Origin: Bacteroidales bacterium
GTDB taxonomy: Bacteria > Bacteroidota > Bacteroidia > Bacteroidales > UBA932
Reading direction: 5' to 3'
Length of the DNA stretch: 64,000 nt
Assembly: GCA_017427385.1 (NCBI GenBank)
Contig: JAFRSW010000022.1
Location: forward strand, 62,001 to 126,000
In this document: positions 1-64,000 of the stretch, in pieces
Layout of the letters: each line of letters starts with the position of its first letter
How positions within the stretch are numbered: the first letter of the stretch is position 1
The notes under the pieces: model-generated
The model's database searches: none
Told to the model about the DNA's origin: nothing
What the model saw: only the letters and a program-made list of their open reading frames with translations
Program-made: the position numbers and the translations under genes

Positions 1-2284
1 CGATTTTTGCGTGCGAGCCAAGGGTATGGGCGGCGAGGTAGAGGAACAGATCCCGGAAATTGCATTCCGGATTCTCCGTCAGATAATCTGTCAGACTGAG
101 GGAGAACCTGTCGCACATCCAGATGCGCGCCGAGGAGTTCCAGTGCTCAGCCCACGACATTTCGCTGGCGCTTGCCCCGGAAATGGCAAGGACTCCCCGG
201 ATTCCGTCAACATTGCGTATGACAGCCTCCCCGTAGCACGGTTCGGCGCATATCAGCAGCTTTCGGAAAGTCATCTTTTCCGCTGTCTCTTTGAGGAGCC
301 CGGCGCCGAAGCCTTCGCCCGGGGGTTTGTCTCTCCAGCAGAATTCATCGGCTCCGTCGGTGGGCTGGCTGTGTCCGTGGCCGCTCCAATAAAGAAGGAC
401 ATTCGCTCCGGCGTCCTGCGGCAGCACTGTATGGAGCCGTCCGCTGCTCCTGCCCAGCAGGATGTCGGCTATATCGGCGGGGAAGAGGTCCTTGCTGTCG
501 TAATCCATGACGGCGGCGGGAAGGGCGTCTGTGCCTCCAAGAAGGTCGAGCCCATCTTCCGCGTTTCTGACAATCCCCGGTTCGGGATTCATCTCGTCCG
601 AAGCCATGTCCTTGTCCAGAACGAGGATGATATGGTCGTCCGGGAAACCGCGGCTGCGGAGCATCTGATACACGCCGAGCACATCTGCCTGATGCCGGTA
701 GTTGCTGAAACCATTGCTGCCCTGCACGAGGACAGCATACTGGCAGTCGAGTTCGGGATAGCTGAAATCCGCGCCGCCCGAAGCCTGGGAGTCGAAATCG
801 GACCTTGCCTGCTGCTCGCTGTAGAGATATCGCCAGGCGGCGTTGGCATCGGCGGTACGGCCTCCGGATCCTCCGAAATAACCCCGGTGATGGATTTCAC
901 CGTCCAGAATCTGCCAGAGGACATAGGTGGTTGAAGTGGCCGCGGTGTAGGTCTGACTGTCGAAACTGATTTCTCCTGACGCACCGATGAAGTGAAGCAG
1001 CCGCCCCTGCTCGAGTGCATTCAGATACACTTCCATGGATGTGGCGTTCCAGGCAGCTCCGCCGAGTTCCTCTCCGTCGGCGTTCATGGTGATGTCGATG
1101 ATGGCATGGTTGAAAGCCTTGTTGTCGGCATCCCCGCCCGAATGTTCCACATGGCATGCGGCGAAACCGACGACCATGAGCGCATCGTAAAACTTGCATT
1201 CGGCGAAGCCGGGTTTGGAACCGAAACGTACCTCGTAGCTGAGTTCGAAACCCGTGGAAGGATCTGCGTAGGGCGAAAATCCTTCGTATCCCTGCAGGAT
1301 ATTCCATGAACGCGGCCCTATGGCATCCACATCTTCTTCATAAAAGCCAGGGATTGCAAAATATGTGTTGTACGCCGATTTGAACAACTGCCAGTACTTG
1401 TCGTTGGCGGGGTCGTCGGGATCCGTGCTGTCGTGAAGCAGGCTCCAGAATTCATCGTTCATAACCGCTGCGCGGTTGGCGCGGGCCACCTCATACATCT
1501 GATCCGCCGTTTCCGCCACGCAGAAAACAGCGGACTCCGCCACTCCCTGCCCGGTTGCAACCGCACGGTATTTGTCGAATATGGAAAGTAGTTCCTGCGT
1601 GTTGCCGTACTGCAGATTCTGCTGGAGGATGATATTGTTCTGAAGTGAATAGAACGGCGCCCAGTAGTTGAATGTCATTCCGTATGCATCCACGGGAGAG
1701 AAAAATGCGGCCTTCGGACTGCGTATGATGGTGTCGTAGTACTTGCTGACAGAAGCATAACGGGTCATCATCAGGCCGGTGAAGGAGACGTCACTTTCCG
1801 TCAGGGCCCATAGGAATGGCTCCTTGTTTATATTCAGGCCGCTCGTCGTAACTGCATACCGGCGTATAATGTCTTCGCTGGTCGCCGTCGGCGCCATGAG
1901 AGGCTTGAGCGTTCGTTTGCAGGCAGGAGCGAAGTCGGCGATGTTCTCGTTTCCGAAAGGCCCCACGACTGCAATCACATCTTCCCTTCCGGCCAGTTCG
2001 CGGCTCAGCTTCACAAGGTCTTCCGACAGTTCGTCGTACCATTCAAGTTTGAGGTCGATTGCGACGGCGTTGTGTCGCTGCGCTTCCCGAAAGTTCTCCA
2101 GGAACCATTTCGCGGTGCGCTCAAGCCGCTTTTTGGAAGTTTTGTCGCCAATGGGCGCCACGACGGCTACCGTGCGTTCTGTCCAGTGACGCTGGCTCTG
2201 ATACACCGTCTCTTTATTCCCGCATGCCGTCAGGATTAGGCCCGCGGCGATGCACAGCAGGATACCAATCAGCCTTTTACTCAT
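1..2284 (-). CDS. Lipoprotein with type I periplasmic-binding domain fused to C13 (legumain-like) cysteine peptidase, 3' end outside window
   Basis: The frame is open from the ATG at 2284 to the left edge (761 codons, no stop). A lipoprotein signal ends in LTAC with the lipidated Cys at 21. Residues about 30-490 resemble Leu/Ile/Val-type substrate-binding proteins, for example AVVGPFGNENIADF followed by a PLMAPTATS stretch, and late PBP-I patterns around a YDAL motif. From about residue 510 the protein matches legumain-family C13 peptidases: YAVLVQGSNGFSNYRHQADV, then MNPEPGIV, then YWSGHGH with catalytic His636, then CAEPCYGE with catalytic Cys683, and near the edge HTLGSHA, equivalent to the legumain SHTNTSHV region. 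The catalytic dyad is intact. The start overlaps the stop of the upstream lipoprotein gene by 8 bp, so the two are probably translationally coupled. Location is inferred to be periplasmic or outer membrane. The substrate is unknown. The domain calls are firm; the biological role is not. Confidence 0.85.
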   Translation of the reverse strand, partial: MSKRLIGILLCIAAGLILTACGNKETVYQSQRHWTERTVAVVAPIGDKTSKKRLERTAKWFLENFREAQRHNAVAIDLKLEWYDELSEDLVKLSRELAGREDVIAVVGPFGNENIADFAPACKRTLKPLMAPTATSEDIIRRYAVTTSGLNINKEPFLWALTESDVSFTGLMMTRYASVSKYYDTIIRSPKAAFFSPVDAYGMTFNYWAPFYSLQNNIILQQNLQYGNTQELLSIFDKYRAVATGQGVAESAVFCVAETADQMYEVARANRAAVMNDEFWSLLHDSTDPDDPANDKYWQLFKSAYNTYFAIPGFYEEDVDAIGPRSWNILQGYEGFSPYADPSTGFELSYEVRFGSKPGFAECKFYDALMVVGFAACHVEHSGGDADNKAFNHAIIDITMNADGEELGGAAWNATSMEVYLNALEQGRLLHFIGASGEISFDSQTYTAATSTTYVLWQILDGEIHHRGYFGGSGGRTADANAAWRYLYSEQQARSDFDSQASGGADFSYPELDCQYAVLVQGSNGFSNYRHQADVLGVYQMLRSRGFPDDHIILVLDKDMASDEMNPEPGIVRNAEDGLDLLGGTDALPAAVMDYDSKDLFPADIADILLGRSSGRLHTVLPQDAGANVLLYWSGHGHSQPTDGADEFCWRDKPPGEGFGAGLLKETAEKMTFRKLLICAEPCYGEAVIRNVDGIRGVLAISGASASEMSWAEHWNSSARIWMCDRFSLSLTDYLTENPECNFRDLFLYLAAHTLGSHAKI

Positions 2285-3341
2285 TCCCGGCCTCCTTTTT
2301 CATGGCGTCTGCGTGTATGGTTTGGAGCAGATCTTCCGGCAGATAACGTTCAATGATGGCTTTCTGCAAATCGGTGTAGGGATGCAGGACGACTTCCGTC
2401 CATCCGTCGGCAAATGACAGGGTCTGGTGCTTTGGCATCCCCTCTGAAGACAGCCACTGGCCGATGCACAGGTCAATGGCCCTGTCGATATGTTTGACTA
2501 CGGAAAACGGGCAGTGGTTAGAGATGCTGACAACGTCGATGCCTATATAATCAAATCCTCCGAACAGGCCGCTCATGCGGTAGAATGTGCCGGAAGCACC
2601 CCCGCACACCGGAAATACGAGCCGGGCGACCGGGAGGGTTTCGGAGTCGTAGACTATGCGCATCGCGTCTTCGTCGTCAATCCTGAATCCGCCCCCTTCT
2701 TCATCGGAAATCCATTCCACCTGAAGCTCATGGTCATCCCCGGTCAGGACGTATTTTGCATTGAAGCCTTCTGTAAAACCTTCCACGGACTCCCTTATGG
2801 CCGACGCCAGGGGATTCGCGGCAATCAGGAGCAAGTTGTCCGAGAACGCGGTTGCGACCGCTCCGGCCTCGTACATGGCGCTGTAATACGGCAGGCAGAT
2901 GGTGGATCCTTTGCCAGGAAGCGGATCCTTCGTTTCAAGGTACAGCAGGTCAGCGCGCGGACAAGCTCCCAGCTCATCGCTGTGCCGGCGGAGATAATCG
3001 TCGTATTCGCTCCCCGCCACTATGAGAAGCCTCCGCACCGTGTCCCGGAGCATTGACATCTGCTCGAAATAAGTCTGGAGGATTGCAAGGCCCTCCGCGC
3101 TTGTGGACGGTGAAAACTGCATTGTGCGCAGCCCGTTTGCGAGGGCGGTCCGCTCGACTCCGGCATAAATCAGATCGTTGTAGCTCCTGTCGCCCAAAGC
3201 GCCGGGATCGTACACGACCGTCACCAGAGCTTTGCCGGAAGGGACGTCGGCAGGATCCGGCTCATAATGCACCTTCCTGCACCCCATCGCCATCAGGGCA
3301 ATTGCGGTCATCAGCAGATATTTTGCAGGCAGAGTATTCAT
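2277..3341 (-). CDS. BMP/PnrA-like substrate-binding lipoprotein
   Basis: A 354-residue protein with a lipoprotein signal (MAMGC, Cys21). The mature part begins with VTVVYDPGALGDRSYND, the pattern that opens the basic-membrane-protein (PnrA/TmpC, Med) family of nucleoside-type binding proteins. Later patterns also fit that family: VFPVCGGASGTF and FDYIGIDVV. No permease or ATPase genes lie next to it, so it may be a receptor rather than part of an ABC importer. It is the first gene of a two-gene minus operon; its TAA lies inside the start region of the PBP/C13 fusion gene. A clear -7 element lies 19 nt upstream of its ATG. Ligand unknown. Confidence 0.75.
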   Translation of the reverse strand: MNTLPAKYLLMTAIALMAMGCRKVHYEPDPADVPSGKALVTVVYDPGALGDRSYNDLIYAGVERTALANGLRTMQFSPSTSAEGLAILQTYFEQMSMLRDTVRRLLIVAGSEYDDYLRRHSDELGACPRADLLYLETKDPLPGKGSTICLPYYSAMYEAGAVATAFSDNLLLIAANPLASAIRESVEGFTEGFNAKYVLTGDDHELQVEWISDEEGGGFRIDDEDAMRIVYDSETLPVARLVFPVCGGASGTFYRMSGLFGGFDYIGIDVVSISNHCPFSVVKHIDRAIDLCIGQWLSSEGMPKHQTLSFADGWTEVVLHPYTDLQKAIIERYLPEDLLQTIHADAMKKEAGNE

Positions 3342-3360
3342 TTCGCATTCTCCTGTTCTG

Positions 3361-3368
3361 CAAAATTA
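3361..3368 (-). promoter_or_regulatory. -7 promoter element of the binding-protein/C13 operon
   Basis: On the minus strand this reads TAATTTTG, an exact match to the Bacteroidota -7 consensus TAnnTTTG, 19 nt before the ATG at 3341. Confidence 0.6.
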
Positions 3369-3402
3369 CTTTTTTTTTCGTAATTTCGCGGCCGAAAAAG
3401 TA

Positions 3403-4158
3403 ATGATGAAATTAAGAATTATGAAAAGATTTAGTTTTATGCTTGCAGCTTTCTGCTGCTTCCTTGGTTTGTCGACAGTGGTGTCATGCAGTAAAGACGA
3501 CGGAGAAGAGATAAGTGAACTTCAGCGTGTGCTGTACAGCGAACTCGGCTTGCCGGATGACGGATCCAACAGCTCGAAGTATGGAATCAGCGACGAAGAC
3601 ATCGAGACCCGCGCAAAGGGAATGGGTGTCGAGGCTGCCGCGCTGAAGGCAGTCTGGAAGGTGGATACCGGCGGTCACGGTGGTTTCCTGGCCAATGGCG
3701 ATCCTATGATTCTTTTCCAGGGACATATCTTCTGGCAGCAGCTCAGGACGAGGGGCCTTAATCCTCAGAATTACGTGAAAGGCAACGAGGATATTCTTCA
3801 CCAGAGGCTGGACAAATCGAAGTTTGTCGGCGGAGTCGGTGAATGGGAACGTCTTGAGAGGGCCGTCGCGATTCATGAAGATGCCGCTCTCTCTTCTGCG
3901 AGCTGGGGCATGTTCCAGATAATGGGTTTCAATTACGGAAAGTGCGGCTGCAAGTCCGTGCAGGAGTTTGTTTCCAAGATGAAAGAAAGCGAGGTCGCTC
4001 AACTTGATTTGTTCGTGGCTTTCCTGAAATCGAATTCAAAGATGGTCGAGGCTCTCAAAAACCGCTCCTGGGTAGACTTTGCCAGACTTTACTACGGCCC
4101 TACAGAGTACAATATCTACGCTGAGAAGCTTTCCAAGGCATACGCAGCCCTCAAGTAG
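3403..4158 (+). CDS. N-acetylmuramidase-domain lipoprotein (PF11860-like)
   Basis: A protein of 251 residues; an internal ATG at 3421 would give a more usual lipoprotein signal, and either start ends in VVSC (Cys29 from the longer start). From about residue 65 the sequence follows the N-acetylmuramidase family (DUF3380, known from phage endolysins): GVEAAALKAVWKVDTGG, ILFQGHIFWQQL, SSASWGMFQIMGFNYGKCG and WVDFARLYYGPTEYN. It should cleave glycan strands of peptidoglycan from the periplasmic side. The family usually has ESGG where this protein has VDTGG (Asp88), so the acid at that site is shorter than normal. It is alone on the plus strand, with a weak -7 match (TAATTTCG, 3381-3388). No holin or phage genes are nearby, so it looks like a housekeeping or domesticated enzyme. 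Confidence 0.75.
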   Translation: MMKLRIMKRFSFMLAAFCCFLGLSTVVSCSKDDGEEISELQRVLYSELGLPDDGSNSSKYGISDEDIETRAKGMGVEAAALKAVWKVDTGGHGGFLANGDPMILFQGHIFWQQLRTRGLNPQNYVKGNEDILHQRLDKSKFVGGVGEWERLERAVAIHEDAALSSASWGMFQIMGFNYGKCGCKSVQEFVSKMKESEVAQLDLFVAFLKSNSKMVEALKNRSWVDFARLYYGPTEYNIYAEKLSKAYAALK

Positions 4159-4183
4159 GATATAGCAGATTGCTTTTTTCAGA

Positions 4184-4210
4184 TGCGCTTCTTTCCGGAA
4201 AAGGAGCGCA
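4184..4210. terminator. Putative bidirectional terminator hairpin
   Basis: TGCGCT...AGCGCA arms extend through a CTTTCC/GGAAAAG inner stem with one bulge. It lies between the convergent ends of the muramidase gene and the GH5-like gene. The U-runs are weak, so termination is inferred from position and stem strength. Confidence 0.45.
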
Positions 4211-4217
4211 TATTATT

Positions 4218-5318
4218 TCAGAACTGGCTATTCTGATACAAACGCGTCATTTCTTTTATAAACTTTATTTCCTCCTCGCTGTAGGGGGTGTGGTCCGGGC
4301 GGAAAAGGTCGTGGAACCAGACATCGGGCTCTTCCGTGAAAGGGACGGGTTCGCCGTTTTCCACATGGTTCCAGGGATACTGGCACTGCTGCTTGCCGTT
4401 CACGAGGCCGTAGCTGAAGCAAGCTATCTTTTTCTCTTTGAACAGGGGGAGGATTGAGTAATAATCCGACCCCATACTGCGTGCCATCCAATCTGAACAC
4501 AAAACCGGCCGGCCGAACTGCTCACAGTATTCCACGAACCTGCGGCATTCGGGCAGATCCTTATAGCAATGGAAAGATATGATGTCGCTTTCCGACAGAA
4601 CGAACTGCGAGATCTCTTCATTATGCGACTTCCAGTCCGAGAGAGTTATGATAGGAGCTGTCAGAGGCTGCGAAGGGTTCACTTCCCGTGCCCAGCGAAA
4701 AACCTCCCTCATAAACGGCAAAGTCTCGAATCCCTTGGTGTTTGCAGGCTCATTGTAAAGACACCAGGCAAGGATGCGGGGGTCTTTCCGGTACTTCTTT
4801 ATGACCTGCTTTACGTAACGCTCCATTATCGGCCACTTCCCGGGGTTATTGACTATGTCTTTGCCGGGAGAAGCCATCCACACCGAATTGTGAACACCGG
4901 GCACTGGCTGAGGCTGGGGGCCAGTATAGGGGTTCTTAATGGTTCCACCATTTGTGAAGAAAGTTATCAGTATCCGCAGCCCGTGCTTATCGGCAATACT
5001 GATTGTCTTCTCCAACCTCTCCATGAAGCCTTTGGGATCTTCCTGCCAGACTATATCGCACAGGAAAAGCCTGATGCAGTTGAAGCCAAGATCCTCTGCC
5101 AGGGCAAGCTCGCTGTCCACCACCTCGGGACGGAAGAACTCCTTTCCCCATATTTCCACGGGTGTTCCTCCGTAGGACGGCATATAGACGCATCCTACGG
5201 GCCAGGGCTGGGCTGCATACCATTCATTGGCCTTTTCAGCACTCCACCTTTCTGCGGGGCTGACGCTGCAGCCGACCAGGGCCAGCAAAGCTGAAATAGC
5301 AATTAATATCCTTTTCAT
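4218..5318 (-). CDS. GH5-like (cellulase-fold) glycosidase lipoprotein
   Basis: A 366-residue protein from the ATG at 5318; the upstream in-frame TTG lies inside the -7 element, so it is not used. The signal ends at LVGC (Cys17). The body is a (beta/alpha)8 glycosidase of the clan GH-A type: WGKEFFRPE, a LGFNCIRLFL strand, and AWCLYNEPANTKG, where Glu190 is the expected acid/base. The matching C-terminal strand reads PVLCSDWMAR. Related Bacteroidota proteins carry Glu at this nucleophile position (CTEYMAR-like), whereas this protein has Asp276. Either activity is altered or the alignment is off by a turn. Related proteins are often labelled cellulase-family or beta-xylanase, but the substrate cannot be told from sequence. 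It is divergent from the GH3 gene, and both promoters lie in the 65 bp between them. Confidence 0.7.
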   Translation of the reverse strand: MKRILIAISALLALVGCSVSPAERWSAEKANEWYAAQPWPVGCVYMPSYGGTPVEIWGKEFFRPEVVDSELALAEDLGFNCIRLFLCDIVWQEDPKGFMERLEKTISIADKHGLRILITFFTNGGTIKNPYTGPQPQPVPGVHNSVWMASPGKDIVNNPGKWPIMERYVKQVIKKYRKDPRILAWCLYNEPANTKGFETLPFMREVFRWAREVNPSQPLTAPIITLSDWKSHNEEISQFVLSESDIISFHCYKDLPECRRFVEYCEQFGRPVLCSDWMARSMGSDYYSILPLFKEKKIACFSYGLVNGKQQCQYPWNHVENGEPVPFTEEPDVWFHDLFRPDHTPYSEEEIKFIKEMTRLYQNSQF

Positions 5319-5327
5319 CTCTGTGCA

Positions 5328-5335
5328 CAAAGCTA
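5328..5335 (-). promoter_or_regulatory. -7 element of the GH5-like gene
   Basis: Reads TAGCTTTG on the minus strand (TAnnTTTG). Only 9 nt separate it from the ATG at 5318, which rules out the longer in-frame start. Confidence 0.6.
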
Positions 5336-5359
5336 ATCAAAAAGCGGAATATTATTTAT

Positions 5360-5367
5360 TATATTTG
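5360..5367 (+). promoter_or_regulatory. -7 element of the GH3 gene
   Basis: TATATTTG, an exact TAnnTTTG match, 15 nt before the ATG at 5383. Confidence 0.65.
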
Positions 5368-5382
5368 CAAAAAAAGAAACCG

Positions 5383-7782
5383 ATGACACTGAGTACTTTA
5401 GCCATTCTGGCTCTCCTTAGCACAACGCCATCCGCCAAAATCTACCATTCCAACTGGACCGATTTCAACAAAAACGGCAAGATGGACGTCTACGAGAACC
5501 CCAAGGCAGCCATACAGGACCGCGTAGAGGATCTGCTCTCACGCATGACCCTCGAAGAAAAAACCTGCCAGCTCGTCACATTATATGGCGCAGGAAGGGT
5601 CCTGAAAGATGCGCTCCCTAACGAGTCCTGGAAGAATGAAGTCTGGAAAGACGGACTGGCGAACATAGACGAGCATCTCAACGGTGTCGGCAAATCTGCC
5701 GCCAGATACAGGGATTACATCTATCCCTTCTCCAACCATGTAGATGCCCTGAATACCGTGCAGAAGTGGTTCATCGAGAACACCCGGCTTGGCATCCCCG
5801 TGGAGTTCTCCAACGAAGGCATACATGGCCTCAATCACACCCTCGCCACTCCCCTTCCCGCCCCCATAGCCATAGGCTCCACCTGGGACCGCGAGCTGGT
5901 CCGTACCGCCGGCCGCATTGCGGGAGAAGAAGCGGCACTGCTTGGTTACCACAGCGTCTATGCGCCTATTCTGGACATCGCACGCGACCAACGCTGGGGC
6001 AGGACCCTGGAATGCTACGGTGAGGATCCCTTCGTGGTAGCAGAACTCGGTATACAGATGGCCGCAGGCATACAGGAGCAGGGCGTAGCTTCGTGCATGA
6101 AGCATTATGTGGCATACGGCGTGCCCAAAGGCGGACGCGACGCAGACTGCCGCACAGATCCGCACATCACCCCAAGAGAACTGCACGAACTCTACCTTTA
6201 TACCTTCCGCCGCGTCATCGAGGATGCTCATCCTATGGAAGTTATGTCCAGCTACAACGACTGGAATGGCGAGCCTGTGAGCGCATCGCATTATTTCCTC
6301 ACCGAGCTGTTGAGAGACACTTACGGTTTCGACGGATATGTTGTCAGCGACAGCGACGCCGTGGAATTCGTTCACACCAAGCATAAGGTAGCCCCCACCT
6401 ACGACGATGCGTGCCGCCAGGTGCTTGAGGCAGGCCTCAACGTGCGCACCAACTTCACCCAGCCCGCCATCTTCGTAGATGCAGTGCGCCGCCAGCTTGC
6501 AGACGGCAGCCTGTCGCAGGAAATCCTGGACCAGAGAGTTCGGGAAGTGCTCAGCGTCAAGTTCCGTCTTGGCCTCTTCGACAATCCTTTCTCCGGGAAC
6601 GGAAAGAAAGCGGATGCGAAGGTCGGTCTGGAAAAGCACAAGGACTTCGTGATGCAGATGGGAAGGGAAAGCGTAGTTCTGCTCAAGAACGAGAATCACA
6701 TACTCCCCCTGAAGAAGGATTCGTATTCCAGGATACTGGTTACCGGTCCGCTTGCCGATGAAGACAATTTCATGACCAGCCGCTACGGCCCGGATGGAAT
6801 TCCTACTGTCACCATGCTCCAGGGTATAAGGAACTACCTGAAATCCAGCGGAATAGCCGTAGAATACGAGAAAGGCTGCGATGTTAAGGATCCCCGCTGG
6901 CCCGTCAGCGAGATCATCCCGGAGCCTATGTCTGCGGAAGAAGAGGAAGGCATACGCAGAGCTGCAGAGAAAGCGGCCGCAGCCGACCTGGTGATAGCGG
7001 TTGTCGGCGAAGACAAGTATGCCACCGGAGAAAGCCGGTCCAGGACTTCCCTGGAGCTCCCCGGCCGTCAGCGCCAGTTGCTCGCCGAACTGCACAAGAC
7101 AGGCAAACCCATAATCCTGGTACTCGTAAACGGCCAGCCTCTCACTGTCAACTGGGAGGACAAGTACATGGATGCAATTCTTGAGATGTGGTTCCCTAGC
7201 GGCGAAGGCGGCGACATCCTGGCTGAAACGCTTTTCGGCGACAACAATCCCAGCGGCAAACTGACCGTCACCTTCCCCAAGGCAGTGGGTCAGATTGAGA
7301 CAAACTTCCCTTACAAGAAGGGCTCCGAGGGCGGCCAGGGAAGGATAGGAGATCCGAACGGCTGGGGAGTCACCCGTGTCGTAGGTCCCCTATACCCTTT
7401 CGGATACGGACTCAGCTATACGGATTACAGCTACTCCAATCTGGAAATCAGCAAGAAAGATGACAGCCGGATAGACGTTTATTTCGACCTGGCGAATACC
7501 GGCGAGTACGAGGGCACCGAGGTGGTGCAGCTCTACATCCGGGACAAATACAGTTCCGTGGTAACCTACGACTCCGTGCTGCGCGGTTTCGAAAGGGTTC
7601 CTCTCAAGCCCGGAGAGAAGAAACGCCTTCACTTTACCCTCCAGGGCAAAGATCTCAGCATCCTGGATAAAGAAATGAAATGGCGGACCGAAGCCGGCGA
7701 ATTCGAAGTGCTCGTTGGCGCCAGTTCCACCGACATCCGCCTGGCGGGTTCATTCAATATAGATGAGGACAGGCTCTATTAA
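5383..7782 (+). CDS. GH3 family beta-glycosidase (beta-glucosidase/xylosidase type)
   Basis: The ATG at 5383 is chosen because it follows the -7 element and opens a short signal peptide (MTLSTLAILALLSTTPSA); upstream in-frame ATGs precede the promoter. The 799-residue product has the usual GH3 order. After an EF-like NGKMDVYENP segment comes the N-terminal barrel with the nucleophile in GYVVSDSDAVEF (Asp323), then the second alpha/beta/alpha domain (ESVVLLKNENHILPL, KPIILVLVNGQP, MWFPSGEGGDILAETLFGDNNPSGKL), then a C-terminal fibronectin III-like domain (YDSVLRGFERVPLKPGEKK). It hydrolyses terminal beta-linked sugars, in the periplasm by the signal peptide. Beta-glucoside versus beta-xyloside specificity is not decided by sequence. 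It lies among other exported glycan enzymes; its 3' end is 3 bp from the convergent lyase gene. Confidence 0.92.
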   Translation: MTLSTLAILALLSTTPSAKIYHSNWTDFNKNGKMDVYENPKAAIQDRVEDLLSRMTLEEKTCQLVTLYGAGRVLKDALPNESWKNEVWKDGLANIDEHLNGVGKSAARYRDYIYPFSNHVDALNTVQKWFIENTRLGIPVEFSNEGIHGLNHTLATPLPAPIAIGSTWDRELVRTAGRIAGEEAALLGYHSVYAPILDIARDQRWGRTLECYGEDPFVVAELGIQMAAGIQEQGVASCMKHYVAYGVPKGGRDADCRTDPHITPRELHELYLYTFRRVIEDAHPMEVMSSYNDWNGEPVSASHYFLTELLRDTYGFDGYVVSDSDAVEFVHTKHKVAPTYDDACRQVLEAGLNVRTNFTQPAIFVDAVRRQLADGSLSQEILDQRVREVLSVKFRLGLFDNPFSGNGKKADAKVGLEKHKDFVMQMGRESVVLLKNENHILPLKKDSYSRILVTGPLADEDNFMTSRYGPDGIPTVTMLQGIRNYLKSSGIAVEYEKGCDVKDPRWPVSEIIPEPMSAEEEEGIRRAAEKAAAADLVIAVVGEDKYATGESRSRTSLELPGRQRQLLAELHKTGKPIILVLVNGQPLTVNWEDKYMDAILEMWFPSGEGGDILAETLFGDNNPSGKLTVTFPKAVGQIETNFPYKKGSEGGQGRIGDPNGWGVTRVVGPLYPFGYGLSYTDYSYSNLEISKKDDSRIDVYFDLANTGEYEGTEVVQLYIRDKYSSVVTYDSVLRGFERVPLKPGEKKRLHFTLQGKDLSILDKEMKWRTEAGEFEVLVGASSTDIRLAGSFNIDEDRLY

Positions 7783-7785
7783 GCT

Positions 7786-8928
7786 CTAAAGCCATATCAG
7801 AGGATTCCTTACAGGGAGATTACGGAGCACTTCCGCGTTTGTCGGGAAGTGCTCGTAGTTTTTCCATGCACGGTAATAGGACTCTTCGCCGAAGCGCAGC
7901 CATGCGAACAGGAAAGCGGGCTGAGCCACAGGCCATTCATCCCAGTACATGACATCTTCTCCATATGGCCACTTGGTTTTATCCTGGACATATGGGAGCA
8001 TGAACTCTACTGCTTTCTGCATGTCATTCCACAAGTCTTCTCCATCTTGCGACAGGATATGGCAGAGGACTGCCATTGCATCCAGGTTGAAGAGCGAATA
8101 GCCGTATGGCTTGGTGCGGGCCAGTTCCTGCGGGAAACTTCCGTCCTCCGCCATCTGGGTGGGAATGAAAACATCCTTGAAGCGCTGCCGGCAAAGCCCG
8201 GTAATCTCCTTGTTTCCCGTAAAACGGGCAAAAGCGGCCGCCTGAAGGGCCCAGCAGGTGCCATGATTGTTCCTGGCGTTCATCTCGTCTATGCCATACT
8301 GGTGGGTAGTCAGCCAGTGGAGATACTCCGAGAACCAGTTCTGCGCTCCTTCGATGCACTCCGAACTTATCGCCCCGGCATCCCTGAGGCGGATCAGCGC
8401 CTGCGCCACTTCTATCAGATGAATAGTATCGATTATGCCTATGCCCCTCCCGGTTGCACGCCCTTTTATTGCCTGGGCGTACCGGAGGCTTGGGTTCATT
8501 TTTGTGTCTTCGTCGATAAACCACGCACGTACATGTTTCTCCACGGCAGCGGCATATCTGGCATCTCCCGTAAGCAGATAAGCGGACGTGAGTGAGCCCA
8601 CGGCCATGCTGAAATCTATCATCGCCTTCCTGTGTGCGGAGAAATTGTCCGGATTGCTTTCGCCGTCGCGCCTGATGTAAGGCCCGTCGGGATTCTCGGG
8701 ATCCGGCCACCAGTAATCCCCTTCTGAATAGAAATCATGCATGCCTCCGGCGCTGCGCTCGGCAACGAAAGCGGTAACTGTCACAGGCTCGGTATCAAGC
8801 CAACTGTCAGCTCCGGAAATGATTCCCTGTTCGAGAAGTGATGATACTTTTTGACTTGGCGAAACACTGCAAGAAGACGCAAGCAATAGGACGCTGAAGA
8901 GCAGGAAGATGGATGTGGCTTTATTCAT
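7786..8928 (-). CDS. Alginate lyase family (PF05426-like) lipoprotein
   Basis: A protein of 380 residues with lipobox ASSC (Cys20). It has the all-alpha toroid pattern of the alginate-lyase superfamily: DYWWPDPENPDGPYIRRDGE at about 71-90, MNPSLRYAQAIKG, and the catalytic EMNARNNHGTCW with Asn220-Asn221-His222. These enzymes cleave uronate-containing polysaccharides by beta-elimination. The family also contains glucuronan and related lyases, so alginate itself is only one candidate. It converges on the GH3 gene. Its -7 element is just 5 nt from the ATG, implying an almost leaderless transcript. Confidence 0.82.
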   Translation of the reverse strand: MNKATSIFLLFSVLLLASSCSVSPSQKVSSLLEQGIISGADSWLDTEPVTVTAFVAERSAGGMHDFYSEGDYWWPDPENPDGPYIRRDGESNPDNFSAHRKAMIDFSMAVGSLTSAYLLTGDARYAAAVEKHVRAWFIDEDTKMNPSLRYAQAIKGRATGRGIGIIDTIHLIEVAQALIRLRDAGAISSECIEGAQNWFSEYLHWLTTHQYGIDEMNARNNHGTCWALQAAAFARFTGNKEITGLCRQRFKDVFIPTQMAEDGSFPQELARTKPYGYSLFNLDAMAVLCHILSQDGEDLWNDMQKAVEFMLPYVQDKTKWPYGEDVMYWDEWPVAQPAFLFAWLRFGEESYYRAWKNYEHFPTNAEVLRNLPVRNPLIWL

Positions 8929-8933
8929 ATCTG

Positions 8934-8941
8934 CAAAGATA
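8934..8941 (-). promoter_or_regulatory. -7 element of the alginate-lyase-family gene
   Basis: Reads TATCTTTG on the minus strand. Five bases lie between its last G and the ATG at 8928. Confidence 0.6.
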
Positions 8942-8994
8942 AGCGAATTATCATAATGCCGGAATCAAATACTTGTTGTTCCAAAAAATAATAG

Positions 8995-9002
8995 TATATT
9001 TG
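8995..9002 (+). promoter_or_regulatory. -7 element of tRNA-Val
   Basis: TATATTTG with an upstream TTG at 8973-8975 (19 bp spacer), 11 nt before the tRNA 5' end. Confidence 0.65.
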
Positions 9003-9013
9003 CACTCCGATTC

Positions 9014-9088
9014 GGGACCTTAGCTCAGTCGGTTTAGAGCGCTTGCTTCACACGCAAGAGGTCAGCAGTTCGAATCTGCTAGGTCCCA
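9014..9088 (+). tRNA. tRNA-Val, anticodon CAC
   Basis: A complete cloverleaf. The acceptor arms GGGACCT and AGGTCCC pair fully, the D arm contains AGCTCAGTCGGTTTAGAGC, and the anticodon stem CTTGC/GCAAG encloses the loop TTCACAC with CAC at 9049-9051. The T arm holds GTTCGAATC. The 3' CCA is not encoded (CA follows the discriminator A). It decodes GUG. Transcription may continue into the acyltransferase gene 20 bp downstream. Confidence 0.95.
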
Positions 9089-9108
9089 CATTGTTTACCA
9101 TATCCTAT

Positions 9109-10917
9109 ATGGAAAAACAAAAGTACGTAGTATCTGAAGCCGACCTGCAGAACGCCCTGGGGCTCAAAGGAGCATTCGGACGTTTTGTGACACGTCGCAT
9201 ACATCGCCTCCTCGAACTACATAAAATCAATGCAATGCACGAGAAACTCATGGAGCATGATGGTCCGGAGTTTTCCGAAGCTGTGCTTAAAGAGGTTGGC
9301 GTCACCTACGAGATTCTCCCCGAACAACTTGCCCGCATCCCCGAAGAGGGAGGCTTCATCACCGTATCCAACCATCATTTCGGCAGCATAGACGGTCTCA
9401 TCCTCAGTTCGGTAATAGGCGGAAAGAGAAAGGATTACCGCATTCTCACCACCTTTGTGCTCGCATTGATTCCCAGCCTCAAGAGCAGTTTCATGCCGGT
9501 TGACAACCTGAGCGGAAGCAAGGCAAGCGTAAAAAGTGTCCACGGCATCAGGATGGCCCTCCAGCACATCCACGACGGTGGCGCCCTAGGCTTCTTCCCC
9601 GCCGGCGAGGTGGGCACCTACCAGAAGGGCGCGAAGCGCACTGCGGTGGGCAAGAAGAAGGTCGTGGAAGACAAACCCTGGGCGGAAAACATCATCAAGC
9701 TAATAAAGAATTCCGGATTCCCGGTAATTCCCATATACTTCGAAGGCACCAACTCCAAGTTCTTCCACTTCCTCGGCAAGATACATCCCCGCCTCCGCAC
9801 CGTACGCCTGATACACGAGATGCTCAACAAGAAGGGCACCCACGTGAAAGTTCGCATCGGCCAGGCCATCACCCCCGAAGAGATGAGCAAGTACAGCGTG
9901 CCCGAACTTGGCAAGTACCTGCGCAATCGCACATACGCCCTTCAGGCCGAGTGCCTGCCCCAGAAAGAGATTGCAGCACAGGACATTACAGAGCCTCTGG
10001 CAGAGCCTGTAGATCCCGAGGTTATCCGCCAGGAGATGGCCGCCATATCCGACCGCATCATGTTCGAGGTCGGGGACTACCGCATGTATCTTACCACGGT
10101 CGATGGCATACCTCACGCAATGTGGGAACTTGCCCGTCTCCGCGAAGAGACCTTCCGCGCCGTCGGAGAAGGCACTGGCAAGGCCATAGATACCGACAGA
10201 TTCGACCCCAACTTCCACCACCTCATCCTTTGGAACATCCCTAACGGGGAGATTGTAGGAGCATACCGCATCGGAGCGGGCTCCGAGGTGGTCGCCAAGC
10301 ATGGCATGGCCGGGCTCTACACCTCCACTCTGTTCGACTATGCTCCGGGCAACGAGGAGACCTTTGCCAAGTGCCTGGAACTGGGCCGTACTTTCATCCA
10401 GCAGAAATACCAGAGAGAGGTCCTCAGCCTCAAGCTCCTGCTCACCGGCGTGAGCGCCTCCACCGTCTTCTTCCCGGAAGCAAGATTTTTCCTTGGCCCC
10501 GTGAGCATAAGCAACAGCATCCCGGATTTCTACAAGAGCCTGATAGTCTGGTACATAGAAAAGAACTTCACAGATCCCGAGGTAAGCAAGCTAGCGTCCC
10601 CGGTGCATAGGTTCAATTCCGATTTCCTTGCGGTAAATCCCGAGCAACTGTGCAGCAAGGTAGAGAGCCTCGATGATCTTGACAAGCTGATTCTGGCCAT
10701 TTCCGATGGCAAGTACCGGATTCCGGTGCTTGTGAAGAAATATTTCAGCTATAAAGCAAAGCTGATTTGCTTCAACGTGGATCCCGACTTCCAGAATTCT
10801 CTTGACGGACTTATCCTCCTCAAACTCAAGGACTTCCCAAAGAATTACCTAAAATCGCTTATCAAGGTACTGCCAGAAGACCTTCAGGAAAAGATTATGA
10901 CCGAGTATCCAGATTAG
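9109..10917 (+). CDS. OlsF-like bifunctional acyltransferase (PlsC-type domain plus GNAT/OlsB-type domain)
   Basis: The start is the ATG at 9109, just after the tRNA; upstream starts would lie inside the tRNA. The 602-residue protein has two parts. Residues about 75-300 form a lysophospholipid-acyltransferase domain, with SNHHFGSIDG giving HX4D at His90/Asp95 and FPAGEVGTY. Residues about 335-500 resemble the hemolysin/OlsB N-acyltransferase (GNAT) domain (FEVGDYRMYL, ARLREETFRAVGEGTG, IVGAYRIG). The order matches OlsF, which makes ornithine lipids: its C-terminal domain N-acylates the amino acid and its N-terminal domain then O-acylates. Bacteroidota also make glycine and serine-glycine lipids by the same chemistry, so the head-group amino acid is open. 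It is probably a peripheral inner-membrane protein. Confidence 0.8.
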   Translation: MEKQKYVVSEADLQNALGLKGAFGRFVTRRIHRLLELHKINAMHEKLMEHDGPEFSEAVLKEVGVTYEILPEQLARIPEEGGFITVSNHHFGSIDGLILSSVIGGKRKDYRILTTFVLALIPSLKSSFMPVDNLSGSKASVKSVHGIRMALQHIHDGGALGFFPAGEVGTYQKGAKRTAVGKKKVVEDKPWAENIIKLIKNSGFPVIPIYFEGTNSKFFHFLGKIHPRLRTVRLIHEMLNKKGTHVKVRIGQAITPEEMSKYSVPELGKYLRNRTYALQAECLPQKEIAAQDITEPLAEPVDPEVIRQEMAAISDRIMFEVGDYRMYLTTVDGIPHAMWELARLREETFRAVGEGTGKAIDTDRFDPNFHHLILWNIPNGEIVGAYRIGAGSEVVAKHGMAGLYTSTLFDYAPGNEETFAKCLELGRTFIQQKYQREVLSLKLLLTGVSASTVFFPEARFFLGPVSISNSIPDFYKSLIVWYIEKNFTDPEVSKLASPVHRFNSDFLAVNPEQLCSKVESLDDLDKLILAISDGKYRIPVLVKKYFSYKAKLICFNVDPDFQNSLDGLILLKLKDFPKNYLKSLIKVLPEDLQEKIMTEYPD

Positions 10918-13900
10918 GGTATTCCATCAGGCCGAAAGGGACGCAGAAATAGTCATCTCTCCAAAGACGGGTTGAGCCCGTCTTTCTTTTTTCGTACCAG
11001 TCATCGTCGCCGGGCTCGAGATTGGGCCAGGAGTGGCGGCCGCTGAAGGTGGCGGGGCCCAGCACGTTAAACTCGCCGCCTACGCAGTGGGACGGCCCCA
11101 GGAGGTTGCGAAGGCTCCCCGTAAGGGTTAGTTCCACAGTGTTATCACCGCGCCGGATGGCGGTTGTGATATCTGCCTCCCAGGGGCTGCAGAACACGGT
11201 CGGGAGCTCTTTTCCGTTCACTTTCACACTCACGGTGATGGCTTCTACCTTGGGGAAAGATAGCATGTAGCGCAGGCTTTCTTCTATAGATTCAAGATTG
11301 AAGGTGGTGCTGCAGACGAAGCTGCCGGAATAGAATGGATAACCGGCCACAGTAAGGTTGGCAGCGGTGGTTTCAGATTCGGGACTTATGCTGAAAGAGC
11401 CGTGCTCGAAGCGGGCGGGCATGGGCTTGGGATTCAGTATCTTCAGGCGGTTGCGCCAGGTTTCCGTCGGCTGCTCTTTTGCGAGTTTTCCGGAGACAGC
11501 GAAATCGCCAATCAGGAATATGTTCTCTATCTCAGTCCCATATCTTGCGATAGGATCATAGGAGTCCGGCACGGGGTTCACGAAATCCAGCGAAAGCAGC
11601 ACTTCGTTGCTGCCTTCACGAAGGAGCGAAGTCACATCCGCAGTGCGGAAATAGCGGTCTGTATACCAATCATCCCCAAACTGCAAATCATTGCCGTTCA
11701 GCGAGATGCACTTGTACATCCAAGGCTGTTCCACCACCAGCGAGCAACTCCCCGGCAGGGCGCGGACCTCGAAGGAGTAGCGCAGCAGCATGGGGCCGTC
11801 GTACACCTCGGCCCGGCTCTGGAAACGTTCGTAAATCGCCAGCACGGGCTCGGGGTCATGCCAACTGCTGCCGCCGTCGGTTGACCAGGCAGCGAAGTCC
11901 AGAGGCAGTGCGTTGGGATCCGTCTTCCGGCAGGTCCAGGGGCCATCGAGTGTCTGCACCGGCTTCTGCTCAGTCGGCAGCGAATATTTGCCGTCAAAGT
12001 GCCTGCATACGGGTTTATCGCCGAACGCCAGCACCCAGGTCTGCGCCGGCGCGAACTCCAGCTCATCCCCAACCTCCAACACCTCTCCATTCAGGGGATT
12101 CAGCAGGGCCTTATACCGGCCATCCACCGCCACCTTCACCCGTGCGCTTCCGTGGCGGGAATTGTGCGAGAGTTGCAGCGTATATCCTCCCTGCACCTTG
12201 CGGAGATGAGTCCAAATCTTCCCGGCATCCTCCCCTTCCAGCTTGAAGGCCTGAGGAGCATAGGCGGATAGCCATTCGCCAAGGGTGTCCAAAGTCAGCT
12301 GCGTGCTGCATGCGCGAAGTTCCGCCAGGGCATCGGGAGCACCATCCACAAACTGCGGGAAGTCTCCAAGTATCAGCACGTTACCCCCTCCGGCAGCGAA
12401 CTCTTCCAGCAGCGCTACAGTGGAAGGACGGATGGTCAGGAGATTAGGCAGAACCACCGTATGGTAGCTCATCTCCCCTACCTTCAGACGACCGCCGGCC
12501 ACGGAGCCAACTTCGGAGAGTATCTGCTCGTCGCCTATGTCGTTGTTGTAATGCAGGTTGTTCAGGCGCTGGAGGGTGCTTTCCAGAAGCACGTCCCGTT
12601 CCGTTCCCGGCTCGGGATAGTCCCTGCGGGCATCCCTCTCAAGATAATCCGACTCGAGCGTGGACAGCACACACACCTCACCCACCGTGGAACCGGCCGT
12701 CGCAAAGTACGCCAAGCGGGCCGCAAAATCCTCATACAGATGGTTGTAGGGCCAGTACGGCTCCTGATAATTGAAGGTCGGAGGATAATCGTATTTGCGT
12801 ATGCCTTTTATGGTATAATGCGAAAGATGCGGACAGAACATGTTGAGCCCGTTATTGGTGTGCCACGCGGTCAGCCACATCCTGTCTTCCAGAGAAAGAT
12901 TGTGGCCGGATATGCCGAAGATCTCCACCACGCGGCGTTTCTTGCCGTATTGGTTGGCCACGGAGGTCATCACCTTGGCATTGTGCAAAGTCTTGTATCT
13001 CAGGCCCAAAGCGTCGATTCCAGGCACCTGCATGTGGCGGTACTGGGTCATCAGGTCTCCCTGGTTGAACATGTTCGCCACAGGCATCTCCTCGCCGTTG
13101 TAGTGCCCCGTCCACTGCAGGCCGTTCGCGGCGCAATACTCGCCTATCTGCCGGCTGAACGCGTTCTCCATACATTCGCCCACGGTGCGGTAATAATGCA
13201 GGCGGAAGCGTCTCCAGTCCCCCGTTTCCTCCACCAGCGATGCCAGATGCGGACGCAACGGATAGCCCCAGCGCTTCTCGAAGGCCTCCTCCATCCACGG
13301 TGAATACGGCACGAAGGCATCCCCAGCGGCAAGGTCCGTCCGGGGAGATACCTGGGGTTCGTCGGAGAAGATGCCCATCACCCACTTCTTTCCGGCAAAG
13401 CGGTCTACATAGGGCTGATAGGTGCAGTCCAGGAAGGCCTTCACCATCTCGGGATTCATCAGATCCACCCAGCTGGTGCCGTTGAACCAGGGCTGGCCCA
13501 TGGGGTCTACATGACTGATATAGAGATATTTGCCATCGTCCAGAAGGATTTCGTCGGGAGCCTCCACCGGCGTGCCGGCTGGCACCCGCACCAGCGTCCT
13601 GGCACGGAAGGCTTCATCCTGCTTGGGCACTATCCCCCCTGCGAATCCGCTCGGCCACTTGTCTTCGTCGTAGAACCAGGCCTCGAGTCCCAGCTTCCGG
13701 CACTCGTCCACCCCCACCTTCATCATCTCGAACCACTCGTCCGACAGATAAGGCGTGAGCAGGCCGGGGCGACTGTGGAAGAAGGCTCCGCCGAATCCAC
13801 CCTCCTTGAAGAGGGCCAGCTGACGACGCATCTCATCTGCCTTCAAGCTATCATTCAGCGACCAAAAGGTCATGGATCGGTATGTGGCGGCCGGATGCCT

Positions 13901-13984
13901 GAATTCCTTCAGGTCGAAACGGTCCCCCGCCTGACGGCATCCCGCCGCCAGCAGTAGTAATCCTATTATTATCAGCCGTTTCAC
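10895..13984 (-). CDS. Large exported glycoside hydrolase lipoprotein, GH106-like (alpha-L-rhamnosidase candidate)
   Basis: The product has 1029 residues and starts with GTG at 13984. The signal ends LLLAAGC (Cys16). The N-terminal half contains a (beta/alpha)8-type region with GGFGGAFFHSRPGLLTPYLS, GLEAWFYDEDKWPSGFAGG and MGIFSDEPQVS. The C-terminal half has jelly-roll features of a sugar-binding domain (LVVEQPWMYKCISLNGNDL, NTVELTLTGSLRNLLGP). This organisation fits large Bacteroidota hydrolases related to GH106 and similar unclassified families; the family number is tentative. No other start is well supported. Its last 23 bp overlap the end of the convergent acyltransferase gene. Confidence 0.6.
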   Translation of the reverse strand: MKRLIIIGLLLLAAGCRQAGDRFDLKEFRHPAATYRSMTFWSLNDSLKADEMRRQLALFKEGGFGGAFFHSRPGLLTPYLSDEWFEMMKVGVDECRKLGLEAWFYDEDKWPSGFAGGIVPKQDEAFRARTLVRVPAGTPVEAPDEILLDDGKYLYISHVDPMGQPWFNGTSWVDLMNPEMVKAFLDCTYQPYVDRFAGKKWVMGIFSDEPQVSPRTDLAAGDAFVPYSPWMEEAFEKRWGYPLRPHLASLVEETGDWRRFRLHYYRTVGECMENAFSRQIGEYCAANGLQWTGHYNGEEMPVANMFNQGDLMTQYRHMQVPGIDALGLRYKTLHNAKVMTSVANQYGKKRRVVEIFGISGHNLSLEDRMWLTAWHTNNGLNMFCPHLSHYTIKGIRKYDYPPTFNYQEPYWPYNHLYEDFAARLAYFATAGSTVGEVCVLSTLESDYLERDARRDYPEPGTERDVLLESTLQRLNNLHYNNDIGDEQILSEVGSVAGGRLKVGEMSYHTVVLPNLLTIRPSTVALLEEFAAGGGNVLILGDFPQFVDGAPDALAELRACSTQLTLDTLGEWLSAYAPQAFKLEGEDAGKIWTHLRKVQGGYTLQLSHNSRHGSARVKVAVDGRYKALLNPLNGEVLEVGDELEFAPAQTWVLAFGDKPVCRHFDGKYSLPTEQKPVQTLDGPWTCRKTDPNALPLDFAAWSTDGGSSWHDPEPVLAIYERFQSRAEVYDGPMLLRYSFEVRALPGSCSLVVEQPWMYKCISLNGNDLQFGDDWYTDRYFRTADVTSLLREGSNEVLLSLDFVNPVPDSYDPIARYGTEIENIFLIGDFAVSGKLAKEQPTETWRNRLKILNPKPMPARFEHGSFSISPESETTAANLTVAGYPFYSGSFVCSTTFNLESIEESLRYMLSFPKVEAITVSVKVNGKELPTVFCSPWEADITTAIRRGDNTVELTLTGSLRNLLGPSHCVGGEFNVLGPATFSGRHSWPNLEPGDDDWYEKRKTGSTRLWRDDYFCVPFGLMEYPNLDTRS

Positions 13985-14018
13985 CTATCTTGTTGATTAT
14001 CAGTCTTTTCCATACTTT

Positions 14019-14042
14019 CCTCTGGCACATTTGCACCAGAGG
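14019..14042. repeat. Inverted repeat between the Hdr operon and the GH106-like gene
   Basis: Perfect 7 bp arms CCTCTGG/CCAGAGG with a 10 nt loop. It lies after the last Hdr-operon gene and 35 bp upstream of the GH106-like start. No U-run follows on either strand, so it may be an operator or a weak terminator. Confidence 0.4.
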
Positions 14043-14084
14043 CCTTACAATAACACCCTGTAAATCAGGCAGATAGCCGAAACG

Positions 14085-15893
14085 CTATTTGGCAGCGTCG
14101 GCTATCGCCTGGGAGATATCCAGCACCGGCCGGTCGGAATACGCGCTATAAGTGGCCTGGCACAGCGGGCAGGCGGTCACGATGGCATCCGGATCCTCCA
14201 CGGTGAGGTTACGCAAAGAATTCAGAGTGATATCCTTCCGCTTCTCGTAGTTCATCGACAGGCTGCCGAGCGATCCGCCGCAGCAGATGCTCGCCTCACG
14301 GTTCTGCGCAGCCTCCACCAGATTGCCAACGGAAGACAGCGCCGAGCGCGGAGGATTGTAGATGCCGCAGCCGCGGCCCAGTTCGCAAGGATCGTGGTAG
14401 ACCAGCTTCAGCGTATCGTCTTTCTGAACCTTAAGCCGCTGGGAATGAATCAGTTCGTCGAAGAATACGCTGTGGTGAACGACGTACTTTCCGGGCAGTT
14501 TGTAATTCTCTTTGAAGATACGGTAGCATATCGGGCAGCTCAGCAGGAGCACGTCGCACCCGGAGCCCATGATAATCTCGGTGTTCTTGCGAATCATTTC
14601 GCGGGCCTGCTCCCGCCTGCCGGCGAGAAGCATCGGCCTGCCGCAGCAGAGACCTCCTTCCGCATCCATCATCGTCCACGAAACTCCTGCCTTGTCCAAT
14701 ACCGAGGTGGTGGCCTTGCGTATGGCTGGTGTGAGATGGGTCATGCAGCCGGCGAAGTAGAGCACGTGAGCGGAGCCCAGCTTATCCAGCACCGCTTCGG
14801 GCGAAATCTTGGAATAGTGGGGGTTGATGCCGTATTTTCGCATGGAACGTTGCGCCAGACGCATCTGCGGCCCGTCCACCTCCACCTGGCACACTGTGGT
14901 GCACTTTCCGCACATCAGGCACTTGTCGCTAATCTCCTCGATGCGCTTTTCGTTCCCGCGCCGCAGCTGGCGGTTCAGGTACACCGTACAGTCCTTCAGG
15001 TTCTCCTTCTTTACGCTCATCGGGCAGGCGTCTATGCATACGCCGCAACCCGGGCAGGAGTAGAACTGCACGCGGGCATAGCCCTTGCGCGGATGCAGCA
15101 CGTGCAGGCCGGCGTTACGCAGCGGGATCAGCAGCATCTCCGCCGGAATATGCATATAACGCGTAAAAGGCAGCACGCACATGAACACGCAAAGCGCGAT
15201 GGAGTAGGCCCACCATGTGGGCATATAATTCAAATCATTGCCGAAAAACTGGCGGAAAACCCAGTTCATGGGAACTGTCATAAAACTTCCGCCGCTAATA
15301 TGGGCGGTGAAAGTCTCACTCAGAAGGCGGAGCGGGAAGATCGCCCACAGGGAATACAGTCCTACCGAATCCAGCAGACTCAGGCGGGTGGTGCGGCGCA
15401 TGCCAAACCACAGGGAGCGCACGCGCTTGATTATTGCCAGTACGATACCGCTCAGCACCACCAGCAGGAAGAAGTCCATCAAGAAGAAAAGCACCGAGCC
15501 CTGAATCGTACTCTCCCCTTCCGCCACAAAGAAATTAAAGAAAATGGGATAATAGAAGAGGCGGATGCGGTGAGGCAGGAAGAGCATAACCTCCAGATGT
15601 CCCAGCACTATCAGCATGAACCAGCCGAAGGCGATGCTGGAGTGCATGTAGCCCAGCATGCGGTTTCGTTTCCAGAGCTTGACGTGCAGGAGGCAGTTAA
15701 GGAAGATATCCTTCACATTCTTCCAGGCAGTAGCCGGAGTAACCAGCGAGATCAGGAACTTGCGCCTGTCTTCCCTGGTCAGCTGAACCAGGATACGGAT
15801 GGCCCCGTACAGGCAGTAGCCAAGCACAAATATCATCCCGAAAAGGAACGGGAGTACGAAAGGATGGAAACCGGTTGCGAATCTCTCGGTCAT
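14085..15893 (-). CDS. Membrane-bound Hdr/DsrMK-like iron-sulfur subunit
   Basis: A 602-residue protein. The first ~250 residues hold about five membrane helices with His-containing segments, like HdrE/NarI/DsrM cytochrome b-type anchors. Two 4Fe-4S motifs follow (CPGCGVCIDACP and CLMCGKCTTVCQ), then two cysteine-rich CCG domains as in HdrB/HdrD/DsrK (YFAGCMTH, GGLCCGRP, YHDPCELGRGC, SICCGGSLG, ITACPLCQ). It therefore joins anchor, ferredoxin and catalytic-type modules in one chain. It probably passes electrons between a quinone pool and a soluble Hdr-like part. It overlaps the upstream gene by 4 bp and is last in the operon. Confidence 0.8.
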   Translation of the reverse strand: MTERFATGFHPFVLPFLFGMIFVLGYCLYGAIRILVQLTREDRRKFLISLVTPATAWKNVKDIFLNCLLHVKLWKRNRMLGYMHSSIAFGWFMLIVLGHLEVMLFLPHRIRLFYYPIFFNFFVAEGESTIQGSVLFFLMDFFLLVVLSGIVLAIIKRVRSLWFGMRRTTRLSLLDSVGLYSLWAIFPLRLLSETFTAHISGGSFMTVPMNWVFRQFFGNDLNYMPTWWAYSIALCVFMCVLPFTRYMHIPAEMLLIPLRNAGLHVLHPRKGYARVQFYSCPGCGVCIDACPMSVKKENLKDCTVYLNRQLRRGNEKRIEEISDKCLMCGKCTTVCQVEVDGPQMRLAQRSMRKYGINPHYSKISPEAVLDKLGSAHVLYFAGCMTHLTPAIRKATTSVLDKAGVSWTMMDAEGGLCCGRPMLLAGRREQAREMIRKNTEIIMGSGCDVLLLSCPICYRIFKENYKLPGKYVVHHSVFFDELIHSQRLKVQKDDTLKLVYHDPCELGRGCGIYNPPRSALSSVGNLVEAAQNREASICCGGSLGSLSMNYEKRKDITLNSLRNLTVEDPDAIVTACPLCQATYSAYSDRPVLDISQAIADAAK

Positions 15894-16231
15894 AGGCTGC
15901 CCTCCACGTTTTCGTATAGCCTGCTAACGGTAAGGATCACCCTGCGGGTATTGATGCCGCGGGGGCATACCATGGTGCATTTGCCGCAGAGCATGCAATG
16001 CGAGAGCATCTGCTCCACCTCACGGTTACGGCCTCGCTGAAGGTCCAGCAGAAGCTTACGTACGCTCATTCCGGAATAGCCGGATGCGGTGCAGGTGGCG
16101 CTGCAACTACCACAGGCCATGCATGTAGATGCCGTTGGCTCTATGCGGCACAATTTGGCGTAGAGCGACTGATCGAGCTTGTCGAGTTCGATCGCGGAAC
16201 TGGGATTGAGTCCGAATCCGAAATCCATCAC
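15890..16231 (-). CDS. HdrC-like 4Fe-4S protein
   Basis: A small protein of 113 residues with two complete ferredoxin motifs: Cys37/40/43/47 (CMACGSCSATC) and Cys79/82/85/89 (CMLCGKCTMVCP). A helical linker lies between them, as in HdrC of heterodisulfide reductase and the HdrC part of QmoC. It has no signal peptide, so it is cytoplasmic. It should wire electrons between the HdrA-like flavoprotein and the membrane subunit encoded on either side of it. ATGA overlaps at both ends show translational coupling. Confidence 0.85.
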   Translation of the reverse strand: MMDFGFGLNPSSAIELDKLDQSLYAKLCRIEPTASTCMACGSCSATCTASGYSGMSVRKLLLDLQRGRNREVEQMLSHCMLCGKCTMVCPRGINTRRVILTVSRLYENVEGSL

Positions 16232-17247
16232 TTTCCGCCTTTAAGATAATTATACACGTTCAGGGCTGCGCTGCGGGCCTCTGCTATCGTCTCAGGTATG
16301 GTTTTGGGGCCTGTGCATGTGCCAGCGAAGAAGATTCCGTCCCGGTCGGACTTGGTGATGGAAGCGATATTGTCCCGGCTGCGGAAGAATCCGTCGTCGT
16401 CCACCGGCAGTTGTACCGCCTTGAGCAGAGCCTGGTTCTCACGGTTGCACACTATCCCCGCCATCAGCACCAGCAGGTCCAGCCTGACCTTCACCGGCTT
16501 GCCCACGAGGGTATCCTCCGCCTTCACCAGCACCTGGCCGTCTATGGTCTCGGACACCTCGGACACGCGGCCGCGGATGAAGTGGATGCCGTAGTCGCGC
16601 TGGGCATTGATGTAGAAATCTTCGTATTTCTTACCGAAAAGGCGGAGGTCCATGTAGAAGCAGTAGATTTCTGCATTCGGGAACTTCTCCTTAAGCTCAA
16701 TGGCCTGTTTGATGGCGGTTATGCAGCATACCTTGGAGCACTGGGTATTGCCGGCTTTGACATCGCGGGAGCCCACGCAATGCACGAATCCTATGGCGGA
16801 TGGTTTCTCAGGGACGCGCTCATCACTGCCGGTGTTGAACCAGGCTTCCAGATCCCTGTTGGTAATCACCCGGTCGTAGACCCCGTAGCCATATTCCTCT
16901 TTCTTCTCAGCCTCAAAGAGTTTGAAGCCGGTGGCGAAGATAACGGCCTTGCATGGCATTGCGCGACCGTTGCTCAGCACTACGGAATAACCTTTCTGCA
17001 GGCGGTTGATGGATGCTATTTCGGTTTCCAGAAGAACTTCCACGTCCTTAAGGTCATTTTCGTAGGATGATAGCACCTTGCGGGCAGGGGTCAGATCCGG
17101 GAACAGGCAGTTCCACTGGGCCACATGCCCTCCGAGAGCGCTGCTCTTCTCCACGATAACAGGCGTCAGGCCGAGGGCCTTCAGCTGCTTTGCGGCCTCC
17201 ATTCCGGCAATGCCGCCTCCGACTATCAAGACAGGATTATTGTTCAT
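16228..17247 (-). CDS. HdrA-like FAD protein, short form
   Basis: The protein has 339 residues. The FAD-binding start is VLIVGGGIAGMEAAKQLKALGL with VEKSSALGGH. Further HdrA signatures are CSKVCCITAIKQAIELKEKFP, FYMDLRLFGKKYEDFY and IHFIRGRVSEV, and it ends with FFAGTCTGPKTIPETIAEARSAA. Archaeal HdrA carries a ferredoxin domain inserted after GG(H/M) and further Fe-S motifs. Here the chain passes straight from CLFPDLTP to the next beta strand, and no CX2CX2CX3C cluster is present. It resembles the compact HdrA/QmoA-type flavoproteins. Role: flavin centre of the Hdr-like complex. Confidence 0.82.
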   Translation of the reverse strand: MNNNPVLIVGGGIAGMEAAKQLKALGLTPVIVEKSSALGGHVAQWNCLFPDLTPARKVLSSYENDLKDVEVLLETEIASINRLQKGYSVVLSNGRAMPCKAVIFATGFKLFEAEKKEEYGYGVYDRVITNRDLEAWFNTGSDERVPEKPSAIGFVHCVGSRDVKAGNTQCSKVCCITAIKQAIELKEKFPNAEIYCFYMDLRLFGKKYEDFYINAQRDYGIHFIRGRVSEVSETIDGQVLVKAEDTLVGKPVKVRLDLLVLMAGIVCNRENQALLKAVQLPVDDDGFFRSRDNIASITKSDRDGIFFAGTCTGPKTIPETIAEARSAALNVYNYLKGGK

Positions 17248-17248
17248 A

Positions 17249-18319
17249 TCAGCAACATTTGAGGACCGAAGGCAGTCCGGGTTTCTTGAGTTCTTTTTCG
17301 TTCAGGCCGAGATACTTCTTCGAAGGGTCGTAAGGCACTCCCATCTTATCCAGAAGAGGTTCAGGGCCTACCTGATGAATCTGCAGGCCGAGGTCCCATG
17401 GATCCACGCCTAACACCAGGCCGGCCAGTTCTTCATATGTGAACACGGGAATACCGTTTCCGTTCTCGCCATAGGTCTTTCCGGTCTGTTCGGAAATCAC
17501 ATACTGCCAGCGGTCCAGGAAGAAGGGGCATCCGGGGCAGTTGGTGATTATTGCGTCCGGATGGTAGGGTTCCATCGATTCGAATTTCTTGTGGGTGTTC
17601 GACACGGAGTACCCGCGGTTGGCCTTCACCAGATACTGACGGAAACCGAAGCCGCAGCAGTGCCGGCGTTCGGGATAATCTATCACCTTCCCTCCCCAGG
17701 CCTCAGCCATTCCGCTCAGCACGCAGGGGTATTCGGCACCGCCCACTCCCTTGTGGGGGAACATCTTGGAATAGTGGCAGCCTATATGCTCAACTATCCT
17801 CAGCGGCTCGCCGGTTTCTTTGTTAACCAGCTGATATTTAGCGCGTTCCGCTATCTCCTCGCGGAACTTGTAGACCAGGTCGCTCGCATGTGCGACATAT
17901 TCCGGCTTTTCGAACTCCCTGCGGCAGGCCTTCCAGAGCTTTTCGCGTATGCGGGCCTCGAGTTCCGGGAATTCTCGCCAGGTCTCGAGGATCTCGGTAT
18001 AGTTGCCAAAGGATGTGATGCAACTCGTGACCAGATTCTTGTAGCCGGCCTCCGTCATCAGCGCGAACTGGCGGGCGACTATGGTCATCGCTGTCTCCTG
18101 AGGGATGGTGTCCGCGTGATAGGCTATGCCCCCGCAGGTGGTATGATGCTTTGTTTCATAGATATCCCGCCCTAGCATGTCCCTGCATATCTTCAGGAAG
18201 TAATGCTCCGAAGCCGGGAAGAAACTCTGTCTTATGCAACTGCGCACATAGAACCAGTGGTTGTCCGGAATCTCCTTCTGGTAATCAGACCATATCTTCT
18301 GCTTTCCCTGATAGATCAT
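17249..18319 (-). CDS. HdrB-like CCG-domain protein
   Basis: A 356-residue soluble protein with the repeated cysteine-rich (CCG) pattern of HdrB, which binds non-cubane 4Fe-4S clusters and reduces disulfides in methanogens. The motifs are HHTTCGGIAYH, NLVTSCITSFGNY, HIGCHYSKMFP, RRHCCGFGFRQ and TNCPGCPFFLD. CoM/CoB are not expected in Bacteroidales, so the real disulfide or other substrate is unknown. One base separates its stop from the hdrA-like start, and its own start overlaps the previous gene by 4 bp. Confidence 0.82.
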   Translation of the reverse strand: MIYQGKQKIWSDYQKEIPDNHWFYVRSCIRQSFFPASEHYFLKICRDMLGRDIYETKHHTTCGGIAYHADTIPQETAMTIVARQFALMTEAGYKNLVTSCITSFGNYTEILETWREFPELEARIREKLWKACRREFEKPEYVAHASDLVYKFREEIAERAKYQLVNKETGEPLRIVEHIGCHYSKMFPHKGVGGAEYPCVLSGMAEAWGGKVIDYPERRHCCGFGFRQYLVKANRGYSVSNTHKKFESMEPYHPDAIITNCPGCPFFLDRWQYVISEQTGKTYGENGNGIPVFTYEELAGLVLGVDPWDLGLQIHQVGPEPLLDKMGVPYDPSKKYLGLNEKELKKPGLPSVLKCC

Positions 18320-19026
18320 AGCGCGCCCTCCTCGTTATTGAAATGCCCCCTGGAGCAATGCTCGAAGGTGTATTTGGTATATTCTTCCATCGTCATCCCC
18401 ATCTCTTCCGCCTTTTTGCGGGAGCACTCCTCCACAAGATTGATGCGCTCGGTGGCGCCGGTCTCGTCGAAGATGGCCTGGAGTTCGTCCAGATCTTCCT
18501 GAGGGATTGCCCTCAACGCGCCCTCACCCTGGCGGCCGAGATTTGCACCCAGGCGGTCATAAACATCCTGCTGATTGTTCAGCACCCACTCGAAAACCGG
18601 CCCTGATTCAGGGTGGTCTTCATATTTATAGGTGGAAGGATGTACGCAGTATCCCAGCTTCAACACATTGGTTGTCAGCACTTTGGTGAGAGGATAAAGC
18701 TGGCGTCCCTTCTCCGATTCGGTGAAATAACCAAGTTTGGTGGAGAGGTTGCGAAGTGCCATCACAACCAAGCCTGCCCCGTTCTTGCGGGGGCAGCGAG
18801 TGACGCAGGACATGCATTCTCCGCAATACCATATGGTCTCGCTTTTGAGGAGTTCCAGTATTCCTTCTTCGTCCTTACGCTGGACAGTATCCACGATTTT
18901 TCGCGGATCATATTTATAGAACTCCGCCGCAGGGCAGATGGCTGTGCAGGTGCCGCAGTTGATGCAGGTCTTGAGCCCTTCCTTGAAGCGGTAGTCTTTG
19001 GTGAGTTCGTCGTACAGTTTACCCAT
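18316..19026 (-). CDS. HdrC-like iron-sulfur protein, first gene of the Hdr-like operon
   Basis: A protein of 236 residues. Two 4Fe-4S motifs lie at Cys21/24/27/31 (CINCGTCTAICP) and Cys68/71/74/78 (CGECMSCVTRCP). A longer C-terminal extension of about 150 residues follows, unlike the short HdrC at 15890-16231. The operon therefore has two HdrC-type electron carriers. Transcription starts at a good -7 element 17 nt before the ATG. Confidence 0.82.
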   Translation of the reverse strand: MGKLYDELTKDYRFKEGLKTCINCGTCTAICPAAEFYKYDPRKIVDTVQRKDEEGILELLKSETIWYCGECMSCVTRCPRKNGAGLVVMALRNLSTKLGYFTESEKGRQLYPLTKVLTTNVLKLGYCVHPSTYKYEDHPESGPVFEWVLNNQQDVYDRLGANLGRQGEGALRAIPQEDLDELQAIFDETGATERINLVEECSRKKAEEMGMTMEEYTKYTFEHCSRGHFNNEEGAL

Positions 19027-19043
19027 AGCACACGTTTAACTTT

Positions 19044-19051
19044 CAAATATA
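19044..19051 (-). promoter_or_regulatory. -7 element of the Hdr-like operon
   Basis: Reads TATATTTG on the minus strand, 17 nt upstream of the ATG at 19026. Confidence 0.6.
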
Positions 19052-19080
19052 CAAAATATTTGGGAATGCCGCTTTGGGGA

Positions 19081-19260
19081 GCCCGTTTCCGCACCAGGTC
19101 AGGCTTCCAGGAGGCCTACCCGTCGAGCTTTTGCCAGGTTTCCTCTACGGGTCGGGCATTTTGGGGCCTACCCGTCGAGCTTTTGCCGGGTTTCCTTTAC
19201 GAGTCGGGCTTTGAGACGGGGTACCTGGGGCGCTAGAGGCCGTTTCTGCACCAGGCCAAG
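19081..19260. repeat. Intergenic tandem hairpin repeat, 52 bp period
   Basis: This fills most of the gap between the divergent Hdr operon and carbonic anhydrase genes. Two tandem units start at 19113 and 19165; their first 45 bp agree at 42 positions. Each can fold: ACCCGTCGAG at 19118-19127 pairs with CTCTACGGGT at 19143-19152 at 9 of 10 positions, with a weaker version in unit 2. A second direct repeat flanks the pair: CGTTTCCGCACCAGG near 19084 and CGTTTCTGCACCAGG near 19241. No coding potential or transposase is visible. It resembles REP-like or other interspersed palindromic elements. Confidence 0.7.
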
Positions 19261-19282
19261 TACGAAATAATCAAAAAAAGAG

Positions 19283-19290
19283 TAACTTTG
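19283..19290 (+). promoter_or_regulatory. -7 element of the carbonic anhydrase gene
   Basis: TAACTTTG, an exact TAnnTTTG match. Six nt separate it from the ATG at 19297, so the transcript is probably leaderless or nearly so. Confidence 0.6.
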
Positions 19291-19296
19291 ACCATC

Positions 19297-19833
19297 ATGA
19301 TAGATTCAATACTACAGATCAACAAACAGTTCGTTGCGGAAAAGGCCTATGAGCCGTACGTTACGGATAAGTACCCCGCCAAGAAACTTGCAATCCTCAC
19401 CTGCATGGACACCCGCCTGACGGAGCTGCTGCCCAAGGCACTGGGGCTTAAGAATGGAGATGCGAAGATTATCAAGAATGCAGGGGGGCTTATTCTTTCC
19501 GAAACAGATTCTGCCATAAGGTCTCTTCTGGTAGCCATTTATGAACTAGGCGTAAACGAGGTAATGGTAATCCATCATTCCACATGCGGGGCATGTCACA
19601 TGAGTTACAGGGAGTTCAGGCCTCACATGCTCGAAAAGGGCATCTCGGAAGAAATACTGTCGGAATGGGAGAAGAAAGGCGTCGCTGACTGGCTGGAAGG
19701 TTTCCACAATACCGAAGCTTCCGTACGAAGGACTGTGGCCGCCATTATAAATCATCCCCTTGTGCCACAGAGCGTTACGGTTCGTGGATTCATCATCGAT
19801 TCAACAACCGGAGAGCTTTCGGAAATTGTATAA
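19297..19833 (+). CDS. Beta-class carbonic anhydrase
   Basis: A 178-residue protein from the ATG at 19297; the earlier in-frame TTG is part of the promoter. The zinc site and dyad of beta-carbonic anhydrases are present: CMDTR (Cys36, Asp38, Arg40) and HHSTCGAC (His94, Cys97). It hydrates CO2 to bicarbonate in the cytoplasm. Bicarbonate feeds carboxylations and the carbamoyl-phosphate synthase encoded at 29-33 kb. The length is at the short end for the class. It is a single gene with its own promoter. Confidence 0.92.
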   Translation: MIDSILQINKQFVAEKAYEPYVTDKYPAKKLAILTCMDTRLTELLPKALGLKNGDAKIIKNAGGLILSETDSAIRSLLVAIYELGVNEVMVIHHSTCGACHMSYREFRPHMLEKGISEEILSEWEKKGVADWLEGFHNTEASVRRTVAAIINHPLVPQSVTVRGFIIDSTTGELSEIV

Positions 19834-19889
19834 TCACAGTTTTTTCACTACTTTTACGCAAGATTCGACGTAACACGGATTTATAGGGT

Positions 19890-20381
19890 ATGAAACAAAG
19901 AATTAACAATTGGACGAAACTGCTCTATGGCTTCCTTATGACCATCCTGGGTTTTTCGGGATGCGACCGCATTTTTGAAACCACTGAAGAATATGGCCAA
20001 CCCTATTCCGAGTTCAAACTCGTTGGCGAAGTCAAATCCACAGAGGGCAAGCCGGTCAAAGGTATTCGGGTGATTGTCAAGCCATATGTTGATCACACAT
20101 CACAGGAAGTGCTGGCTTGGAATAGGGACACTCTGTATACCGATGCCGACGGCAAATTTAGCAAAGAAAGGCTCAAACATACATGGCCAAACCAGATGAA
20201 AGGTTCCACTATTGTCTTTGATGATATAGATGGCCCCGAGAATGGCGGAGAGTTTGAGTCTAAGACGCTGACCGACAAAGAATTCACAGTCGAACAAATG
20301 AAGAAAGGCGATGGCAATTGGTACGATGGAGACTTCCTCGTCACCGCTAACACCACTTTGTCTCCTAAAAAACAAGACTGA
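19890..20381 (+). CDS. Radical SAM-associated lipoprotein (TIGR04134-like)
   Basis: A 163-residue protein with lipobox GFSGC (Cys25). The mature protein starts with EEYGQPYSEFKLVGEV and continues as a carboxypeptidase-regulatory-like beta sandwich (EGKPVKGIRVIVKPY, TDADGKF). This is the pattern of the putative lipoprotein that always accompanies the TIGR04133 radical SAM enzyme. The lipid-bearing Cys is the only cysteine. Its TGA overlaps the next ATG (TGATG), so the pair is coupled. It may be the enzyme's substrate, but this has not been shown as far as I know. A weak -7 match, TACTTTTA, lies at 19849-19856. Confidence 0.82.
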   Translation: MKQRINNWTKLLYGFLMTILGFSGCDRIFETTEEYGQPYSEFKLVGEVKSTEGKPVKGIRVIVKPYVDHTSQEVLAWNRDTLYTDADGKFSKERLKHTWPNQMKGSTIVFDDIDGPENGGEFESKTLTDKEFTVEQMKKGDGNWYDGDFLVTANTTLSPKKQD

Positions 20382-21448
20382 TGTCTTCAGGCTTGTCGCT
20401 ACGCCGCAGAATTGCCCTGGATATTACCGAAAAGGTCAAGCAGAACCTCGTTCGGGAGCATCCCCTAAAACAGTTGTTCTGGGAATGCACCCTGCGCTGC
20501 AATCTGTCCTGCCGCCATTGCGGAAGCGATTGCAAGCAGATTTCCGCCATAAAGGATATTCCGAAGGAGGATTTCGGCCGGGTTCTGGATTCAGTCGCAG
20601 CTGCCACCGACCCGCATAAGGTGATGATCAATATCACCGGCGGAGAGCCTCTCTGCCGCCCGGACCTGGAGGAATGCGGGCGGATGATCTACGAGAAGGA
20701 ATTTCCCTGGGGGATGGTCACAAATGGCCTCGCACTTACTCCGCAACGCTATCAGAGGCTGCTGCAGAGCGGTCTGCGGGCAATGACCATCAGCCTTGAC
20801 GGCATAGGCGAAACCCACGACTGGATGCGCGGGCGCAAGGGGTCTTTCGAGCGTGCCGCGGCAGCCATCAAAGTGGTTATCGACTCCGGAGAGATCGCCT
20901 TCGACGTGGTCACCTGCGTGAATAAGAGGAGCTACTCGCAACTGTCTGATATCAAGGAATTTCTGATAGGGCTGGGCCTGAAGAATTGGCGACTGTTCAC
21001 GGTTTTTCCCGTCGGCAGGGCCGCCGAAGATCCCGAACTGCAATTATCCAACGAAGAATTCAAAGGCTTGATGGATTTCATCAAGGCCACCCGTAAGGAG
21101 GGCCGGATTATGGCCGAATACGGCTGCGAAGGGTTCCTGGGCAATTACGAGGGCGATGTACGCAGCCATTTCTACATCTGCTCTGCCGGCATCACAGTGG
21201 GATCCGTCCTTGCCGACGGCAGTATCTCCGCCTGCCCCAGTATCAGGGCCGATTATCATCAGGGAAACATCTACCAAGATGACTTCATGGAAGTCTGGAA
21301 CACACGCTTCCAGCCCTTCCGGGACCGCTCTTGGATGCATAAAGACCAGTGCGCCTCCTGCAAGGTCTGGAAATACTGCAAGGGCAACGGCATGCACCTG
21401 CGGGACGCCGACGGCAAACTTCTCCTCTGCCATTACTCAAAATTGTAA
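20381..21448 (+). CDS. Radical SAM/SPASM enzyme of the rSAM-lipoprotein system (TIGR04133-like)
   Basis: The protein has 355 residues. The CX3CX2C cluster is Cys40, Cys44, Cys47 (RCNLSCRHC), followed by NITGGEPLCRPDL and the SLDG strand. The C-terminal half has SPASM-type cysteines (YICSAGITVG, ISACPS, CASCKVWKYCKGN), predicting one or two auxiliary 4Fe-4S clusters. Such enzymes usually modify peptides or proteins. It has no signal peptide, so it would act on the lipoprotein precursor in the cytoplasm if that is its target. The 1 bp overlap with the lipoprotein gene supports a shared task. Confidence 0.88.
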   Translation: MSSGLSLRRRIALDITEKVKQNLVREHPLKQLFWECTLRCNLSCRHCGSDCKQISAIKDIPKEDFGRVLDSVAAATDPHKVMINITGGEPLCRPDLEECGRMIYEKEFPWGMVTNGLALTPQRYQRLLQSGLRAMTISLDGIGETHDWMRGRKGSFERAAAAIKVVIDSGEIAFDVVTCVNKRSYSQLSDIKEFLIGLGLKNWRLFTVFPVGRAAEDPELQLSNEEFKGLMDFIKATRKEGRIMAEYGCEGFLGNYEGDVRSHFYICSAGITVGSVLADGSISACPSIRADYHQGNIYQDDFMEVWNTRFQPFRDRSWMHKDQCASCKVWKYCKGNGMHLRDADGKLLLCHYSKL

Positions 21449-21504
21449 TACTTTTTCGTTAACAATTTTTGCGCGGGGGCGTCTTTATGTCAAAAATGTG
21501 TTTT

Positions 21505-22014
21505 ATGAGACGGTTTTTACTTATCATCATTGTCATCGCGCTCCCCTTTTCGGCGGTGGCGGCGGAAGGAGGAAAGTCCATTCCAAAGGCGAAGATCAAT
21601 TCGCTTATTTCTGAATACAGTTCCAGCGACGGCGTGGAGGTTGTCAACCTTGGCCGTATCGCGCTGGGGGCACTCCGGGGCATTATCCGCATCAGTGACC
21701 CGGGCGACAAAGATACCAGAGATGCACTGCAGATGGTCCGCGGCCTGAAGAAACTCTCGATTTTCGAGTATGAAGACTGCCCGGACCAGCAGAAATCGCA
21801 AATTACCAGGAAGTTGAGCAGAATCCTTTCGGGCTGCGAAGTGCTGGTGGAAGCCAGCGGCGACGGCGACCGGGTGACCATCTACGGCTACCTCGACGAA
21901 AAGAGCAATCTCATCCGGGACTGCATCATCTACACCCCGTCCAGCTGCGCACTAATCTGCCTCTTCGGCAACTTCTCCATGGACACCATCGCAAAGATTG
22001 CGGAAAATGACTGA
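21505..22014 (+). CDS. DUF4252 exported protein (first of two)
   Basis: A 169-residue protein from the ATG at 21505, which gives a clean signal peptide (MRRFLLIIIVIALPFSAVAA); an upstream ATG at 21487 is possible. It has the DUF4252 pattern: an N-terminal ISEYSSSDGVEVVNLG, a central MVRGLKKLSIFEYED, and a C-terminal region ending in an IAKIAEND helix. Its stop overlaps the sigma factor start by 8 bp. It is probably periplasmic or envelope-attached. Its role is unknown; DUF4252 genes commonly flank ECF sigma genes in Bacteroidales. Confidence 0.78.
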   Translation: MRRFLLIIIVIALPFSAVAAEGGKSIPKAKINSLISEYSSSDGVEVVNLGRIALGALRGIIRISDPGDKDTRDALQMVRGLKKLSIFEYEDCPDQQKSQITRKLSRILSGCEVLVEASGDGDRVTIYGYLDEKSNLIRDCIIYTPSSCALICLFGNFSMDTIAKIAEND

Positions 22015-22483
22015 GCAGCGCTTCCATAGCGATTACCTGACCCTGGCGGAAAGCCTCTACAGGATTGCATACTACATCCTGGAATCCGAGGCCGAAGCGG
22101 AAGATGCGGTGCAGGAACTCTATCTCAAGCTCTGGAAGATGCGTGATGCCCTGGACGGCATCCAGAACCCGAAAGCCTATGCCATCCGGCTCCTGAAGAA
22201 CCAATGCATAGACCGCATCAGAAGAGCCTCTAAAGAGGCCGGCGCCCAGTACGACTCAGCTGACACCCAGTACAGCCCCGATGAAAGGATAGACGCCCGC
22301 GAACGGCTCGACAAGGTGCTGGAGGCGGTGAAGGCCCTCCCCGAGAGGCAACGGAAGATTCTTATCCTGCGTACGGTAGACGGCCTTTCCTACGAAGAAA
22401 CAGCCAGACTCGCCGGATGCGATTACCTCACCTGCCGTGTGCTGCTATCAAGAGCACGGGCAAAACTAAAAACAATTGTATGA
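22007..22483 (+). CDS. ECF-type RNA polymerase sigma factor
   Basis: A protein of 158 residues. Region 2 spans DYLTLAESLYRIAYYILESEAEAEDAVQE to ALDGIQNPKAYAIRLLKNQCIDRIRR. Region 4 is LEAVKALPERQRKILILRTVDGLSYEETARLAG with its helix-turn-helix at SRARAKL. It is coupled at both ends (ATGACTGA upstream, ATGA downstream) to envelope-protein genes. By position the next membrane protein is its likely anti-sigma or signalling partner, and DUF4252 proteins may be sensors or targets. Promoter targets cannot be inferred here. Confidence 0.9.
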   Translation: MTEQRFHSDYLTLAESLYRIAYYILESEAEAEDAVQELYLKLWKMRDALDGIQNPKAYAIRLLKNQCIDRIRRASKEAGAQYDSADTQYSPDERIDARERLDKVLEAVKALPERQRKILILRTVDGLSYEETARLAGCDYLTCRVLLSRARAKLKTIV

Positions 22484-22872
22484 AAAAGATAGAAGATATA
22501 GAAAGAATGGAAGCGGAAGAGCTGGAAGCAGCAGCCCTTAAAGAGACAATACGCGTCCCCGACGGCCTTAAAGACCGCATCAAGGCAACTCTGGCAGCGG
22601 AAACCATTATTGAGGAATCCGCTCGCAAACGCAGCCCTCTCCCCTACATCGCAGTGGCAGCCGCGGCAGCCGTGGCAGCCATAGTAGCAATCCCGCACAA
22701 AGGCTCAGCCCTGCAGGACACCTACACCGATCCCTATCTTGCTTATGCAAAGGTGGAGGAAACCTTCAACACCATTTCCAACAAAATGGCCGCCGGCATA
22801 TCCCTGGCCGAAGAAGCAAGGGACGCCGCCGGAAGGCCTGCAGAAATAATCAATAAAATCAACACGAAATGA
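22480..22872 (+). CDS. Small single-pass membrane protein, candidate anti-sigma factor
   Basis: The product is 130 residues from the ATG at 22480 (ATGA overlap with the sigma gene). The N-terminal ~50 residues are acidic and helical (MKKIEDIERMEAEELEA, VPDGLKDRIKATLAAE). One Ala/Val-rich transmembrane segment lies at about 52-69, then a short periplasmic tail (TYTDPYLAYAKVEETFN). No ZAS zinc motif is present. The topology and position fit an anti-sigma factor; the function is inferred. Confidence 0.65.
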   Translation: MKKIEDIERMEAEELEAAALKETIRVPDGLKDRIKATLAAETIIEESARKRSPLPYIAVAAAAAVAAIVAIPHKGSALQDTYTDPYLAYAKVEETFNTISNKMAAGISLAEEARDAAGRPAEIINKINTK

Positions 22873-23351
22873 AACGGATAATCATAATTGCAACCCTGTT
22901 GCTCGCAAGCATATCTGCTTTCGCCCAAAGCGGAAAAAGCATTTACCAGAAGTATTCAGATGCCGAAAACGTGAGCGCCGTCTACATCTCTTCGGCTATG
23001 TTCCGGATGATAGGCAAGATTCCTGACCTGAATGTGGAAGGAAGCGAGGTGAACCTTGCTCCCATAATCCAGTCCCTTAGCGGCCTGTACATCATCAGCA
23101 GCGAAAACCCGAAGATCAACTCCCAGATCAAGGCAGATGCCGAAAAGTTTATCAACGGAGGAGAGTATGAACTGTTGATGGAAGCCAAGGATAACGGAGA
23201 GACCGTCAGAATGTATACTGTCGGCACGGAAAAAGTCGTCAACAGCTTTGTGATGCTCTCCCTTGACGGGAACGAAATCAACTTTATCTGCGTAGATGGC
23301 AAGATGAACAGGGATGATCTGGACAAGCTGCTTGCAGATGCAATGAAATAA
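22869..23351 (+). CDS. DUF4252 exported protein (second of two)
   Basis: A 160-residue protein with signal peptide MKRIIIIATLLLASISAFAQ. It is related to the protein at 21505-22014: SIYQKYSDAENVSAVYISSAMFRMIG, SLSGLYIISSENP, YELLMEAKDNGETVRMY, and a C-terminal LDKLLADAMK helix. It overlaps the membrane protein gene by 4 bp and closes the four-gene cassette. Two divergent paralogues around one sigma factor suggest non-identical roles. Confidence 0.78.
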   Translation: MKRIIIIATLLLASISAFAQSGKSIYQKYSDAENVSAVYISSAMFRMIGKIPDLNVEGSEVNLAPIIQSLSGLYIISSENPKINSQIKADAEKFINGGEYELLMEAKDNGETVRMYTVGTEKVVNSFVMLSLDGNEINFICVDGKMNRDDLDKLLADAMK

Positions 23352-23356
23352 TTTCC

Positions 23357-23364
23357 TAAATTTG
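23357..23364 (+). promoter_or_regulatory. -7 element of cstA
   Basis: TAAATTTG, an exact TAnnTTTG match, 22 nt before the ATG at 23387. Confidence 0.6.
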
Positions 23365-23386
23365 CAGAAACGGAAATACTTCAAGT

Positions 23387-24841
23387 ATGCTTTCTTTTCT
23401 GCTTTGCATCATCGCCCTCATAGTGGGTTACGTGCTCTACGGAGCATTTGTAGACAAAGTCTTCGGGTCGGATCCCAAGCGTCCGACTCCCGCTATCGAA
23501 AAAGCGGACGGGGTGGATTTCATCCCCATGCCCACCTGGAAGGTGTTTATGATACAGTTTCTGAATATAGCAGGGACGGGGCCTATCTTCGGAGCCATCA
23601 TGGGCGCGAAGTTCGGTCCTGCCTCCTATTTATGGATAGTGCTGGGGTGCATTTTTGCGGGAGCGGTGCATGATTACCTCACGGGGATGCTTTCCGTCCG
23701 CCACGGCGGCGCAGGCCTGCCGGAACTCGTGGGCAGTTACCTTGGAAGCGCCACCAAGAAGGTGATGCTGGTGTTCTCCCTGCTGCTTCTGCTCCTGGTG
23801 GGAACCGTGTTCGTCTACAGCCCTGCCCTGATTCTGGGAGATATGGCCGGCGACGGTTCCCGCAGCGCCATAATGCTCTGGGTAGCAGTGGTTTTCGTTT
23901 ACTACATCATCGCCACCCTCCTCCCTATCGACAAGATAATCGGAAGGATATATCCCCTGTTCGCTGCCGCCCTTCTCTTTATGGCTGCCGCGCTGATGGT
24001 ATGTCTCTTTATAAAATGGCCCGCCATCCCCGAACTCTGGGACGGCCTGCAGAACAGGGGGCCTTCGATCGGGCTTAACGGCCAGAGCATCTTCCCCTGC
24101 CTCTTCATAACCATAGCCTGCGGAGCGATCAGCGGCTTCCACGCCACCCAGAGCCCGCTCATGGCCCGCTGCATCAAGAATGAGAAGCTGGGGCGTCCGG
24201 TGTTTTACGGGGCGATGATAACCGAAGGAATGGTGGCGCTCATCTGGGCTGCCGTAGCATCATACTTCTTCTTCGACGGAGGTGCGGCGGAAGTAGGTTC
24301 GGACCTCACCGCAGCGGCTCCTACGGTAGTCACCAAAGTCTCCCGCAGCTGGCTGGGAGTACTCGGCGGAGTGCTGGCAATCCTTGGCGTGGTGGCAGCC
24401 CCTATCACCAGCGGCGATACCGCCTTCCGCAGTGCCCGCCTGATAGTTGCAGACTTCCTGAAATTCGACCAGAAACCCATACACAACCGCCTGGTGATAG
24501 CGGTTCCCCTTTTTATCGCAGCAAGCGCATTGCTTTGGTTCAACGTTGCAAATGCCAACGGATTCAACATAATCTGGCGCTATTTCGGATGGGCTAATCA
24601 GACCCTGGCCGCATTCGCGCTCTGGACGGCAACAGTATACCTAGCAAAAGCGAAGAAAGGTGCATGGTACCTTATTGCCCTGCTTCCTGCAACGTTCATG
24701 ACCTCGGTATGCCTTACCTTCATATTGGTAGACAAGACCGGTTTTGGGCTGAGCCAGACCTTGATACCCTGGCTGGGGGTCGGCACGTTCGTGATTTCAC
24801 TGGCTTTATTCTTCATCTGGCACAGGAAAGTTTGCAAATAA
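23387..24841 (+). CDS. cstA: Carbon starvation protein CstA family transporter
   Basis: The protein has 484 residues and about 13 hydrophobic segments. CstA signatures include GVDFIPMPTWKVFMIQFLNIAGTGPIFGAIMG, GCIFAGAVHDYLTGMLSVRHGGAGLPELVG and the APITSGDTAFRSARLI segment. Members import peptides or pyruvate in E. coli (CstA, BtsT); the substrate here is not known. It is shorter than E. coli CstA (about 700), as is usual for the compact Bacteroidota form. It has its own promoter. Confidence 0.9.
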   Translation: MLSFLLCIIALIVGYVLYGAFVDKVFGSDPKRPTPAIEKADGVDFIPMPTWKVFMIQFLNIAGTGPIFGAIMGAKFGPASYLWIVLGCIFAGAVHDYLTGMLSVRHGGAGLPELVGSYLGSATKKVMLVFSLLLLLLVGTVFVYSPALILGDMAGDGSRSAIMLWVAVVFVYYIIATLLPIDKIIGRIYPLFAAALLFMAAALMVCLFIKWPAIPELWDGLQNRGPSIGLNGQSIFPCLFITIACGAISGFHATQSPLMARCIKNEKLGRPVFYGAMITEGMVALIWAAVASYFFFDGGAAEVGSDLTAAAPTVVTKVSRSWLGVLGGVLAILGVVAAPITSGDTAFRSARLIVADFLKFDQKPIHNRLVIAVPLFIAASALLWFNVANANGFNIIWRYFGWANQTLAAFALWTATVYLAKAKKGAWYLIALLPATFMTSVCLTFILVDKTGFGLSQTLIPWLGVGTFVISLALFFIWHRKVCK

Positions 24842-24854
24842 GGAATTCTTTTCT

Positions 24855-24862
24855 TTTATTTG
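24855..24862 (+). promoter_or_regulatory. Weak -7 element upstream of the arginine operon
   Basis: TTTATTTG differs from TAnnTTTG at one position. It lies 7 nt before the candidate leader-peptide ATG, the same tight spacing seen at other genes in this window. Confidence 0.35.
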
Positions 24863-24869
24863 TATCCGT

Positions 24870-24914
24870 ATGTCAGTAGTGTGCCCTCATAAGAGCAGAC
24901 GAGCCCGAGGATAG
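24870..24914 (+). CDS. Candidate arginine-rich leader peptide of the arginine operon
   Basis: A 14-codon frame, MSVVCPHKSRRARG, ends in TAG. Three of the last five residues are Arg, encoded by AGA, CGA and CGA. It sits 158 bp upstream of the first arginine-biosynthesis gene. Possible secondary structures follow: GGAGG 24914-24918 with CCTCC 24927-24931, and CGGAAA 24942-24947 with TTTCCG 24975-24980. No strong U-tract terminator is visible. Short frames like this arise by chance, so the call rests on Arg content and position only. Confidence 0.3.
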   Translation: MSVVCPHKSRRARG

Positions 24915-24987
24915 GAGGCGTAGAACCCTCCCAAATATCTTCGGAAATTCTTCGCATACACAATTCCAACAGAGTTTCCGCCTTAAT

Positions 24988-24997
24988 AATTGCAATT
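24988..24997. promoter_or_regulatory. AATTGCAATT palindrome upstream of the arginine operon
   Basis: A perfect 10 bp palindrome in the 230 bp gap before the GNAT gene. The rest of that gap shows no gene. It is a possible operator, but it is not a clear ArgR box. Confidence 0.25.
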
Positions 24998-25071
24998 GAC
25001 AATCTCGGTTTGTCTTGCCATTAGGGATATTACGTATCCGGCCCGACAACCGCAGTCAGACAGGATAATAA

Positions 25072-25632
25072 ATGGAAATCAAGGTATTTGTGGCTGACAA
25101 CAGCCATCTAAGCTACGCAGAAGCAATCTGCAAAGAAATAGAAGAATCAGCCAAGGAAAGCAAGCTTGGCCTCGCCAAGCGTACCCCGGAATACATTTAC
25201 GGGAAGATACTCTCCGGAAAGGCTGTGATAGCCCTCACATCCGATGGCGAATTCGCAGGCTTTTCCTATATAGAAACCTGGGGAGGCAAGAGTTTCGTGG
25301 CAAACTCCGGCCTCATCGTCGCCCGCAAGTTCCGCGGGCTGGGCCTTGCCAAGCGCATCAAGGAGCAGACTTTCATCCTCTCCCGCAAACTCTTCCCGGA
25401 TGCCAAGATTTTCTCCTTGACCACGGGCGCGGCAGTCATGAAAATGAACTACGAGTTCGGATTCCGCCCCGTTCCCTACAACGAACTGACGGACGACCCC
25501 GAGTTCTGGAAAGGCTGCGAAGGATGCCGGAACTTCGACATCCTCACACGTAACGAATACAGGCTCTGCCTCTGCACCGGCCTCCTGTACGATCCAAAAG
25601 AACATTTTGAAATACATCACCCCGGAGAATAA
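25072..25632 (+). CDS. GNAT N-acyltransferase, candidate first enzyme of arginine synthesis
   Basis: A 186-residue protein with GNAT features: the acyl-CoA loop in GLIVARKFRGLGLAKRIKEQ and a terminal NYEFGFRPVPYNEL. A cysteine-containing tail follows (CEGCRNFD, YRLCLCTG). It is the first gene of the arginine operon (TAATG overlap with argG), so it is a good candidate for acylating glutamate. Bacteroides use N-succinyl rather than N-acetyl intermediates in this pathway, so the acyl donor may be succinyl-CoA. Confidence 0.72.
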   Translation: MEIKVFVADNSHLSYAEAICKEIEESAKESKLGLAKRTPEYIYGKILSGKAVIALTSDGEFAGFSYIETWGGKSFVANSGLIVARKFRGLGLAKRIKEQTFILSRKLFPDAKIFSLTTGAAVMKMNYEFGFRPVPYNELTDDPEFWKGCEGCRNFDILTRNEYRLCLCTGLLYDPKEHFEIHHPGE

Positions 25633-26834
25633 TGAAAAAGGTAGTTGTTGCATACAGCGGAGGGCTGGACACCTCCTACACGGTCATGTATCTCGCCAAG
25701 GAAAAGGGATACGAAGTTTATGCCGCCTGCGCGGATACGGGAGGCTTCTCTCCCGAGCAACTCGCTCAGAATGAGAAGAATGCGTATGCGCTCGGTGCCA
25801 AGGAATACGTCACCCTGGACGTCACGAAGGAATACTACGACAAGAGCCTCCGTTACATGGTCTACGGCAACGTGCTCCGTAACGGCACCTACCCCATCTC
25901 CGTATCGTCCGAACGAATCTTCCAGGGCATCGCAATCGCCCGTTATGCCAAGCAGATAGGTGCAGATGCCATAGCCCACGGCTCCACCGGCGCCGGCAAC
26001 GACCAGGTCCGTTTCGACATGACCTTCCTGGTGATGTGCCCGGAGATGGAAATAATCACCCTCACCCGCGACGGCAACATCTCCCGCAAAGATGAGGTGG
26101 ATTACCTGAACGCACATGGCTTCAAGGCCGATTTTGCCAAGCTGAAGTACTCCTACAACGTGGGTATCTGGGGCACCTCAATCTGCGGTGGGGAGATACT
26201 CGATTCCAGGCAGGGCCTGCCCGAAAGCGCCTACCTCAAGCAGGTCACCAAGACCGGCAGCGAGATTCTCTCCATTGGCTTCTACAAGGGCGAACTGCAC
26301 TCCGTGAACGGCAAGGCATACGAAGACAGAATCCAGGCCATCAAAGCCGTAGAGGAGATAGGCTCAGCCTATGGCATAGGCCGCGACATGCACGTGGGAG
26401 ACACCATTATAGGCATCAAGGGGCGCGTAGGATTCGAGGCGGCTGCGCCTATGCTGATAATCGCAGCGCACAAATTCCTCGAGAAGTTCACCCTGAGCAA
26501 GTGGCAGCAATACTGGAAAGACCAGGTGGCCAACTGGTATGGCATGTTCCTTCACGAAAGCCAGTATCTGGAACCCGTAATGAGGGATATAGAGGCCATG
26601 CTGGAGAGCAGCCAGTCCAATGTGAACGGCATAGTTACCCTGGAACTCCGCCCCTACGGCTTCTCCACTGTAGGAGTTGACTCCCCCGACGATCTGCTTA
26701 AATCCAAGCTCGGCGAATATGGCGAGAGTCAGAAGGGATGGACCGCAGAGGAAGCCAAGGGCTTCATCAAACTACTCTCCACCCCTCTCAGAATGTATTA
26801 CGGAGCGCATCCTGACGAATTGAAAATCAAGTAG
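25632..26834 (+). CDS. argG: Argininosuccinate synthase
   Basis: A full-length 400-residue protein. The PP-loop is VVAYSGGLDTS at the N-terminus. Family signatures include AHGSTGAGNDQVRF, the SYNVGIWGTSICGGE region and a GRVGFEAAAPMLI segment. It joins citrulline and aspartate with ATP to form argininosuccinate in the cytoplasm. Its start overlaps the GNAT stop by one base, and the deacylase gene follows after 2 bp. Confidence 0.96.
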   Translation: MKKVVVAYSGGLDTSYTVMYLAKEKGYEVYAACADTGGFSPEQLAQNEKNAYALGAKEYVTLDVTKEYYDKSLRYMVYGNVLRNGTYPISVSSERIFQGIAIARYAKQIGADAIAHGSTGAGNDQVRFDMTFLVMCPEMEIITLTRDGNISRKDEVDYLNAHGFKADFAKLKYSYNVGIWGTSICGGEILDSRQGLPESAYLKQVTKTGSEILSIGFYKGELHSVNGKAYEDRIQAIKAVEEIGSAYGIGRDMHVGDTIIGIKGRVGFEAAAPMLIIAAHKFLEKFTLSKWQQYWKDQVANWYGMFLHESQYLEPVMRDIEAMLESSQSNVNGIVTLELRPYGFSTVGVDSPDDLLKSKLGEYGESQKGWTAEEAKGFIKLLSTPLRMYYGAHPDELKIK

Positions 26835-26836
26835 TT

Positions 26837-27919
26837 ATGAGCTGTTACGCCGACATGCTGCGGGTGCTGGTAGCCACTCCCTCGGTCTCTTTCAAAGAAG
26901 AGGCAGCTGCCGCTTTTCTGGGGAAGGCTCTGGACGGACTGGGCATCAAATACAGTAACCTGCGTGGCAATATCGTTGCCATCAATGCAAAGAGCAACCC
27001 TTCCAAGCCTACCCTGGCCCTGGACGCCCACATCGACACCGTGCCTGCCAATGAAGGATATACCCGCAGCCCCTTCGATTCCGGGGAGGATCCAGAAATA
27101 GTCTACGGCCTTGGCTCCAATGACGACGGCGGCAGCGTGGTGGCAATGATTGCGGCTTTCAAGGAATTCTACGAGGATGATCTGCCCATCAACCTGATGC
27201 TTGTGCTTAACCGGGAGGAAGAGGTTTCCGGCCCGGATGGAGACAGGTGGCTATATGGCCCCGACGGCCCCTTCGGGCCCTGGAAAGAGTTTCCCATGCC
27301 GGACTGGGTGATAGTGGGTGAGCCTACAGGGATGAAGGCTGCCATCAGCGAAAGAGGGCTTCTGGTGCTGGATGGCCTCGCCGAAGGCATCAGCGCCCAC
27401 GCAGCCAGCGGTGAAGGCGAAAATGCCCTTCTGAAGGCTCTGGACGACATCTCTGTCCTCCGGAGCCACAAGTTCACCCGCATATCCCCCACAATGGGCG
27501 AAGTGAAGCTCAACGTCACCCAGATAGAATCCGGCAACGCCCATAACGTAATCCCGGACAAATGCAGTTTTGTGGTAGATATACGCCCCACCGAGCAGTA
27601 CAGCTGCGAGGAGATACTGTCTGAACTCCAGGGCATCTGCAAGAGTAAACTCTCTGCCCGCAGTCTGGACCATAACTCTTCCGCCACACCCGAAGCTTCC
27701 CCCCTGCTGAAGGCAGTGAAGGCCCTGGGCATCGGGACCTACTCCTCGCCCGCCACTTCCAACTGGACACTTCTACGCCAGGACGCCATCAAACTTGGCC
27801 CCGGCGACTCTTCCCGTTCTCACAAGGCCGATGAGTTTATTCTCGTCTCCGAGATTGAGGAAGCTATCGATATTTACATAGGACTAATCCGCACATTTTA
27901 TGGCAACACTCTGGAATAA
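26837..27919 (+). CDS. M20 family N-acylornithine deacylase (ArgE-like)
   Basis: The product has 360 residues with all metal-site motifs of M20 peptidases: LDAHIDTVPA, GLGSNDDGGSVV, NREEEVSG, VGEPTG and the late SRSHKADEF. By operon position it should release ornithine from its N-acetyl or N-succinyl form. The Bacteroides pathway suggests the succinyl substrate, which sequence alone cannot settle. Its 3' end overlaps the argH start by 20 bp. Confidence 0.85.
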   Translation: MSCYADMLRVLVATPSVSFKEEAAAAFLGKALDGLGIKYSNLRGNIVAINAKSNPSKPTLALDAHIDTVPANEGYTRSPFDSGEDPEIVYGLGSNDDGGSVVAMIAAFKEFYEDDLPINLMLVLNREEEVSGPDGDRWLYGPDGPFGPWKEFPMPDWVIVGEPTGMKAAISERGLLVLDGLAEGISAHAASGEGENALLKALDDISVLRSHKFTRISPTMGEVKLNVTQIESGNAHNVIPDKCSFVVDIRPTEQYSCEEILSELQGICKSKLSARSLDHNSSATPEASPLLKAVKALGIGTYSSPATSNWTLLRQDAIKLGPGDSSRSHKADEFILVSEIEEAIDIYIGLIRTFYGNTLE

Positions 27920-29198
27920 AGGCACTTCCGCAACCGATATGGTAGAATCGTTCACCGTTGGGAACGACCGCATCCTGGACCTGCGTCTGGCACGTTACGA
28001 CGTGCAGGGTTCGCTGGCGCATATCAAGATGCTGGAGAGCATAGGCTTGCTGAGCGCAGATGAACTCACCACTCTGACAGAGGCGCTGGAAAAGATTGCA
28101 GCCGGCATTGAGGCAGGCGAATTCCGCCTCGAAGAAGACGTGGAAGACATCCATTCTCAGATAGAACTTCTGCTCACCCGCGAACTCGGAGAAGTGGGCA
28201 AAAAGATCCATTCCGGCCGTTCCCGCAACGACCAGGTGCTGCTGGACATACGCCTATTCCTTCGGGACGAGATAGATACCGTGCACGCCGAGGTCAAGGA
28301 ACTCTTCGGCATCCTGCAGGCCCTCAGCAATAAGCACAAAGAAGTGCTCCTGCCCGGCTACACCCATGGCCAGCTGGCCATGCCTTCTTCCTTCGGACTC
28401 TGGTTCGGAGCCTACGCCGAGGCCCTTGCGGACGACATCACGCTGCTCGCAGCGGCCCGCAAGGTTGTCAACCGCAACCCCCTCGGATCGGCTGCCGGCT
28501 ACGGGAATTCTTTCCCCTTGGACAGGGAGATGACCACCAGCCTGCTTGGCTTCGACACCCCGGTCTACAACAGCATCGCCGCCCAGCTCGGACGCGGTAA
28601 GACCGAAAAGTGCGTGGCATCCGCCTTAGGCAATATCGCATTGACACTCAATAAGTTCGCCGCCGACTGCTGCCAGTACATGAGCCCCAACTTCGGCTTC
28701 ATCCACTTCCCCGACAGCCTCACCACCGGCTCCAGCATCATGCCCCACAAAAAGAATCCGGACGTGTGGGAACTGGTACGTGCACGCTGCAACCGCATCC
28801 TCGCAAGCGAAAACGAAATCAGCCTCCTCTGCAGCAACCTCCCCCACGGCTACCACAGGGATTTCCAGATCTTGAAGGACATACTCTTCCCCGTTCTGGA
28901 GATGATGCACGAGTGCCTGCAAATGACGGACTACATGCTCCAGAACATAGAAGTGAACGAGCATATATTAGACAACCCGCTCTACGAACAGATGTTCACG
29001 GTAGAAGAGGTCAACAGCCTGGTAAAGAGCGGCATGCCTTTCCGGGATGCATACAAAAAAGTGGGGCTGGAAGTAAACGAGGGTGGTTTCCATTATGATA
29101 CGAAAGGCCTCAAGGCCTCCGACCTGGGCCACACCCACATCGGCAGCATCGGAAACCTTTGCAACGAACAGATAGCGGATCTCCTGAAGGATGAATAA
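27900..29198 (+). CDS. argH: Argininosuccinate lyase
   Basis: A 432-residue member of the fumarase/aspartase superfamily. Signatures: HSGRSRNDQVLLDIRLFLRD, PGYTHGQLAMPSSFG and the mobile catalytic loop GSSIMPHKKNPDVWEL. It splits argininosuccinate to arginine and fumarate. It overlaps both neighbours (20 bp with the deacylase gene, 8 bp with carA). Confidence 0.96.
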   Translation: MATLWNKGTSATDMVESFTVGNDRILDLRLARYDVQGSLAHIKMLESIGLLSADELTTLTEALEKIAAGIEAGEFRLEEDVEDIHSQIELLLTRELGEVGKKIHSGRSRNDQVLLDIRLFLRDEIDTVHAEVKELFGILQALSNKHKEVLLPGYTHGQLAMPSSFGLWFGAYAEALADDITLLAAARKVVNRNPLGSAAGYGNSFPLDREMTTSLLGFDTPVYNSIAAQLGRGKTEKCVASALGNIALTLNKFAADCCQYMSPNFGFIHFPDSLTTGSSIMPHKKNPDVWELVRARCNRILASENEISLLCSNLPHGYHRDFQILKDILFPVLEMMHECLQMTDYMLQNIEVNEHILDNPLYEQMFTVEEVNSLVKSGMPFRDAYKKVGLEVNEGGFHYDTKGLKASDLGHTHIGSIGNLCNEQIADLLKDE

Positions 29199-30237
29199 GG
29201 CAAGTCTCATACTGGAGAACGGTCTCCGCATGGAAGGCCTGAGCTTCGGCTACGACGGTCCCTGCTCCGGCGAGCTGGTTTTCTCCACCGCCATGGTTGG
29301 TTACCCAGAGAGCCTGACCGACCCTTCCTACGAGGGGCAGATTCTCTGCGTAAGTTATCCAATAGTAGGCAATTACGGCATTCCGGCGATGACCCGGGAC
29401 GAGTGGGGCGTGTGCCTCGGTTTCGAGTCAGAAAAGATTCACGTGCGCGGCCTCGTCATTTCTGATTACAGCGGCAAGTTCAGCCACTACGACGCCGTCA
29501 AAAGCCTCGGCCATTGGCTCCGCGACGAACACATTCCCGCCATTTGCGGCGTCGACACCCGCCATCTCACCCAGCTTCTCCGCGACAACGGAACGTTGGC
29601 AGCGGCGATAAATGGCAATCCTATTTCCAATAATCCAGCAAACCTTGCTGCTATTGTAAGCTGTAAAGATAGTATCCTTTATGGAAAAGGAACGAAGCGG
29701 GTGGTGTTGGTGGACTGTGGCGTGAAACACCAGATACTCCACTGCCTGCTGGAAAGGGGCATAGAGGTGCTGCGCGTACCGTGGGACACGGACGTGAACG
29801 CCATCGACGCCGACGGCATCATGATCTCCAACGGCCCCGGCGACCCCTCCGCATGCACACCCGCCATAGAATCCATAAAAAAGGCCATGGAAGGCACCAG
29901 ACCCATCTTCGGCATATGCCTCGGCAACCAGATAATGAGCATCGCCGCAGGCGCATCCACCTACAAGATGAAATACGGCCACCGCAGCCACAACCAACCC
30001 GTGCGCATGTGCGGCACCCAGCGCTGCTTTATCACCAGCCAGAACCACGGCTACGCGGTTGATACGAAGACTCTTGGCGCCGACTGGGAACCATATTTCG
30101 TTAACCTCAACGACGGCACCTCCGAAGGAATCCGCCACAAGAGCAAACCCTTCTTCTCCGCACAGTTCCACCCCGAAGCCTCCAGCGGCCCCACCGACAC
30201 GGAGTTCCTCTTCGACGAATTCATCTCAGCCCTATGA
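29191..30237 (+). CDS. carA: Carbamoyl-phosphate synthase small (glutaminase) subunit
   Basis: A 348-residue protein. The N-terminal CarA domain contains TAMVGYPESLTDPSYEGQIL. The class I amidotransferase domain has the nucleophile in FGICLGNQIM and the His-Glu pair in QFHPEASSGPTDTEF. It releases ammonia from glutamine for CarB. It overlaps argH by 8 bp and carB by 4 bp. The linkage to argG/argH suggests control by arginine demand. Confidence 0.96.
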   Translation: MNKASLILENGLRMEGLSFGYDGPCSGELVFSTAMVGYPESLTDPSYEGQILCVSYPIVGNYGIPAMTRDEWGVCLGFESEKIHVRGLVISDYSGKFSHYDAVKSLGHWLRDEHIPAICGVDTRHLTQLLRDNGTLAAAINGNPISNNPANLAAIVSCKDSILYGKGTKRVVLVDCGVKHQILHCLLERGIEVLRVPWDTDVNAIDADGIMISNGPGDPSACTPAIESIKKAMEGTRPIFGICLGNQIMSIAAGASTYKMKYGHRSHNQPVRMCGTQRCFITSQNHGYAVDTKTLGADWEPYFVNLNDGTSEGIRHKSKPFFSAQFHPEASSGPTDTEFLFDEFISAL

Positions 30238-33200
30238 AAGACAACGCACTCCAGAAAGTCCTGATACTCGGATCCGGCGCCCTCAAGATAGGAGAGGCCG
30301 GAGAGTTCGACTATAGCGGCACGCAGGCCCTGAAGGCACTGCGCGAAGAAGGGCTGCAGACAGTCCTGATCAACCCCAACATCGCCACCGTGCAGACCTC
30401 TGAGGGGGTTGCGGACAAGATTTACTTCCTCCCCGTCACCCCTTCGTTCGTGGAGAAGGTAATAGAAAAAGAACGCCCGCAGGGCATACTCCTGTCGTTC
30501 GGCGGGCAGACCGCCCTCAACTGCGGTGTGGAACTCTACCGCAGCGGCGTGCTGGAACGCTACGGCGTCCGCGTGCTGGGTACACCGGTGCAGACCATCA
30601 TCGACACCGAAGACCGCGAACTCTTTGTCCGCCGTCTCGACGAGATAGGCGTGCACACCATCCGCTCCCATGCGGCCGCCTCGCAGGAGGAAGCCAGGAA
30701 GGCCGCTGCCGAGCTGGCATACCCCGTCATCGTGCGCGCGGCATACGCCCTGGGAGGCCTGGGATCGGGATTCTGCGACAACGAGACCGAACTCGACGCC
30801 GTCACCGCCAAGGCCTTCACCTTCTCCGGCCAGGTGCTCATCGAGAAGTCCCTGAAAGGCTGGAAGGAGATAGAATACGAGATAGTGCGCGACGGCTTCG
30901 ACAACTGCATCGCCGTCTGCAACATGGAGAATTTCGACCCCCTGGGCATCCACACGGGCGAAAGTATAGTGGTGGCGCCCTCGCAGACACTCACGAACGC
31001 TGAATACCACTTCCTTCGCAAAACATCCATCGACATAGTCCGCCACCTGGGAATCGTGGGCGAATGCAACGTTCAGTACGCCTTCAGCCCCGACGGCGAG
31101 GACTACCGCGTGATCGAGGTGAACGCCCGCCTCAGCCGCTCGTCGGCACTGGCATCAAAAGCCACCGGCTATCCCCTCGCGTTCATCGCCGCAAAACTGG
31201 CCCTTGGCTACTCCCTGGCCGAACTCAAGAATGCGGTCACGCAGAGCACCCCTGCCTTCTTCGAGCCAGCGCTGGACTACGTGGTGTGCAAGATCCCCCG
31301 CTGGGACCTCGCCAAGTTCAAGGAGGTGTCCCGAGAGCTGGGCTCCAGCATGAAGAGCGTGGGTGAGGTGATGGCTATTGGCCGCTGCTTCGAAGAGGCC
31401 ATACAGAAGGGTCTGCGCATGATCGGGCAGGGGGCAAACGGCTTCGTCTGCAACAAGCCATATAAGGTGGAAGACCTTGACTACGCCCTCCGCAACCCCG
31501 ACGACACACGCATCTTCGCCATAGCCGCCGCCTTCGAATCCGGATACGACGTGGAGCGCATCCACCGCCTCACCAACATCGACCGCTGGTTCATCGACCG
31601 GCTGGAGAACATAGAAAAGACCTACCGCGCCCTGGAGGCCTGCAAATCGCTGCAGGACGTGAGTCCGGAGCTGATGCTGAAGGCCAAGCGGGAGGGATTC
31701 TCCGACATCCAGATAGGCCGCGTGTTCCACACTCAGGAAGCGGAAGTGCGGGCTCTGCGGCACGGCATGGGCATGCGCCCCTGCATCAAGCAGATAGACA
31801 CCCTCGCGGCGGAATTTCCAGCCGTTACAAACTACCTCTACCTCACCTACAACGGTGACTGCAGTGATATCTCCCCCGCACAGGGAGCGGTGATAGTACT
31901 GGGTTCCGGGGCCTACCGCATAGGCAGCAGCGTGGAGTTCGACTGGTGCGGGGTTAACGCCGCCAAAACCGTGCGCGTGAGCGGCCGGCAGGCGGTTATC
32001 ATCAACTTCAACCCCGAGACCGTCTCCACCGACTACGACTCCTGTGACCGCCTCTACTTCGATGAACTGAGCCTCGAGAGCGTGCTGGAAATCTGCGACG
32101 TGGAGCATCCCGCCGGCGTGATAGTGAGCGTGGGCGGTCAGATTCCCAACAACCTCGCACTCCCCCTCTCCAAGCTCGGAATCCCCCTTCTGGGCACCTC
32201 TGCCGAACATATCGACCAGGCGGAAGACCGCGGGAAGTTCTCTGCCATCGTAGACAGGCTCGGCATCGACCAGCCCCGCTGGAGCGAGCTCAGGAGCTAC
32301 GCGGACGTGGAGAAGTTTGTAGAAGAGGTGGGCTTCCCCGTGCTCGTGCGGCCGTCCTACGTGCTCTCCGGCGCGGCCATGAACGTATGCTACAGCAAGA
32401 AGCACCTGCGCGAGTATCTCGAGAAGGCCGAGGAGGTGTCGGAGGAGCATCCGGTGGTGATCAGCGAGTTCATGCAGCGCAACAAGGAGCTGGAGTGCGA
32501 TGCGGTGGCGGATGGCGGAAAGATCCTCGCCTGCGCCATCTCCGAGCACATAGAGTACGCCGGCGTGCATTCCGGCGACGCCACCATACAGTTCCCTGCC
32601 CAGACCACCTACGGGGTGACCGCCGCCCGCATCAAGCGGATAGCCGCCGCCCTGGCCTCCGAGTTGAAGATCTCCGGTCCGTTCAACATACAGTTCCTCG
32701 CTGGCGAAAACAGCCTGAAGGTGATAGAATGCAACCTGCGCGCGTCCAGGAGCTTCCCCTTCGTGAGCAAGATCCTGAAACTGAACTTCATAGAGCTGGC
32801 CACTCGGGTGATGCTCGGCGAGCATCCACAGGGCGGCCACATAGACCCCTTCGAACTGGATTACGTGGGCGTGAAGAGCTCCCAGTTCTCGTTCGCGCGT
32901 CTCGGCAAGGCCGATCCCGTGCTGGGTGTGGACATGACATCCACCGGCGAGGTCGCCTGCATAGGCGAAACCCTCGACGAAGCCCTGCTCAAGTCCATGC
33001 TCTCCGTAGGCCACCGCATCCCCAAAGGATCGGTGCTGGTTTCTGTGGGCGACGTACTTTACAAAGCAGCTCTGGTGCCCGCCTGCAAGATGCTCACGGA
33101 GAAAGGCTTTAAGGTCTACGAGGATGTCTCCCCCGCCGCCCTGGACCTCATCCGGGAGCACAAGGTGGATCTGGTCATCAACATCCCGGAAGAATCCGCC

Positions 33201-33359
33201 GAAGGAGGCCCCGGCGCCGGATACGAAATACGGCGCGCTGCAGTAGACTACAACGTGCCGCTAATCACTAATATCCGCCTTGCAGATGCCTACATCAGGG
33301 CTTTCTGCAAACTGGGAGAGGATGCCCTGGCCATCAAGGCCTGGGATGAGTACTGCTGA
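30234..33359 (+). CDS. carB: Carbamoyl-phosphate synthase large subunit
   Basis: The protein has 1041 residues, close to the family norm of about 1070. There are two homologous ATP-grasp halves: the first starts VLILGSGALKIGEAGEFDYSG, and the second starts near residue 540 with VIVLGSGAYRIGSSVEFDW. A C-terminal MGS-like allosteric domain follows (GFKVYEDVSPAALDLI, NVPLITNIRLADAYI). It makes carbamoyl phosphate from bicarbonate, ammonia and two ATP. Its last 26 bp overlap the convergent membrane protein gene. Confidence 0.97.
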   Translation: MKDNALQKVLILGSGALKIGEAGEFDYSGTQALKALREEGLQTVLINPNIATVQTSEGVADKIYFLPVTPSFVEKVIEKERPQGILLSFGGQTALNCGVELYRSGVLERYGVRVLGTPVQTIIDTEDRELFVRRLDEIGVHTIRSHAAASQEEARKAAAELAYPVIVRAAYALGGLGSGFCDNETELDAVTAKAFTFSGQVLIEKSLKGWKEIEYEIVRDGFDNCIAVCNMENFDPLGIHTGESIVVAPSQTLTNAEYHFLRKTSIDIVRHLGIVGECNVQYAFSPDGEDYRVIEVNARLSRSSALASKATGYPLAFIAAKLALGYSLAELKNAVTQSTPAFFEPALDYVVCKIPRWDLAKFKEVSRELGSSMKSVGEVMAIGRCFEEAIQKGLRMIGQGANGFVCNKPYKVEDLDYALRNPDDTRIFAIAAAFESGYDVERIHRLTNIDRWFIDRLENIEKTYRALEACKSLQDVSPELMLKAKREGFSDIQIGRVFHTQEAEVRALRHGMGMRPCIKQIDTLAAEFPAVTNYLYLTYNGDCSDISPAQGAVIVLGSGAYRIGSSVEFDWCGVNAAKTVRVSGRQAVIINFNPETVSTDYDSCDRLYFDELSLESVLEICDVEHPAGVIVSVGGQIPNNLALPLSKLGIPLLGTSAEHIDQAEDRGKFSAIVDRLGIDQPRWSELRSYADVEKFVEEVGFPVLVRPSYVLSGAAMNVCYSKKHLREYLEKAEEVSEEHPVVISEFMQRNKELECDAVADGGKILACAISEHIEYAGVHSGDATIQFPAQTTYGVTAARIKRIAAALASELKISGPFNIQFLAGENSLKVIECNLRASRSFPFVSKILKLNFIELATRVMLGEHPQGGHIDPFELDYVGVKSSQFSFARLGKADPVLGVDMTSTGEVACIGETLDEALLKSMLSVGHRIPKGSVLVSVGDVLYKAALVPACKMLTEKGFKVYEDVSPAALDLIREHKVDLVINIPEESAEGGPGAGYEIRRAAVDYNVPLITNIRLADAYIRAFCKLGEDALAIKAWDEYC

Positions 33360-34020
33360 TGCGCTCACGCACCATGCCGCTCACGAGCAGCCATTCCGCA
33401 GTCACATAGGTGAGCATCACCAACGCGTGCCGGAACGGGAAATCGATGCCAGCGAACGAGCTGATGGCTATAAGCGAATCCGAGATTATGAAGATTATGC
33501 CGCCCACGATTATGCGGGTGGCGAACGCCTTGTCGCGAAGGGCCCAGAGCACGCCACACGCAGCCACGATCATAAGCGTAAACGCATAGATGGTGACTAC
33601 AGCGCTGAAAGGCCATTCAACTCCGAAGAGCATCACCAGCACGGGTGCAAGCACCATGGGCACCAACAGGCAGAGAATCTCTTTCCAGCCCTTCAAGCCA
33701 CCCATCCCTGAAAGCAGGATGGCCAGGTAGAAGAAGTGGCCGATGAGGAAGGATCCCAGCCCCGCAGCAAAGCAGGTAAAGCCATCGAACATCAGTAGAA
33801 TGTCGCCTGCGGTATGGAAAGACAGGCCGATTGCAAGCAGTATCGGCATCCTGCCCTTGTTCTCAGGCAGAAGCTGCGAAAGCGCTGCAGCGGCCAGGGA
33901 AGGCATCAGGAATGGCTTTATGTACATGGGAGTGGCCTCATCGCCAAGGGCGAGGCATACTACGTCGGCAATAGACAGGAGCAGGAAGATGATACCCCAT
34001 ATTTTGGTCAATGTTTTCAT
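33334..34020 (-). CDS. YhhN/TMEM86-family membrane protein (lysoplasmalogenase-like)
   Basis: A 228-residue protein with about eight membrane helices. YhhN-family marks include KPFLMPSLAAA, LLAIGLSFHTAGDILLMF and a late GGIIFIISDSLIAIS, with the conserved Asp residues in the AGD and SDS steps. Eukaryotic and some bacterial members hydrolyse lysoplasmalogens. The Bacteroidales activity is inferred. No strong promoter was found. Confidence 0.8.
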   Translation of the reverse strand: MKTLTKIWGIIFLLLSIADVVCLALGDEATPMYIKPFLMPSLAAAALSQLLPENKGRMPILLAIGLSFHTAGDILLMFDGFTCFAAGLGSFLIGHFFYLAILLSGMGGLKGWKEILCLLVPMVLAPVLVMLFGVEWPFSAVVTIYAFTLMIVAACGVLWALRDKAFATRIIVGGIIFIISDSLIAISSFAGIDFPFRHALVMLTYVTAEWLLVSGMVRERISSTHPRP

Positions 34021-34060
34021 AAATGTGCAAAACTTTCTCCAAATATCGTAAAAAATATGT

Positions 34061-34068
34061 TATATTTG
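34061..34068 (+). promoter_or_regulatory. -7 element of the small lipoprotein gene
   Basis: TATATTTG, 19 nt before the ATG at 34088. Confidence 0.6.
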
Positions 34069-34087
34069 TATAGTCTATAGGGGACAC

Positions 34088-34534
34088 ATGATTAATTGCA
34101 CAATCACCCGGAAGGCCCTCCTTCTCCTATTTCTTATCCCGGCACTCCTTCTGGGCGGTTGTACCAATGTTCCTCAAGAAGATATTCCCGAATACATCAT
34201 AGTCGGCACGTGGGGCATGGTATCCGGTTTATACCAGAGCACCCATGACACTTCCGTCCGCTACGAGAAACTCCATGAGAACAAGTACTACACTCTCTAC
34301 GAGTTCAAGGAGAACGGGGTACTGATCCAAACCCAGCATTTGGAAATAAAGCTGTTCGGCCAGTACGAATACGATGCTAAGGCTTCCACAATCACATACG
34401 GATGGGAGCCGTTTACGGATATGTTTACGGCCTCTGTAAAGTTCACGTCAACAAACGAGATGACCATGACCACCTCCGATATCCTGGGGGTTCTGACCCA
34501 GAACTTTGTAAGAATCCCCGAAATAGAGGATTAA
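34088..34534 (+). CDS. Small lipoprotein, lipocalin-like beta-sheet protein
   Basis: A 148-residue protein with lipobox LLGGC (Cys25). The mature part contains IIVGTWGMVSGLYQ, then alternating strands (YYTLYEFKENGVLIQ, TITYGWEPFTDMFTASVKF). That layout is common in Bacteroidota lipocalin-like lipoproteins of unknown function. It is a single gene with its own promoter, and its end is 9 bp from the convergent GH95 gene. Confidence 0.65.
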   Translation: MINCTITRKALLLLFLIPALLLGGCTNVPQEDIPEYIIVGTWGMVSGLYQSTHDTSVRYEKLHENKYYTLYEFKENGVLIQTQHLEIKLFGQYEYDAKASTITYGWEPFTDMFTASVKFTSTNEMTMTTSDILGVLTQNFVRIPEIED

Positions 34535-34543
34535 AGCCTGTCT

Positions 34544-36952
34544 CTAGCGCTCCACTACTTCAGTCACCTTACCATTCTCCCACTTGATATCCACGGTCTT
34601 GCCACCGCGGGCGCGGAGGCCGTGGACTGATCCGGAGGGCCAGGCGGAGGGCAGGGCTGGAAGGAATTCCAGGCCGCCATCGTGGCTCTGTAAGAGCATC
34701 TCGGCTATGCCTGCGGTGCCGCCGAAATTGCCGTCTATCTGGAATGGAGGATGATTGTCCCAAAGATTATCTAACGTGCCGAATTTCAGCAGGTTACTGA
34801 GCAGTTCATGAGCATGGTCACCATCCTTCAGGCGGGCCCACATGTTCACCTTCCACCCCATGCTCCAACCGGTTCCGGCGTCTCCACGGTGCTCCAGCAC
34901 CACCTTGCACGCCTCCGCCAGTTCCGGGGTGGACGCCACGCCGATGGTCCTGCCGGGATGCAGGCCGAACAGGTGGTTCACGTGCCGGTGGGTGTCCTCC
35001 GGATTGTCTATATCCTTGCTCCACTCCATCAACTGCCCGTAGCGCCCAATCTTGTATGGTGCCAGGCCGGAAATAACTTCCTGCCACTGCGCGCGGCGTT
35101 CGGCATCGCAGTCCAGCACCTCCGAGGCCTCTATCGCATCCATCAGCAGCTCCTGCACCACCGCATGCACGAAGGTCGCCCCGGCATCCACGGGCCCGTG
35201 TTCGGGAGATGTGGACGGAGCAGCGGTGTAGTAGCCGTCGGGGTGCTTCCAGAGCATGTCGCAGGAGAAATCGGCGGCGCCGGCGATCAGTTCATACACG
35301 CTGCGCAGGTACTTCTTGTCCTGCGTGAAGGCGTAGCGGTCCCACAGATGCGTGGCAAGCCATGGACCGTTAGCCGGTGCGAGGTTCCAGATCATCGATT
35401 CGGAGGCCCCCGGCGAGGCGAAGCCGTAGATGTTGGAGGATATCTCGGCGGTCCAGCCGCGGGCGTCGTAGTAGGCCTGCGCGACCCTCTCCCCCGATTT
35501 CTCCAGGGAGCGGATGTAATCTACCAGCGGCGGCATGCATTCGTCCAGATTGGTGACGTTCGCGGGCCAGTAGTTCATCTGGATGTTGATGTTGTTGTGG
35601 TAGTCGGTGTTCCAGGGGCCCTTGATCTTGTTGCACCACAGGCCCTGCAGGTTTGCGGGCATGTCGCCCTGGCGGCTGGATGCTATCAGCAGATACCGCC
35701 CGTACTGAAAATACAGAGCCTCCAGCCCAGGGTCGGCCGCGCCCTCACGGTAGCGGTCCAGCCTGTATGGCGTAGGGGTGTCCTGCAGGGTATCCCTGTC
35801 TGACAGTACCAGATCAACACGACTGTACAAGTTCTGATAATCAGCCAGATGGCGTTTCAGCAGGCGCTTCCAGCCGCGGCGTCCCGCACGGGCGATGCGG
35901 CGTGCAGCGACCTTGCCAGGATCCTTCCCCTGATAGTATGTGTCGGAATCAGAAAAATCCGGATCGAAATTCATCTTGTAGTTGGTGGCAGATGCAACGA
36001 GAAACAGCGCCTCATCGGCGGCAGACACCTTCAGGACGCCATCTTCAGAGGCCACGGAGCCACCTTTGGCCAAAGCCTTAACCCGCAATGCGAACTTCTC
36101 CCCGTTGGCTTTCAATGCACCGGAATAACATATCGCCCTGCGGCCGACAGATACCGTCGATCCATCTGCAATGGGATTCTGAAGATAGCTTAAAGCCAAA
36201 TTCAGCGCACCCGGCCTGTCAGCGGTGAATCGCACCGCCATCACCTGGTCGGGATAAGAAACGAACACCTCTCGCTTGTAGCCCACGCCGTCCTGGCGGA
36301 ACTGCACGCGCACCAGAGCCGAATCCAGCGAAAGGGAACGCTCATAGCCCTCCACGGTGGCTCCGGGGCCGGAATGCGGATCAGGACGCTCAATCTTTAC
36401 GGCATTCCACTTGCCGCTGTAATTCACCTTCTGGGGAGCCTGGGTGCCGAATCCTTCGGGCACAGGACCTTCCCGGAGGCCAGTTTCTATCAACAACTCG
36501 CCCAGGGTGGTCATGAAACCGAAGCGGTCCACCTTCTTGCCGTCCACCTCGCGCTCCGGCAAAGTGCCGAAATTCTTCTTGGTGAGTTCCTCTGCCAGCG
36601 CATCGTCCCCATTCAGGAAAGCCTGCCGTATGGCCGGGAGAACATCCGCCGCATGGCGGTTGCAGTCCCAATAGTAGGAAGGATCGCCTCTCATTACCGC
36701 AGGGCCGCCGGTCCAGAGGGACTTCTCGTTCAGCGTGAGCCTCTCGCGGGAGATGGAACCCATCACGTTGGCTCCCAGGGATCCGTTGCCGACGGGCAGC
36801 GACTTGCTCTCCCATTCGGGATCCACTCCCCCCGCCCAGATGGCACTGCCGGCGGAAGAGGTGGGCATGTCGAACCAGATGCGCATGGGCCCGGATGCCC
36901 GTGCGCACAAACCAAGAAGCATGGCTGCGGCTATGATGACGATCCTCTTCAT
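34544..36952 (-). CDS. GH95 family glycosidase (alpha-L-fucosidase type)
   Basis: The product has 802 residues with a signal peptide. The N-terminal GH95 domain contains [18 protein letters not shown] and [14 protein letters not shown]. In the (alpha/alpha)6 domain, [32 protein letters not shown] carries the paired Asn residues, SPEHGPVD carries the Glu, and [16 protein letters not shown] carries the late Asp, matching the catalytic set of the family. Most members cleave alpha-1,2-L-fucose; a few act on L-galactose. It is last in a three-gene minus operon and overlaps the preceding gene by 4 bp. Confidence 0.9.
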
Positions 36953-39336
36953 TCTGTTTCTATCTTGATGATGCTGTGTAATTCCAAAATCTTTCCGTCC
37001 CTGCTCAGGCCCTCCCCAAATATCTGATATTCAGTGTCTTTGTCTGCTGTCCAGAACTCGAAACGGCACTGTCCGGAGGCATCGAGGGTGACGGACGGAT
37101 TCCAGTAGATGGTGGTACGGAGGTCCTGTTCGGGAGAATCCTTCTGCTTCTGGGTAATGTATTTTGGGGCCCAGAACTCGGCAGGACGCTGGTAGCCCAG
37201 AGGACGCACGCGGACTATGTTGTCGTTCTTCTTGAGGTTCTGCACGAAGCCCTTGGCGGTCTTTATGACTATGGCTCCGCTGTAACCTGGGTAGTAGCCG
37301 AACTGGGAAGTGTAGTCCTTGATCACAAACATGCTTTCTATATCACGGGGACTCATGGTCATGATGTCGTATTCGGGCATCACCACGTCGTCTATTACCG
37401 GAAGGGCGGGCATTTCGGAACGCGAAGTACTCACGTAACTGCCATTGGCATTGTGCCGTACGACCACGCCCGGGGTATTCAGGAAGACTGAAAGGATGTT
37501 GGTGTAATTCATCTTTTCTATATCCTCTGCGGTGAGAGGCCGGGTAGAGTTCATTTCCGAATACCAGATGGATTCACTGGGCTTTTTCTGCAGGCTCGCC
37601 TGAACTGTCGCCGCATCCAGCAGGGTTTCCTGGAGGCCATGCTGGCGTATATATTCGTCGAAGGCCTGTTTCAGGTCGGCATCCGGCACTACGGCCTCGC
37701 GTTCCTGTGGCAGTGGTGCCCCGGATGTGCCTGGATAGGTTTCTTCATCTAGCATGAGTATGTTGCCGGACTGTCCCTTGCCAGTCTGAGTCTGCACGGT
37801 TATCTCGGTGCCTTCCGGGAATTCGGTCGCAAACACGAAGCGCCCGTCCTTCGCCAGCGGGGCATAGTTCACACTCACCATAGTGTCCAGCGTCGCATAG
37901 AGCGAAACGCGGCCTCCAGCCATCCTGTTGAACAGATAGCCCTCCGCATGGCCTGAAAGGAGCTGAGCCTTCTCGGGAAGCACTTCCGGAGTCGTGCAGG
38001 CGCCCTTAAGCACGGACGGCAGGTCGTATCTGCGCCACGTCTGGGTGAGCATCAGCGCATCCACGAAAGGCTGTCCCCTGGGGGTAAGATACTCCGCGGG
38101 GGCTTCCACGAAGCCGTTCAGTTCCGAACTAAGTAGCAGGGTGGATACCAGGCTGTTAAGCGAATCGGGGGCGGATGCGCGGGAGTCGGTCACACTGACG
38201 GCCAGGCTGGCGCCAGGTCCAGATTCAAGCGCGCCCGGGGGCAGCCTGAAGCTTGCCCGTACCCTCTCCCTGCCGGCATAGAGGCCCTTCTGGGCGCCGC
38301 CGTCCAGACTAAGCCGGACATCCCTCCCAAGATTGAAGAAAAGACGCTCGCTAAGTATGTTGAAGTCTTTGTCTATCAGCATGAAAGCCACGATTCCGGA
38401 GGGGAAGGTGGCGGTGGTGAAGGAATAGAAAGTGCGGTCTTTTTCCCATTCCATGCACGCCAGGGGCCTTCCGGCCTGATGCACCAGCAGCCACAGCCCC
38501 TCTTCGGGGGCCTCGGGCCCGCGCAGGAGCGAAACGTTCAGGGTGCTCCTGAACTGCTGCAGCTGGATGACGCGGGCGGCGGGATCTGCGGCTGGCAGGG
38601 GGAAACGTTTCTGACGCCCGCCATCGGCCGTGCAGACGGCAACGTATTTCTCTCCAGTCAAAGGCTTCATTATGAAGTATCCCATGCCCCGGTGAAGGTT
38701 TCCTATCTGCGCCACTTCCGCCCCCTGGGAATCCAACACCCGGCCGCTTACGTTCAGGCCCAGGCCATCCTCGCCCAGCACCTTCACGCCCACACGGCAT
38801 GCCCTTCCGGGCACCAGGTATCCGCCCTCTGGCAGTAGCGACACGTCAAAATCAGGCTTCTTCCCCGGTGTGGCGTCCTTGCGCCTGGCGTAGGGATCGA
38901 GCACACGCAGGGTTTTGCGGAAGAAGGTCTCTTCCCCGGAGTTCAGCATATAGCGGGTGTAGGAGCGTAGGGTGTAATCCCCTTCCGGAAGCGCATCCTG
39001 CAGGTCGATGTGGCCTGCGAACACGCCCAGGCTGTCCGGGCGCAGCATGATGCGACGCATCAGCTCTCCTCCCGGGCTGACAAGTTCTACATATATATAT
39101 CTGCTGATGCGGGATGGCCGGTTGTCGGCATCCGCCAGATGCGCCCTCAGCCATACCCGGTCTCCGGGCATGTAGGACGCGCGGTCTGTGGTTACGTGTA
39201 TCTTCTCCAGGGGCCAGAACTCAGCCTGCCTGGCAAGCCTCAGGATAGCGGAATCCCGCACACTGGGGAGTTCTTGTCCCGAGGCACAGATGGCATACAG
39301 GAAAAGAACGCAAACACAGATGCGGGATTTCAACAT
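36949..39336 (-). CDS. Exported MG2-like/TonB-plug-like domain protein
   Basis: A 795-residue protein with a signal peptide. Residues about 38-150 look like an alpha2-macroglobulin MG2 domain ([39 protein letters not shown]). The middle carries more beta-sandwich repeats. Residues about 610-715 resemble a TonB receptor plug domain ([42 protein letters not shown]), without a following beta-barrel. The end ([21 protein letters not shown]) is another sandwich. Such proteins are widespread in Bacteroidota and of unknown function. It is between the MORN and GH95 genes in one operon. Confidence 0.72.
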
Positions 39337-39338
39337 TG

Positions 39339-40913
39339 TTATTCAGCCGCTGCCGGCTGTTCTGCCTGCTGGGCTTCGGCCATCTTCTGCATCTCAGCAG
39401 CGAGCTTCTCGCGCAGGGCGCGCTGCTCGGCAACCTTCACGCGGATGTCCGTCAGAAGTGCGAAGGGCGTTGAGAAGAGGAAGGAACAGCGCTCACCGTT
39501 CTCCAGGTCAACCTGCACGCGGCCGTCCTCGGTAGCCGTAAGCGAGAAGGGTACGGTGTCCAAGAAGCCCTTGCCTTCAGTAATCTTGCCATCCCTCCAG
39601 CTGGAGTTCATGGAGAGGGAATCAGCGGCGGAATACTCCATATAGACTTCTCCGTCCGGCACGCCTGCTTTGAGCATGCCACGAACGGTGAAGAGGGAAT
39701 CCCTGTATACGCCGCTCAGGCCATCCTTGCCCTCGATGCGACCGATATCGGCACCCTGCACCTCATCCCACTGGGAAAGGTCGAAGTCTGTGAAGGGACT
39801 GGCCTTGACGTCGCCCACATAAATGCCGTGGGGCTCTCCTGACTTGAGTTCGCCGGAGAAGCTGAACTTGCCGGGGATGGATATGGTGAGCGTGCCATTG
39901 TTCTCTTTGCCGTCTTTCACGTCACCGTCGAAGGTGCGGCCACCTATGCTGTAGTGCACGCGGCCGGTGACCATGTCGGTGTAGAGGCAGTTTGCGAGGG
40001 TGATATCCTGGCCCCACTTGCCGTCAGCCACGGTGCCGTCTTCCCACACAACCTTTCCGGTTGCCAGGCAGGGACCGGTGATTCCATCGCCCGTGAGAGG
40101 CAGTACCGTGCCGAGATAGGTCTTGCCACCCATGCCGAAGGATGACATGAAGAGGCCGCCTTCCAGCCATTCGCCCATGAGGGTGAGGGCGCCTACAGGA
40201 TCGTTTCCAAAACGTACGAAACCCTTTCCGGACACGTCTGTGTCGTTCCATGTACCCTCCAGATACCTGTTTAGCTCCTTATTGTAGAACTCGCCGACGC
40301 CGAAGTGCCTGCCGTTCTGCCATTTGCCGGTGTAGATGTTGCCGTCGACATATATCATCTTTCCTTCACCGGAAGGCTCGCCAGCCTCCCATCCACCTTC
40401 GTAGGATGCGCCGGTGGCGTAGGTCATGACTCCTTCGCCATGCTGCTTACCCGCGGCCCATCCGCCCTCGTATCTGTCTTTGTTGGGATACTCCCTCACG
40501 CCTTTGCCATCGTAGAGGCCCGCGGCCCATCCGCCCACATACGTGGAGCCGTCGGCATAGGTCATCGATCCCTCTCCGTGCTGCTTGTTATCTACCCAGT
40601 TGCCTTCATAGTAATCTTTGTTGGCATAGGTCATCTTGCCCTCGCCGGAGATCTTGTCGTCCACCCAGTTGCCCAGGTACTCGTCTCCGCTGAGGAAACG
40701 CATGGTGCCCAGGCCGTTCTTGATGCCGTTGGTCCAGTAGCCGGAATAGATTTCACCGTTGGCATAGATCATCACGCCCATGCCGTTGGGGGCCTTGTTC
40801 TTCCATTCGCCGTCGTACTGGTCTCCGTTCGGATACTTGTGCTTTCTGGCATCCAACTGCGCGGGCATGAATGCCAGCACGGCCGCCAGAGTCAAGAAAA
40901 GGATCTTTTTCAT
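39339..40913 (-). CDS. Exported MORN-repeat protein
   Basis: A 524-residue protein with signal peptide MKKILFLTLAAVLAFMPAQLDA. About eight MORN repeats of 22-23 residues follow (YDGEWKNKAPNGMGVMIYANG, YEGNWVDNKQHGEGSMTYADG and similar), residues about 30-220. After that come degenerate repeats and a C-terminal coiled region ending in an Ala/Glu/Gln-rich helix. MORN repeats form elongated beta-hairpin rods used for lipid or protein contacts. It is first in the operon, with a promoter 36 nt upstream. Confidence 0.85.
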   Translation of the reverse strand: MKKILFLTLAAVLAFMPAQLDARKHKYPNGDQYDGEWKNKAPNGMGVMIYANGEIYSGYWTNGIKNGLGTMRFLSGDEYLGNWVDDKISGEGKMTYANKDYYEGNWVDNKQHGEGSMTYADGSTYVGGWAAGLYDGKGVREYPNKDRYEGGWAAGKQHGEGVMTYATGASYEGGWEAGEPSGEGKMIYVDGNIYTGKWQNGRHFGVGEFYNKELNRYLEGTWNDTDVSGKGFVRFGNDPVGALTLMGEWLEGGLFMSSFGMGGKTYLGTVLPLTGDGITGPCLATGKVVWEDGTVADGKWGQDITLANCLYTDMVTGRVHYSIGGRTFDGDVKDGKENNGTLTISIPGKFSFSGELKSGEPHGIYVGDVKASPFTDFDLSQWDEVQGADIGRIEGKDGLSGVYRDSLFTVRGMLKAGVPDGEVYMEYSAADSLSMNSSWRDGKITEGKGFLDTVPFSLTATEDGRVQVDLENGERCSFLFSTPFALLTDIRVKVAEQRALREKLAAEMQKMAEAQQAEQPAAAE

Positions 40914-40949
40914 ATGCTATTGATTATTGTTCGCTTGTTATCCAAGTTT

Positions 40950-40957
40950 CAAATATA
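40950..40957 (-). promoter_or_regulatory. -7 element of the MORN/MG2/GH95 operon
   Basis: Reads TATATTTG on the minus strand, 36 nt from the ATG at 40913. It is divergent from the V-ATPase promoter. Confidence 0.6.
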
Positions 40958-41005
40958 GCAATTTCTTTGGAAAAGAAAAACAGAATATAATTGCATATTT
41001 TTGGT

Positions 41006-41013
41006 TATATTTG
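41006..41013 (+). promoter_or_regulatory. -7 element of the V-ATPase operon
   Basis: TATATTTG, 27 nt before the ATG at 41041. Confidence 0.6.
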
Positions 41014-41040
41014 TGAATTGTACAAAGTAACCAATAAGAT

Positions 41041-41649
41041 ATGCAGAACAAATTGCAAGAACTTACCGAAAAGCTCTATCAGGAAGGGCTTGTGAAGGGT
41101 AAGGCAGAGGGTGAAGAACTGCTGGCGAAGGCCAGGCAGGAGGCGGCACAGATAATAGCCGGGGCCAAGGAAGAGGCAAAGGCGATCACAGCCAAGGCGG
41201 AGAAAGATGCCGAAGACCTCAGGTCCAAGGTGGAATCCGACCTCAAGATGGCATCCGCCCAGTGCCTGCAGGCCACGAAGAAGGACATAGAGAACCTTCT
41301 GGTTGGCCAGATCGAAGCCGGCAAGGTGTCCGAAACCCTCAAAGACTCCGCATTCATCAAAGAAATAATCAAGACCGTGGCGGCCCGCTTCAACGCAGAG
41401 GAAGCCACGGATCTTGCGTTAATCCTCCCGGAAAGCCAGAAGGCCGAACTCGAACCCTGGGTAAAGGATGAACTGGCCAAGACGCTGAAGGCCGAAGTGT
41501 CTGCAGACTTCTCCAAGAAGATCAGCGGCGGATTCACCGTGGGCCCGAAGGACGGCGGCTGGTTCGTCAGCCTCACCGAACAGACCTTCAACGAACTCAT
41601 CGCAGAGTACCTGCGCCCCGTTACACGCAAGATCCTCTTCGGTGAATAA
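41041..41649 (+). CDS. atpE: V-type ATPase subunit E
   Basis: A 202-residue protein. The N-terminal half is a long, charged coiled coil (AEGEELLAKARQEAAQIIAGAKEEAKAITAKAEKDAEDL), and the C-terminal half is a globular domain, as in peripheral-stalk subunit E. It links the A/B head to subunit I. It is first in a seven-gene operon; its stop overlaps the next start by 8 bp. Confidence 0.82.
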   Translation: MQNKLQELTEKLYQEGLVKGKAEGEELLAKARQEAAQIIAGAKEEAKAITAKAEKDAEDLRSKVESDLKMASAQCLQATKKDIENLLVGQIEAGKVSETLKDSAFIKEIIKTVAARFNAEEATDLALILPESQKAELEPWVKDELAKTLKAEVSADFSKKISGGFTVGPKDGGWFVSLTEQTFNELIAEYLRPVTRKILFGE

Positions 41650-42229
41650 TTACGAATACATAATTGCAGGACTCCCCTTCCTCAGCCAGGACGGGCGGGA
41701 GGCGCCGGACACGGAAGCCATTCTCGCAGACATCCGCGAGCAGCTTAGCGAAAAGGATGCTAAGACGCTGGATTTCCTCCTGAGCGCCTATGCTCCGGAT
41801 ATGCCGGATGCGGCCTTCTACCTTGAAGCGCAGAAGAGCCGCAACCGTTTCATCCGCGAGTTCTTCGCCCTCGATCTGGGCGTACGCAACGCGAAGGTGG
41901 AGTACCTGAACCGCAGCCTGGGCAGGCCGGAAGGCACCGATGTGGTCAACCCCGACCCGGAAAAGGACCTGCCGGAATTCGACCAGGAGCCGGAGCTGGA
42001 CGCCATCCTGGAAACCGACGACATCCTCGGTCGCGAGCGCGCGTTGGATAACTTCTATTGGAAGTCCGCAGACGCCCTTACCGTGCTGGACGTATTCGAC
42101 CTGGACCTGATCCTGGCATTCGTAGTGAAACTCAAGCAGGTGGAGCGCTGGCTCAAACTGGACGAGGCCACCGGACGCGAACTGTTCCGCAAATTGGTTA
42201 AAGAAATAAAAGAAAACACAAAGATATGA
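41642..42229 (+). CDS. DUF2764 protein, V-ATPase operon
   Basis: A 195-residue protein that starts with GTG (GTGAATAA overlap with subunit E). DUF2764 proteins sit at this position in the V-ATPase operons of Bacteroidota and chlamydiae, where recognisable C and F subunits are missing. The sequence is acidic and helical (LLSAYAPDMPDAAFYLEA, DVFDLDLILAFVVKLKQVERW). A role as a central-stalk (C-like) subunit or assembly factor is inferred from context. Confidence 0.75.
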   Translation: MNNYEYIIAGLPFLSQDGREAPDTEAILADIREQLSEKDAKTLDFLLSAYAPDMPDAAFYLEAQKSRNRFIREFFALDLGVRNAKVEYLNRSLGRPEGTDVVNPDPEKDLPEFDQEPELDAILETDDILGRERALDNFYWKSADALTVLDVFDLDLILAFVVKLKQVERWLKLDEATGRELFRKLVKEIKENTKI

Positions 42230-43980
42230 GCACATTTGGAAAGGTGACAGGCATAGTCTCCAACCTTGTAACCGTGCAGGTGGACGGCCCTGTGGCAGAA
42301 AATGAACTCTGCTACATCAAGCTCCACGGCACCGACCTCCTCGCCGAGGTAATCAAGGTCACCGGCGACAGAGCCTCGGTACAGGTCTTCGAAAGCACCC
42401 GCGGCCTGCGCGGCGGCGACACTGTCGAATTCCTCGGCAGGATGCTGGAAGCCACCCTCGGCCCGGGCCTCCTGTCCAGCGTTTACGACGGTCTGCAGAA
42501 CGACCTCACCACCATGACGGACGTCTTCCTCAAGCGAGGCGAATACACCGACCCGCTGAACCGCGAGAAACTCTGGGACTTCACCCCTATCGCAAAACCC
42601 GGCGACAAGGTCATAGCCGCCGACTGGCTGGGCGAGGTGAAGGAAGGATGGCTCCCTCACAAGATCATGGTCCCCTTCACTTTCAAGGGCGAGTACACCG
42701 TCAAGGAAGTCGCTCCTGCAGGGCAGTATAACGTAGATACCGTTGTGGCGACCCTCACCGACGAAGACGGGGAGGATGTCAAGGTCACCATGACCCAGAA
42801 GTGGCCCGTCAAGGTGGCCATCAAGGGTTATAAGGAGAAGCCGCGCCCGCAGAAGATAATGGAGACGGGCCTCCGCACCATCGACAGCTTCAACCCCATC
42901 GCCGAGGGCGGCACCGGATTCATCCCCGGGCCCTTCGGATGCGGCAAGACCGTGCTTCAGCACGCCATCGCCCGTCAGGGAGAAGCCGATATCATCGTGA
43001 TGGCAGCCTGCGGAGAGCGCGCAAACGAGGTCGTGGAAATCTTCACAGAGTTCCCCGAACTGATCGACCCGCATACAGGCAGGCACCTGATGGAACGCAC
43101 CACCATCATCTGCAACACCTCAAATATGCCGGTGGCAGCGCGTGAGGCATCCGTCTACACCGCCATGACCATCTGCGAGTACTACCGTGCGATGGGCCAC
43201 AGGGTGCTGCTGCTGGCCGATTCCACCTCACGCTGGGCACAGGCGCTCCGCGAGATGAGCAACCGCATGGAGGAACTCCCCGGCGCCGACGCTTTCCCGG
43301 TGGACCTCTCCGCCATCATATCCAATTTCTATTCCCGCGCGGGCATGGTTATTCTGAACAACGGGCAGACCGGAGCGGTCACCTTCATCGGCACCGTCTC
43401 CCCTGCCGGCGGCAACCTCAAGGAACCCGTCACGGAATCCACCAAGAAGGCGGCAAGATGCTTCTACGCCCTCGAGCAGAACCGCGCCGACCAGAAGCGC
43501 TACCCCGCCATCAACCCCATCGACTCCTACTCCAAGTATCTGGAATACCCCGAAATCATCTCTTACCTTGATGAGAAGGTGGAGAAGGGCTGGGTAGAAA
43601 AGGTGATGAGGGCCAAGACCCTGGTGCTCCGCGGAAAGGAGATGGCAGATCAGATCAACATCCTCGGAGACGACGGCGTGCCTATGAGCTACCACGAAAC
43701 CTTCTGGAAGAGCGAGCTTCTGGACTTCGCGTTCCTGCAGCAGGATGCCTTCGACTCCGTCGACGGCCTCTGCCCCATGCCTCGCCAGAAGTACATGCTG
43801 GACCTTATTCTCGAAATCTGCGACCGCCATTTCGAGTTCGACAATTATGAAGACTGCCGCGCCTGGTTCAAGCGCGTAATCAACGCGCTGCGCCAGATGA
43901 ACTTCTCCAAGTGGGAAAGCGAAGACTTCAAGAAGTTCCATACACAACTCAACGAAATCCTCTCAGAAAATGGCAACTAA
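42226..43980 (+). CDS. atpA: V-type ATPase catalytic subunit A
   Basis: The protein has 584 residues, the normal size. The Walker A motif GPFGCGKT is at 235-242, and the catalytic region includes AACGERANEVVEIFTEFPEL and LLLADSTSRWAQALREMSNRM. The non-homologous insertion typical of A subunits lies before the P-loop. It hydrolyses or makes ATP in the A3B3 head. It overlaps both neighbours (4 bp upstream, 11 bp downstream). Confidence 0.96.
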   Translation: MSTFGKVTGIVSNLVTVQVDGPVAENELCYIKLHGTDLLAEVIKVTGDRASVQVFESTRGLRGGDTVEFLGRMLEATLGPGLLSSVYDGLQNDLTTMTDVFLKRGEYTDPLNREKLWDFTPIAKPGDKVIAADWLGEVKEGWLPHKIMVPFTFKGEYTVKEVAPAGQYNVDTVVATLTDEDGEDVKVTMTQKWPVKVAIKGYKEKPRPQKIMETGLRTIDSFNPIAEGGTGFIPGPFGCGKTVLQHAIARQGEADIIVMAACGERANEVVEIFTEFPELIDPHTGRHLMERTTIICNTSNMPVAAREASVYTAMTICEYYRAMGHRVLLLADSTSRWAQALREMSNRMEELPGADAFPVDLSAIISNFYSRAGMVILNNGQTGAVTFIGTVSPAGGNLKEPVTESTKKAARCFYALEQNRADQKRYPAINPIDSYSKYLEYPEIISYLDEKVEKGWVEKVMRAKTLVLRGKEMADQINILGDDGVPMSYHETFWKSELLDFAFLQQDAFDSVDGLCPMPRQKYMLDLILEICDRHFEFDNYEDCRAWFKRVINALRQMNFSKWESEDFKKFHTQLNEILSENGN

Positions 43981-45292
43981 AGCATACAGGAAAGTATATA
44001 CCAAGCTCGAAGCCATCACCAAGGCGACAGTCGCCCTGCGTGCTCCCGGCGTGAGCAACGACGAACTTGCCACCGTGGAAGGCCGTCTGGCCCAGGTTGT
44101 CAAGACGAGAGGAGACCTCGTCACCCTGCAGGTATTCGCAGGCACCGAGGGCATCCCCACCAACGCTGAAGTCGTATTCCACGGCGATCCCCCCACCCTG
44201 CACGTCAGCGAGCAGCTCTCCGGCCGCTTCTTCAACGCCTACGGAGTTCCTATCGACGGCGGTCCCGAAGTGGAGGGAGAAGAGCGCCAGGTGGGCGGCC
44301 CGTCCGTGAACCCCTACAAGCGCCGCCAGCCCTCTGAGCTGATTCCCACCGGCATCGCCGGCATCGACCTCAACAATACCCTGGTCTCCGGCCAGAAGAT
44401 ACCATTCTTCGCCGATCCCGACCAGCCCTACAACCAGGTGATGGCGGATGTGGCACTCCGTGCCGATGTAGACAAGATCATCCTGGGCGGCATGGGCCTC
44501 AGCAACGACGACTACCTCTTCTTCAAGCAGAGTTTCGAGGCAGCTGGTGCGCTGGACAAGATAGTATCCTTCGTAAACACGACCGAGGAGCCTCCCGTGG
44601 AGCGACTTCTCATCCCCGATATGGCTCTGGCCGCGGCAGAATACTTCGCTGTGGACAAGAACGAGAAGGTGCTGGTGCTGCTCACCGACATGACCCTTTA
44701 CGCGGATGCCCTGTGCATCGTTAGCAACCGCATGGACCAGATCCCTTCGAAGGATTCCATGCCGGGTTCGCTCTATTCCGACCTCGCGAAGATATACGAG
44801 AAAGCCGTGCAACTCCCTGACGGAGGGTCGATTACGATCATTGCCGTCACCACCCTGAACGACGGCGACATCACCCACGCCATCCCCGACAACACCGGCT
44901 ACATCACCGAAGGCCAGCTCTTCCTCCGTGCGGATTCCGATACGGGAAAGGTAATCGTGGACCCGTTCAGGTCCCTGAGCCGACTCAAGCAGCTGGTGCA
45001 GGGCAAGAAAACACGCGAGGACCATTCCCAGGTGATGAACGCGGGCGTGCGCCTCTATGCTGATGCGCAGAACGCAAAGACAAAGCTGGAGAACGGTTTC
45101 GACCTTTCCGACTACGACCTCCGCTGCCTCGATTATGCAAAGGACTACGCGGTGGAACTGCTCTCGATAGATGTCAACATCAAGATAGACGAGATGCTGG
45201 ACACGGCCTGGCGCCTGTTCGCAAAGCACTTCAAGCCGGAAGAGACCGGCATCAAGCAGGTGTTCATCGATAAATACGGCAAATGGCAATAA
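43970..45292 (+). CDS. atpB: V-type ATPase regulatory subunit B
   Basis: A 440-residue protein, homologous to subunit A but without a Walker A motif, as usual. Characteristic parts are LSGRFFNAYGVPIDGGP, a SGQKIPFFADPDQPYNQ region, LLTDMTLYADALCIVSNRMDQIPS and PGSLYSDLAKIYEKA. It forms the non-catalytic positions of the head. The ATG lies within the end of atpA. Confidence 0.95.
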   Translation: MATKAYRKVYTKLEAITKATVALRAPGVSNDELATVEGRLAQVVKTRGDLVTLQVFAGTEGIPTNAEVVFHGDPPTLHVSEQLSGRFFNAYGVPIDGGPEVEGEERQVGGPSVNPYKRRQPSELIPTGIAGIDLNNTLVSGQKIPFFADPDQPYNQVMADVALRADVDKIILGGMGLSNDDYLFFKQSFEAAGALDKIVSFVNTTEEPPVERLLIPDMALAAAEYFAVDKNEKVLVLLTDMTLYADALCIVSNRMDQIPSKDSMPGSLYSDLAKIYEKAVQLPDGGSITIIAVTTLNDGDITHAIPDNTGYITEGQLFLRADSDTGKVIVDPFRSLSRLKQLVQGKKTREDHSQVMNAGVRLYADAQNAKTKLENGFDLSDYDLRCLDYAKDYAVELLSIDVNIKIDEMLDTAWRLFAKHFKPEETGIKQVFIDKYGKWQ

Positions 45293-45897
45293 AGTTCCAA
45301 TATAACAAGACTTCGCTGACGAACCTCGGAAAACAGCTCAAGGTGCGCCAGAGGGCACTCCCTACATTAAAGAATAAGGAGTCCGCCCTGCGCCTCAGCG
45401 TGATCCAGGCCAAGAAGGACTCGGAGAGGCTGGCCGCCGAACTCGAAGCGGCCCTCCAGCGCTACGACTACCTTGCGGCCCTCTGGAACGAGTTCGAGCC
45501 CGGGCTCATCCGCATCACCGACATAGAATTGAAAGAGGTGAAGGTGGCGGGCGTCAAGTGCCCGCAGCTAGGCGAAATCTCCTACGAACTTGCCCCGTTC
45601 AACGCTTTTGTAAAGCCAGCCTGGTATGCCGACGGCGTGCGCATCCTGCAGGAACTCACCCGCCTCGGGCTCGAGAGCGAGGTGTTCGAACAGAAGCGCC
45701 GCATCCTGGATTTCCAGCGCAAGAAGACCACCCAGAAGGTGAACCTGTACGAAAAAGTGCAGATTCCCGGCTTCCAGGAGGCTATACTGAAGATTAAAAG
45801 GTATATGGAGGATGAGGAGAACCTGAGCAAGGCCGCATCCAAGATAGTAAAGACCCGCCACGCACTTGAAGAAGAAGAAGAGGAGGAAGCCCGATGA
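45283..45897 (+). CDS. atpD: V-type ATPase subunit D
   Basis: A 204-residue protein, mostly two long helices, with the N-terminal LTNLGKQLKVRQRALPTLKNKESALRL and a C-terminal QKVNLYEKVQIPGFQEAI segment, both typical of the central shaft subunit D. It ends in an acidic Glu run. It overlaps atpB by 10 bp and subunit I by 4 bp. Confidence 0.92.
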   Translation: MAIKFQYNKTSLTNLGKQLKVRQRALPTLKNKESALRLSVIQAKKDSERLAAELEAALQRYDYLAALWNEFEPGLIRITDIELKEVKVAGVKCPQLGEISYELAPFNAFVKPAWYADGVRILQELTRLGLESEVFEQKRRILDFQRKKTTQKVNLYEKVQIPGFQEAILKIKRYMEDEENLSKAASKIVKTRHALEEEEEEEAR

Positions 45898-47606
45898 TAG
45901 AGAAAATGACCAAATACTCCTTCGTGCTGCTGGATGCCGGAAAGGAAGGTTTCCTCTCCCGCCTCCAGGAGTTGGGCCTAGTGGACATCACCCGCTCGGA
46001 CAAGCCGGTGGATGAGCGCACGGCCGCCCTGCTGGACGGTATCGAGGCCCGCAAGAAGCGCATCTCCGAGATAGAGAAAGGCAGCGACGCCACCCTGCAT
46101 GGCCTGAAAGAGCGTCTCACCGCCCTCGAGAAGGAAGCGGCCGACCTGAAGGCCTGGGGCAGCTGGGACCGCGCCGCACTGGCCGAAACCGGCGTCAAGC
46201 TCCACTTCTACAGCGTCCCCTCCAAGAAATACGATGCGGCCTGGGAGGCATCCTACGCCACATTCAAGGTAGATGACAACGGCAAAACCTGCCGCTTCGT
46301 GATAGCGGGCGACAACGCCGGATTCCCCCTCAAGGAGCTCCCGGAGCCCGTCCGGAACTATTCCGATGCCGAGGCCGACGTGAAGGCCGCTTCCGACGAG
46401 ATGAAGGCATACGCAGCAGGGCTCGAGGCCGCCAAGGCCGACATCCCCGCCCTCAAGAAAGACCTTGAAGTGCAGCAGGAAGACTTCTCCCGCGCCCTCG
46501 CATCCGCCGCCGCCGAAGGTGCGGCAGAAAACCTTCTCGCAGTGTTCGAGGGCTTCTCCCCCGTGGAGAACGACGCCGAGCTCGAGAAGCAGTTCGATGC
46601 CATGGACATAGTCTGGTTCAAGGACAAAGCCGTGCTTGAGGACAACCCGCCCATCTCCTTCAGGAACAACAAGTTCGTGAAGATGTTCGAGCTTCTCACC
46701 GACATGTACGGCCGCCCGGCCTACGACGGTTTCGACCCCACTCCCTTCATCGCCGTGTTCTTCATGCTCTTCTTCGCATTCTGCATGGGAGACGCCGGCT
46801 ACGGGCTGCTGCTGGTCGCCCTCGGGCTTGGCCTCAAGAAAACTCTCGGGGACATCTCTCCGCTGGTAGTCACCCTCGGCGTGGCCACCACGGTGATAGG
46901 CTTCCTCTTCCATACCTTCTTCAGCATCGACATTGCCCAGTGGCAGATGTTCGAGCCCATCAAGGGCATCTTCCTGCCCTCCAAGATTATGGGATACGAC
47001 GGCACCATGGTGCTCTCGCTGATAGTCGGTATAGTGCACATATGCATTGCCTTGGTGGTCAAGACCTGCGTCACCACCAAGCAGAAGGGCTTCCTTGGCA
47101 GCCTGGGCACATGGGGATGGACGCTGCTGATTGTCGGCGGCGTCATCGTGGGAGCCTTCGCCCTGCTTGGAGTAATCGACAAGAATGCCACCAAGATTAT
47201 AATAATTGTGCTGGGCATCGTTTCCGCCCTGGGCATCTTCTTCCTGAACGACATCCACCGCAATCCTCTATTGAATATAGGAAGCGGGCTTTGGGATACT
47301 TACAATGCGGTTACTGGCCTGCTCGGCGACGTGCTCAGCTACCTGCGCCTCTACGCCCTGGGCCTTGCCGGCATGATGCTCGGCAGCTCGTTCAACAGCA
47401 TAGGCCTGTCGGTCCTTGGGGACGGCTCGAACCCGGGCATGTGGGTATTCTTCCTATTGATTGTAATAATAGGCCACACGCTGAACATTGCCATGGCCGC
47501 ACTTGGAGCTTTCGTGCATCCTCTTAGGCTCAACTTCCTGGAGTTCTTCAAGAATTCCGGCTACGAGGCCGCAGGACGCAATTTCGATCCTTTGAAAAAA
47601 CAATAA
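45894..47606 (+). CDS. atpI: V-type ATPase subunit I (a-subunit)
   Basis: A 570-residue protein. A cytoplasmic coiled N-terminal half is followed by about seven membrane helices from residue ~285. The ion-path Arg is Arg485 in DVLSYLRLYALGLAG, equivalent to the essential Arg of yeast Vph1. This is the stator channel subunit facing the K ring. It is shorter than many bacterial I subunits (about 600-660). Confidence 0.93.
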   Translation: MIEKMTKYSFVLLDAGKEGFLSRLQELGLVDITRSDKPVDERTAALLDGIEARKKRISEIEKGSDATLHGLKERLTALEKEAADLKAWGSWDRAALAETGVKLHFYSVPSKKYDAAWEASYATFKVDDNGKTCRFVIAGDNAGFPLKELPEPVRNYSDAEADVKAASDEMKAYAAGLEAAKADIPALKKDLEVQQEDFSRALASAAAEGAAENLLAVFEGFSPVENDAELEKQFDAMDIVWFKDKAVLEDNPPISFRNNKFVKMFELLTDMYGRPAYDGFDPTPFIAVFFMLFFAFCMGDAGYGLLLVALGLGLKKTLGDISPLVVTLGVATTVIGFLFHTFFSIDIAQWQMFEPIKGIFLPSKIMGYDGTMVLSLIVGIVHICIALVVKTCVTTKQKGFLGSLGTWGWTLLIVGGVIVGAFALLGVIDKNATKIIIIVLGIVSALGIFFLNDIHRNPLLNIGSGLWDTYNAVTGLLGDVLSYLRLYALGLAGMMLGSSFNSIGLSVLGDGSNPGMWVFFLLIVIIGHTLNIAMAALGAFVHPLRLNFLEFFKNSGYEAAGRNFDPLKKQ

Positions 47607-47621
47607 CAATATAAATATTAA

Positions 47622-48041
<420 letters not shown>

Positions 48042-48045
48042 GGAT

Positions 48046-49467
48046 ATGAAACGCAGGGACTTTCTAAAGACCGCAGGCGTCCTGGCAGCAGGATCCGCCC
48101 TGTCCTCCCCTCTGGCATCTGCCAGTCCCATCGCATCCTCTGCATCCGCACCGGTAGAGGGAGACCTCAACGACCTGAAGATCTTCAGGTCTATCGAAGC
48201 ACAGGTAGACAAGCCCGTCACCGTCATCGTGATCGGTGCAGGCAACCGTGGAAGGACTTACTCAGGCTATGCCGAACTCTATCCCAAAACCATGAAGGTT
48301 GTGGGCGTGTCCGACATACTGGACCATCGCCTCAAGTACCTGGCCGACAAGCACAACGTGGCTCCCGAAATGCGTTTCGGGCACTACCGCGAGGTGTTCG
48401 CTTCGCGCAAGAAACTCGCCGATGCTGTGCTCATCTGCACTCCGGACGACAGGCACTTCGAGCCATGCATGATGGCTCTCGAGCTGGGTTATGACGTGCT
48501 TCTCGAGAAGCCCATGGCCCAGACCGAAAAGGAGTGCCGCGCAATCCTTGCCCAGTCGAAGAAATACAACCGCATAGTCGGCATATGCCACGTGCTCCGC
48601 TACGCTCCTTATTTCATGGCGCTGCGTCACGTGCTCCGCAGCGGAGCCATAGGCGAGATCGTGAGCTTCCAGCACATGGAGCCCATCCAGTACGCCCACA
48701 TGGCGCATTCATACGTGCGCGGCAACTGGCGCAATTCCAAGGAGACTACTCCTATCATCCTCGCCAAGTCCTGCCACGACCTCGACATCCTGCGCTGGAT
48801 GCTGGACAAGCCTTGCAAGACAATTGTCGCAGACGCAAGCCTGCATCTCTTCAAGGCGGAGAATGCACCGGAGGGCGCTCCTTCCCATTGCACCGACGGC
48901 TGCCCTCACGAAGCCACCTGCCCTTATTCTGCAATTGACATCTACTGCAGGCGCAAGGCTCACCTGGGCGTATTCGACCTCCACGGCAACAGGGATCCGG
49001 AAGTGATACTCCAGCGCCTCAAGGACCCCGCATACAGCAGCTACGGACGCTGTGTCTATCATTGCGACAATGACCAGCCGGACCACTATGTGGCCGAAAT
49101 GGTGTTCGAGGGCAATGAGACCGCCACCTTCTCGATGGAAGCATTCTCCCCTTACGGAGGCCGCAGGACCCGCATTATGGGCACCACCGGCTACATCGAG
49201 GGAGACGGCGGCACTTTCACCGTCTACGATTTCCGTAGCGGAAAGAAGAACGTTTGGAACAGGAAAGTGTCCGAGATTCCCGAATACAAGGGCTCCGGCC
49301 ATGGCGGAGGCGACCTCGGACTTGTCCGCGACTTCCTCGAAGCCGTCGGGCATCAGGATCCGACTCGACTCACCAGCACCATTGAAGCTTCTATAGAAAG
49401 CCACGTAATGGGCTTTGCAGCCGAACGCAGCCGCAAATCCGGCAAGAAGGAAAAGGTGAAAGTTTAG
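48046..49467 (+). CDS. Tat-exported Gfo/Idh/MocA family oxidoreductase
   Basis: A 473-residue protein. The twin-arginine signal is MKRRDFLKTAGVLAAGSAL. The Rossmann part has VIVIGAGNRGRTYSGY and LLEKPMAQT, then the family HVLRYAPYF and KSCHDLDILRWM. A cysteine-rich insert, CTDGCPHEATCPYSAIDIYC, may bind a metal. The family includes sugar dehydrogenases and NAD-using glycosidases such as GH109; the exact reaction is unknown. It starts 4 bp after atpK with no visible promoter, so it may be read with the V-ATPase genes. Confidence 0.83.
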   Translation: MKRRDFLKTAGVLAAGSALSSPLASASPIASSASAPVEGDLNDLKIFRSIEAQVDKPVTVIVIGAGNRGRTYSGYAELYPKTMKVVGVSDILDHRLKYLADKHNVAPEMRFGHYREVFASRKKLADAVLICTPDDRHFEPCMMALELGYDVLLEKPMAQTEKECRAILAQSKKYNRIVGICHVLRYAPYFMALRHVLRSGAIGEIVSFQHMEPIQYAHMAHSYVRGNWRNSKETTPIILAKSCHDLDILRWMLDKPCKTIVADASLHLFKAENAPEGAPSHCTDGCPHEATCPYSAIDIYCRRKAHLGVFDLHGNRDPEVILQRLKDPAYSSYGRCVYHCDNDQPDHYVAEMVFEGNETATFSMEAFSPYGGRRTRIMGTTGYIEGDGGTFTVYDFRSGKKNVWNRKVSEIPEYKGSGHGGGDLGLVRDFLEAVGHQDPTRLTSTIEASIESHVMGFAAERSRKSGKKEKVKV

Positions 49468-50834
49468 CGCCTGTAGATATACAGGATCTGTCCTATACGG
49501 AGTTTGTCACTGCGCAGATGGTTCCATTTTTTTAGTTGGGCCACTGTGCAGTGATTCTTTTGTGCGATTTTGCCGAGGTAGTCTCCGCTCTTGACCTTGT
49601 AGGTGATGCGAGTCTCTCCCCCGCTCTCCTCTATGTTCTTGAGCACCTGGGCGTTAAGGAGTTCGCCCGCACGATGCAGGTAGAGTGAATCCTGGTCCGC
49701 GGCGAGGAAGGGCCCCGTCCATGCATAAGGGAGATTCAGGATGCAGGTGCCGCTGTTGCCGGGGATTATGTCGTGGGTGTACTGCGGGTTCAGGAGTTTC
49801 ACTGTCTCGAGCGGAACGCCCACTACCTCGTTTATCTGCTTGAAATGCAGGTTGCGGCGTATCTCGAAAGTATCCACCGCCGCCGGCATACCCACGTCGG
49901 CGGGCTGGAGGCCATATTCCTTTGCATAATGGAAGGCATACATCGCTCCGATGAACGCGGGTACATAGCCGCGGGTTTCACGCGGGAGATAGGGGTAGAT
50001 GCTCCAGAAGTCCATCTTGCCGTCCGCACGCTTGATTGCCTTCACAACGTTGCCGGATCCACAGTTGTAGGAGCAGATGGCCAGGTTCCAGTCCCCGAAC
50101 ACGCTATAGGCATCCCGGAGGTACCTTGCGGCCGCGTCGGCCGACTTTTCCACGTCCAGGCGCTCGTCCATGAAGGAATTGATCTTCAGTCCGTAAAGCT
50201 TGCCCGTGCGGTACATGAACTGCCAGATTCCCATGGCCCCGGCGCGGGATTCGGCAACGGGATTCAGGTTGGACTCTATTATGGACATGTACTTGAGCTC
50301 CAGCGGAAGGCCGTATTTTGCAAGTTTCTCTTCGAAGATGGGGAAATAATACAGGCTCCTGCCCATCATGGCCTGCATGTGGCGCGGCATCTTCTCGGAA
50401 TAGAGGATCATATAGTTCTTCACCGTCTCGTTGAAGGGGATGGTGATGTAGGCGTTCATGGCCTGCAGGCGGCGCATCAGCTCCTCGTCCGAAACTTTGG
50501 ACGTGAAGTGCACGGCATCCATGTCGTATTCCGACGCCTCCTGGAAGTCGGCGTTAAGGCGTTGTTTGTACCATAAATCTATCAGGCTGTCCGATAGCTC
50601 CGGAGATTCCTTCGCTGCGCTCGGAATGACAGATGATGCGCCCGGAATGGCAGCGGGGTCAGTGTCCGTTGCAGAATCATCCATATAGACGGCCTGGAGG
50701 CTGTCCAAACGGGCCTGCAGGGCCGCCAGCTCGCGTTTGAGCGCCTCGTTCTCCGCCTTCAGGGCCTTCTTGTTCTGGCCGGTGGCGGGCACGATGGCAG
50801 CAAGCAGGAGTATGGCCGTCAGGAGTCTCTTCAT
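49464..50834 (-). CDS. MltD-like lytic transglycosylase with LysM domain
   Basis: The protein has 456 residues. A signal peptide is followed by a coiled segment (KALKAENEALKRELAALQ) and a low-complexity linker. The SLT domain has catalytic Glu187 in SIIESNLNPVAESRAGAMGIWQFM and the typical YNCGSGNV. A LysM repeat is at the end (YKVKSGDYLGKIAQKNHCTVAQLKKWN). It cuts peptidoglycan in the periplasm. The linker at residues about 60-80 is encoded by what looks like an interspersed repeat (see 50601-50655). It is last in the obgE-parAB operon. Confidence 0.9.
   Translation of the reverse strand: MKRLLTAILLLAAIVPATGQNKKALKAENEALKRELAALQARLDSLQAVYMDDSATDTDPAAIPGASSVIPSAAKESPELSDSLIDLWYKQRLNADFQEASEYDMDAVHFTSKVSDEELMRRLQAMNAYITIPFNETVKNYMILYSEKMPRHMQAMMGRSLYYFPIFEEKLAKYGLPLELKYMSIIESNLNPVAESRAGAMGIWQFMYRTGKLYGLKINSFMDERLDVEKSADAAARYLRDAYSVFGDWNLAICSYNCGSGNVVKAIKRADGKMDFWSIYPYLPRETRGYVPAFIGAMYAFHYAKEYGLQPADVGMPAAVDTFEIRRNLHFKQINEVVGVPLETVKLLNPQYTHDIIPGNSGTCILNLPYAWTGPFLAADQDSLYLHRAGELLNAQVLKNIEESGGETRITYKVKSGDYLGKIAQKNHCTVAQLKKWNHLRSDKLRIGQILYIYRR
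50601..50655. repeat. Interspersed repeat-like sequence within the transglycosylase gene
   Basis: On the minus strand it reads TGTCATTCCGAGCGCAGCGA followed by AGGAATCTCCG, preceded by a degenerate copy beginning GCCATTCCGGGCGC. ATTCC/GGAAT arms make a hairpin. This is the form of a short palindromic element seen in many bacterial genomes, here read in frame as the VIPSAAKESPE part of the linker. Confidence 0.5.
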
Positions 50835-50835
50835 A

Positions 50836-51714
50836 TCAGAAAGTGAAGCCGAGTCTCAGGCCCAGTGCGGCGCTGCCTCCACCAAGAGCATAACAGTTGT
50901 CCGTAGGAATCAGCACGGGATCTATCGACAGCGCCAGGTCATCCTCCATGTTGAAATCGTGCATGTAGGCGAACACGTTGGCATCTATCACCTGCAGCAG
51001 ATAGAACCCGGCTATGGCCAGCACGGAATAGTCCCTGTAGCGGCGGTAAACATTTCTGTAGTAGAGCGCAGTCTCTCCAGAAATAGGACCGGTATAGGGC
51101 GTTTCCTGATCCATCGCTTCGTTGTATATGCGGCGGAAGCGCTGGTAGTTGGTGCGGTTAAGGAAGTAGAAATGTATGGAGCCCAGCAGGCCGCCCCAGT
51201 AGATGGGGAGCTTCCATGTCTCTCCATTGTAAATCTGGCCCAGACCAGGAACCAATAAGGAATAGAGTGTGGCCTTTCCAGCACTGGGGAAATCCGCATC
51301 GTAACAGATGACTTCGTCCAGCCCCATGGCCCAGTATGTGAGCCCGGCGCCCGCGAAACACAGTTTGGACGCCTTGCTGTTTCCCTGATTCTTGAAATAG
51401 AAGCCACCGGCCACGCCACCGATGAGGCCTGCATAGACTATGGGCAGCTTCCAGTAATCCCGGTTGTACATCTGGCCGGTTCCGGGCATGATAGCGGAGC
51501 CGAAGGCCATGGTTCCGGGCTTCAGGGGGTTCTTGTGGGCTATTCCGCCGAAGAACTCCTTGAAGGAGAACATCGTGTCGGTGCTGTCCTTGGGGGAATC
51601 GGGGTCGTCGTTGTAGCTCTGGCTGAACGCCTCTTCCTTGAACTGCGCATGCGCCGGGATGCCGATGGCGGCGGCCACCAGCAGCAGGGCGAATATGCAC
51701 AGTAAACGTTTCAT
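50836..51714 (-). CDS. DUF5683 membrane-associated protein
   Basis: A 292-residue protein with a signal peptide. The DUF5683 core has two similar halves, each with a PGTGQMYNRDYWKLPIVYAG-type motif (also PGLGQIYNGETWKLPIYWGG), with hydrophobic hairpins between. The end looks like a beta strand for the outer membrane (AALGLRLGFTF). Its role is unknown. It lies between parB and the transglycosylase gene, a conserved order in Bacteroidales, which suggests a link to envelope and chromosome processes. Confidence 0.82.
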   Translation of the reverse strand: MKRLLCIFALLLVAAAIGIPAHAQFKEEAFSQSYNDDPDSPKDSTDTMFSFKEFFGGIAHKNPLKPGTMAFGSAIMPGTGQMYNRDYWKLPIVYAGLIGGVAGGFYFKNQGNSKASKLCFAGAGLTYWAMGLDEVICYDADFPSAGKATLYSLLVPGLGQIYNGETWKLPIYWGGLLGSIHFYFLNRTNYQRFRRIYNEAMDQETPYTGPISGETALYYRNVYRRYRDYSVLAIAGFYLLQVIDANVFAYMHDFNMEDDLALSIDPVLIPTDNCYALGGGSAALGLRLGFTF

Positions 51715-52649
51715 CAGATATCCGCCTTCTCGAGTGCCTCCAGGAAACGCTGCACCTCCTCGTCGGAAGCGAACTTGACTGTCATCGTTCCCTTGCCGGA
51801 AGCGCTGCGGCGGACGGAAATGTCGTTGGAGAAATATTTTCCTATATGCGAGAGCATGCGCGTGTACTCGGCCGGGAGTTCCGACTGAACGGGAGCCTTC
51901 TTTCCGGCGGAAGGATTCTTCAGGTACTTGCGCACCAGCTCCTCAAGTTCGCGCACACTGAAGCCCTCCTTGATGACCAGGTCGCAGAATTTCTCCTGCG
52001 AAGCGGCATCCGGCAGGCCCAGGAGCACTTTCGCGTGGCCCACGCTAAGCAGATTGACCTTGAGATCGTGCTGGATCTTGACGGGGAGCTTGAGCAGGCG
52101 CAGGGTGTTGGCCACGCTGGCACGCTTCTTCCCCACCCTGTCCGCCATCGCCTCCTGGGTGAGGCTGCATTCGTCTATCAGGCGCTGGAAGCTGAGTGCG
52201 GTCTCGATAGGGTCCAGGTTCTCGCGCTGGATATTCTCCACGAGGGCCATCTCCAGCATGCCCTGGTCGTCGGCTTCGCGCACGTAGGCGGGTATCATCG
52301 ACATCCCGGCCATCCTGCAGGCCTTGAAGCGGCGTTCACCGCTTATTATCTGGTAGCGGCCGTCGGAGACCTTGCGGACGGTGATGGGCTGGATCAGCCC
52401 CAGGGTGCGGATGGATGCGGCGAGTTCCTCGAGGGCCTCCTGGTCGAAGGCCATGCGGGGCTGGAAGGGGTTGGCCTCCACCTTCTCCATGGGGATGCGG
52501 AGCACATCGGAGGCATCCTGCTTGGGGCGCGCACCGGCAATCTCCTTATTCACATAGCCGACCGGCTTGCGGAACTGGTCTACATTCACATCTTCTCCCA
52601 GCAGGGCACTCAGGCCCTTGCCGAGTCCGCGGGGTTCTCTATTGGCCAT
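51714..52649 (-). CDS. parB: Chromosome partitioning protein ParB
   Basis: A 311-residue protein from the ATG at 52649 (MANREPRGLGKGLSALLGE). The N-terminal ParB/Srx domain carries ENPFQPR-like VEANPFQPRM and the CTP-site motif IISGERRFKACRMAG. The central helix-turn-helix is SLTQEAMADRVGKKRASVANTLRLLKLP, and the C-terminal part is a dimerisation domain. It loads on parS sites and works with ParA. It overlaps parA by 11 bp. No parS-like 16-mer was recognised in the window. Confidence 0.94.
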   Translation of the reverse strand: MANREPRGLGKGLSALLGEDVNVDQFRKPVGYVNKEIAGARPKQDASDVLRIPMEKVEANPFQPRMAFDQEALEELAASIRTLGLIQPITVRKVSDGRYQIISGERRFKACRMAGMSMIPAYVREADDQGMLEMALVENIQRENLDPIETALSFQRLIDECSLTQEAMADRVGKKRASVANTLRLLKLPVKIQHDLKVNLLSVGHAKVLLGLPDAASQEKFCDLVIKEGFSVRELEELVRKYLKNPSAGKKAPVQSELPAEYTRMLSHIGKYFSNDISVRRSASGKGTMTVKFASDEEVQRFLEALEKADI

Positions 52650-53424
52650 TTCGTTTCTCTCCATTTCTTTCGAGCACCTCGGCGGCCAGGCTCATGTAGT
52701 TGTTGGCGCCGTTGCTCATAATATCGTAAAGGATGATGGGTTTGCCGTGGCTGGGGGCCTCGCTGAGGCGGATGTTGCGCTGGATGATGGTGCGGAAGAC
52801 CATCTCCTTGAAATGATCGCGAAGCTCGGCCACCACCTGGGTGTGCACCTTGGTGCGGCCGTCGAACATGGTCACAAGGAACCCTTCGATGGTGAGGTTA
52901 GGGTTCACCTCTCCCTGCACCAGGCGTATGGTCTGCAGCAGCTTGCCGAGGCCTTCGAGGGCGAAGAACTCGGGCTGCACGGGGATTATGACAGAATCGG
53001 CGGCGGTGAGGCAGTTGACGGTGATGAGTCCGAGCGAGGGGGAACAATCTATGACGATGTAGTCGTAGCGGTCCCGGATGGGCTCCAGCACCTTCTTGAG
53101 CACGGATTCACGCTGGGGCATGTCCAGCATCTCAATCTCCGCACCCACCAGATTGATGTGGGAAGGAATCAGGTGCAGGCCAGCCATTTCGGTCTGGATG
53201 AGGGCGTCCTCGATGCCGATCTCGCCTATCATCACCTCGTAGAGGGTGCGCTTCTGGCCATCGTCCGGCGAGAAATTGAGGCCGGATGTGGAGTTGGCCT
53301 GAGGATCCGCGTCGATGATGAGCACCTTCTTCTCGAGCACTGCGAGAGAAGCCGAAAGGTTGATGGCGGTGGTGGTTTTGCCCACTCCGCCCTTCTGGTT
53401 AGCTATGGCGATTATCTTTCCCAT
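52639..53424 (-). CDS. parA: Chromosome partitioning ATPase ParA
   Basis: A 261-residue protein from the ATG at 53424. The deviant Walker A is NQKGGVGKTTTAINL, Walker A' is IDADPQANSTSGL, and Walker B is YIVIDCSPSLG. It is the chromosomal Soj type with no N-terminal HTH. It drives origin segregation with ParB. It begins 15 bp after the PAP2 gene. Confidence 0.95.
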   Translation of the reverse strand: MGKIIAIANQKGGVGKTTTAINLSASLAVLEKKVLIIDADPQANSTSGLNFSPDDGQKRTLYEVMIGEIGIEDALIQTEMAGLHLIPSHINLVGAEIEMLDMPQRESVLKKVLEPIRDRYDYIVIDCSPSLGLITVNCLTAADSVIIPVQPEFFALEGLGKLLQTIRLVQGEVNPNLTIEGFLVTMFDGRTKVHTQVVAELRDHFKEMVFRTIIQRNIRLSEAPSHGKPIILYDIMSNGANNYMSLAAEVLERNGEKRNGQ

Positions 53425-53438
53425 ACCGTATAATTCTG

Positions 53439-54035
53439 TCAATCTACAAATTTAACAAAAAATTTGTTTACGGCCCAATCGACTATGCCGGATATTACCC
53501 TTGCAATTATTATTCCCGCCAGGGCGCCCACCAGGATGTCGCCCAGGAAGTGCTTCCCAACGTAGACGCGGCTGATGCTTACAGCTGCCACCCAGAACAC
53601 CAGAAGCCCAGCCAGGAGCCTTTCCCTGCGGCCATCGCCCCATTTCCGGAGCAGATACAGCACGCTGGTGGCGATTGCCGAGCAGGTGGCCGCGTGGGCG
53701 GAGAAGAAGCCGTAGCGGCCGCCTCTCCTTTCCAGGATCTGCAGGCCGTTATCGGTCATGTAGTCGTCCCAGCAGGGGCGGAAGCGCTGGAAGGCGTTCT
53801 TCACCAGGTTCGCAATCTGGTCGGTGGCCCCGACCGCCAGCGCCACGGTTACGAGAATCAGAAGCGTTTTCTTCCATCCCAGCCTGCGCCAGAGGTACCA
53901 TATCAGAAGAAGATAGATGGGAACCATGACCACACGGTTGCTCAGCACGGGCATCACCGCATCGGTGAAAGCCCCGCTGAAACCGTTGATTGCCAGGGTG
54001 GCATCGCGGTCGAGCATTTCCAGCCAGCCCGTCAT
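53439..54035 (-). CDS. PAP2-family membrane phosphatase
   Basis: A 198-residue protein from the ATG at 54035, which gives an ATGA overlap with obgE. The three phosphatase motifs are [21 protein letters not shown] (SAHA rather than the common SGH) and [12 protein letters not shown], set among about five membrane helices. Likely substrates are lipid phosphates such as undecaprenyl pyrophosphate or lipid A phosphates. The active site faces the periplasm. Confidence 0.85.
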
Positions 54036-55024
54036 TTCTGCAATGCCCTCCACAGCATGTCGACAAGTTCCTTCATGCCCTCTCCGCTAACCGAAGAGAT
54101 GAAAATATGAGGCACGCCTTTCGGCAGGGTGGGTTCTATTTCCTTTTCGAGGGATTCATCCACCATGTCGCACTTGGTAATGGCCAGAAGGCGCTCTTTT
54201 ACAAGGAGTTCCGGGTTGTAGAGGCGGAGCTCGTTGAGCAGGGTTTCGTAGGTCGCGGCGATGTCATCCTCCTCCACCGACACCATGAACAGCAGCACGC
54301 TGTTGCGCTCGATGTGGCGCAGGAACCTGTCGCCTATGCCGCGGCCTTCGTGAGCACCCTCGATTATTCCGGGGATGTCAGCGATAACGAACGACTTGTC
54401 GTCATAGTATTTCACTATGCCCAGGTTGGGTTCCAGGGTGGTGAAAGCGTAATTGGCTATCTTCGGTTTGGCAGATGTCACGGTCGCCAGCAGGGTGGAT
54501 TTGCCCGCGTTGGGGAATCCTACCAGGCCCACGTCCGCAAGGAGTTTGAGCTCCAGGATGAACCATCCTTCCTCCCCTTCCTCGCCCGGCTGGGCGAAAC
54601 GCGGAGTCTGCAGCGTGGCCGTCTTGAAATTATCGTTTCCGAGGCCTCCGCGGCCGCCTTTGCAGAGGATGCGCTCCTCTCCGGCCTCCGTCAGGTCCAT
54701 CACCACCTCGCCCGTCTCGGCATCCTTCACGGTCGTGCCCACAGGCACGTCGAGGTAGATATCCTCCCCGTTCTTGCCGTGGCGCAGGGCCGCACCGCCC
54801 TTCTCGCCGTCCTCGGCGATCACGTTCTTGCGGTATTTCAGGTGGATCAGCGTCCAGAACTGCGGATTGCAGCGGAGGATGACATGCCCCCCGCGGCCCC
54901 CGTCGCCGCCGTCCGGCCCGCCCTTCGGCACATACTTCGCCCTCAGCAGGTGCGCACTCCCCGCGCCCCCGTGCCCCGATGCGCAATGTATCTTGACGTA
55001 GTCTATGAAATTGGATTCTGCCAT
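54032..55024 (-). CDS. obgE: Obg family GTPase
   Basis: A 330-residue protein from the ATG at 55024 ([20 protein letters not shown]). The glycine-rich Obg fold (residues 1-158) includes [16 protein letters not shown]. The G domain has G1 [12 protein letters not shown]3 [24 protein letters not shown] and G4 ITKCD. It takes part in 50S assembly and stress control. It is first in a six-gene operon that also carries parA and parB. Confidence 0.95.
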
Positions 55025-55030
55025 AATGTG

Positions 55031-55038
55031 CAAAGGTA
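55031..55038 (-). promoter_or_regulatory. -7 element of the obgE-parAB operon
   Basis: Reads TACCTTTG on the minus strand, 6 nt from the obgE ATG, implying a very short or absent leader. Confidence 0.6.
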
Positions 55039-55059
55039 ATTATTTTTGCAGGATTTTTT

Positions 55060-55067
55060 TAACTTTG
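55060..55067 (+). promoter_or_regulatory. -7 element of the receiver/PPDK-N fusion gene
   Basis: TAACTTTG, 24 nt before the ATG at 55092. It supports that start over the in-frame start at 55005. Confidence 0.6.
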
Positions 55068-55091
55068 CATCTGTTAGTAGTACTAGAGCCT

Positions 55092-57998
55092 ATGTCCCGG
55101 AACGCAACACTCATGAGCCGACGCATCCGCAGGGTCCTGCTGGTGTGCAACAACTACGACAACTTCTCGCTGGAGGAGGACGGAAGCCTGGATATGCGCA
55201 TCTCGCGCGAGTATTCGGAGCTCAACCTGACCAATCCCCCGGTGTTCGAGCGCGTGGAGACCACCGCGGAGGCCCTGGAACTTGTGGCCGGAGGCGAGCG
55301 TTTCGACCTGGTAATCACCATGTACAACGTGGGCGAGGTGGACGTGTTCGAGTTCTCGCGCAAGATGAAGGCCAGCGACCCCGACACCCCCATCGTGCTC
55401 CTCACCCCCTACTCCAAGGAGGTCTGGCGCAAGATGCAGGACAGGGACCGCAGCAGCATAGATTACGCGTTCTGCTGGAGTGGCTCCACCGACCTCATCA
55501 TCGCCATCATCAAGCTTCTGGAAGACAGGATGAACGCCGACGACGACATCCTGCAGGGCAGCGTGCAGTGCATCCTTCTGGTGGAGGACTCCGTGCGCTA
55601 CTACTCATCCTACCTCACCCTCCTCTACAAGCTCGTGCTGCAGCAGAACATCGCTGCGCTGAAGGACGCCCTGAACGAGGAGCAGCAGGTCTTCCGCAAG
55701 CGCGCCCGTCCGAAGATCCTCCTTGCCACCAACTACGACGACGCGGTGGCCACCTTCGAGCGCTACAAGGAGCAGATGCTGGGTGTAATTTCCGATATCG
55801 GTTTCGTGCTGCACCGGGGCGACAAGTCCTCCGAAGAGAAGCTGGATGCCGGCGTGGAACTCTGCAAGCTCATCCGCCGGGAGGTACCCAAGATGCCCAT
55901 CCTGATGCAATCCTCCCAGGAAAGCATGCGCAGCGTGGCCGAAAGCCTTGGGGCGGGATTCCTGATGAAACGCTCGAAAACCCTCACCCACGACCTTGGG
56001 GAGTACATCGGACGCGAGTTCGGTTTCGGCGACTTCGTGGTGGCCGACAGCAAACTCCGACAGATCGCCCGTGCGGACGACCTTCAGGGCGCGGAGCGCA
56101 TCATCTCCACCCTGCCGGACAGCTACCTGTCTGAGCTACGAACCAAGAACTACATCTCCCGCTGGCTGCTCGCTCGAGGCATATTCAAGGTGGGCAACGC
56201 CATCAAGTACACCACCTACCCCGACATGGAGGCTCTCCGGCAGGATGTGGTGGCGCGCATCCACGAATACCGCATCTCCCAGGCCCTCGGTGTGGTGGCC
56301 AGGTTTACCCCGGAGACATACAACGATACCATCGGCTTCGCGCGGATAGGAGAAGGCTCCATAGGCGGAAAGGCCCGCGGCCTCGCCTTCCTCAGCCATC
56401 TCCTCTATAAATACAAGCTCTACGACAAGTGGGAGGGCGTACGCCTGCTGGTGCCGCGCACCCTTGTCATCTCAACCGACTACTTCGACCGTTTCATCCT
56501 GGAGAACGGCCTGCAATACGTGATAAACTCCGATCTGGCGGACAGCGAGCTGCTCACGCAGTTTGTATCTTCCAGGCTACCGGCCGACCTCGTGGACGAC
56601 CTCCGAATATTCATCCGACAGGTGGACAAACCCCTGGCCATCCGCTCTTCTTCGAAGCTGGAAGACTCTTACTATCAGCCGTTTGCGGGCGTCTACTCCA
56701 CCTACATGATCCCCCGCACCGAGAATGAAGACCAGCAGCTGCGCCTGCTCGCGAACGCCATCAAGAGCGTGTACGCCTCGGTGTACTACGCCTCCTCCAG
56801 AGGATACATCACCGCCACCGCGAACGTGATTTCCGAAGAGAAGATGGGCATCATCCTTCAGGAGATCAGCGGCACCGAAGACAGTGGATACTTCTTCCCC
56901 ACCCTCTCCGGCGTGGCCCGCTCGGTGAACTTCTACCCGGTCGGCTACGAGAAGGCCGAGGAGGGCATAGCCAAGATAGCCTTCGGCCTCGGGAAGGCCG
57001 TGGTGGACGGGGAGCAGGTGCTGCGCTTCTCGCCCAGCTACCCGAAGAACGTCATCCAGACATCCACGCCCGAACTCACCATGCGGGACACCCAGCAGGT
57101 GATGTACGCGCTGAACCTGCTTCCCGGCAAGTTCAAGACTTCGGTGGATGATGCGGTGAACCTGGAGCGCATCCCCATTTCGGAGTGCGGCCGCTTCCGC
57201 GAATTCGCGAAGGTCGCATCCACCTACGACTTTGAAAATCAGCGCATTGTGGATTCCGTGCTGGAGCGCGGGACCAAGGCCGTCACCTTCGCCCACATAC
57301 TGCGCTACGGCACCTTCCCCCTGGCGGAAATCCTTAAGGAACTGCTGAAGATCGCGGCCGACGAGATGAAGTGCAGCGTGGAGATAGAGTTCGCCGCCGA
57401 CCTGGAGAACCGCCTCTTCCATCTTCTGCAGATACGTCCCATCTCCTCCGACAGTATGAAGACCGAGGTGGATTGGAAGAGCATCGACGAAAACGGCGCC
57501 CTCATCCGCTCCTCTTGCGCCCTCGGAACCGGCTGGATCCCGGAACTGGCAGACATTGTGTATGTTCGTAAGGACAGCTTCGACAAGATGCGCACGGCGG
57601 AGATAGCCGCAGAGCTTCGGGAGATCAATGCGCAGCTGCGGGATGAAGGCCGCAACTACGTGCTGATAGGCTACGGCCGCTGGGGATCCAGCATCCCCAC
57701 CCTGGGCATTCCCGTGGTCTGGAGCGACATCTCCGAGGCAAAGGCCCTCGTGGAGTGCTCCCTGGCCGATTTCCGGGTGGATCCCAGCCAGGGCTCCCAC
57801 TTTTTCCAGAACCTCACCTCGTTCAACGCGGGATACATTTCGGTGGATCCTTTCGCGCGGGCGACGGATTTCATAGATTTCGACAAGTTGGAAGCGCTTC
57901 CCGCTGTAAGCGAGAGCACGTTTGTGAGGCATATTCGCCTGGATGCACCCATGCAGGTGTGCGTAGACGGACGGAACGGTAAAGCGATAGTGAAATGA
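55092..57998 (+). CDS. Double response-regulator receiver / PPDK N-terminal ATP-grasp fusion
   Basis: A 968-residue protein from the ATG at 55092 (an ATG at 55113 is also possible). Two receiver-like domains come first. Domain 1 (about 14-140) has LVITMYNV with Met77 where the phospho-Asp should be. Domain 2 (about 158-300) keeps the acidic pair Glu165-Asp166, Asp235 and Lys293. A PEP synthase/PPDK-type ATP-grasp follows, from IGEGSIGGKARGLAFLSHLL (about 417) through PLAIRSSSKLEDSYYQPFAGVYSTYM to FHLLQIRPIS. The phosphohistidine swivel (GGxTSHxA) and the PEP/pyruvate barrel are absent. A unique ~150-residue end (YGRWGSSIPTLGIPVVW, RVDPSQGSHFFQNLT) takes their place. It is not a working PEP synthase. 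It overlaps nhaC by 4 bp. Confidence 0.82.
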   Translation: MSRNATLMSRRIRRVLLVCNNYDNFSLEEDGSLDMRISREYSELNLTNPPVFERVETTAEALELVAGGERFDLVITMYNVGEVDVFEFSRKMKASDPDTPIVLLTPYSKEVWRKMQDRDRSSIDYAFCWSGSTDLIIAIIKLLEDRMNADDDILQGSVQCILLVEDSVRYYSSYLTLLYKLVLQQNIAALKDALNEEQQVFRKRARPKILLATNYDDAVATFERYKEQMLGVISDIGFVLHRGDKSSEEKLDAGVELCKLIRREVPKMPILMQSSQESMRSVAESLGAGFLMKRSKTLTHDLGEYIGREFGFGDFVVADSKLRQIARADDLQGAERIISTLPDSYLSELRTKNYISRWLLARGIFKVGNAIKYTTYPDMEALRQDVVARIHEYRISQALGVVARFTPETYNDTIGFARIGEGSIGGKARGLAFLSHLLYKYKLYDKWEGVRLLVPRTLVISTDYFDRFILENGLQYVINSDLADSELLTQFVSSRLPADLVDDLRIFIRQVDKPLAIRSSSKLEDSYYQPFAGVYSTYMIPRTENEDQQLRLLANAIKSVYASVYYASSRGYITATANVISEEKMGIILQEISGTEDSGYFFPTLSGVARSVNFYPVGYEKAEEGIAKIAFGLGKAVVDGEQVLRFSPSYPKNVIQTSTPELTMRDTQQVMYALNLLPGKFKTSVDDAVNLERIPISECGRFREFAKVASTYDFENQRIVDSVLERGTKAVTFAHILRYGTFPLAEILKELLKIAADEMKCSVEIEFAADLENRLFHLLQIRPISSDSMKTEVDWKSIDENGALIRSSCALGTGWIPELADIVYVRKDSFDKMRTAEIAAELREINAQLRDEGRNYVLIGYGRWGSSIPTLGIPVVWSDISEAKALVECSLADFRVDPSQGSHFFQNLTSFNAGYISVDPFARATDFIDFDKLEALPAVSESTFVRHIRLDAPMQVCVDGRNGKAIVK

Positions 57999-59449
57999 AA
58001 AAGACAATCATAGCCCTGATTCCGGTAATAGTGCTGATAGGCCTCCTGGCCTTCGATATCAGCATCCTTGGCAGCGATTCCATCCAGGGAGCCAGCCAGG
58101 TAGCCCTGCTGTTCGCTTCCGGCATCGCCGTATGGCTCGCCATGTGGCTGTTCAAGAAGCCCTGGGCGGCGTTTGAAGATGCTTTGAAATCGAATATAGG
58201 CAATGTTACCTCCGCGATAGTTATACTGCTGCTGATAGGCGCCATCTCCGGCACCTGGACCATGAGCGGCATCGTGCCCACTATGATTTGCTATGGCGTG
58301 AAGGTGCTTTCGCCATCCTTCTTCCTGCCTGCCGCCTGCATCATCTGTGCAGCGGTTTCGCTGATGCTGGGCAGTTCCTGGACCACCATCGCCACCATAG
58401 GCGTGGCGCTCCTCGGCATAGGCAAGGCGGAGGGCTTCAGCGACGGCCTGATCGCCGGTGCAATCATCTCAGGGGCCTATTTCGGGGACAAGATCTCTCC
58501 CCTCTCGGACACCACCGTGCTGGCATCTTCCATCGCCGAGACTCCCCTGTTCACCCACATCCGCTACATGATGATAACCACGGTGCCTTCGTTCGTGATA
58601 ACGCTGATTGTTTTCACCGTGATCGGCCTCGTGGGCATCCCGGATACGCCCGCAGACATGGGCGCCTTCACCGGCATCATCTCCGCCAAATTCCACATCA
58701 CCCCCTGGCTGCTGATAGTTCCGCTGCTCACGGGCGTGATGATTGCCCGGAAGATGCCAGCGCTGATCGTGTTGAGCCTCTCAGTGGTGCTGGCGGCCAT
58801 TGCAGCTGTGGTTTTCCAGCCGGACATCATCCGCAGCATCGGCGAGAGCGCTGCCCTGAAACATGGCATCGAGGGGCCTCTGAATGGGTGGAAGTTGATG
58901 CTGGCGGGAACCGTAGAGAGCATCTACAACTCCGTGCCGCTGGAGACCGGCGACGCCACCGTGAACGAGCTGGTGTCTTCCCGCGGAATGATAGGCATGC
59001 TGAACACTATCTACCTGATAATCTGCGCAATGTGCTTCGGTGCGTGTATGCGTGCCGGTGGCATGATCGAGACAATAATGAAGGCCATGCGCAAGTTTAC
59101 CGGCAACCGCACCGGACTGGTGGCGTCCACTGTCGGCACCGGCGCAGCGCTGAACACCCTGGTGTGCGACCAGTATCTGGCCATCATGCTGACCTCCAAC
59201 ATCTTCAAGGATATCTATGAGGATGCGCAGTACGAAAACCGGCTTCTGAGCCGCTCGGTGGAGGATTCGGCAACGGTAACCTCGGTGCTCGTGCCATGGA
59301 ACACCTGCGGCATGACGCAGGCCACCATCCTGAGTACTCCTACCCTGGTGTATTTGCCTTATTGTTTCTTCAACCTGATTAGCCCGCTGATGAGCATTTT
59401 CGTGGCGGCGCTTGGTTACAAGATCTTCAGAAAGAAGTCCGAAGCCTGA
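57995..59449 (+). CDS. nhaC: NhaC-family Na+/H+ antiporter
   Basis: The protein has 484 residues and about 12 membrane helices. NhaC signatures are SFFLPAACIICAAVSLMLGSSWTTIATIGVALLG, IAGAIISGAYFGDKISPLSDTTVLAS and a late CDQYLAIMLTSN and PWNTCGM. It exchanges Na+ for H+ (or an organic acid pair in some relatives) across the inner membrane. The ATGA overlap with the upstream fusion gene suggests shared regulation. It converges with the next gene, overlapping it by 23 bp. Confidence 0.9.
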   Translation: MKKTIIALIPVIVLIGLLAFDISILGSDSIQGASQVALLFASGIAVWLAMWLFKKPWAAFEDALKSNIGNVTSAIVILLLIGAISGTWTMSGIVPTMICYGVKVLSPSFFLPAACIICAAVSLMLGSSWTTIATIGVALLGIGKAEGFSDGLIAGAIISGAYFGDKISPLSDTTVLASSIAETPLFTHIRYMMITTVPSFVITLIVFTVIGLVGIPDTPADMGAFTGIISAKFHITPWLLIVPLLTGVMIARKMPALIVLSLSVVLAAIAAVVFQPDIIRSIGESAALKHGIEGPLNGWKLMLAGTVESIYNSVPLETGDATVNELVSSRGMIGMLNTIYLIICAMCFGACMRAGGMIETIMKAMRKFTGNRTGLVASTVGTGAALNTLVCDQYLAIMLTSNIFKDIYEDAQYENRLLSRSVEDSATVTSVLVPWNTCGMTQATILSTPTLVYLPYCFFNLISPLMSIFVAALGYKIFRKKSEA

Positions 59450-60506
59450 CGACCTGCTGGCATCCCTGGTAGCCGGTGGCGTCGAAGTGGAAGGCTGCCG
59501 TTATCTGCAGGCTGGTCTTCTTGGAAATGCGCGGGGCCCAGATGAACTCTGCGCGATTATAGAATCCCCTGTATGTGTTTTCGCCAGGATAGAGATCGGA
59601 GGCGTAGGTGCCCCCTTCCGGGGCGGGATAATCGTAGTAATGATAGAGGTCGTTGCCTGCGTAGATGCTGTTCTGCAGCATTAGGCTCTTCCTGCGGGCA
59701 CGCATGATCAGCTCCGCGCCGATGGGGATAGTGGGGTTGTCGTCTATCTCGCGGGAGCGCTGGTATCCTGCCAGCAGGCCTGCCTGGAGTGAGAGTTCGT
59801 CGAGGGCTTTTGTGCGGTTTGCAGCGTCTGCTTTGATCCAGGGGTTGATTAGGTGGTTGTCGATGACGTTCTTGGCAACGGCGGAGGTGGCATAGTGATA
59901 AAAGCTGCCGGACCAACCTGCTGACAGCCAGTTGTTTATGGTGGCTGTACCGGATGTGAATATCTGGAAACGTTCACGGGTGGCCGCGGCGTATTTGCCC
60001 ATCCAGTCGCAGCCGAGTTCGGTGGAGAGCCTGTTATTCCCGAACCTCAGCAACATGCCTTCCATGTTCATGTCGTAGAAGGTCTGGGCATCGCTCCAGA
60101 TGGCGCGGGTATATGCGCCCTGCACGAACCTGCGCGGGAAAACCCCGGCGGCTCCCTCAAACCAGAATCTTTTTCCTACGTAGTCCGCGTGATAGTAGAT
60201 GGAAACTTCCTTGAAAGAATCGGCGGGTTTTTCCCCGGAGCCCATACTGCGGAGTATGTCGGTTCCGAGCATGATGCGGTGCTCGACGGCGCGGCTTGAT
60301 TTCTTGTTCTGAATGAATTCAAAACCGATTTCAGGCGCCAGCAAGGCCGAAAACAGAGTTTCCGACTCCATGTACTTCTCCCCTGCTACATCGAACTCCC
60401 GGTTATCGAAATAGAAATCGAAATACTCCCCATGCACTAACTTCTGCCCCAGCGCCGCCGTCGCAGCCCAGGCCAGAAGAATTATGGATGTTACAAGGCG
60501 TTTCAT
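59427..60506 (-). CDS. Exported outer-membrane-type beta-strand protein, unknown function
   Basis: A 359-residue protein from the ATG at 60506, which follows a -7 element and starts a signal peptide (MKRLVTSIILLAWAATAALGQ). The rest is rich in alternating aromatic strands (HGEYFDFYFDNREFDVAGEKY, VSIYYHADYVGKRFWFEGAAG, SLQITAAFHFDATGYQG) and ends QQVVRLRTSF with a terminal Phe. That pattern fits an outer-membrane beta barrel. I do not recognise a named family. Confidence 0.65.
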   Translation of the reverse strand: MKRLVTSIILLAWAATAALGQKLVHGEYFDFYFDNREFDVAGEKYMESETLFSALLAPEIGFEFIQNKKSSRAVEHRIMLGTDILRSMGSGEKPADSFKEVSIYYHADYVGKRFWFEGAAGVFPRRFVQGAYTRAIWSDAQTFYDMNMEGMLLRFGNNRLSTELGCDWMGKYAAATRERFQIFTSGTATINNWLSAGWSGSFYHYATSAVAKNVIDNHLINPWIKADAANRTKALDELSLQAGLLAGYQRSREIDDNPTIPIGAELIMRARRKSLMLQNSIYAGNDLYHYYDYPAPEGGTYASDLYPGENTYRGFYNRAEFIWAPRISKKTSLQITAAFHFDATGYQGCQQVVRLRTSF

Positions 60507-60516
60507 CTTTGCCTTG

Positions 60517-60524
60517 CAAATATA
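60517..60524 (-). promoter_or_regulatory. -7 element of the beta-barrel gene
   Basis: Reads TATATTTG on the minus strand, 10 nt from the ATG at 60506. Confidence 0.6.
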
Positions 60525-60626
60525 ATTGTTTTTCCCCGTGAAAAGTGCCCCCCAGTATGCATTTACGCCCACAAATGTGCAAAACCACCACGTTTTGCAC
60601 ATTCAACAGGCCGTATCGCCCCCCCC

Positions 60627-60710
60627 TCGTGGTCAAATCAGCCCTCTGGTGACCACGAACCCCCTCGAAACGCCACCCTCGTGGTCAAAACGGGCTCCTG
60701 GTGACCACGA
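60627..60710. repeat. Intergenic tandem hairpin repeat, 52 bp period
   Basis: Two hairpins, each with a perfect 9 bp stem TCGTGGTCA/TGACCACGA. Arms are at 60627-60635 with 60650-60658, and at 60679-60687 with 60702-60710. The units repeat every 52 bp. They occupy the middle of the 301 bp gap 60507-60807, between two minus-strand genes. The rest of that gap has the promoter of the upstream-strand gene and an AATTGCG/CGCAATT inverted repeat (60792-60798, 60818-60824) over the end of the next gene; no gene was seen. Confidence 0.75.
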
Positions 60711-60807
60711 ACCGCCGCAAACCGGCCTGTGGCTAGGGGTTTCTGGGTAAGGTCCAATTTCATGCCGGAGCAGCTCGCGACCAAGGTTGTGAATTGCGTC
60801 CTGTGTT

Positions 60808-62418
60808 TTAATAAAGCCGCAATTGATACTGCAGTTTGAAGTCGCGGGTGGAGGCGCGGAGGTTGAGGCGGTGGGTGGCTTTGCAGCGGCGGCAGGTGAC
60901 ACCGGCGACGAGGGAGAGGCCGGCCTTGCGGCCATACCATGCGGGAACGCTGAAGGAGCCCGGCAAGTCCCTCTCGTAGGCATAGATGCGGGATGTCCAG
61001 TTTTCCGTGTCGCAGACAGTACCCCGCAGATAAGCTGAAATCTGCAGCCGGGCGGTGTCGGACGGGGTCTTGTATCCAACTTCCAGATATGCCAGGCCGC
61101 CGGGACGGTAGCCTGCCGTCTGCAGCCCGTTCAGCCGCAGGCAGGTCTGCAGCCATCTGCGGGAAGCCTTCAGGTCGCAGCGCAAATCGTGTCTCCAGGC
61201 CGCCTGGAAGGCATACCCAGAAGGGCTGAGTTGCATGCGTTCCGTCCAACGGAGCATAGGCTTGAGCACCCATCCCCCTCGCGAAAATTCCGGAGCCGCG
61301 TCCACGATCACCTTGATTTGCTCATAGTTGTTCTTTCGCAATCGATACTTCTGCGGGTGCACCATTAGATCCGCCGTCAGGCTAAGCCAGCGGCGTTGGA
61401 AACCCGCCGCAACGCCGGCATCATCGGCCGAAGGCCTGTACCGCCCCAGCAGGGAGATGGCCAGTTTGTACGCCGGTTCCCACACCGCCCCGGCCAGCAC
61501 GGAAGGCTTTCCGGAACTGCACGTGTATCCCACCTCCCCGAACGTGGCCAGATGCCCGAAAGCCTTCTTCCAGTCCAGCGAGATGCCGCTGCCGTCCCGC
61601 CCACAGATGGCGTTCAGCCCCACGCTCCCGCTCCTGCCAAGCCACGATGCCGATCCAGCGGCACCCCCTAAAAAAAGCCCCGCCGAAACCTGCCACCTCC
61701 GCCCGTCGTATGCGGCCGCCAGCCCCCGCCTGCCCGGAGTGAAGGACCCCGTGCCCGAGAATCCGGACGCATTCCGCCTGAACGATGCCACGGAGGGGTA
61801 TCCGCCCAGCACGAACCCGTCCCATACCAGCAGGCCCTGCCCCAGGCGCACGTTGTAATCCCCGGCGATCAGCTTCCACGGACGGCGGCCATAAACGGTC
61901 AGACTGGCGGTAGGATTGCCGGCGGAGGACCCGGCGGCGGCAGCCCCGGGCTTCCACGACAGGTACAGATCCGCCCTCTCGCCGGCCTCCACATGGTATT
62001 TTCCCGCGTACGTCACTGTGGCATCCCCCTGCGAACTGGACCCCCTCTTCGCCGTCATCCGCCCCATGGCCTCCTGCCGGATGCGGGTTTTCTCCCTTGC
62101 GCCGGCCGGGTTGTAGCTTTCCAGCGAGATGAACCAGGCCAGCGCCGACACCGACTCTGGCGTGAATCCCGGCACCGTGCCGAGCTCGGTCAGCGACAGG
62201 ATGTCCCCGGTGCGCTCGCGGTAGTCCTGCAGGCTCGCGACCTGGTACTCGCTGAACAGACCGCAGGAACGCAGCCTTCCGGCGGATGCCAGGTTGATGC
62301 ACACGGGATGGGCCGCCAGGGCCTCGAAACGCTCGAATTCACTCTCCGACAGTTCTTCTGCACTGCCAGCTCCGGTAAGGAGCAGAACGGCTTCCAACAT
62401 CGATATCAACAGCTTCAT
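60808..62418 (-). CDS. Helix-hairpin-helix / beta-barrel exported protein
   Basis: A 536-residue protein from the ATG at 62418 (signal MKLLISMLEAVLLLTGAGSA). Residues about 25-110 hold two helix-hairpin-helix-like repeats (CINLASAGRLRSCGLFSEYQV, LSLTELGTVPGFTPESV), as in ComEA-type domains. The rest is beta-rich and looks like a barrel (YGRRPWKLIAGDYNVRLGQG, LAAAYDGRRWQVSAGLFLG), ending FKLQYQLRLY. Similar Bacteroidota proteins are labelled helix-hairpin-helix or competence-like, but the function is not established. It may sit in the outer membrane. Confidence 0.72.
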   Translation of the reverse strand: MKLLISMLEAVLLLTGAGSAEELSESEFERFEALAAHPVCINLASAGRLRSCGLFSEYQVASLQDYRERTGDILSLTELGTVPGFTPESVSALAWFISLESYNPAGAREKTRIRQEAMGRMTAKRGSSSQGDATVTYAGKYHVEAGERADLYLSWKPGAAAAGSSAGNPTASLTVYGRRPWKLIAGDYNVRLGQGLLVWDGFVLGGYPSVASFRRNASGFSGTGSFTPGRRGLAAAYDGRRWQVSAGLFLGGAAGSASWLGRSGSVGLNAICGRDGSGISLDWKKAFGHLATFGEVGYTCSSGKPSVLAGAVWEPAYKLAISLLGRYRPSADDAGVAAGFQRRWLSLTADLMVHPQKYRLRKNNYEQIKVIVDAAPEFSRGGWVLKPMLRWTERMQLSPSGYAFQAAWRHDLRCDLKASRRWLQTCLRLNGLQTAGYRPGGLAYLEVGYKTPSDTARLQISAYLRGTVCDTENWTSRIYAYERDLPGSFSVPAWYGRKAGLSLVAGVTCRRCKATHRLNLRASTRDFKLQYQLRLY

Positions 62419-62508
62419 GGGGCCAATATAGCGAGTCGGAAAACAAATGTCAATCAAATAAATGCATAGCGAATACTTTTTTTATGTTTCCGTATCGCGA
62501 AAAAATTG

Positions 62509-62516
62509 TAACTTTA
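62509..62516 (+). promoter_or_regulatory. Near-consensus -7 element of hpt
   Basis: TAACTTTA, one mismatch to TAnnTTTG, 18 nt before the ATG at 62535. Confidence 0.4.
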
Positions 62517-62534
62517 TGCATCGATTCATTTATT

Positions 62535-63101
62535 ATGGATAAGGTTTTTATTCACGACAAGGTTTTCGTACCTTTCATCCCCTACGAGAAAGTCTCGCAA
62601 ATCATTGACGGTGTGGCAGATAGACTTAACAAAGATTTTTGTGATGCCGAACACTCCTATGCTAAAAAAGCAGAAAAAGACATCCCGGTGCTGCTTTGCG
62701 TCCTTCACGGATCCATCATGTTTACAGGAGAACTTTTGAAGAGAATCAACTTCCCCGTAGAGCTCGCATCCATGAAATTGTCTTCCTACGTAGGCACCAC
62801 CTCCACCGGAGTGGTTAAGGAGACCATGCCTCTCAGCACAGATATCGTGGGAAAGACCGTCATCGTGTGCGAAGATATCGTGGATACAGGCAATACTATC
62901 ATAGCCCTCAAGAAAAAATTCCTGGATAAGGGAGCCAAGGACGTGCGCATCTGCACCATGCTCCTCAAACCTGACGTCTTCCAGAATAAAGGTAAACTGG
63001 ATTATGTGGGCGCCGAGATTCCCAACCGTTTCATAGTCGGCTTCGGTCTGGACTACGACGAACTCGGGCGCAACCTCAAAGATATTTACGTATTAGAATA
63101 A
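62535..63101 (+). CDS. hpt: Hypoxanthine phosphoribosyltransferase
   Basis: A 188-residue protein from the ATG at 62535, preferred because it follows the promoter-like element. The PRPP motif is VIVCEDIVDTGNT. Other family parts are CVLHGSIMFTGELLKRI, the flexible loop at MKLSSYVGTTSTG, and FIVGFGLDYDELGRNL. It salvages hypoxanthine and guanine to nucleotides. It is followed after 5 bp by adk, a purine-nucleotide pair. Confidence 0.94.
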   Translation: MDKVFIHDKVFVPFIPYEKVSQIIDGVADRLNKDFCDAEHSYAKKAEKDIPVLLCVLHGSIMFTGELLKRINFPVELASMKLSSYVGTTSTGVVKETMPLSTDIVGKTVIVCEDIVDTGNTIIALKKKFLDKGAKDVRICTMLLKPDVFQNKGKLDYVGAEIPNRFIVGFGLDYDELGRNLKDIYVLE

Positions 63102-63106
63102 GCAAT

Positions 63107-63679
63107 ATGAAGTACTTTATCATGTTCGGCCCTCCCGGTGCCGGAAAAGGGACCCACGCGGCTCCCATGGTCAAAAAATACAACCTCAAGCACATCTCCA
63201 CCGGAGAGCTCCTGCGCAGCGAGATTGCAGCCGGAACCGAGCTTGGAAAGCAGGCGGCAGCCTTGATCGAAAAGGGAAATCTTGTGCCCGACGAAGTTGT
63301 GGAAGGGATGATTGCTCAGACCTTCGCCAAATATCCTGAAGTCAACGGATTCCTCCTGGACGGCTTCCCCCGCACAGTACAACAGGCAATGGACCTGGAC
63401 GAGATGCTGGAAGCACGCGACGAATATGTGACCGGTGTTATCTCCCTGATGATTCCCGACGAGGAAATTAAGGCCCGCATCAAGGGCCGCGCCCTGATCG
63501 AAGGACGTGCCGACGATGCCTCTGACGAGACCATCGCCAACCGCATCAAAACCTATCACGCCAAGACGGAACCCCTTATCGAGATCTATAAAGACAAGGG
63601 GATCTATCACGAAATCGACGGAATAGGCTCCATTGAAGAAGTGCAGAAGCGCGTCTTCGCGATGATGGATAAGCTATAG
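63107..63679 (+). CDS. adk: Adenylate kinase
   Basis: A 190-residue protein of the short form without the zinc-binding LID. The P-loop is MFGPPGAGKGTHA, followed by HISTGELLRSEI, FLLDGFPRTVQQA and the short LID at RALIEGRADD. It interconverts AMP, ADP and ATP. It is co-oriented with hpt. Its 3' end overlaps the convergent murF by 6 bp. Confidence 0.96.
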   Translation: MKYFIMFGPPGAGKGTHAAPMVKKYNLKHISTGELLRSEIAAGTELGKQAAALIEKGNLVPDEVVEGMIAQTFAKYPEVNGFLLDGFPRTVQQAMDLDEMLEARDEYVTGVISLMIPDEEIKARIKGRALIEGRADDASDETIANRIKTYHAKTEPLIEIYKDKGIYHEIDGIGSIEEVQKRVFAMMDKL

Positions 63680-64000
63680 TTCCGGCAAAACCTTCTCCAT
63701 GCGGATGCCGCGGGAGCCTTTGACAAGGATCGTGGCGCCGGAGAAGGAGGCCTGATGGCCGGAGATGTATTCGGCCAGAGCGTCGGAAGTGAGGAAGCAG
63801 CCGAGGATCAGCGGATCCGAACCGGGAACGATGCCGAGTTCCGACAGGGCTTTCCCGAATTCCTCCCCTACAAGATATGACTTCAGTCCGGAGGCTATCA
63901 GCTTCCGGACTATGTTTTTATGCTCTTCCACCGAAGCATCGCCCAGTTCGCGCATGTCACCCAGAAGGGCCAGCTTGCAATCAGACTGTATAGCTGCAAG
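63674..64000 (-). CDS. murF: UDP-MurNAc-tripeptide:D-Ala-D-Ala ligase, C-terminal part (5' end outside window)
   Basis: 109 codons are open to the right edge. The frame reads KLALLGDMRELG at the start, matching the MurF C-terminal domain, and ends GATILVKGSRGIRMEKVL, the standard MurF tail. It completes the UDP-MurNAc-pentapeptide in the cytoplasm. The N-terminal and central ATPase domains lie beyond the window. Confidence 0.88.
   Translation of the reverse strand, partial: LAAIQSDCKLALLGDMRELGDASVEEHKNIVRKLIASGLKSYLVGEEFGKALSELGIVPGSDPLILGCFLTSDALAEYISGHQASFSGATILVKGSRGIRMEKVLPEL

Follow-up and report, generated by a model that had tools for sequence, protein, structure and literature searches.

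We identified two overlapping genes that constitute a conserved sensor-protease pair. In the window, i.e., the whole 64-kb stretch of DNA that was analyzed, the downstream gene encodes a fusion lipoprotein made of a signal peptide, a LivK/LivJ-type binding domain, and a legumain-like C13 protease, as assigned from the ORF, Pfam, and a structural model (positions 2..2284, reverse strand). The protein is 788 aa long on the whole contig, with 761 aa inside the window and the final 27 residues beyond its left edge. Its partner, encoded upstream, is a BMP-like binding lipoprotein of 354 aa with a lipobox cysteine at residue 21 (2277..3341, reverse strand). The ORF coordinates bear out the original prediction of an 8-bp overlap between the two genes: the stop of the BMP-like gene and the start of the fusion overlap at 2277..2284 (reverse strand). 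The observation of the fusion and of the overlapping BMP-like gene is confirmed as real. An artefact of one chimeric contig was ruled out, since the same fusion was found in 80 loci of dozens of assemblies, a set that includes near-identical loci and some from one genome.

Upstream of the BMP-like gene lies a -7-like element, TAATTTTG (3361..3368, reverse strand), which resembles the Bacteroidales -7 element. No -33 element was found beside TAATTTTG, and a search for a promoter consensus for the pair returned no full consensus. One promoter common to the BMP-like gene and the fusion is plausible.

A legumain-like protease fused to a binding domain

Profile searches, alignments, and a structural model together establish that a legumain-like domain, in which no catalytic residue is missing, is joined to a binding domain. 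Conservation was assessed on an alignment of 50 of the 76 full-length fusions (dereplicated at 80%). The lipobox cysteine, Cys21 (2222..2224, reverse strand), was conserved in all 50 aligned sequences, and the lipobox pattern was found in 72 of the 76 full-length fusions. Two or more acidic residues (D/E) were present at positions +2 to +7 after the anchor cysteine in 76 of 97 fusions, a count made with no control set. Such acidic residues after the lipid-anchored cysteine suggest that both proteins are probably outer-surface lipoproteins.

The type I periplasmic-binding domain was placed at residues 36-481 (842..2179, reverse strand) based on the Pfam matches of relatives and the model. Pfam returned no match for residues 1-510 of the window protein; in the binding region of the relatives, ANF_receptor was matched by 44/50 and Peripla_BP_6 by 28/50 (E ≤ 0.5). 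In the AlphaFold2 model of a 99%-identical ortholog (pLDDT 87.6), the binding domain matches LivK/LivJ, and a two-lobed type I periplasmic-binding fold is predicted over the N-terminal domain. The C13/legumain-like catalytic domain extends from residue 512 to beyond the window (2..751, reverse strand), as assigned from Pfam, structures, and the model. Peptidase_C13 (PF01650) matched residues 515-758 with an E-value of 4.8e-32 and 112 bits against a cut-off of 22.8, and it was matched by all 50 relatives (E ≤ 0.5). This region aligns with the solved structures of legumain, GPI transamidase, and plant ligases, and in the structure-sequence alignment NYRHQAD and both catalytic residues, His and Cys, coincide with their legumain counterparts. 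The dyad aligned in this way consists of His636 (377..379, reverse strand) and the nucleophile Cys683 (236..238, reverse strand), both present in 50/50 relatives; the catalytic Asn528 is kept in 48/50. S1-type residues are conserved as well (R530, H531, E681, and S710 in 50/50 each, D725 in 46/50), and they presumably play the S1 pocket roles of Arg44, His45, Glu187, a Ser, and Asp231 in legumain. The lipid anchor motif, the type I periplasmic-binding domain, and the intact C13 peptidase with His636 and Cys683 that had been predicted for this protein are all upheld by these matches.

The C-terminal LSAM/pro-domain of legumain is absent, and the fusion ends at residue 788, just past the catalytic domain. 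Since nothing extends past the catalytic domain, any regulation probably stems from the N-terminal part to which it is fused. Given the missing C-terminal control domain, sequence and model suggest that the N-terminal binding domain is probably the natural regulator of the C13 domain.

Distribution and conservation of the pair

A scan of genome contigs yielded 331 relatives of the fusion, and the best 80 of the 331 were used as loci; many of these 80 come from rumen or other ruminant-gut assemblies of Bacteroidales and Prevotella. When 250 genomes were sampled from the window's genus, 34 had a fusion match; by match length, these comprise 24 long copies and ten short fragments. At the level of the order, 10 of 393 sampled genomes had a match: the window's own genome, seven long copies in four families (f55, f97, f102, and f104), and two genomes (G339 and G520) whose weak, short matches were set aside. 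In the phylum sample, PF01650 was found in 15 of 228 genomes, nearly complete (1-252 of 258) in the window genome only, and the other 14 matches covered part of the profile only. In addition, we detected six contig-internal scars (L189-L194), which are short C-terminal pieces of the fusion of about 35 to 107 residues, the one in L193 being weak. No match to the BMP, MACPF, c3, c4, c6, c7, or c8 profiles was found beside these scars. This fits an accessory, repeatedly lost system.

The partner had been predicted to be of the BMP type, and this stands in part. Remote matches to Pfam Bmp were obtained for 18 of 38 BMP-like relatives (E ≤ 0.5; best E 2.6e-9), whereas the window protein itself fell below the cut-off (E 0.052, 13 bits against 24.1). 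The label "BMP-like" therefore seems fair but remote. The alignment comprised 38 of 61 full-length BMPs (dereplicated at 75% to 39, with L055 omitted and the start of L018 set by hand), and a lipobox was found in 54 of the 61 proteins.

Of the 82 fusion genes in the 80 loci, 72 are preceded by a BMP-like gene that shares their strand, six are not, and four lie at a contig edge. The resulting 72 of 78 non-edge genes were counted with a profile built from 66 sequence-clustered members, the window protein, and three neighbors chosen by position (P0010-P0012, with no Pfam match for P0010), which introduces circularity. The 115 fusion genes of the fetched loci were also clustered at 80% identity into 70 clusters, where the BMP-like gene was present in 60, called absent in seven, and undecidable in three. 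One of these seven (L055) had the BMP gene upstream after all, 181 nt away by the chosen start, and adding it by hand gives 61 of 67 clusters. Duplicate records (L013/L022, L020/L151, L024/L154, L025/L164, L030/L160, L091/L146, and L096/L156) form one cluster each among the 70, whereas the totals of 115 genes and 110 loci include both copies as separate entries. Among the 59 pairs that were measured, with starts picked by a lipobox rule, the BMP stop and the fusion start overlapped by 8-14 nt in 38 and by any length in 43. Of the eight loci from other families, seven have the BMP gene adjacent to the fusion.

A search of the 250 genus genomes with the BMP alignment identified 18 positive genomes, all of them (18/18) among the 34 with a fusion match (hypergeometric 1.8e-18, in a comparison that assumes an identical 250-genome draw and includes related species that are not independent). 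In G149, which belongs to these 18 genomes, the BMP match is weak and on a contig other than that of its fusion fragment. No BMP match was obtained by this search in seven of the 24 genomes with long copies; among them, G106 and G225 yielded a BMP gene with a more inclusive profile, and G011 and G027 are cut at a contig edge. The conservation of the two genes together in relatives, as originally predicted, is thus borne out by the loci, the clusters, and the BMP-positive congeners. In G005 and G079, the pair is present twice, in tandem.

Transporters near the pair

The original prediction also held that there was no transporter nearby. A scan for ABC ATPase motifs (Walker A and ABC signature) found none in the 64-kb window, so that the claim stands for ABC ATPase motifs only. 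A P-type ATPase gene is located behind the fusion at the window locus. The same scan of 110 fusion loci flagged seven ORFs. The one flagged in L143 was rejected as a false match, since it is the MACPF gene. An ABC-ATPase-like ORF was found within 5 kb of the fusion in six of the 110 loci (L089, L091, L146, L147, L157, and L072, with L091 and L146 being one record); in L089 it immediately follows the fusion and shares its strand, and in L140 another lies about 7 kb from the fusion. Judging from ATPase motifs, the pair as a rule does not appear to be part of an ABC importer operon.

Neighboring lipoprotein arrays and linkage to MACPF genes

A gene for a lipoprotein N-acetylmuramidase (PF11860) is divergent from the pair in the window (3403..4158, forward strand, probable start 3421). 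This gene adjoins the BMP gene in the window's clade, where it is on the same strand in L020 (= L151) and L023. Only short or weak pairs were found among inverted repeats able to flip the muramidase gene. Elsewhere, the pair is found in lipoprotein arrays. Counting genes that share the strand of the pair and are no more than 9 kb away, with many loci truncated by contig ends, we found MACPF genes in eight of the 70 clusters, lipoprotein family c6 in 12, lipoprotein family c3 in 17, and an AraC-type regulator in 18. Cluster c3 is a single-linkage cluster of neighbors chained by BACON and including unrelated proteins, and its count was taken from the later A7 profile. The AraC-type regulators (cluster c4) present a long N-terminal region (HTH_18 E 9e-16 in L027), in which a TPR and a membrane segment were judged by eye. 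Based on Pfam, some neighbors of the pair carry BACON or F5/8-type domains. A PADLOC search of seven proteins (E ≤ 0.01) returned no match to a known defence system.

MACPF domains were confirmed by Pfam in L033, L148, L143, L142, and L073, and by genome search in G352 (= L141). The MACPF genes and the pair form tight same-strand arrays in L141, L142, L143, L148, L033, and others. In L142, the BMP gene and then the fusion come after three MACPF genes, and consecutive genes are separated or overlap by no more than 15 nt; in L148, one strand carries c6, MACPF, BMP, fusion, c6, MACPF, and c6, spaced no more than about 105 nt apart (automatic starts in both cases). We then considered 27 carriers, i.e., 20 of the 34 fusion-positive congeners and seven other genomes, omitting the long-copy genomes G011, G135, G238, and G262 and the ten fragment-only genomes. 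This search yielded 14 MACPF matches in six genomes. Ten of the 14 (in G352, G555, G521, and G071) were located within 10 kb of the fusion, against a random expectation of 0.19, and the remaining four, in G005 and G079, were on other contigs than the fusion. In G079, a c6 gene shares the contig of one of the unlinked MACPFs.

We built a tree from 27 MACPF domains, of which 13 belong to carriers and 14 to other genomes. It required two label changes relative to 9.3 in shuffles, and none of 500 shuffles was as low. The carrier MACPFs therefore cluster; the tree has several long branches, L162 and L163 are labelled as linked by genome rather than by adjacency, and the clustering is compatible with single or multiple origins. 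Strong c6 matches in the genus (E below 1e-90) were restricted to four genomes, G005, G071, G079, and G262, all with the fusion. Weaker c6 matches occurred in five genomes of the genus, of which G116 alone is in the fusion list, as a short fragment. Comparison of c3 and c6 to the MACPF profile revealed no relationship, with only BACON or the signal peptide aligned, and no PDB sequence match was found for A4, A6, and A7. An Asn-rich linker between BACON and MACPF was considered as evidence of cleavage and found unconvincing (12/154 residues relative to 5.0% overall, in linked MACPFs only, with 3/10 linked proteins dropped for lack of the motif).

Proposed mechanism and alternative explanations

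The original interpretation is supported in part. Neither of the outcomes named as refuting it was observed: the C13 profile matches with both catalytic residues aligned, and relatives keep the two genes together. Ligand gating and a co-receptor role for the BMP protein are candidate functions, and nothing that speaks specifically for transpeptidation was found. The arrays in which relatives of the pair occur with MACPF and other lipoprotein genes shift the best reading toward the processing of co-encoded effectors. We tentatively favor, at somewhat less than an even chance, a module of two lipoproteins that would act as a ligand-switched sensor-protease and cut co-encoded surface lipoproteins. 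The BMP-like protein and the LivK-like domain would be ligand-binding sensors, as a rule without an adjacent transporter; that the second of them is built into the legumain-like cysteine protease is shown by sequence, predicted fold, and conservation. A small ligand, amino-acid-like if the resemblance to LivK is meaningful, may open or position the C13 active site, and the active protease would cut after Asn/Asp in co-encoded surface lipoproteins. In several lineages, the targets would be pore-forming MACPF proteins together with the lipoproteins that accompany them, and in the window's clade the muramidase lipoprotein may be a target. The divergent orientation of the muramidase gene in most loci counts against this reading. 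Cleavage would release or mature the target lipoproteins, much as surface C11 proteases activate Bacteroidales toxins but with a sensor of its own.

The occurrence of the pair and MACPF lipoproteins in one array in several lineages suggests a ligand-controlled switch for surface effectors. A more specific proposal is a ligand-gated bacterial legumain: a surface receptor in which a small amino-acid-like cue, sensed by the binding domain, would directly turn on the fused C13 protease and so arm co-encoded MACPF and other lipoprotein effectors, with the BMP protein as a second sensor. This proposal is doubtful; if true, it would be a bacterial parallel to the processing of perforin-2 by legumain. 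Against effector processing, no MACPF match was found in the window genome, a MACPF gene lies beside the pair in 8/70 clusters only, and just two (G352 and G521) of the 17 genomes with MACPF among 294 of the order have a fusion match. The unconvincing Asn-rich linker and the ABC-ATPase-like ORFs near the fusion in six of the 110 loci also count against it. MACPF is tied to the fusion in some lineages and not in general.

The pair could alternatively serve nutrient acquisition, with the protease digesting environmental protein at the surface, the binding domains capturing or sensing amino acids or peptides, and the neighboring lipoproteins binding substrates. This would agree with the likeness of the binding domain to LivK/LivJ amino-acid binders, with the BACON or F5/8-type domains of some neighbors, with the ruminant-gut origin of many of the best 80 of 331 relatives, and with the same-strand ABC-ATPase-like ORF behind the fusion in L089. 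Nevertheless, only six of 110 loci have such an ORF less than 5 kb away, and MACPF linkage is not predicted by this explanation, which we regard as unlikely while far from negligible. Legumain has one narrow cleavage specificity, and a protease of narrow specificity would presumably be a poor digestive enzyme. MACPF linkage would instead be expected if the protease, switched on by the sensors, destroyed the pore-forming or lytic proteins of the producer or its neighbors at the producer surface. Repeated loss with short C-terminal scars, as in accessory conflict genes, is also in line with such self-protection, but many loci are devoid of MACPF and a sensor-gated protease would be unusual as an immunity factor; we consider this improbable.

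The AraC-type regulators, which share the strand of the pair in 18 of 70 clusters, raise another scenario, where the sensor pair would cut a membrane regulator and thereby control transcription of the operon. It appears quite improbable: a regulator was found neither at the window locus nor in 52 of 70 clusters, a count that takes in loci at contig edges, and the surface location would keep the enzyme apart from its regulator. Finally, the C13 domain might act as a transpeptidase joining co-encoded proteins to a surface acceptor, as GPI transamidase and plant ligases do. The neighbors are apparently lipid-anchored already (with starts from the lipobox rule), and no common C-terminal sorting signal was noticed among them on casual inspection, which makes this role very improbable. 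If our reading of a ligand-switched module that processes co-encoded lipoproteins holds, the pair would offer a genetically compact system in which to test how a signal controls the maturation of effectors at the surface of a bacterium.

Comparison with known systems

The catalytic and sensor families are known; what looks undescribed is the way they are combined, the partner, and the genomic surroundings. Among the matches listed in the open-access literature, with preprints and most subscription papers outside this scope, we found no report of a bacterial legumain with a binding-protein fusion or with linkage to MACPF. Relative to legumain/asparaginyl endopeptidase (MEROPS C13), including the GPI transamidase PIG-K, the fusion has no C-terminal LSAM control domain and is a bacterial lipoprotein with an N-terminal lipid anchor and binding domain. 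It differs from the branched-chain amino-acid binders LivK/LivJ in that its binding domain is joined to a protease and an ABC-ATPase-like ORF is nearby in few loci. The likeness of the partner to BMP/PnrA-like binding lipoproteins consists of remote Pfam Bmp matches and a lipobox; unlike these, the window protein is below the Bmp cut-off, and in the genus sample BMP-like genes occur only in genomes with a fusion match.

Ligand-activated clan CD proteases exist, according to excerpts of PMC4357240. Legumain/AEP participates in cutting the MACPF protein perforin-2 during maturation, although other enzymes can substitute for it and the cut is dispensable for pores in vitro (excerpts of PMC7614779). 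If our proposal holds, the pair would parallel this action of mammalian legumain. BSAP toxins are, as described in excerpts of PMC12853789, MACPF surface lipoproteins of Bacteroidales and resemble the linked MACPFs in this respect, whereas the latter are arrayed with a sensor-protease pair. In the tree, the carrier MACPFs group separately from most of the 14 sampled in other genomes, a comparison that included no BSAP.

A further parallel is provided by the surface C11 proteases of Bacteroidales, which share clan CD with the fusion. Based on excerpts of PMC8406203 and PMC11169675, fragipain and DpnB are surface lipoproteins that activate toxins: fragipain activates Fab1 (PMC8406203), and DpnB cuts and activates CDCL pore-formers (PMC11169675). 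The toxin BcpT is likewise activated by bacterial proteases (excerpts of PMC9308784). According to the excerpts of PMC8406203 and PMC11169675, these C11 enzymes cut after Arg or Lys; the same excerpts mention no fused sensor and describe no arraying with the genes of the activated toxins. Toxin activation in Bacteroidales is thus known from surface C11 proteases, whereas the candidate described here is of the legumain type and carries a sensor-like domain of its own.

Genomic neighborhood of the pair

In 18 of the 70 clusters of fusion genes (80% identity), the pair formed by the fusion gene and the BMP-like lipoprotein gene is preceded by a gene for an AraC-type HTH regulator whose long N-terminal part looks TPR-like and membrane-spanning (e.g., L065 1541-3388, L073 2663-4477 and L027 2986-4587; coordinates are within each locus). 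A muramidase lipoprotein gene adjoins the BMP gene in both of two sets of loci, with opposite orientations between species (L012, L018 and L021 versus L020 and L023); we found no convincing inverted repeats to explain the flip.

Behind the fusion in L012, which includes the window's copy, and directly left of the window, lies a P-type ATPase gene (PF00122; 9569-11476, minus strand) on the same strand, and a similar-looking gene follows the fusion in L013 (5681-7618, minus strand). An ABC-ATPase-like ORF immediately follows the fusion on the same strand in L089 (8403-9275, plus strand), which is the single locus where the pair may serve a transporter.

Several congeners carry short, contig-internal scars representing C-terminal remains of the fusion (L189-L194; e.g., L190 4819-5019, plus strand, and L191 2384-2626, minus strand), whose flanks matched no profile for the remaining module. 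The L191 scar joins two C13-domain segments that are not contiguous.

Associated lipoproteins

Seven clusters, some without the BMP gene, present lipoproteins weakly similar to secretory lipase near the fusion and on its strand (L044 8470-10116, with weak similarity to PF03583, E = 6.4e-5; L068 8513-10159; L072 8312-9925). Both the pair and the MACPF pore-forming lipoproteins are accompanied by family c6, large lipoproteins with the motifs YYRFGDVV...WICVRP...W (L073 8371-13236, L017 243-6296, L143 3193-5139 and L148); the members tested had no match in Pfam or PDB. Family c3 comprises BACON lipoproteins of ~790 aa with a Gly-rich middle (L026 3493-5862, L035 8365-10743 and L015 2133-8949). 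The next gene often encodes a c2 lipoprotein, and the two products may represent an effector with a partner protein.
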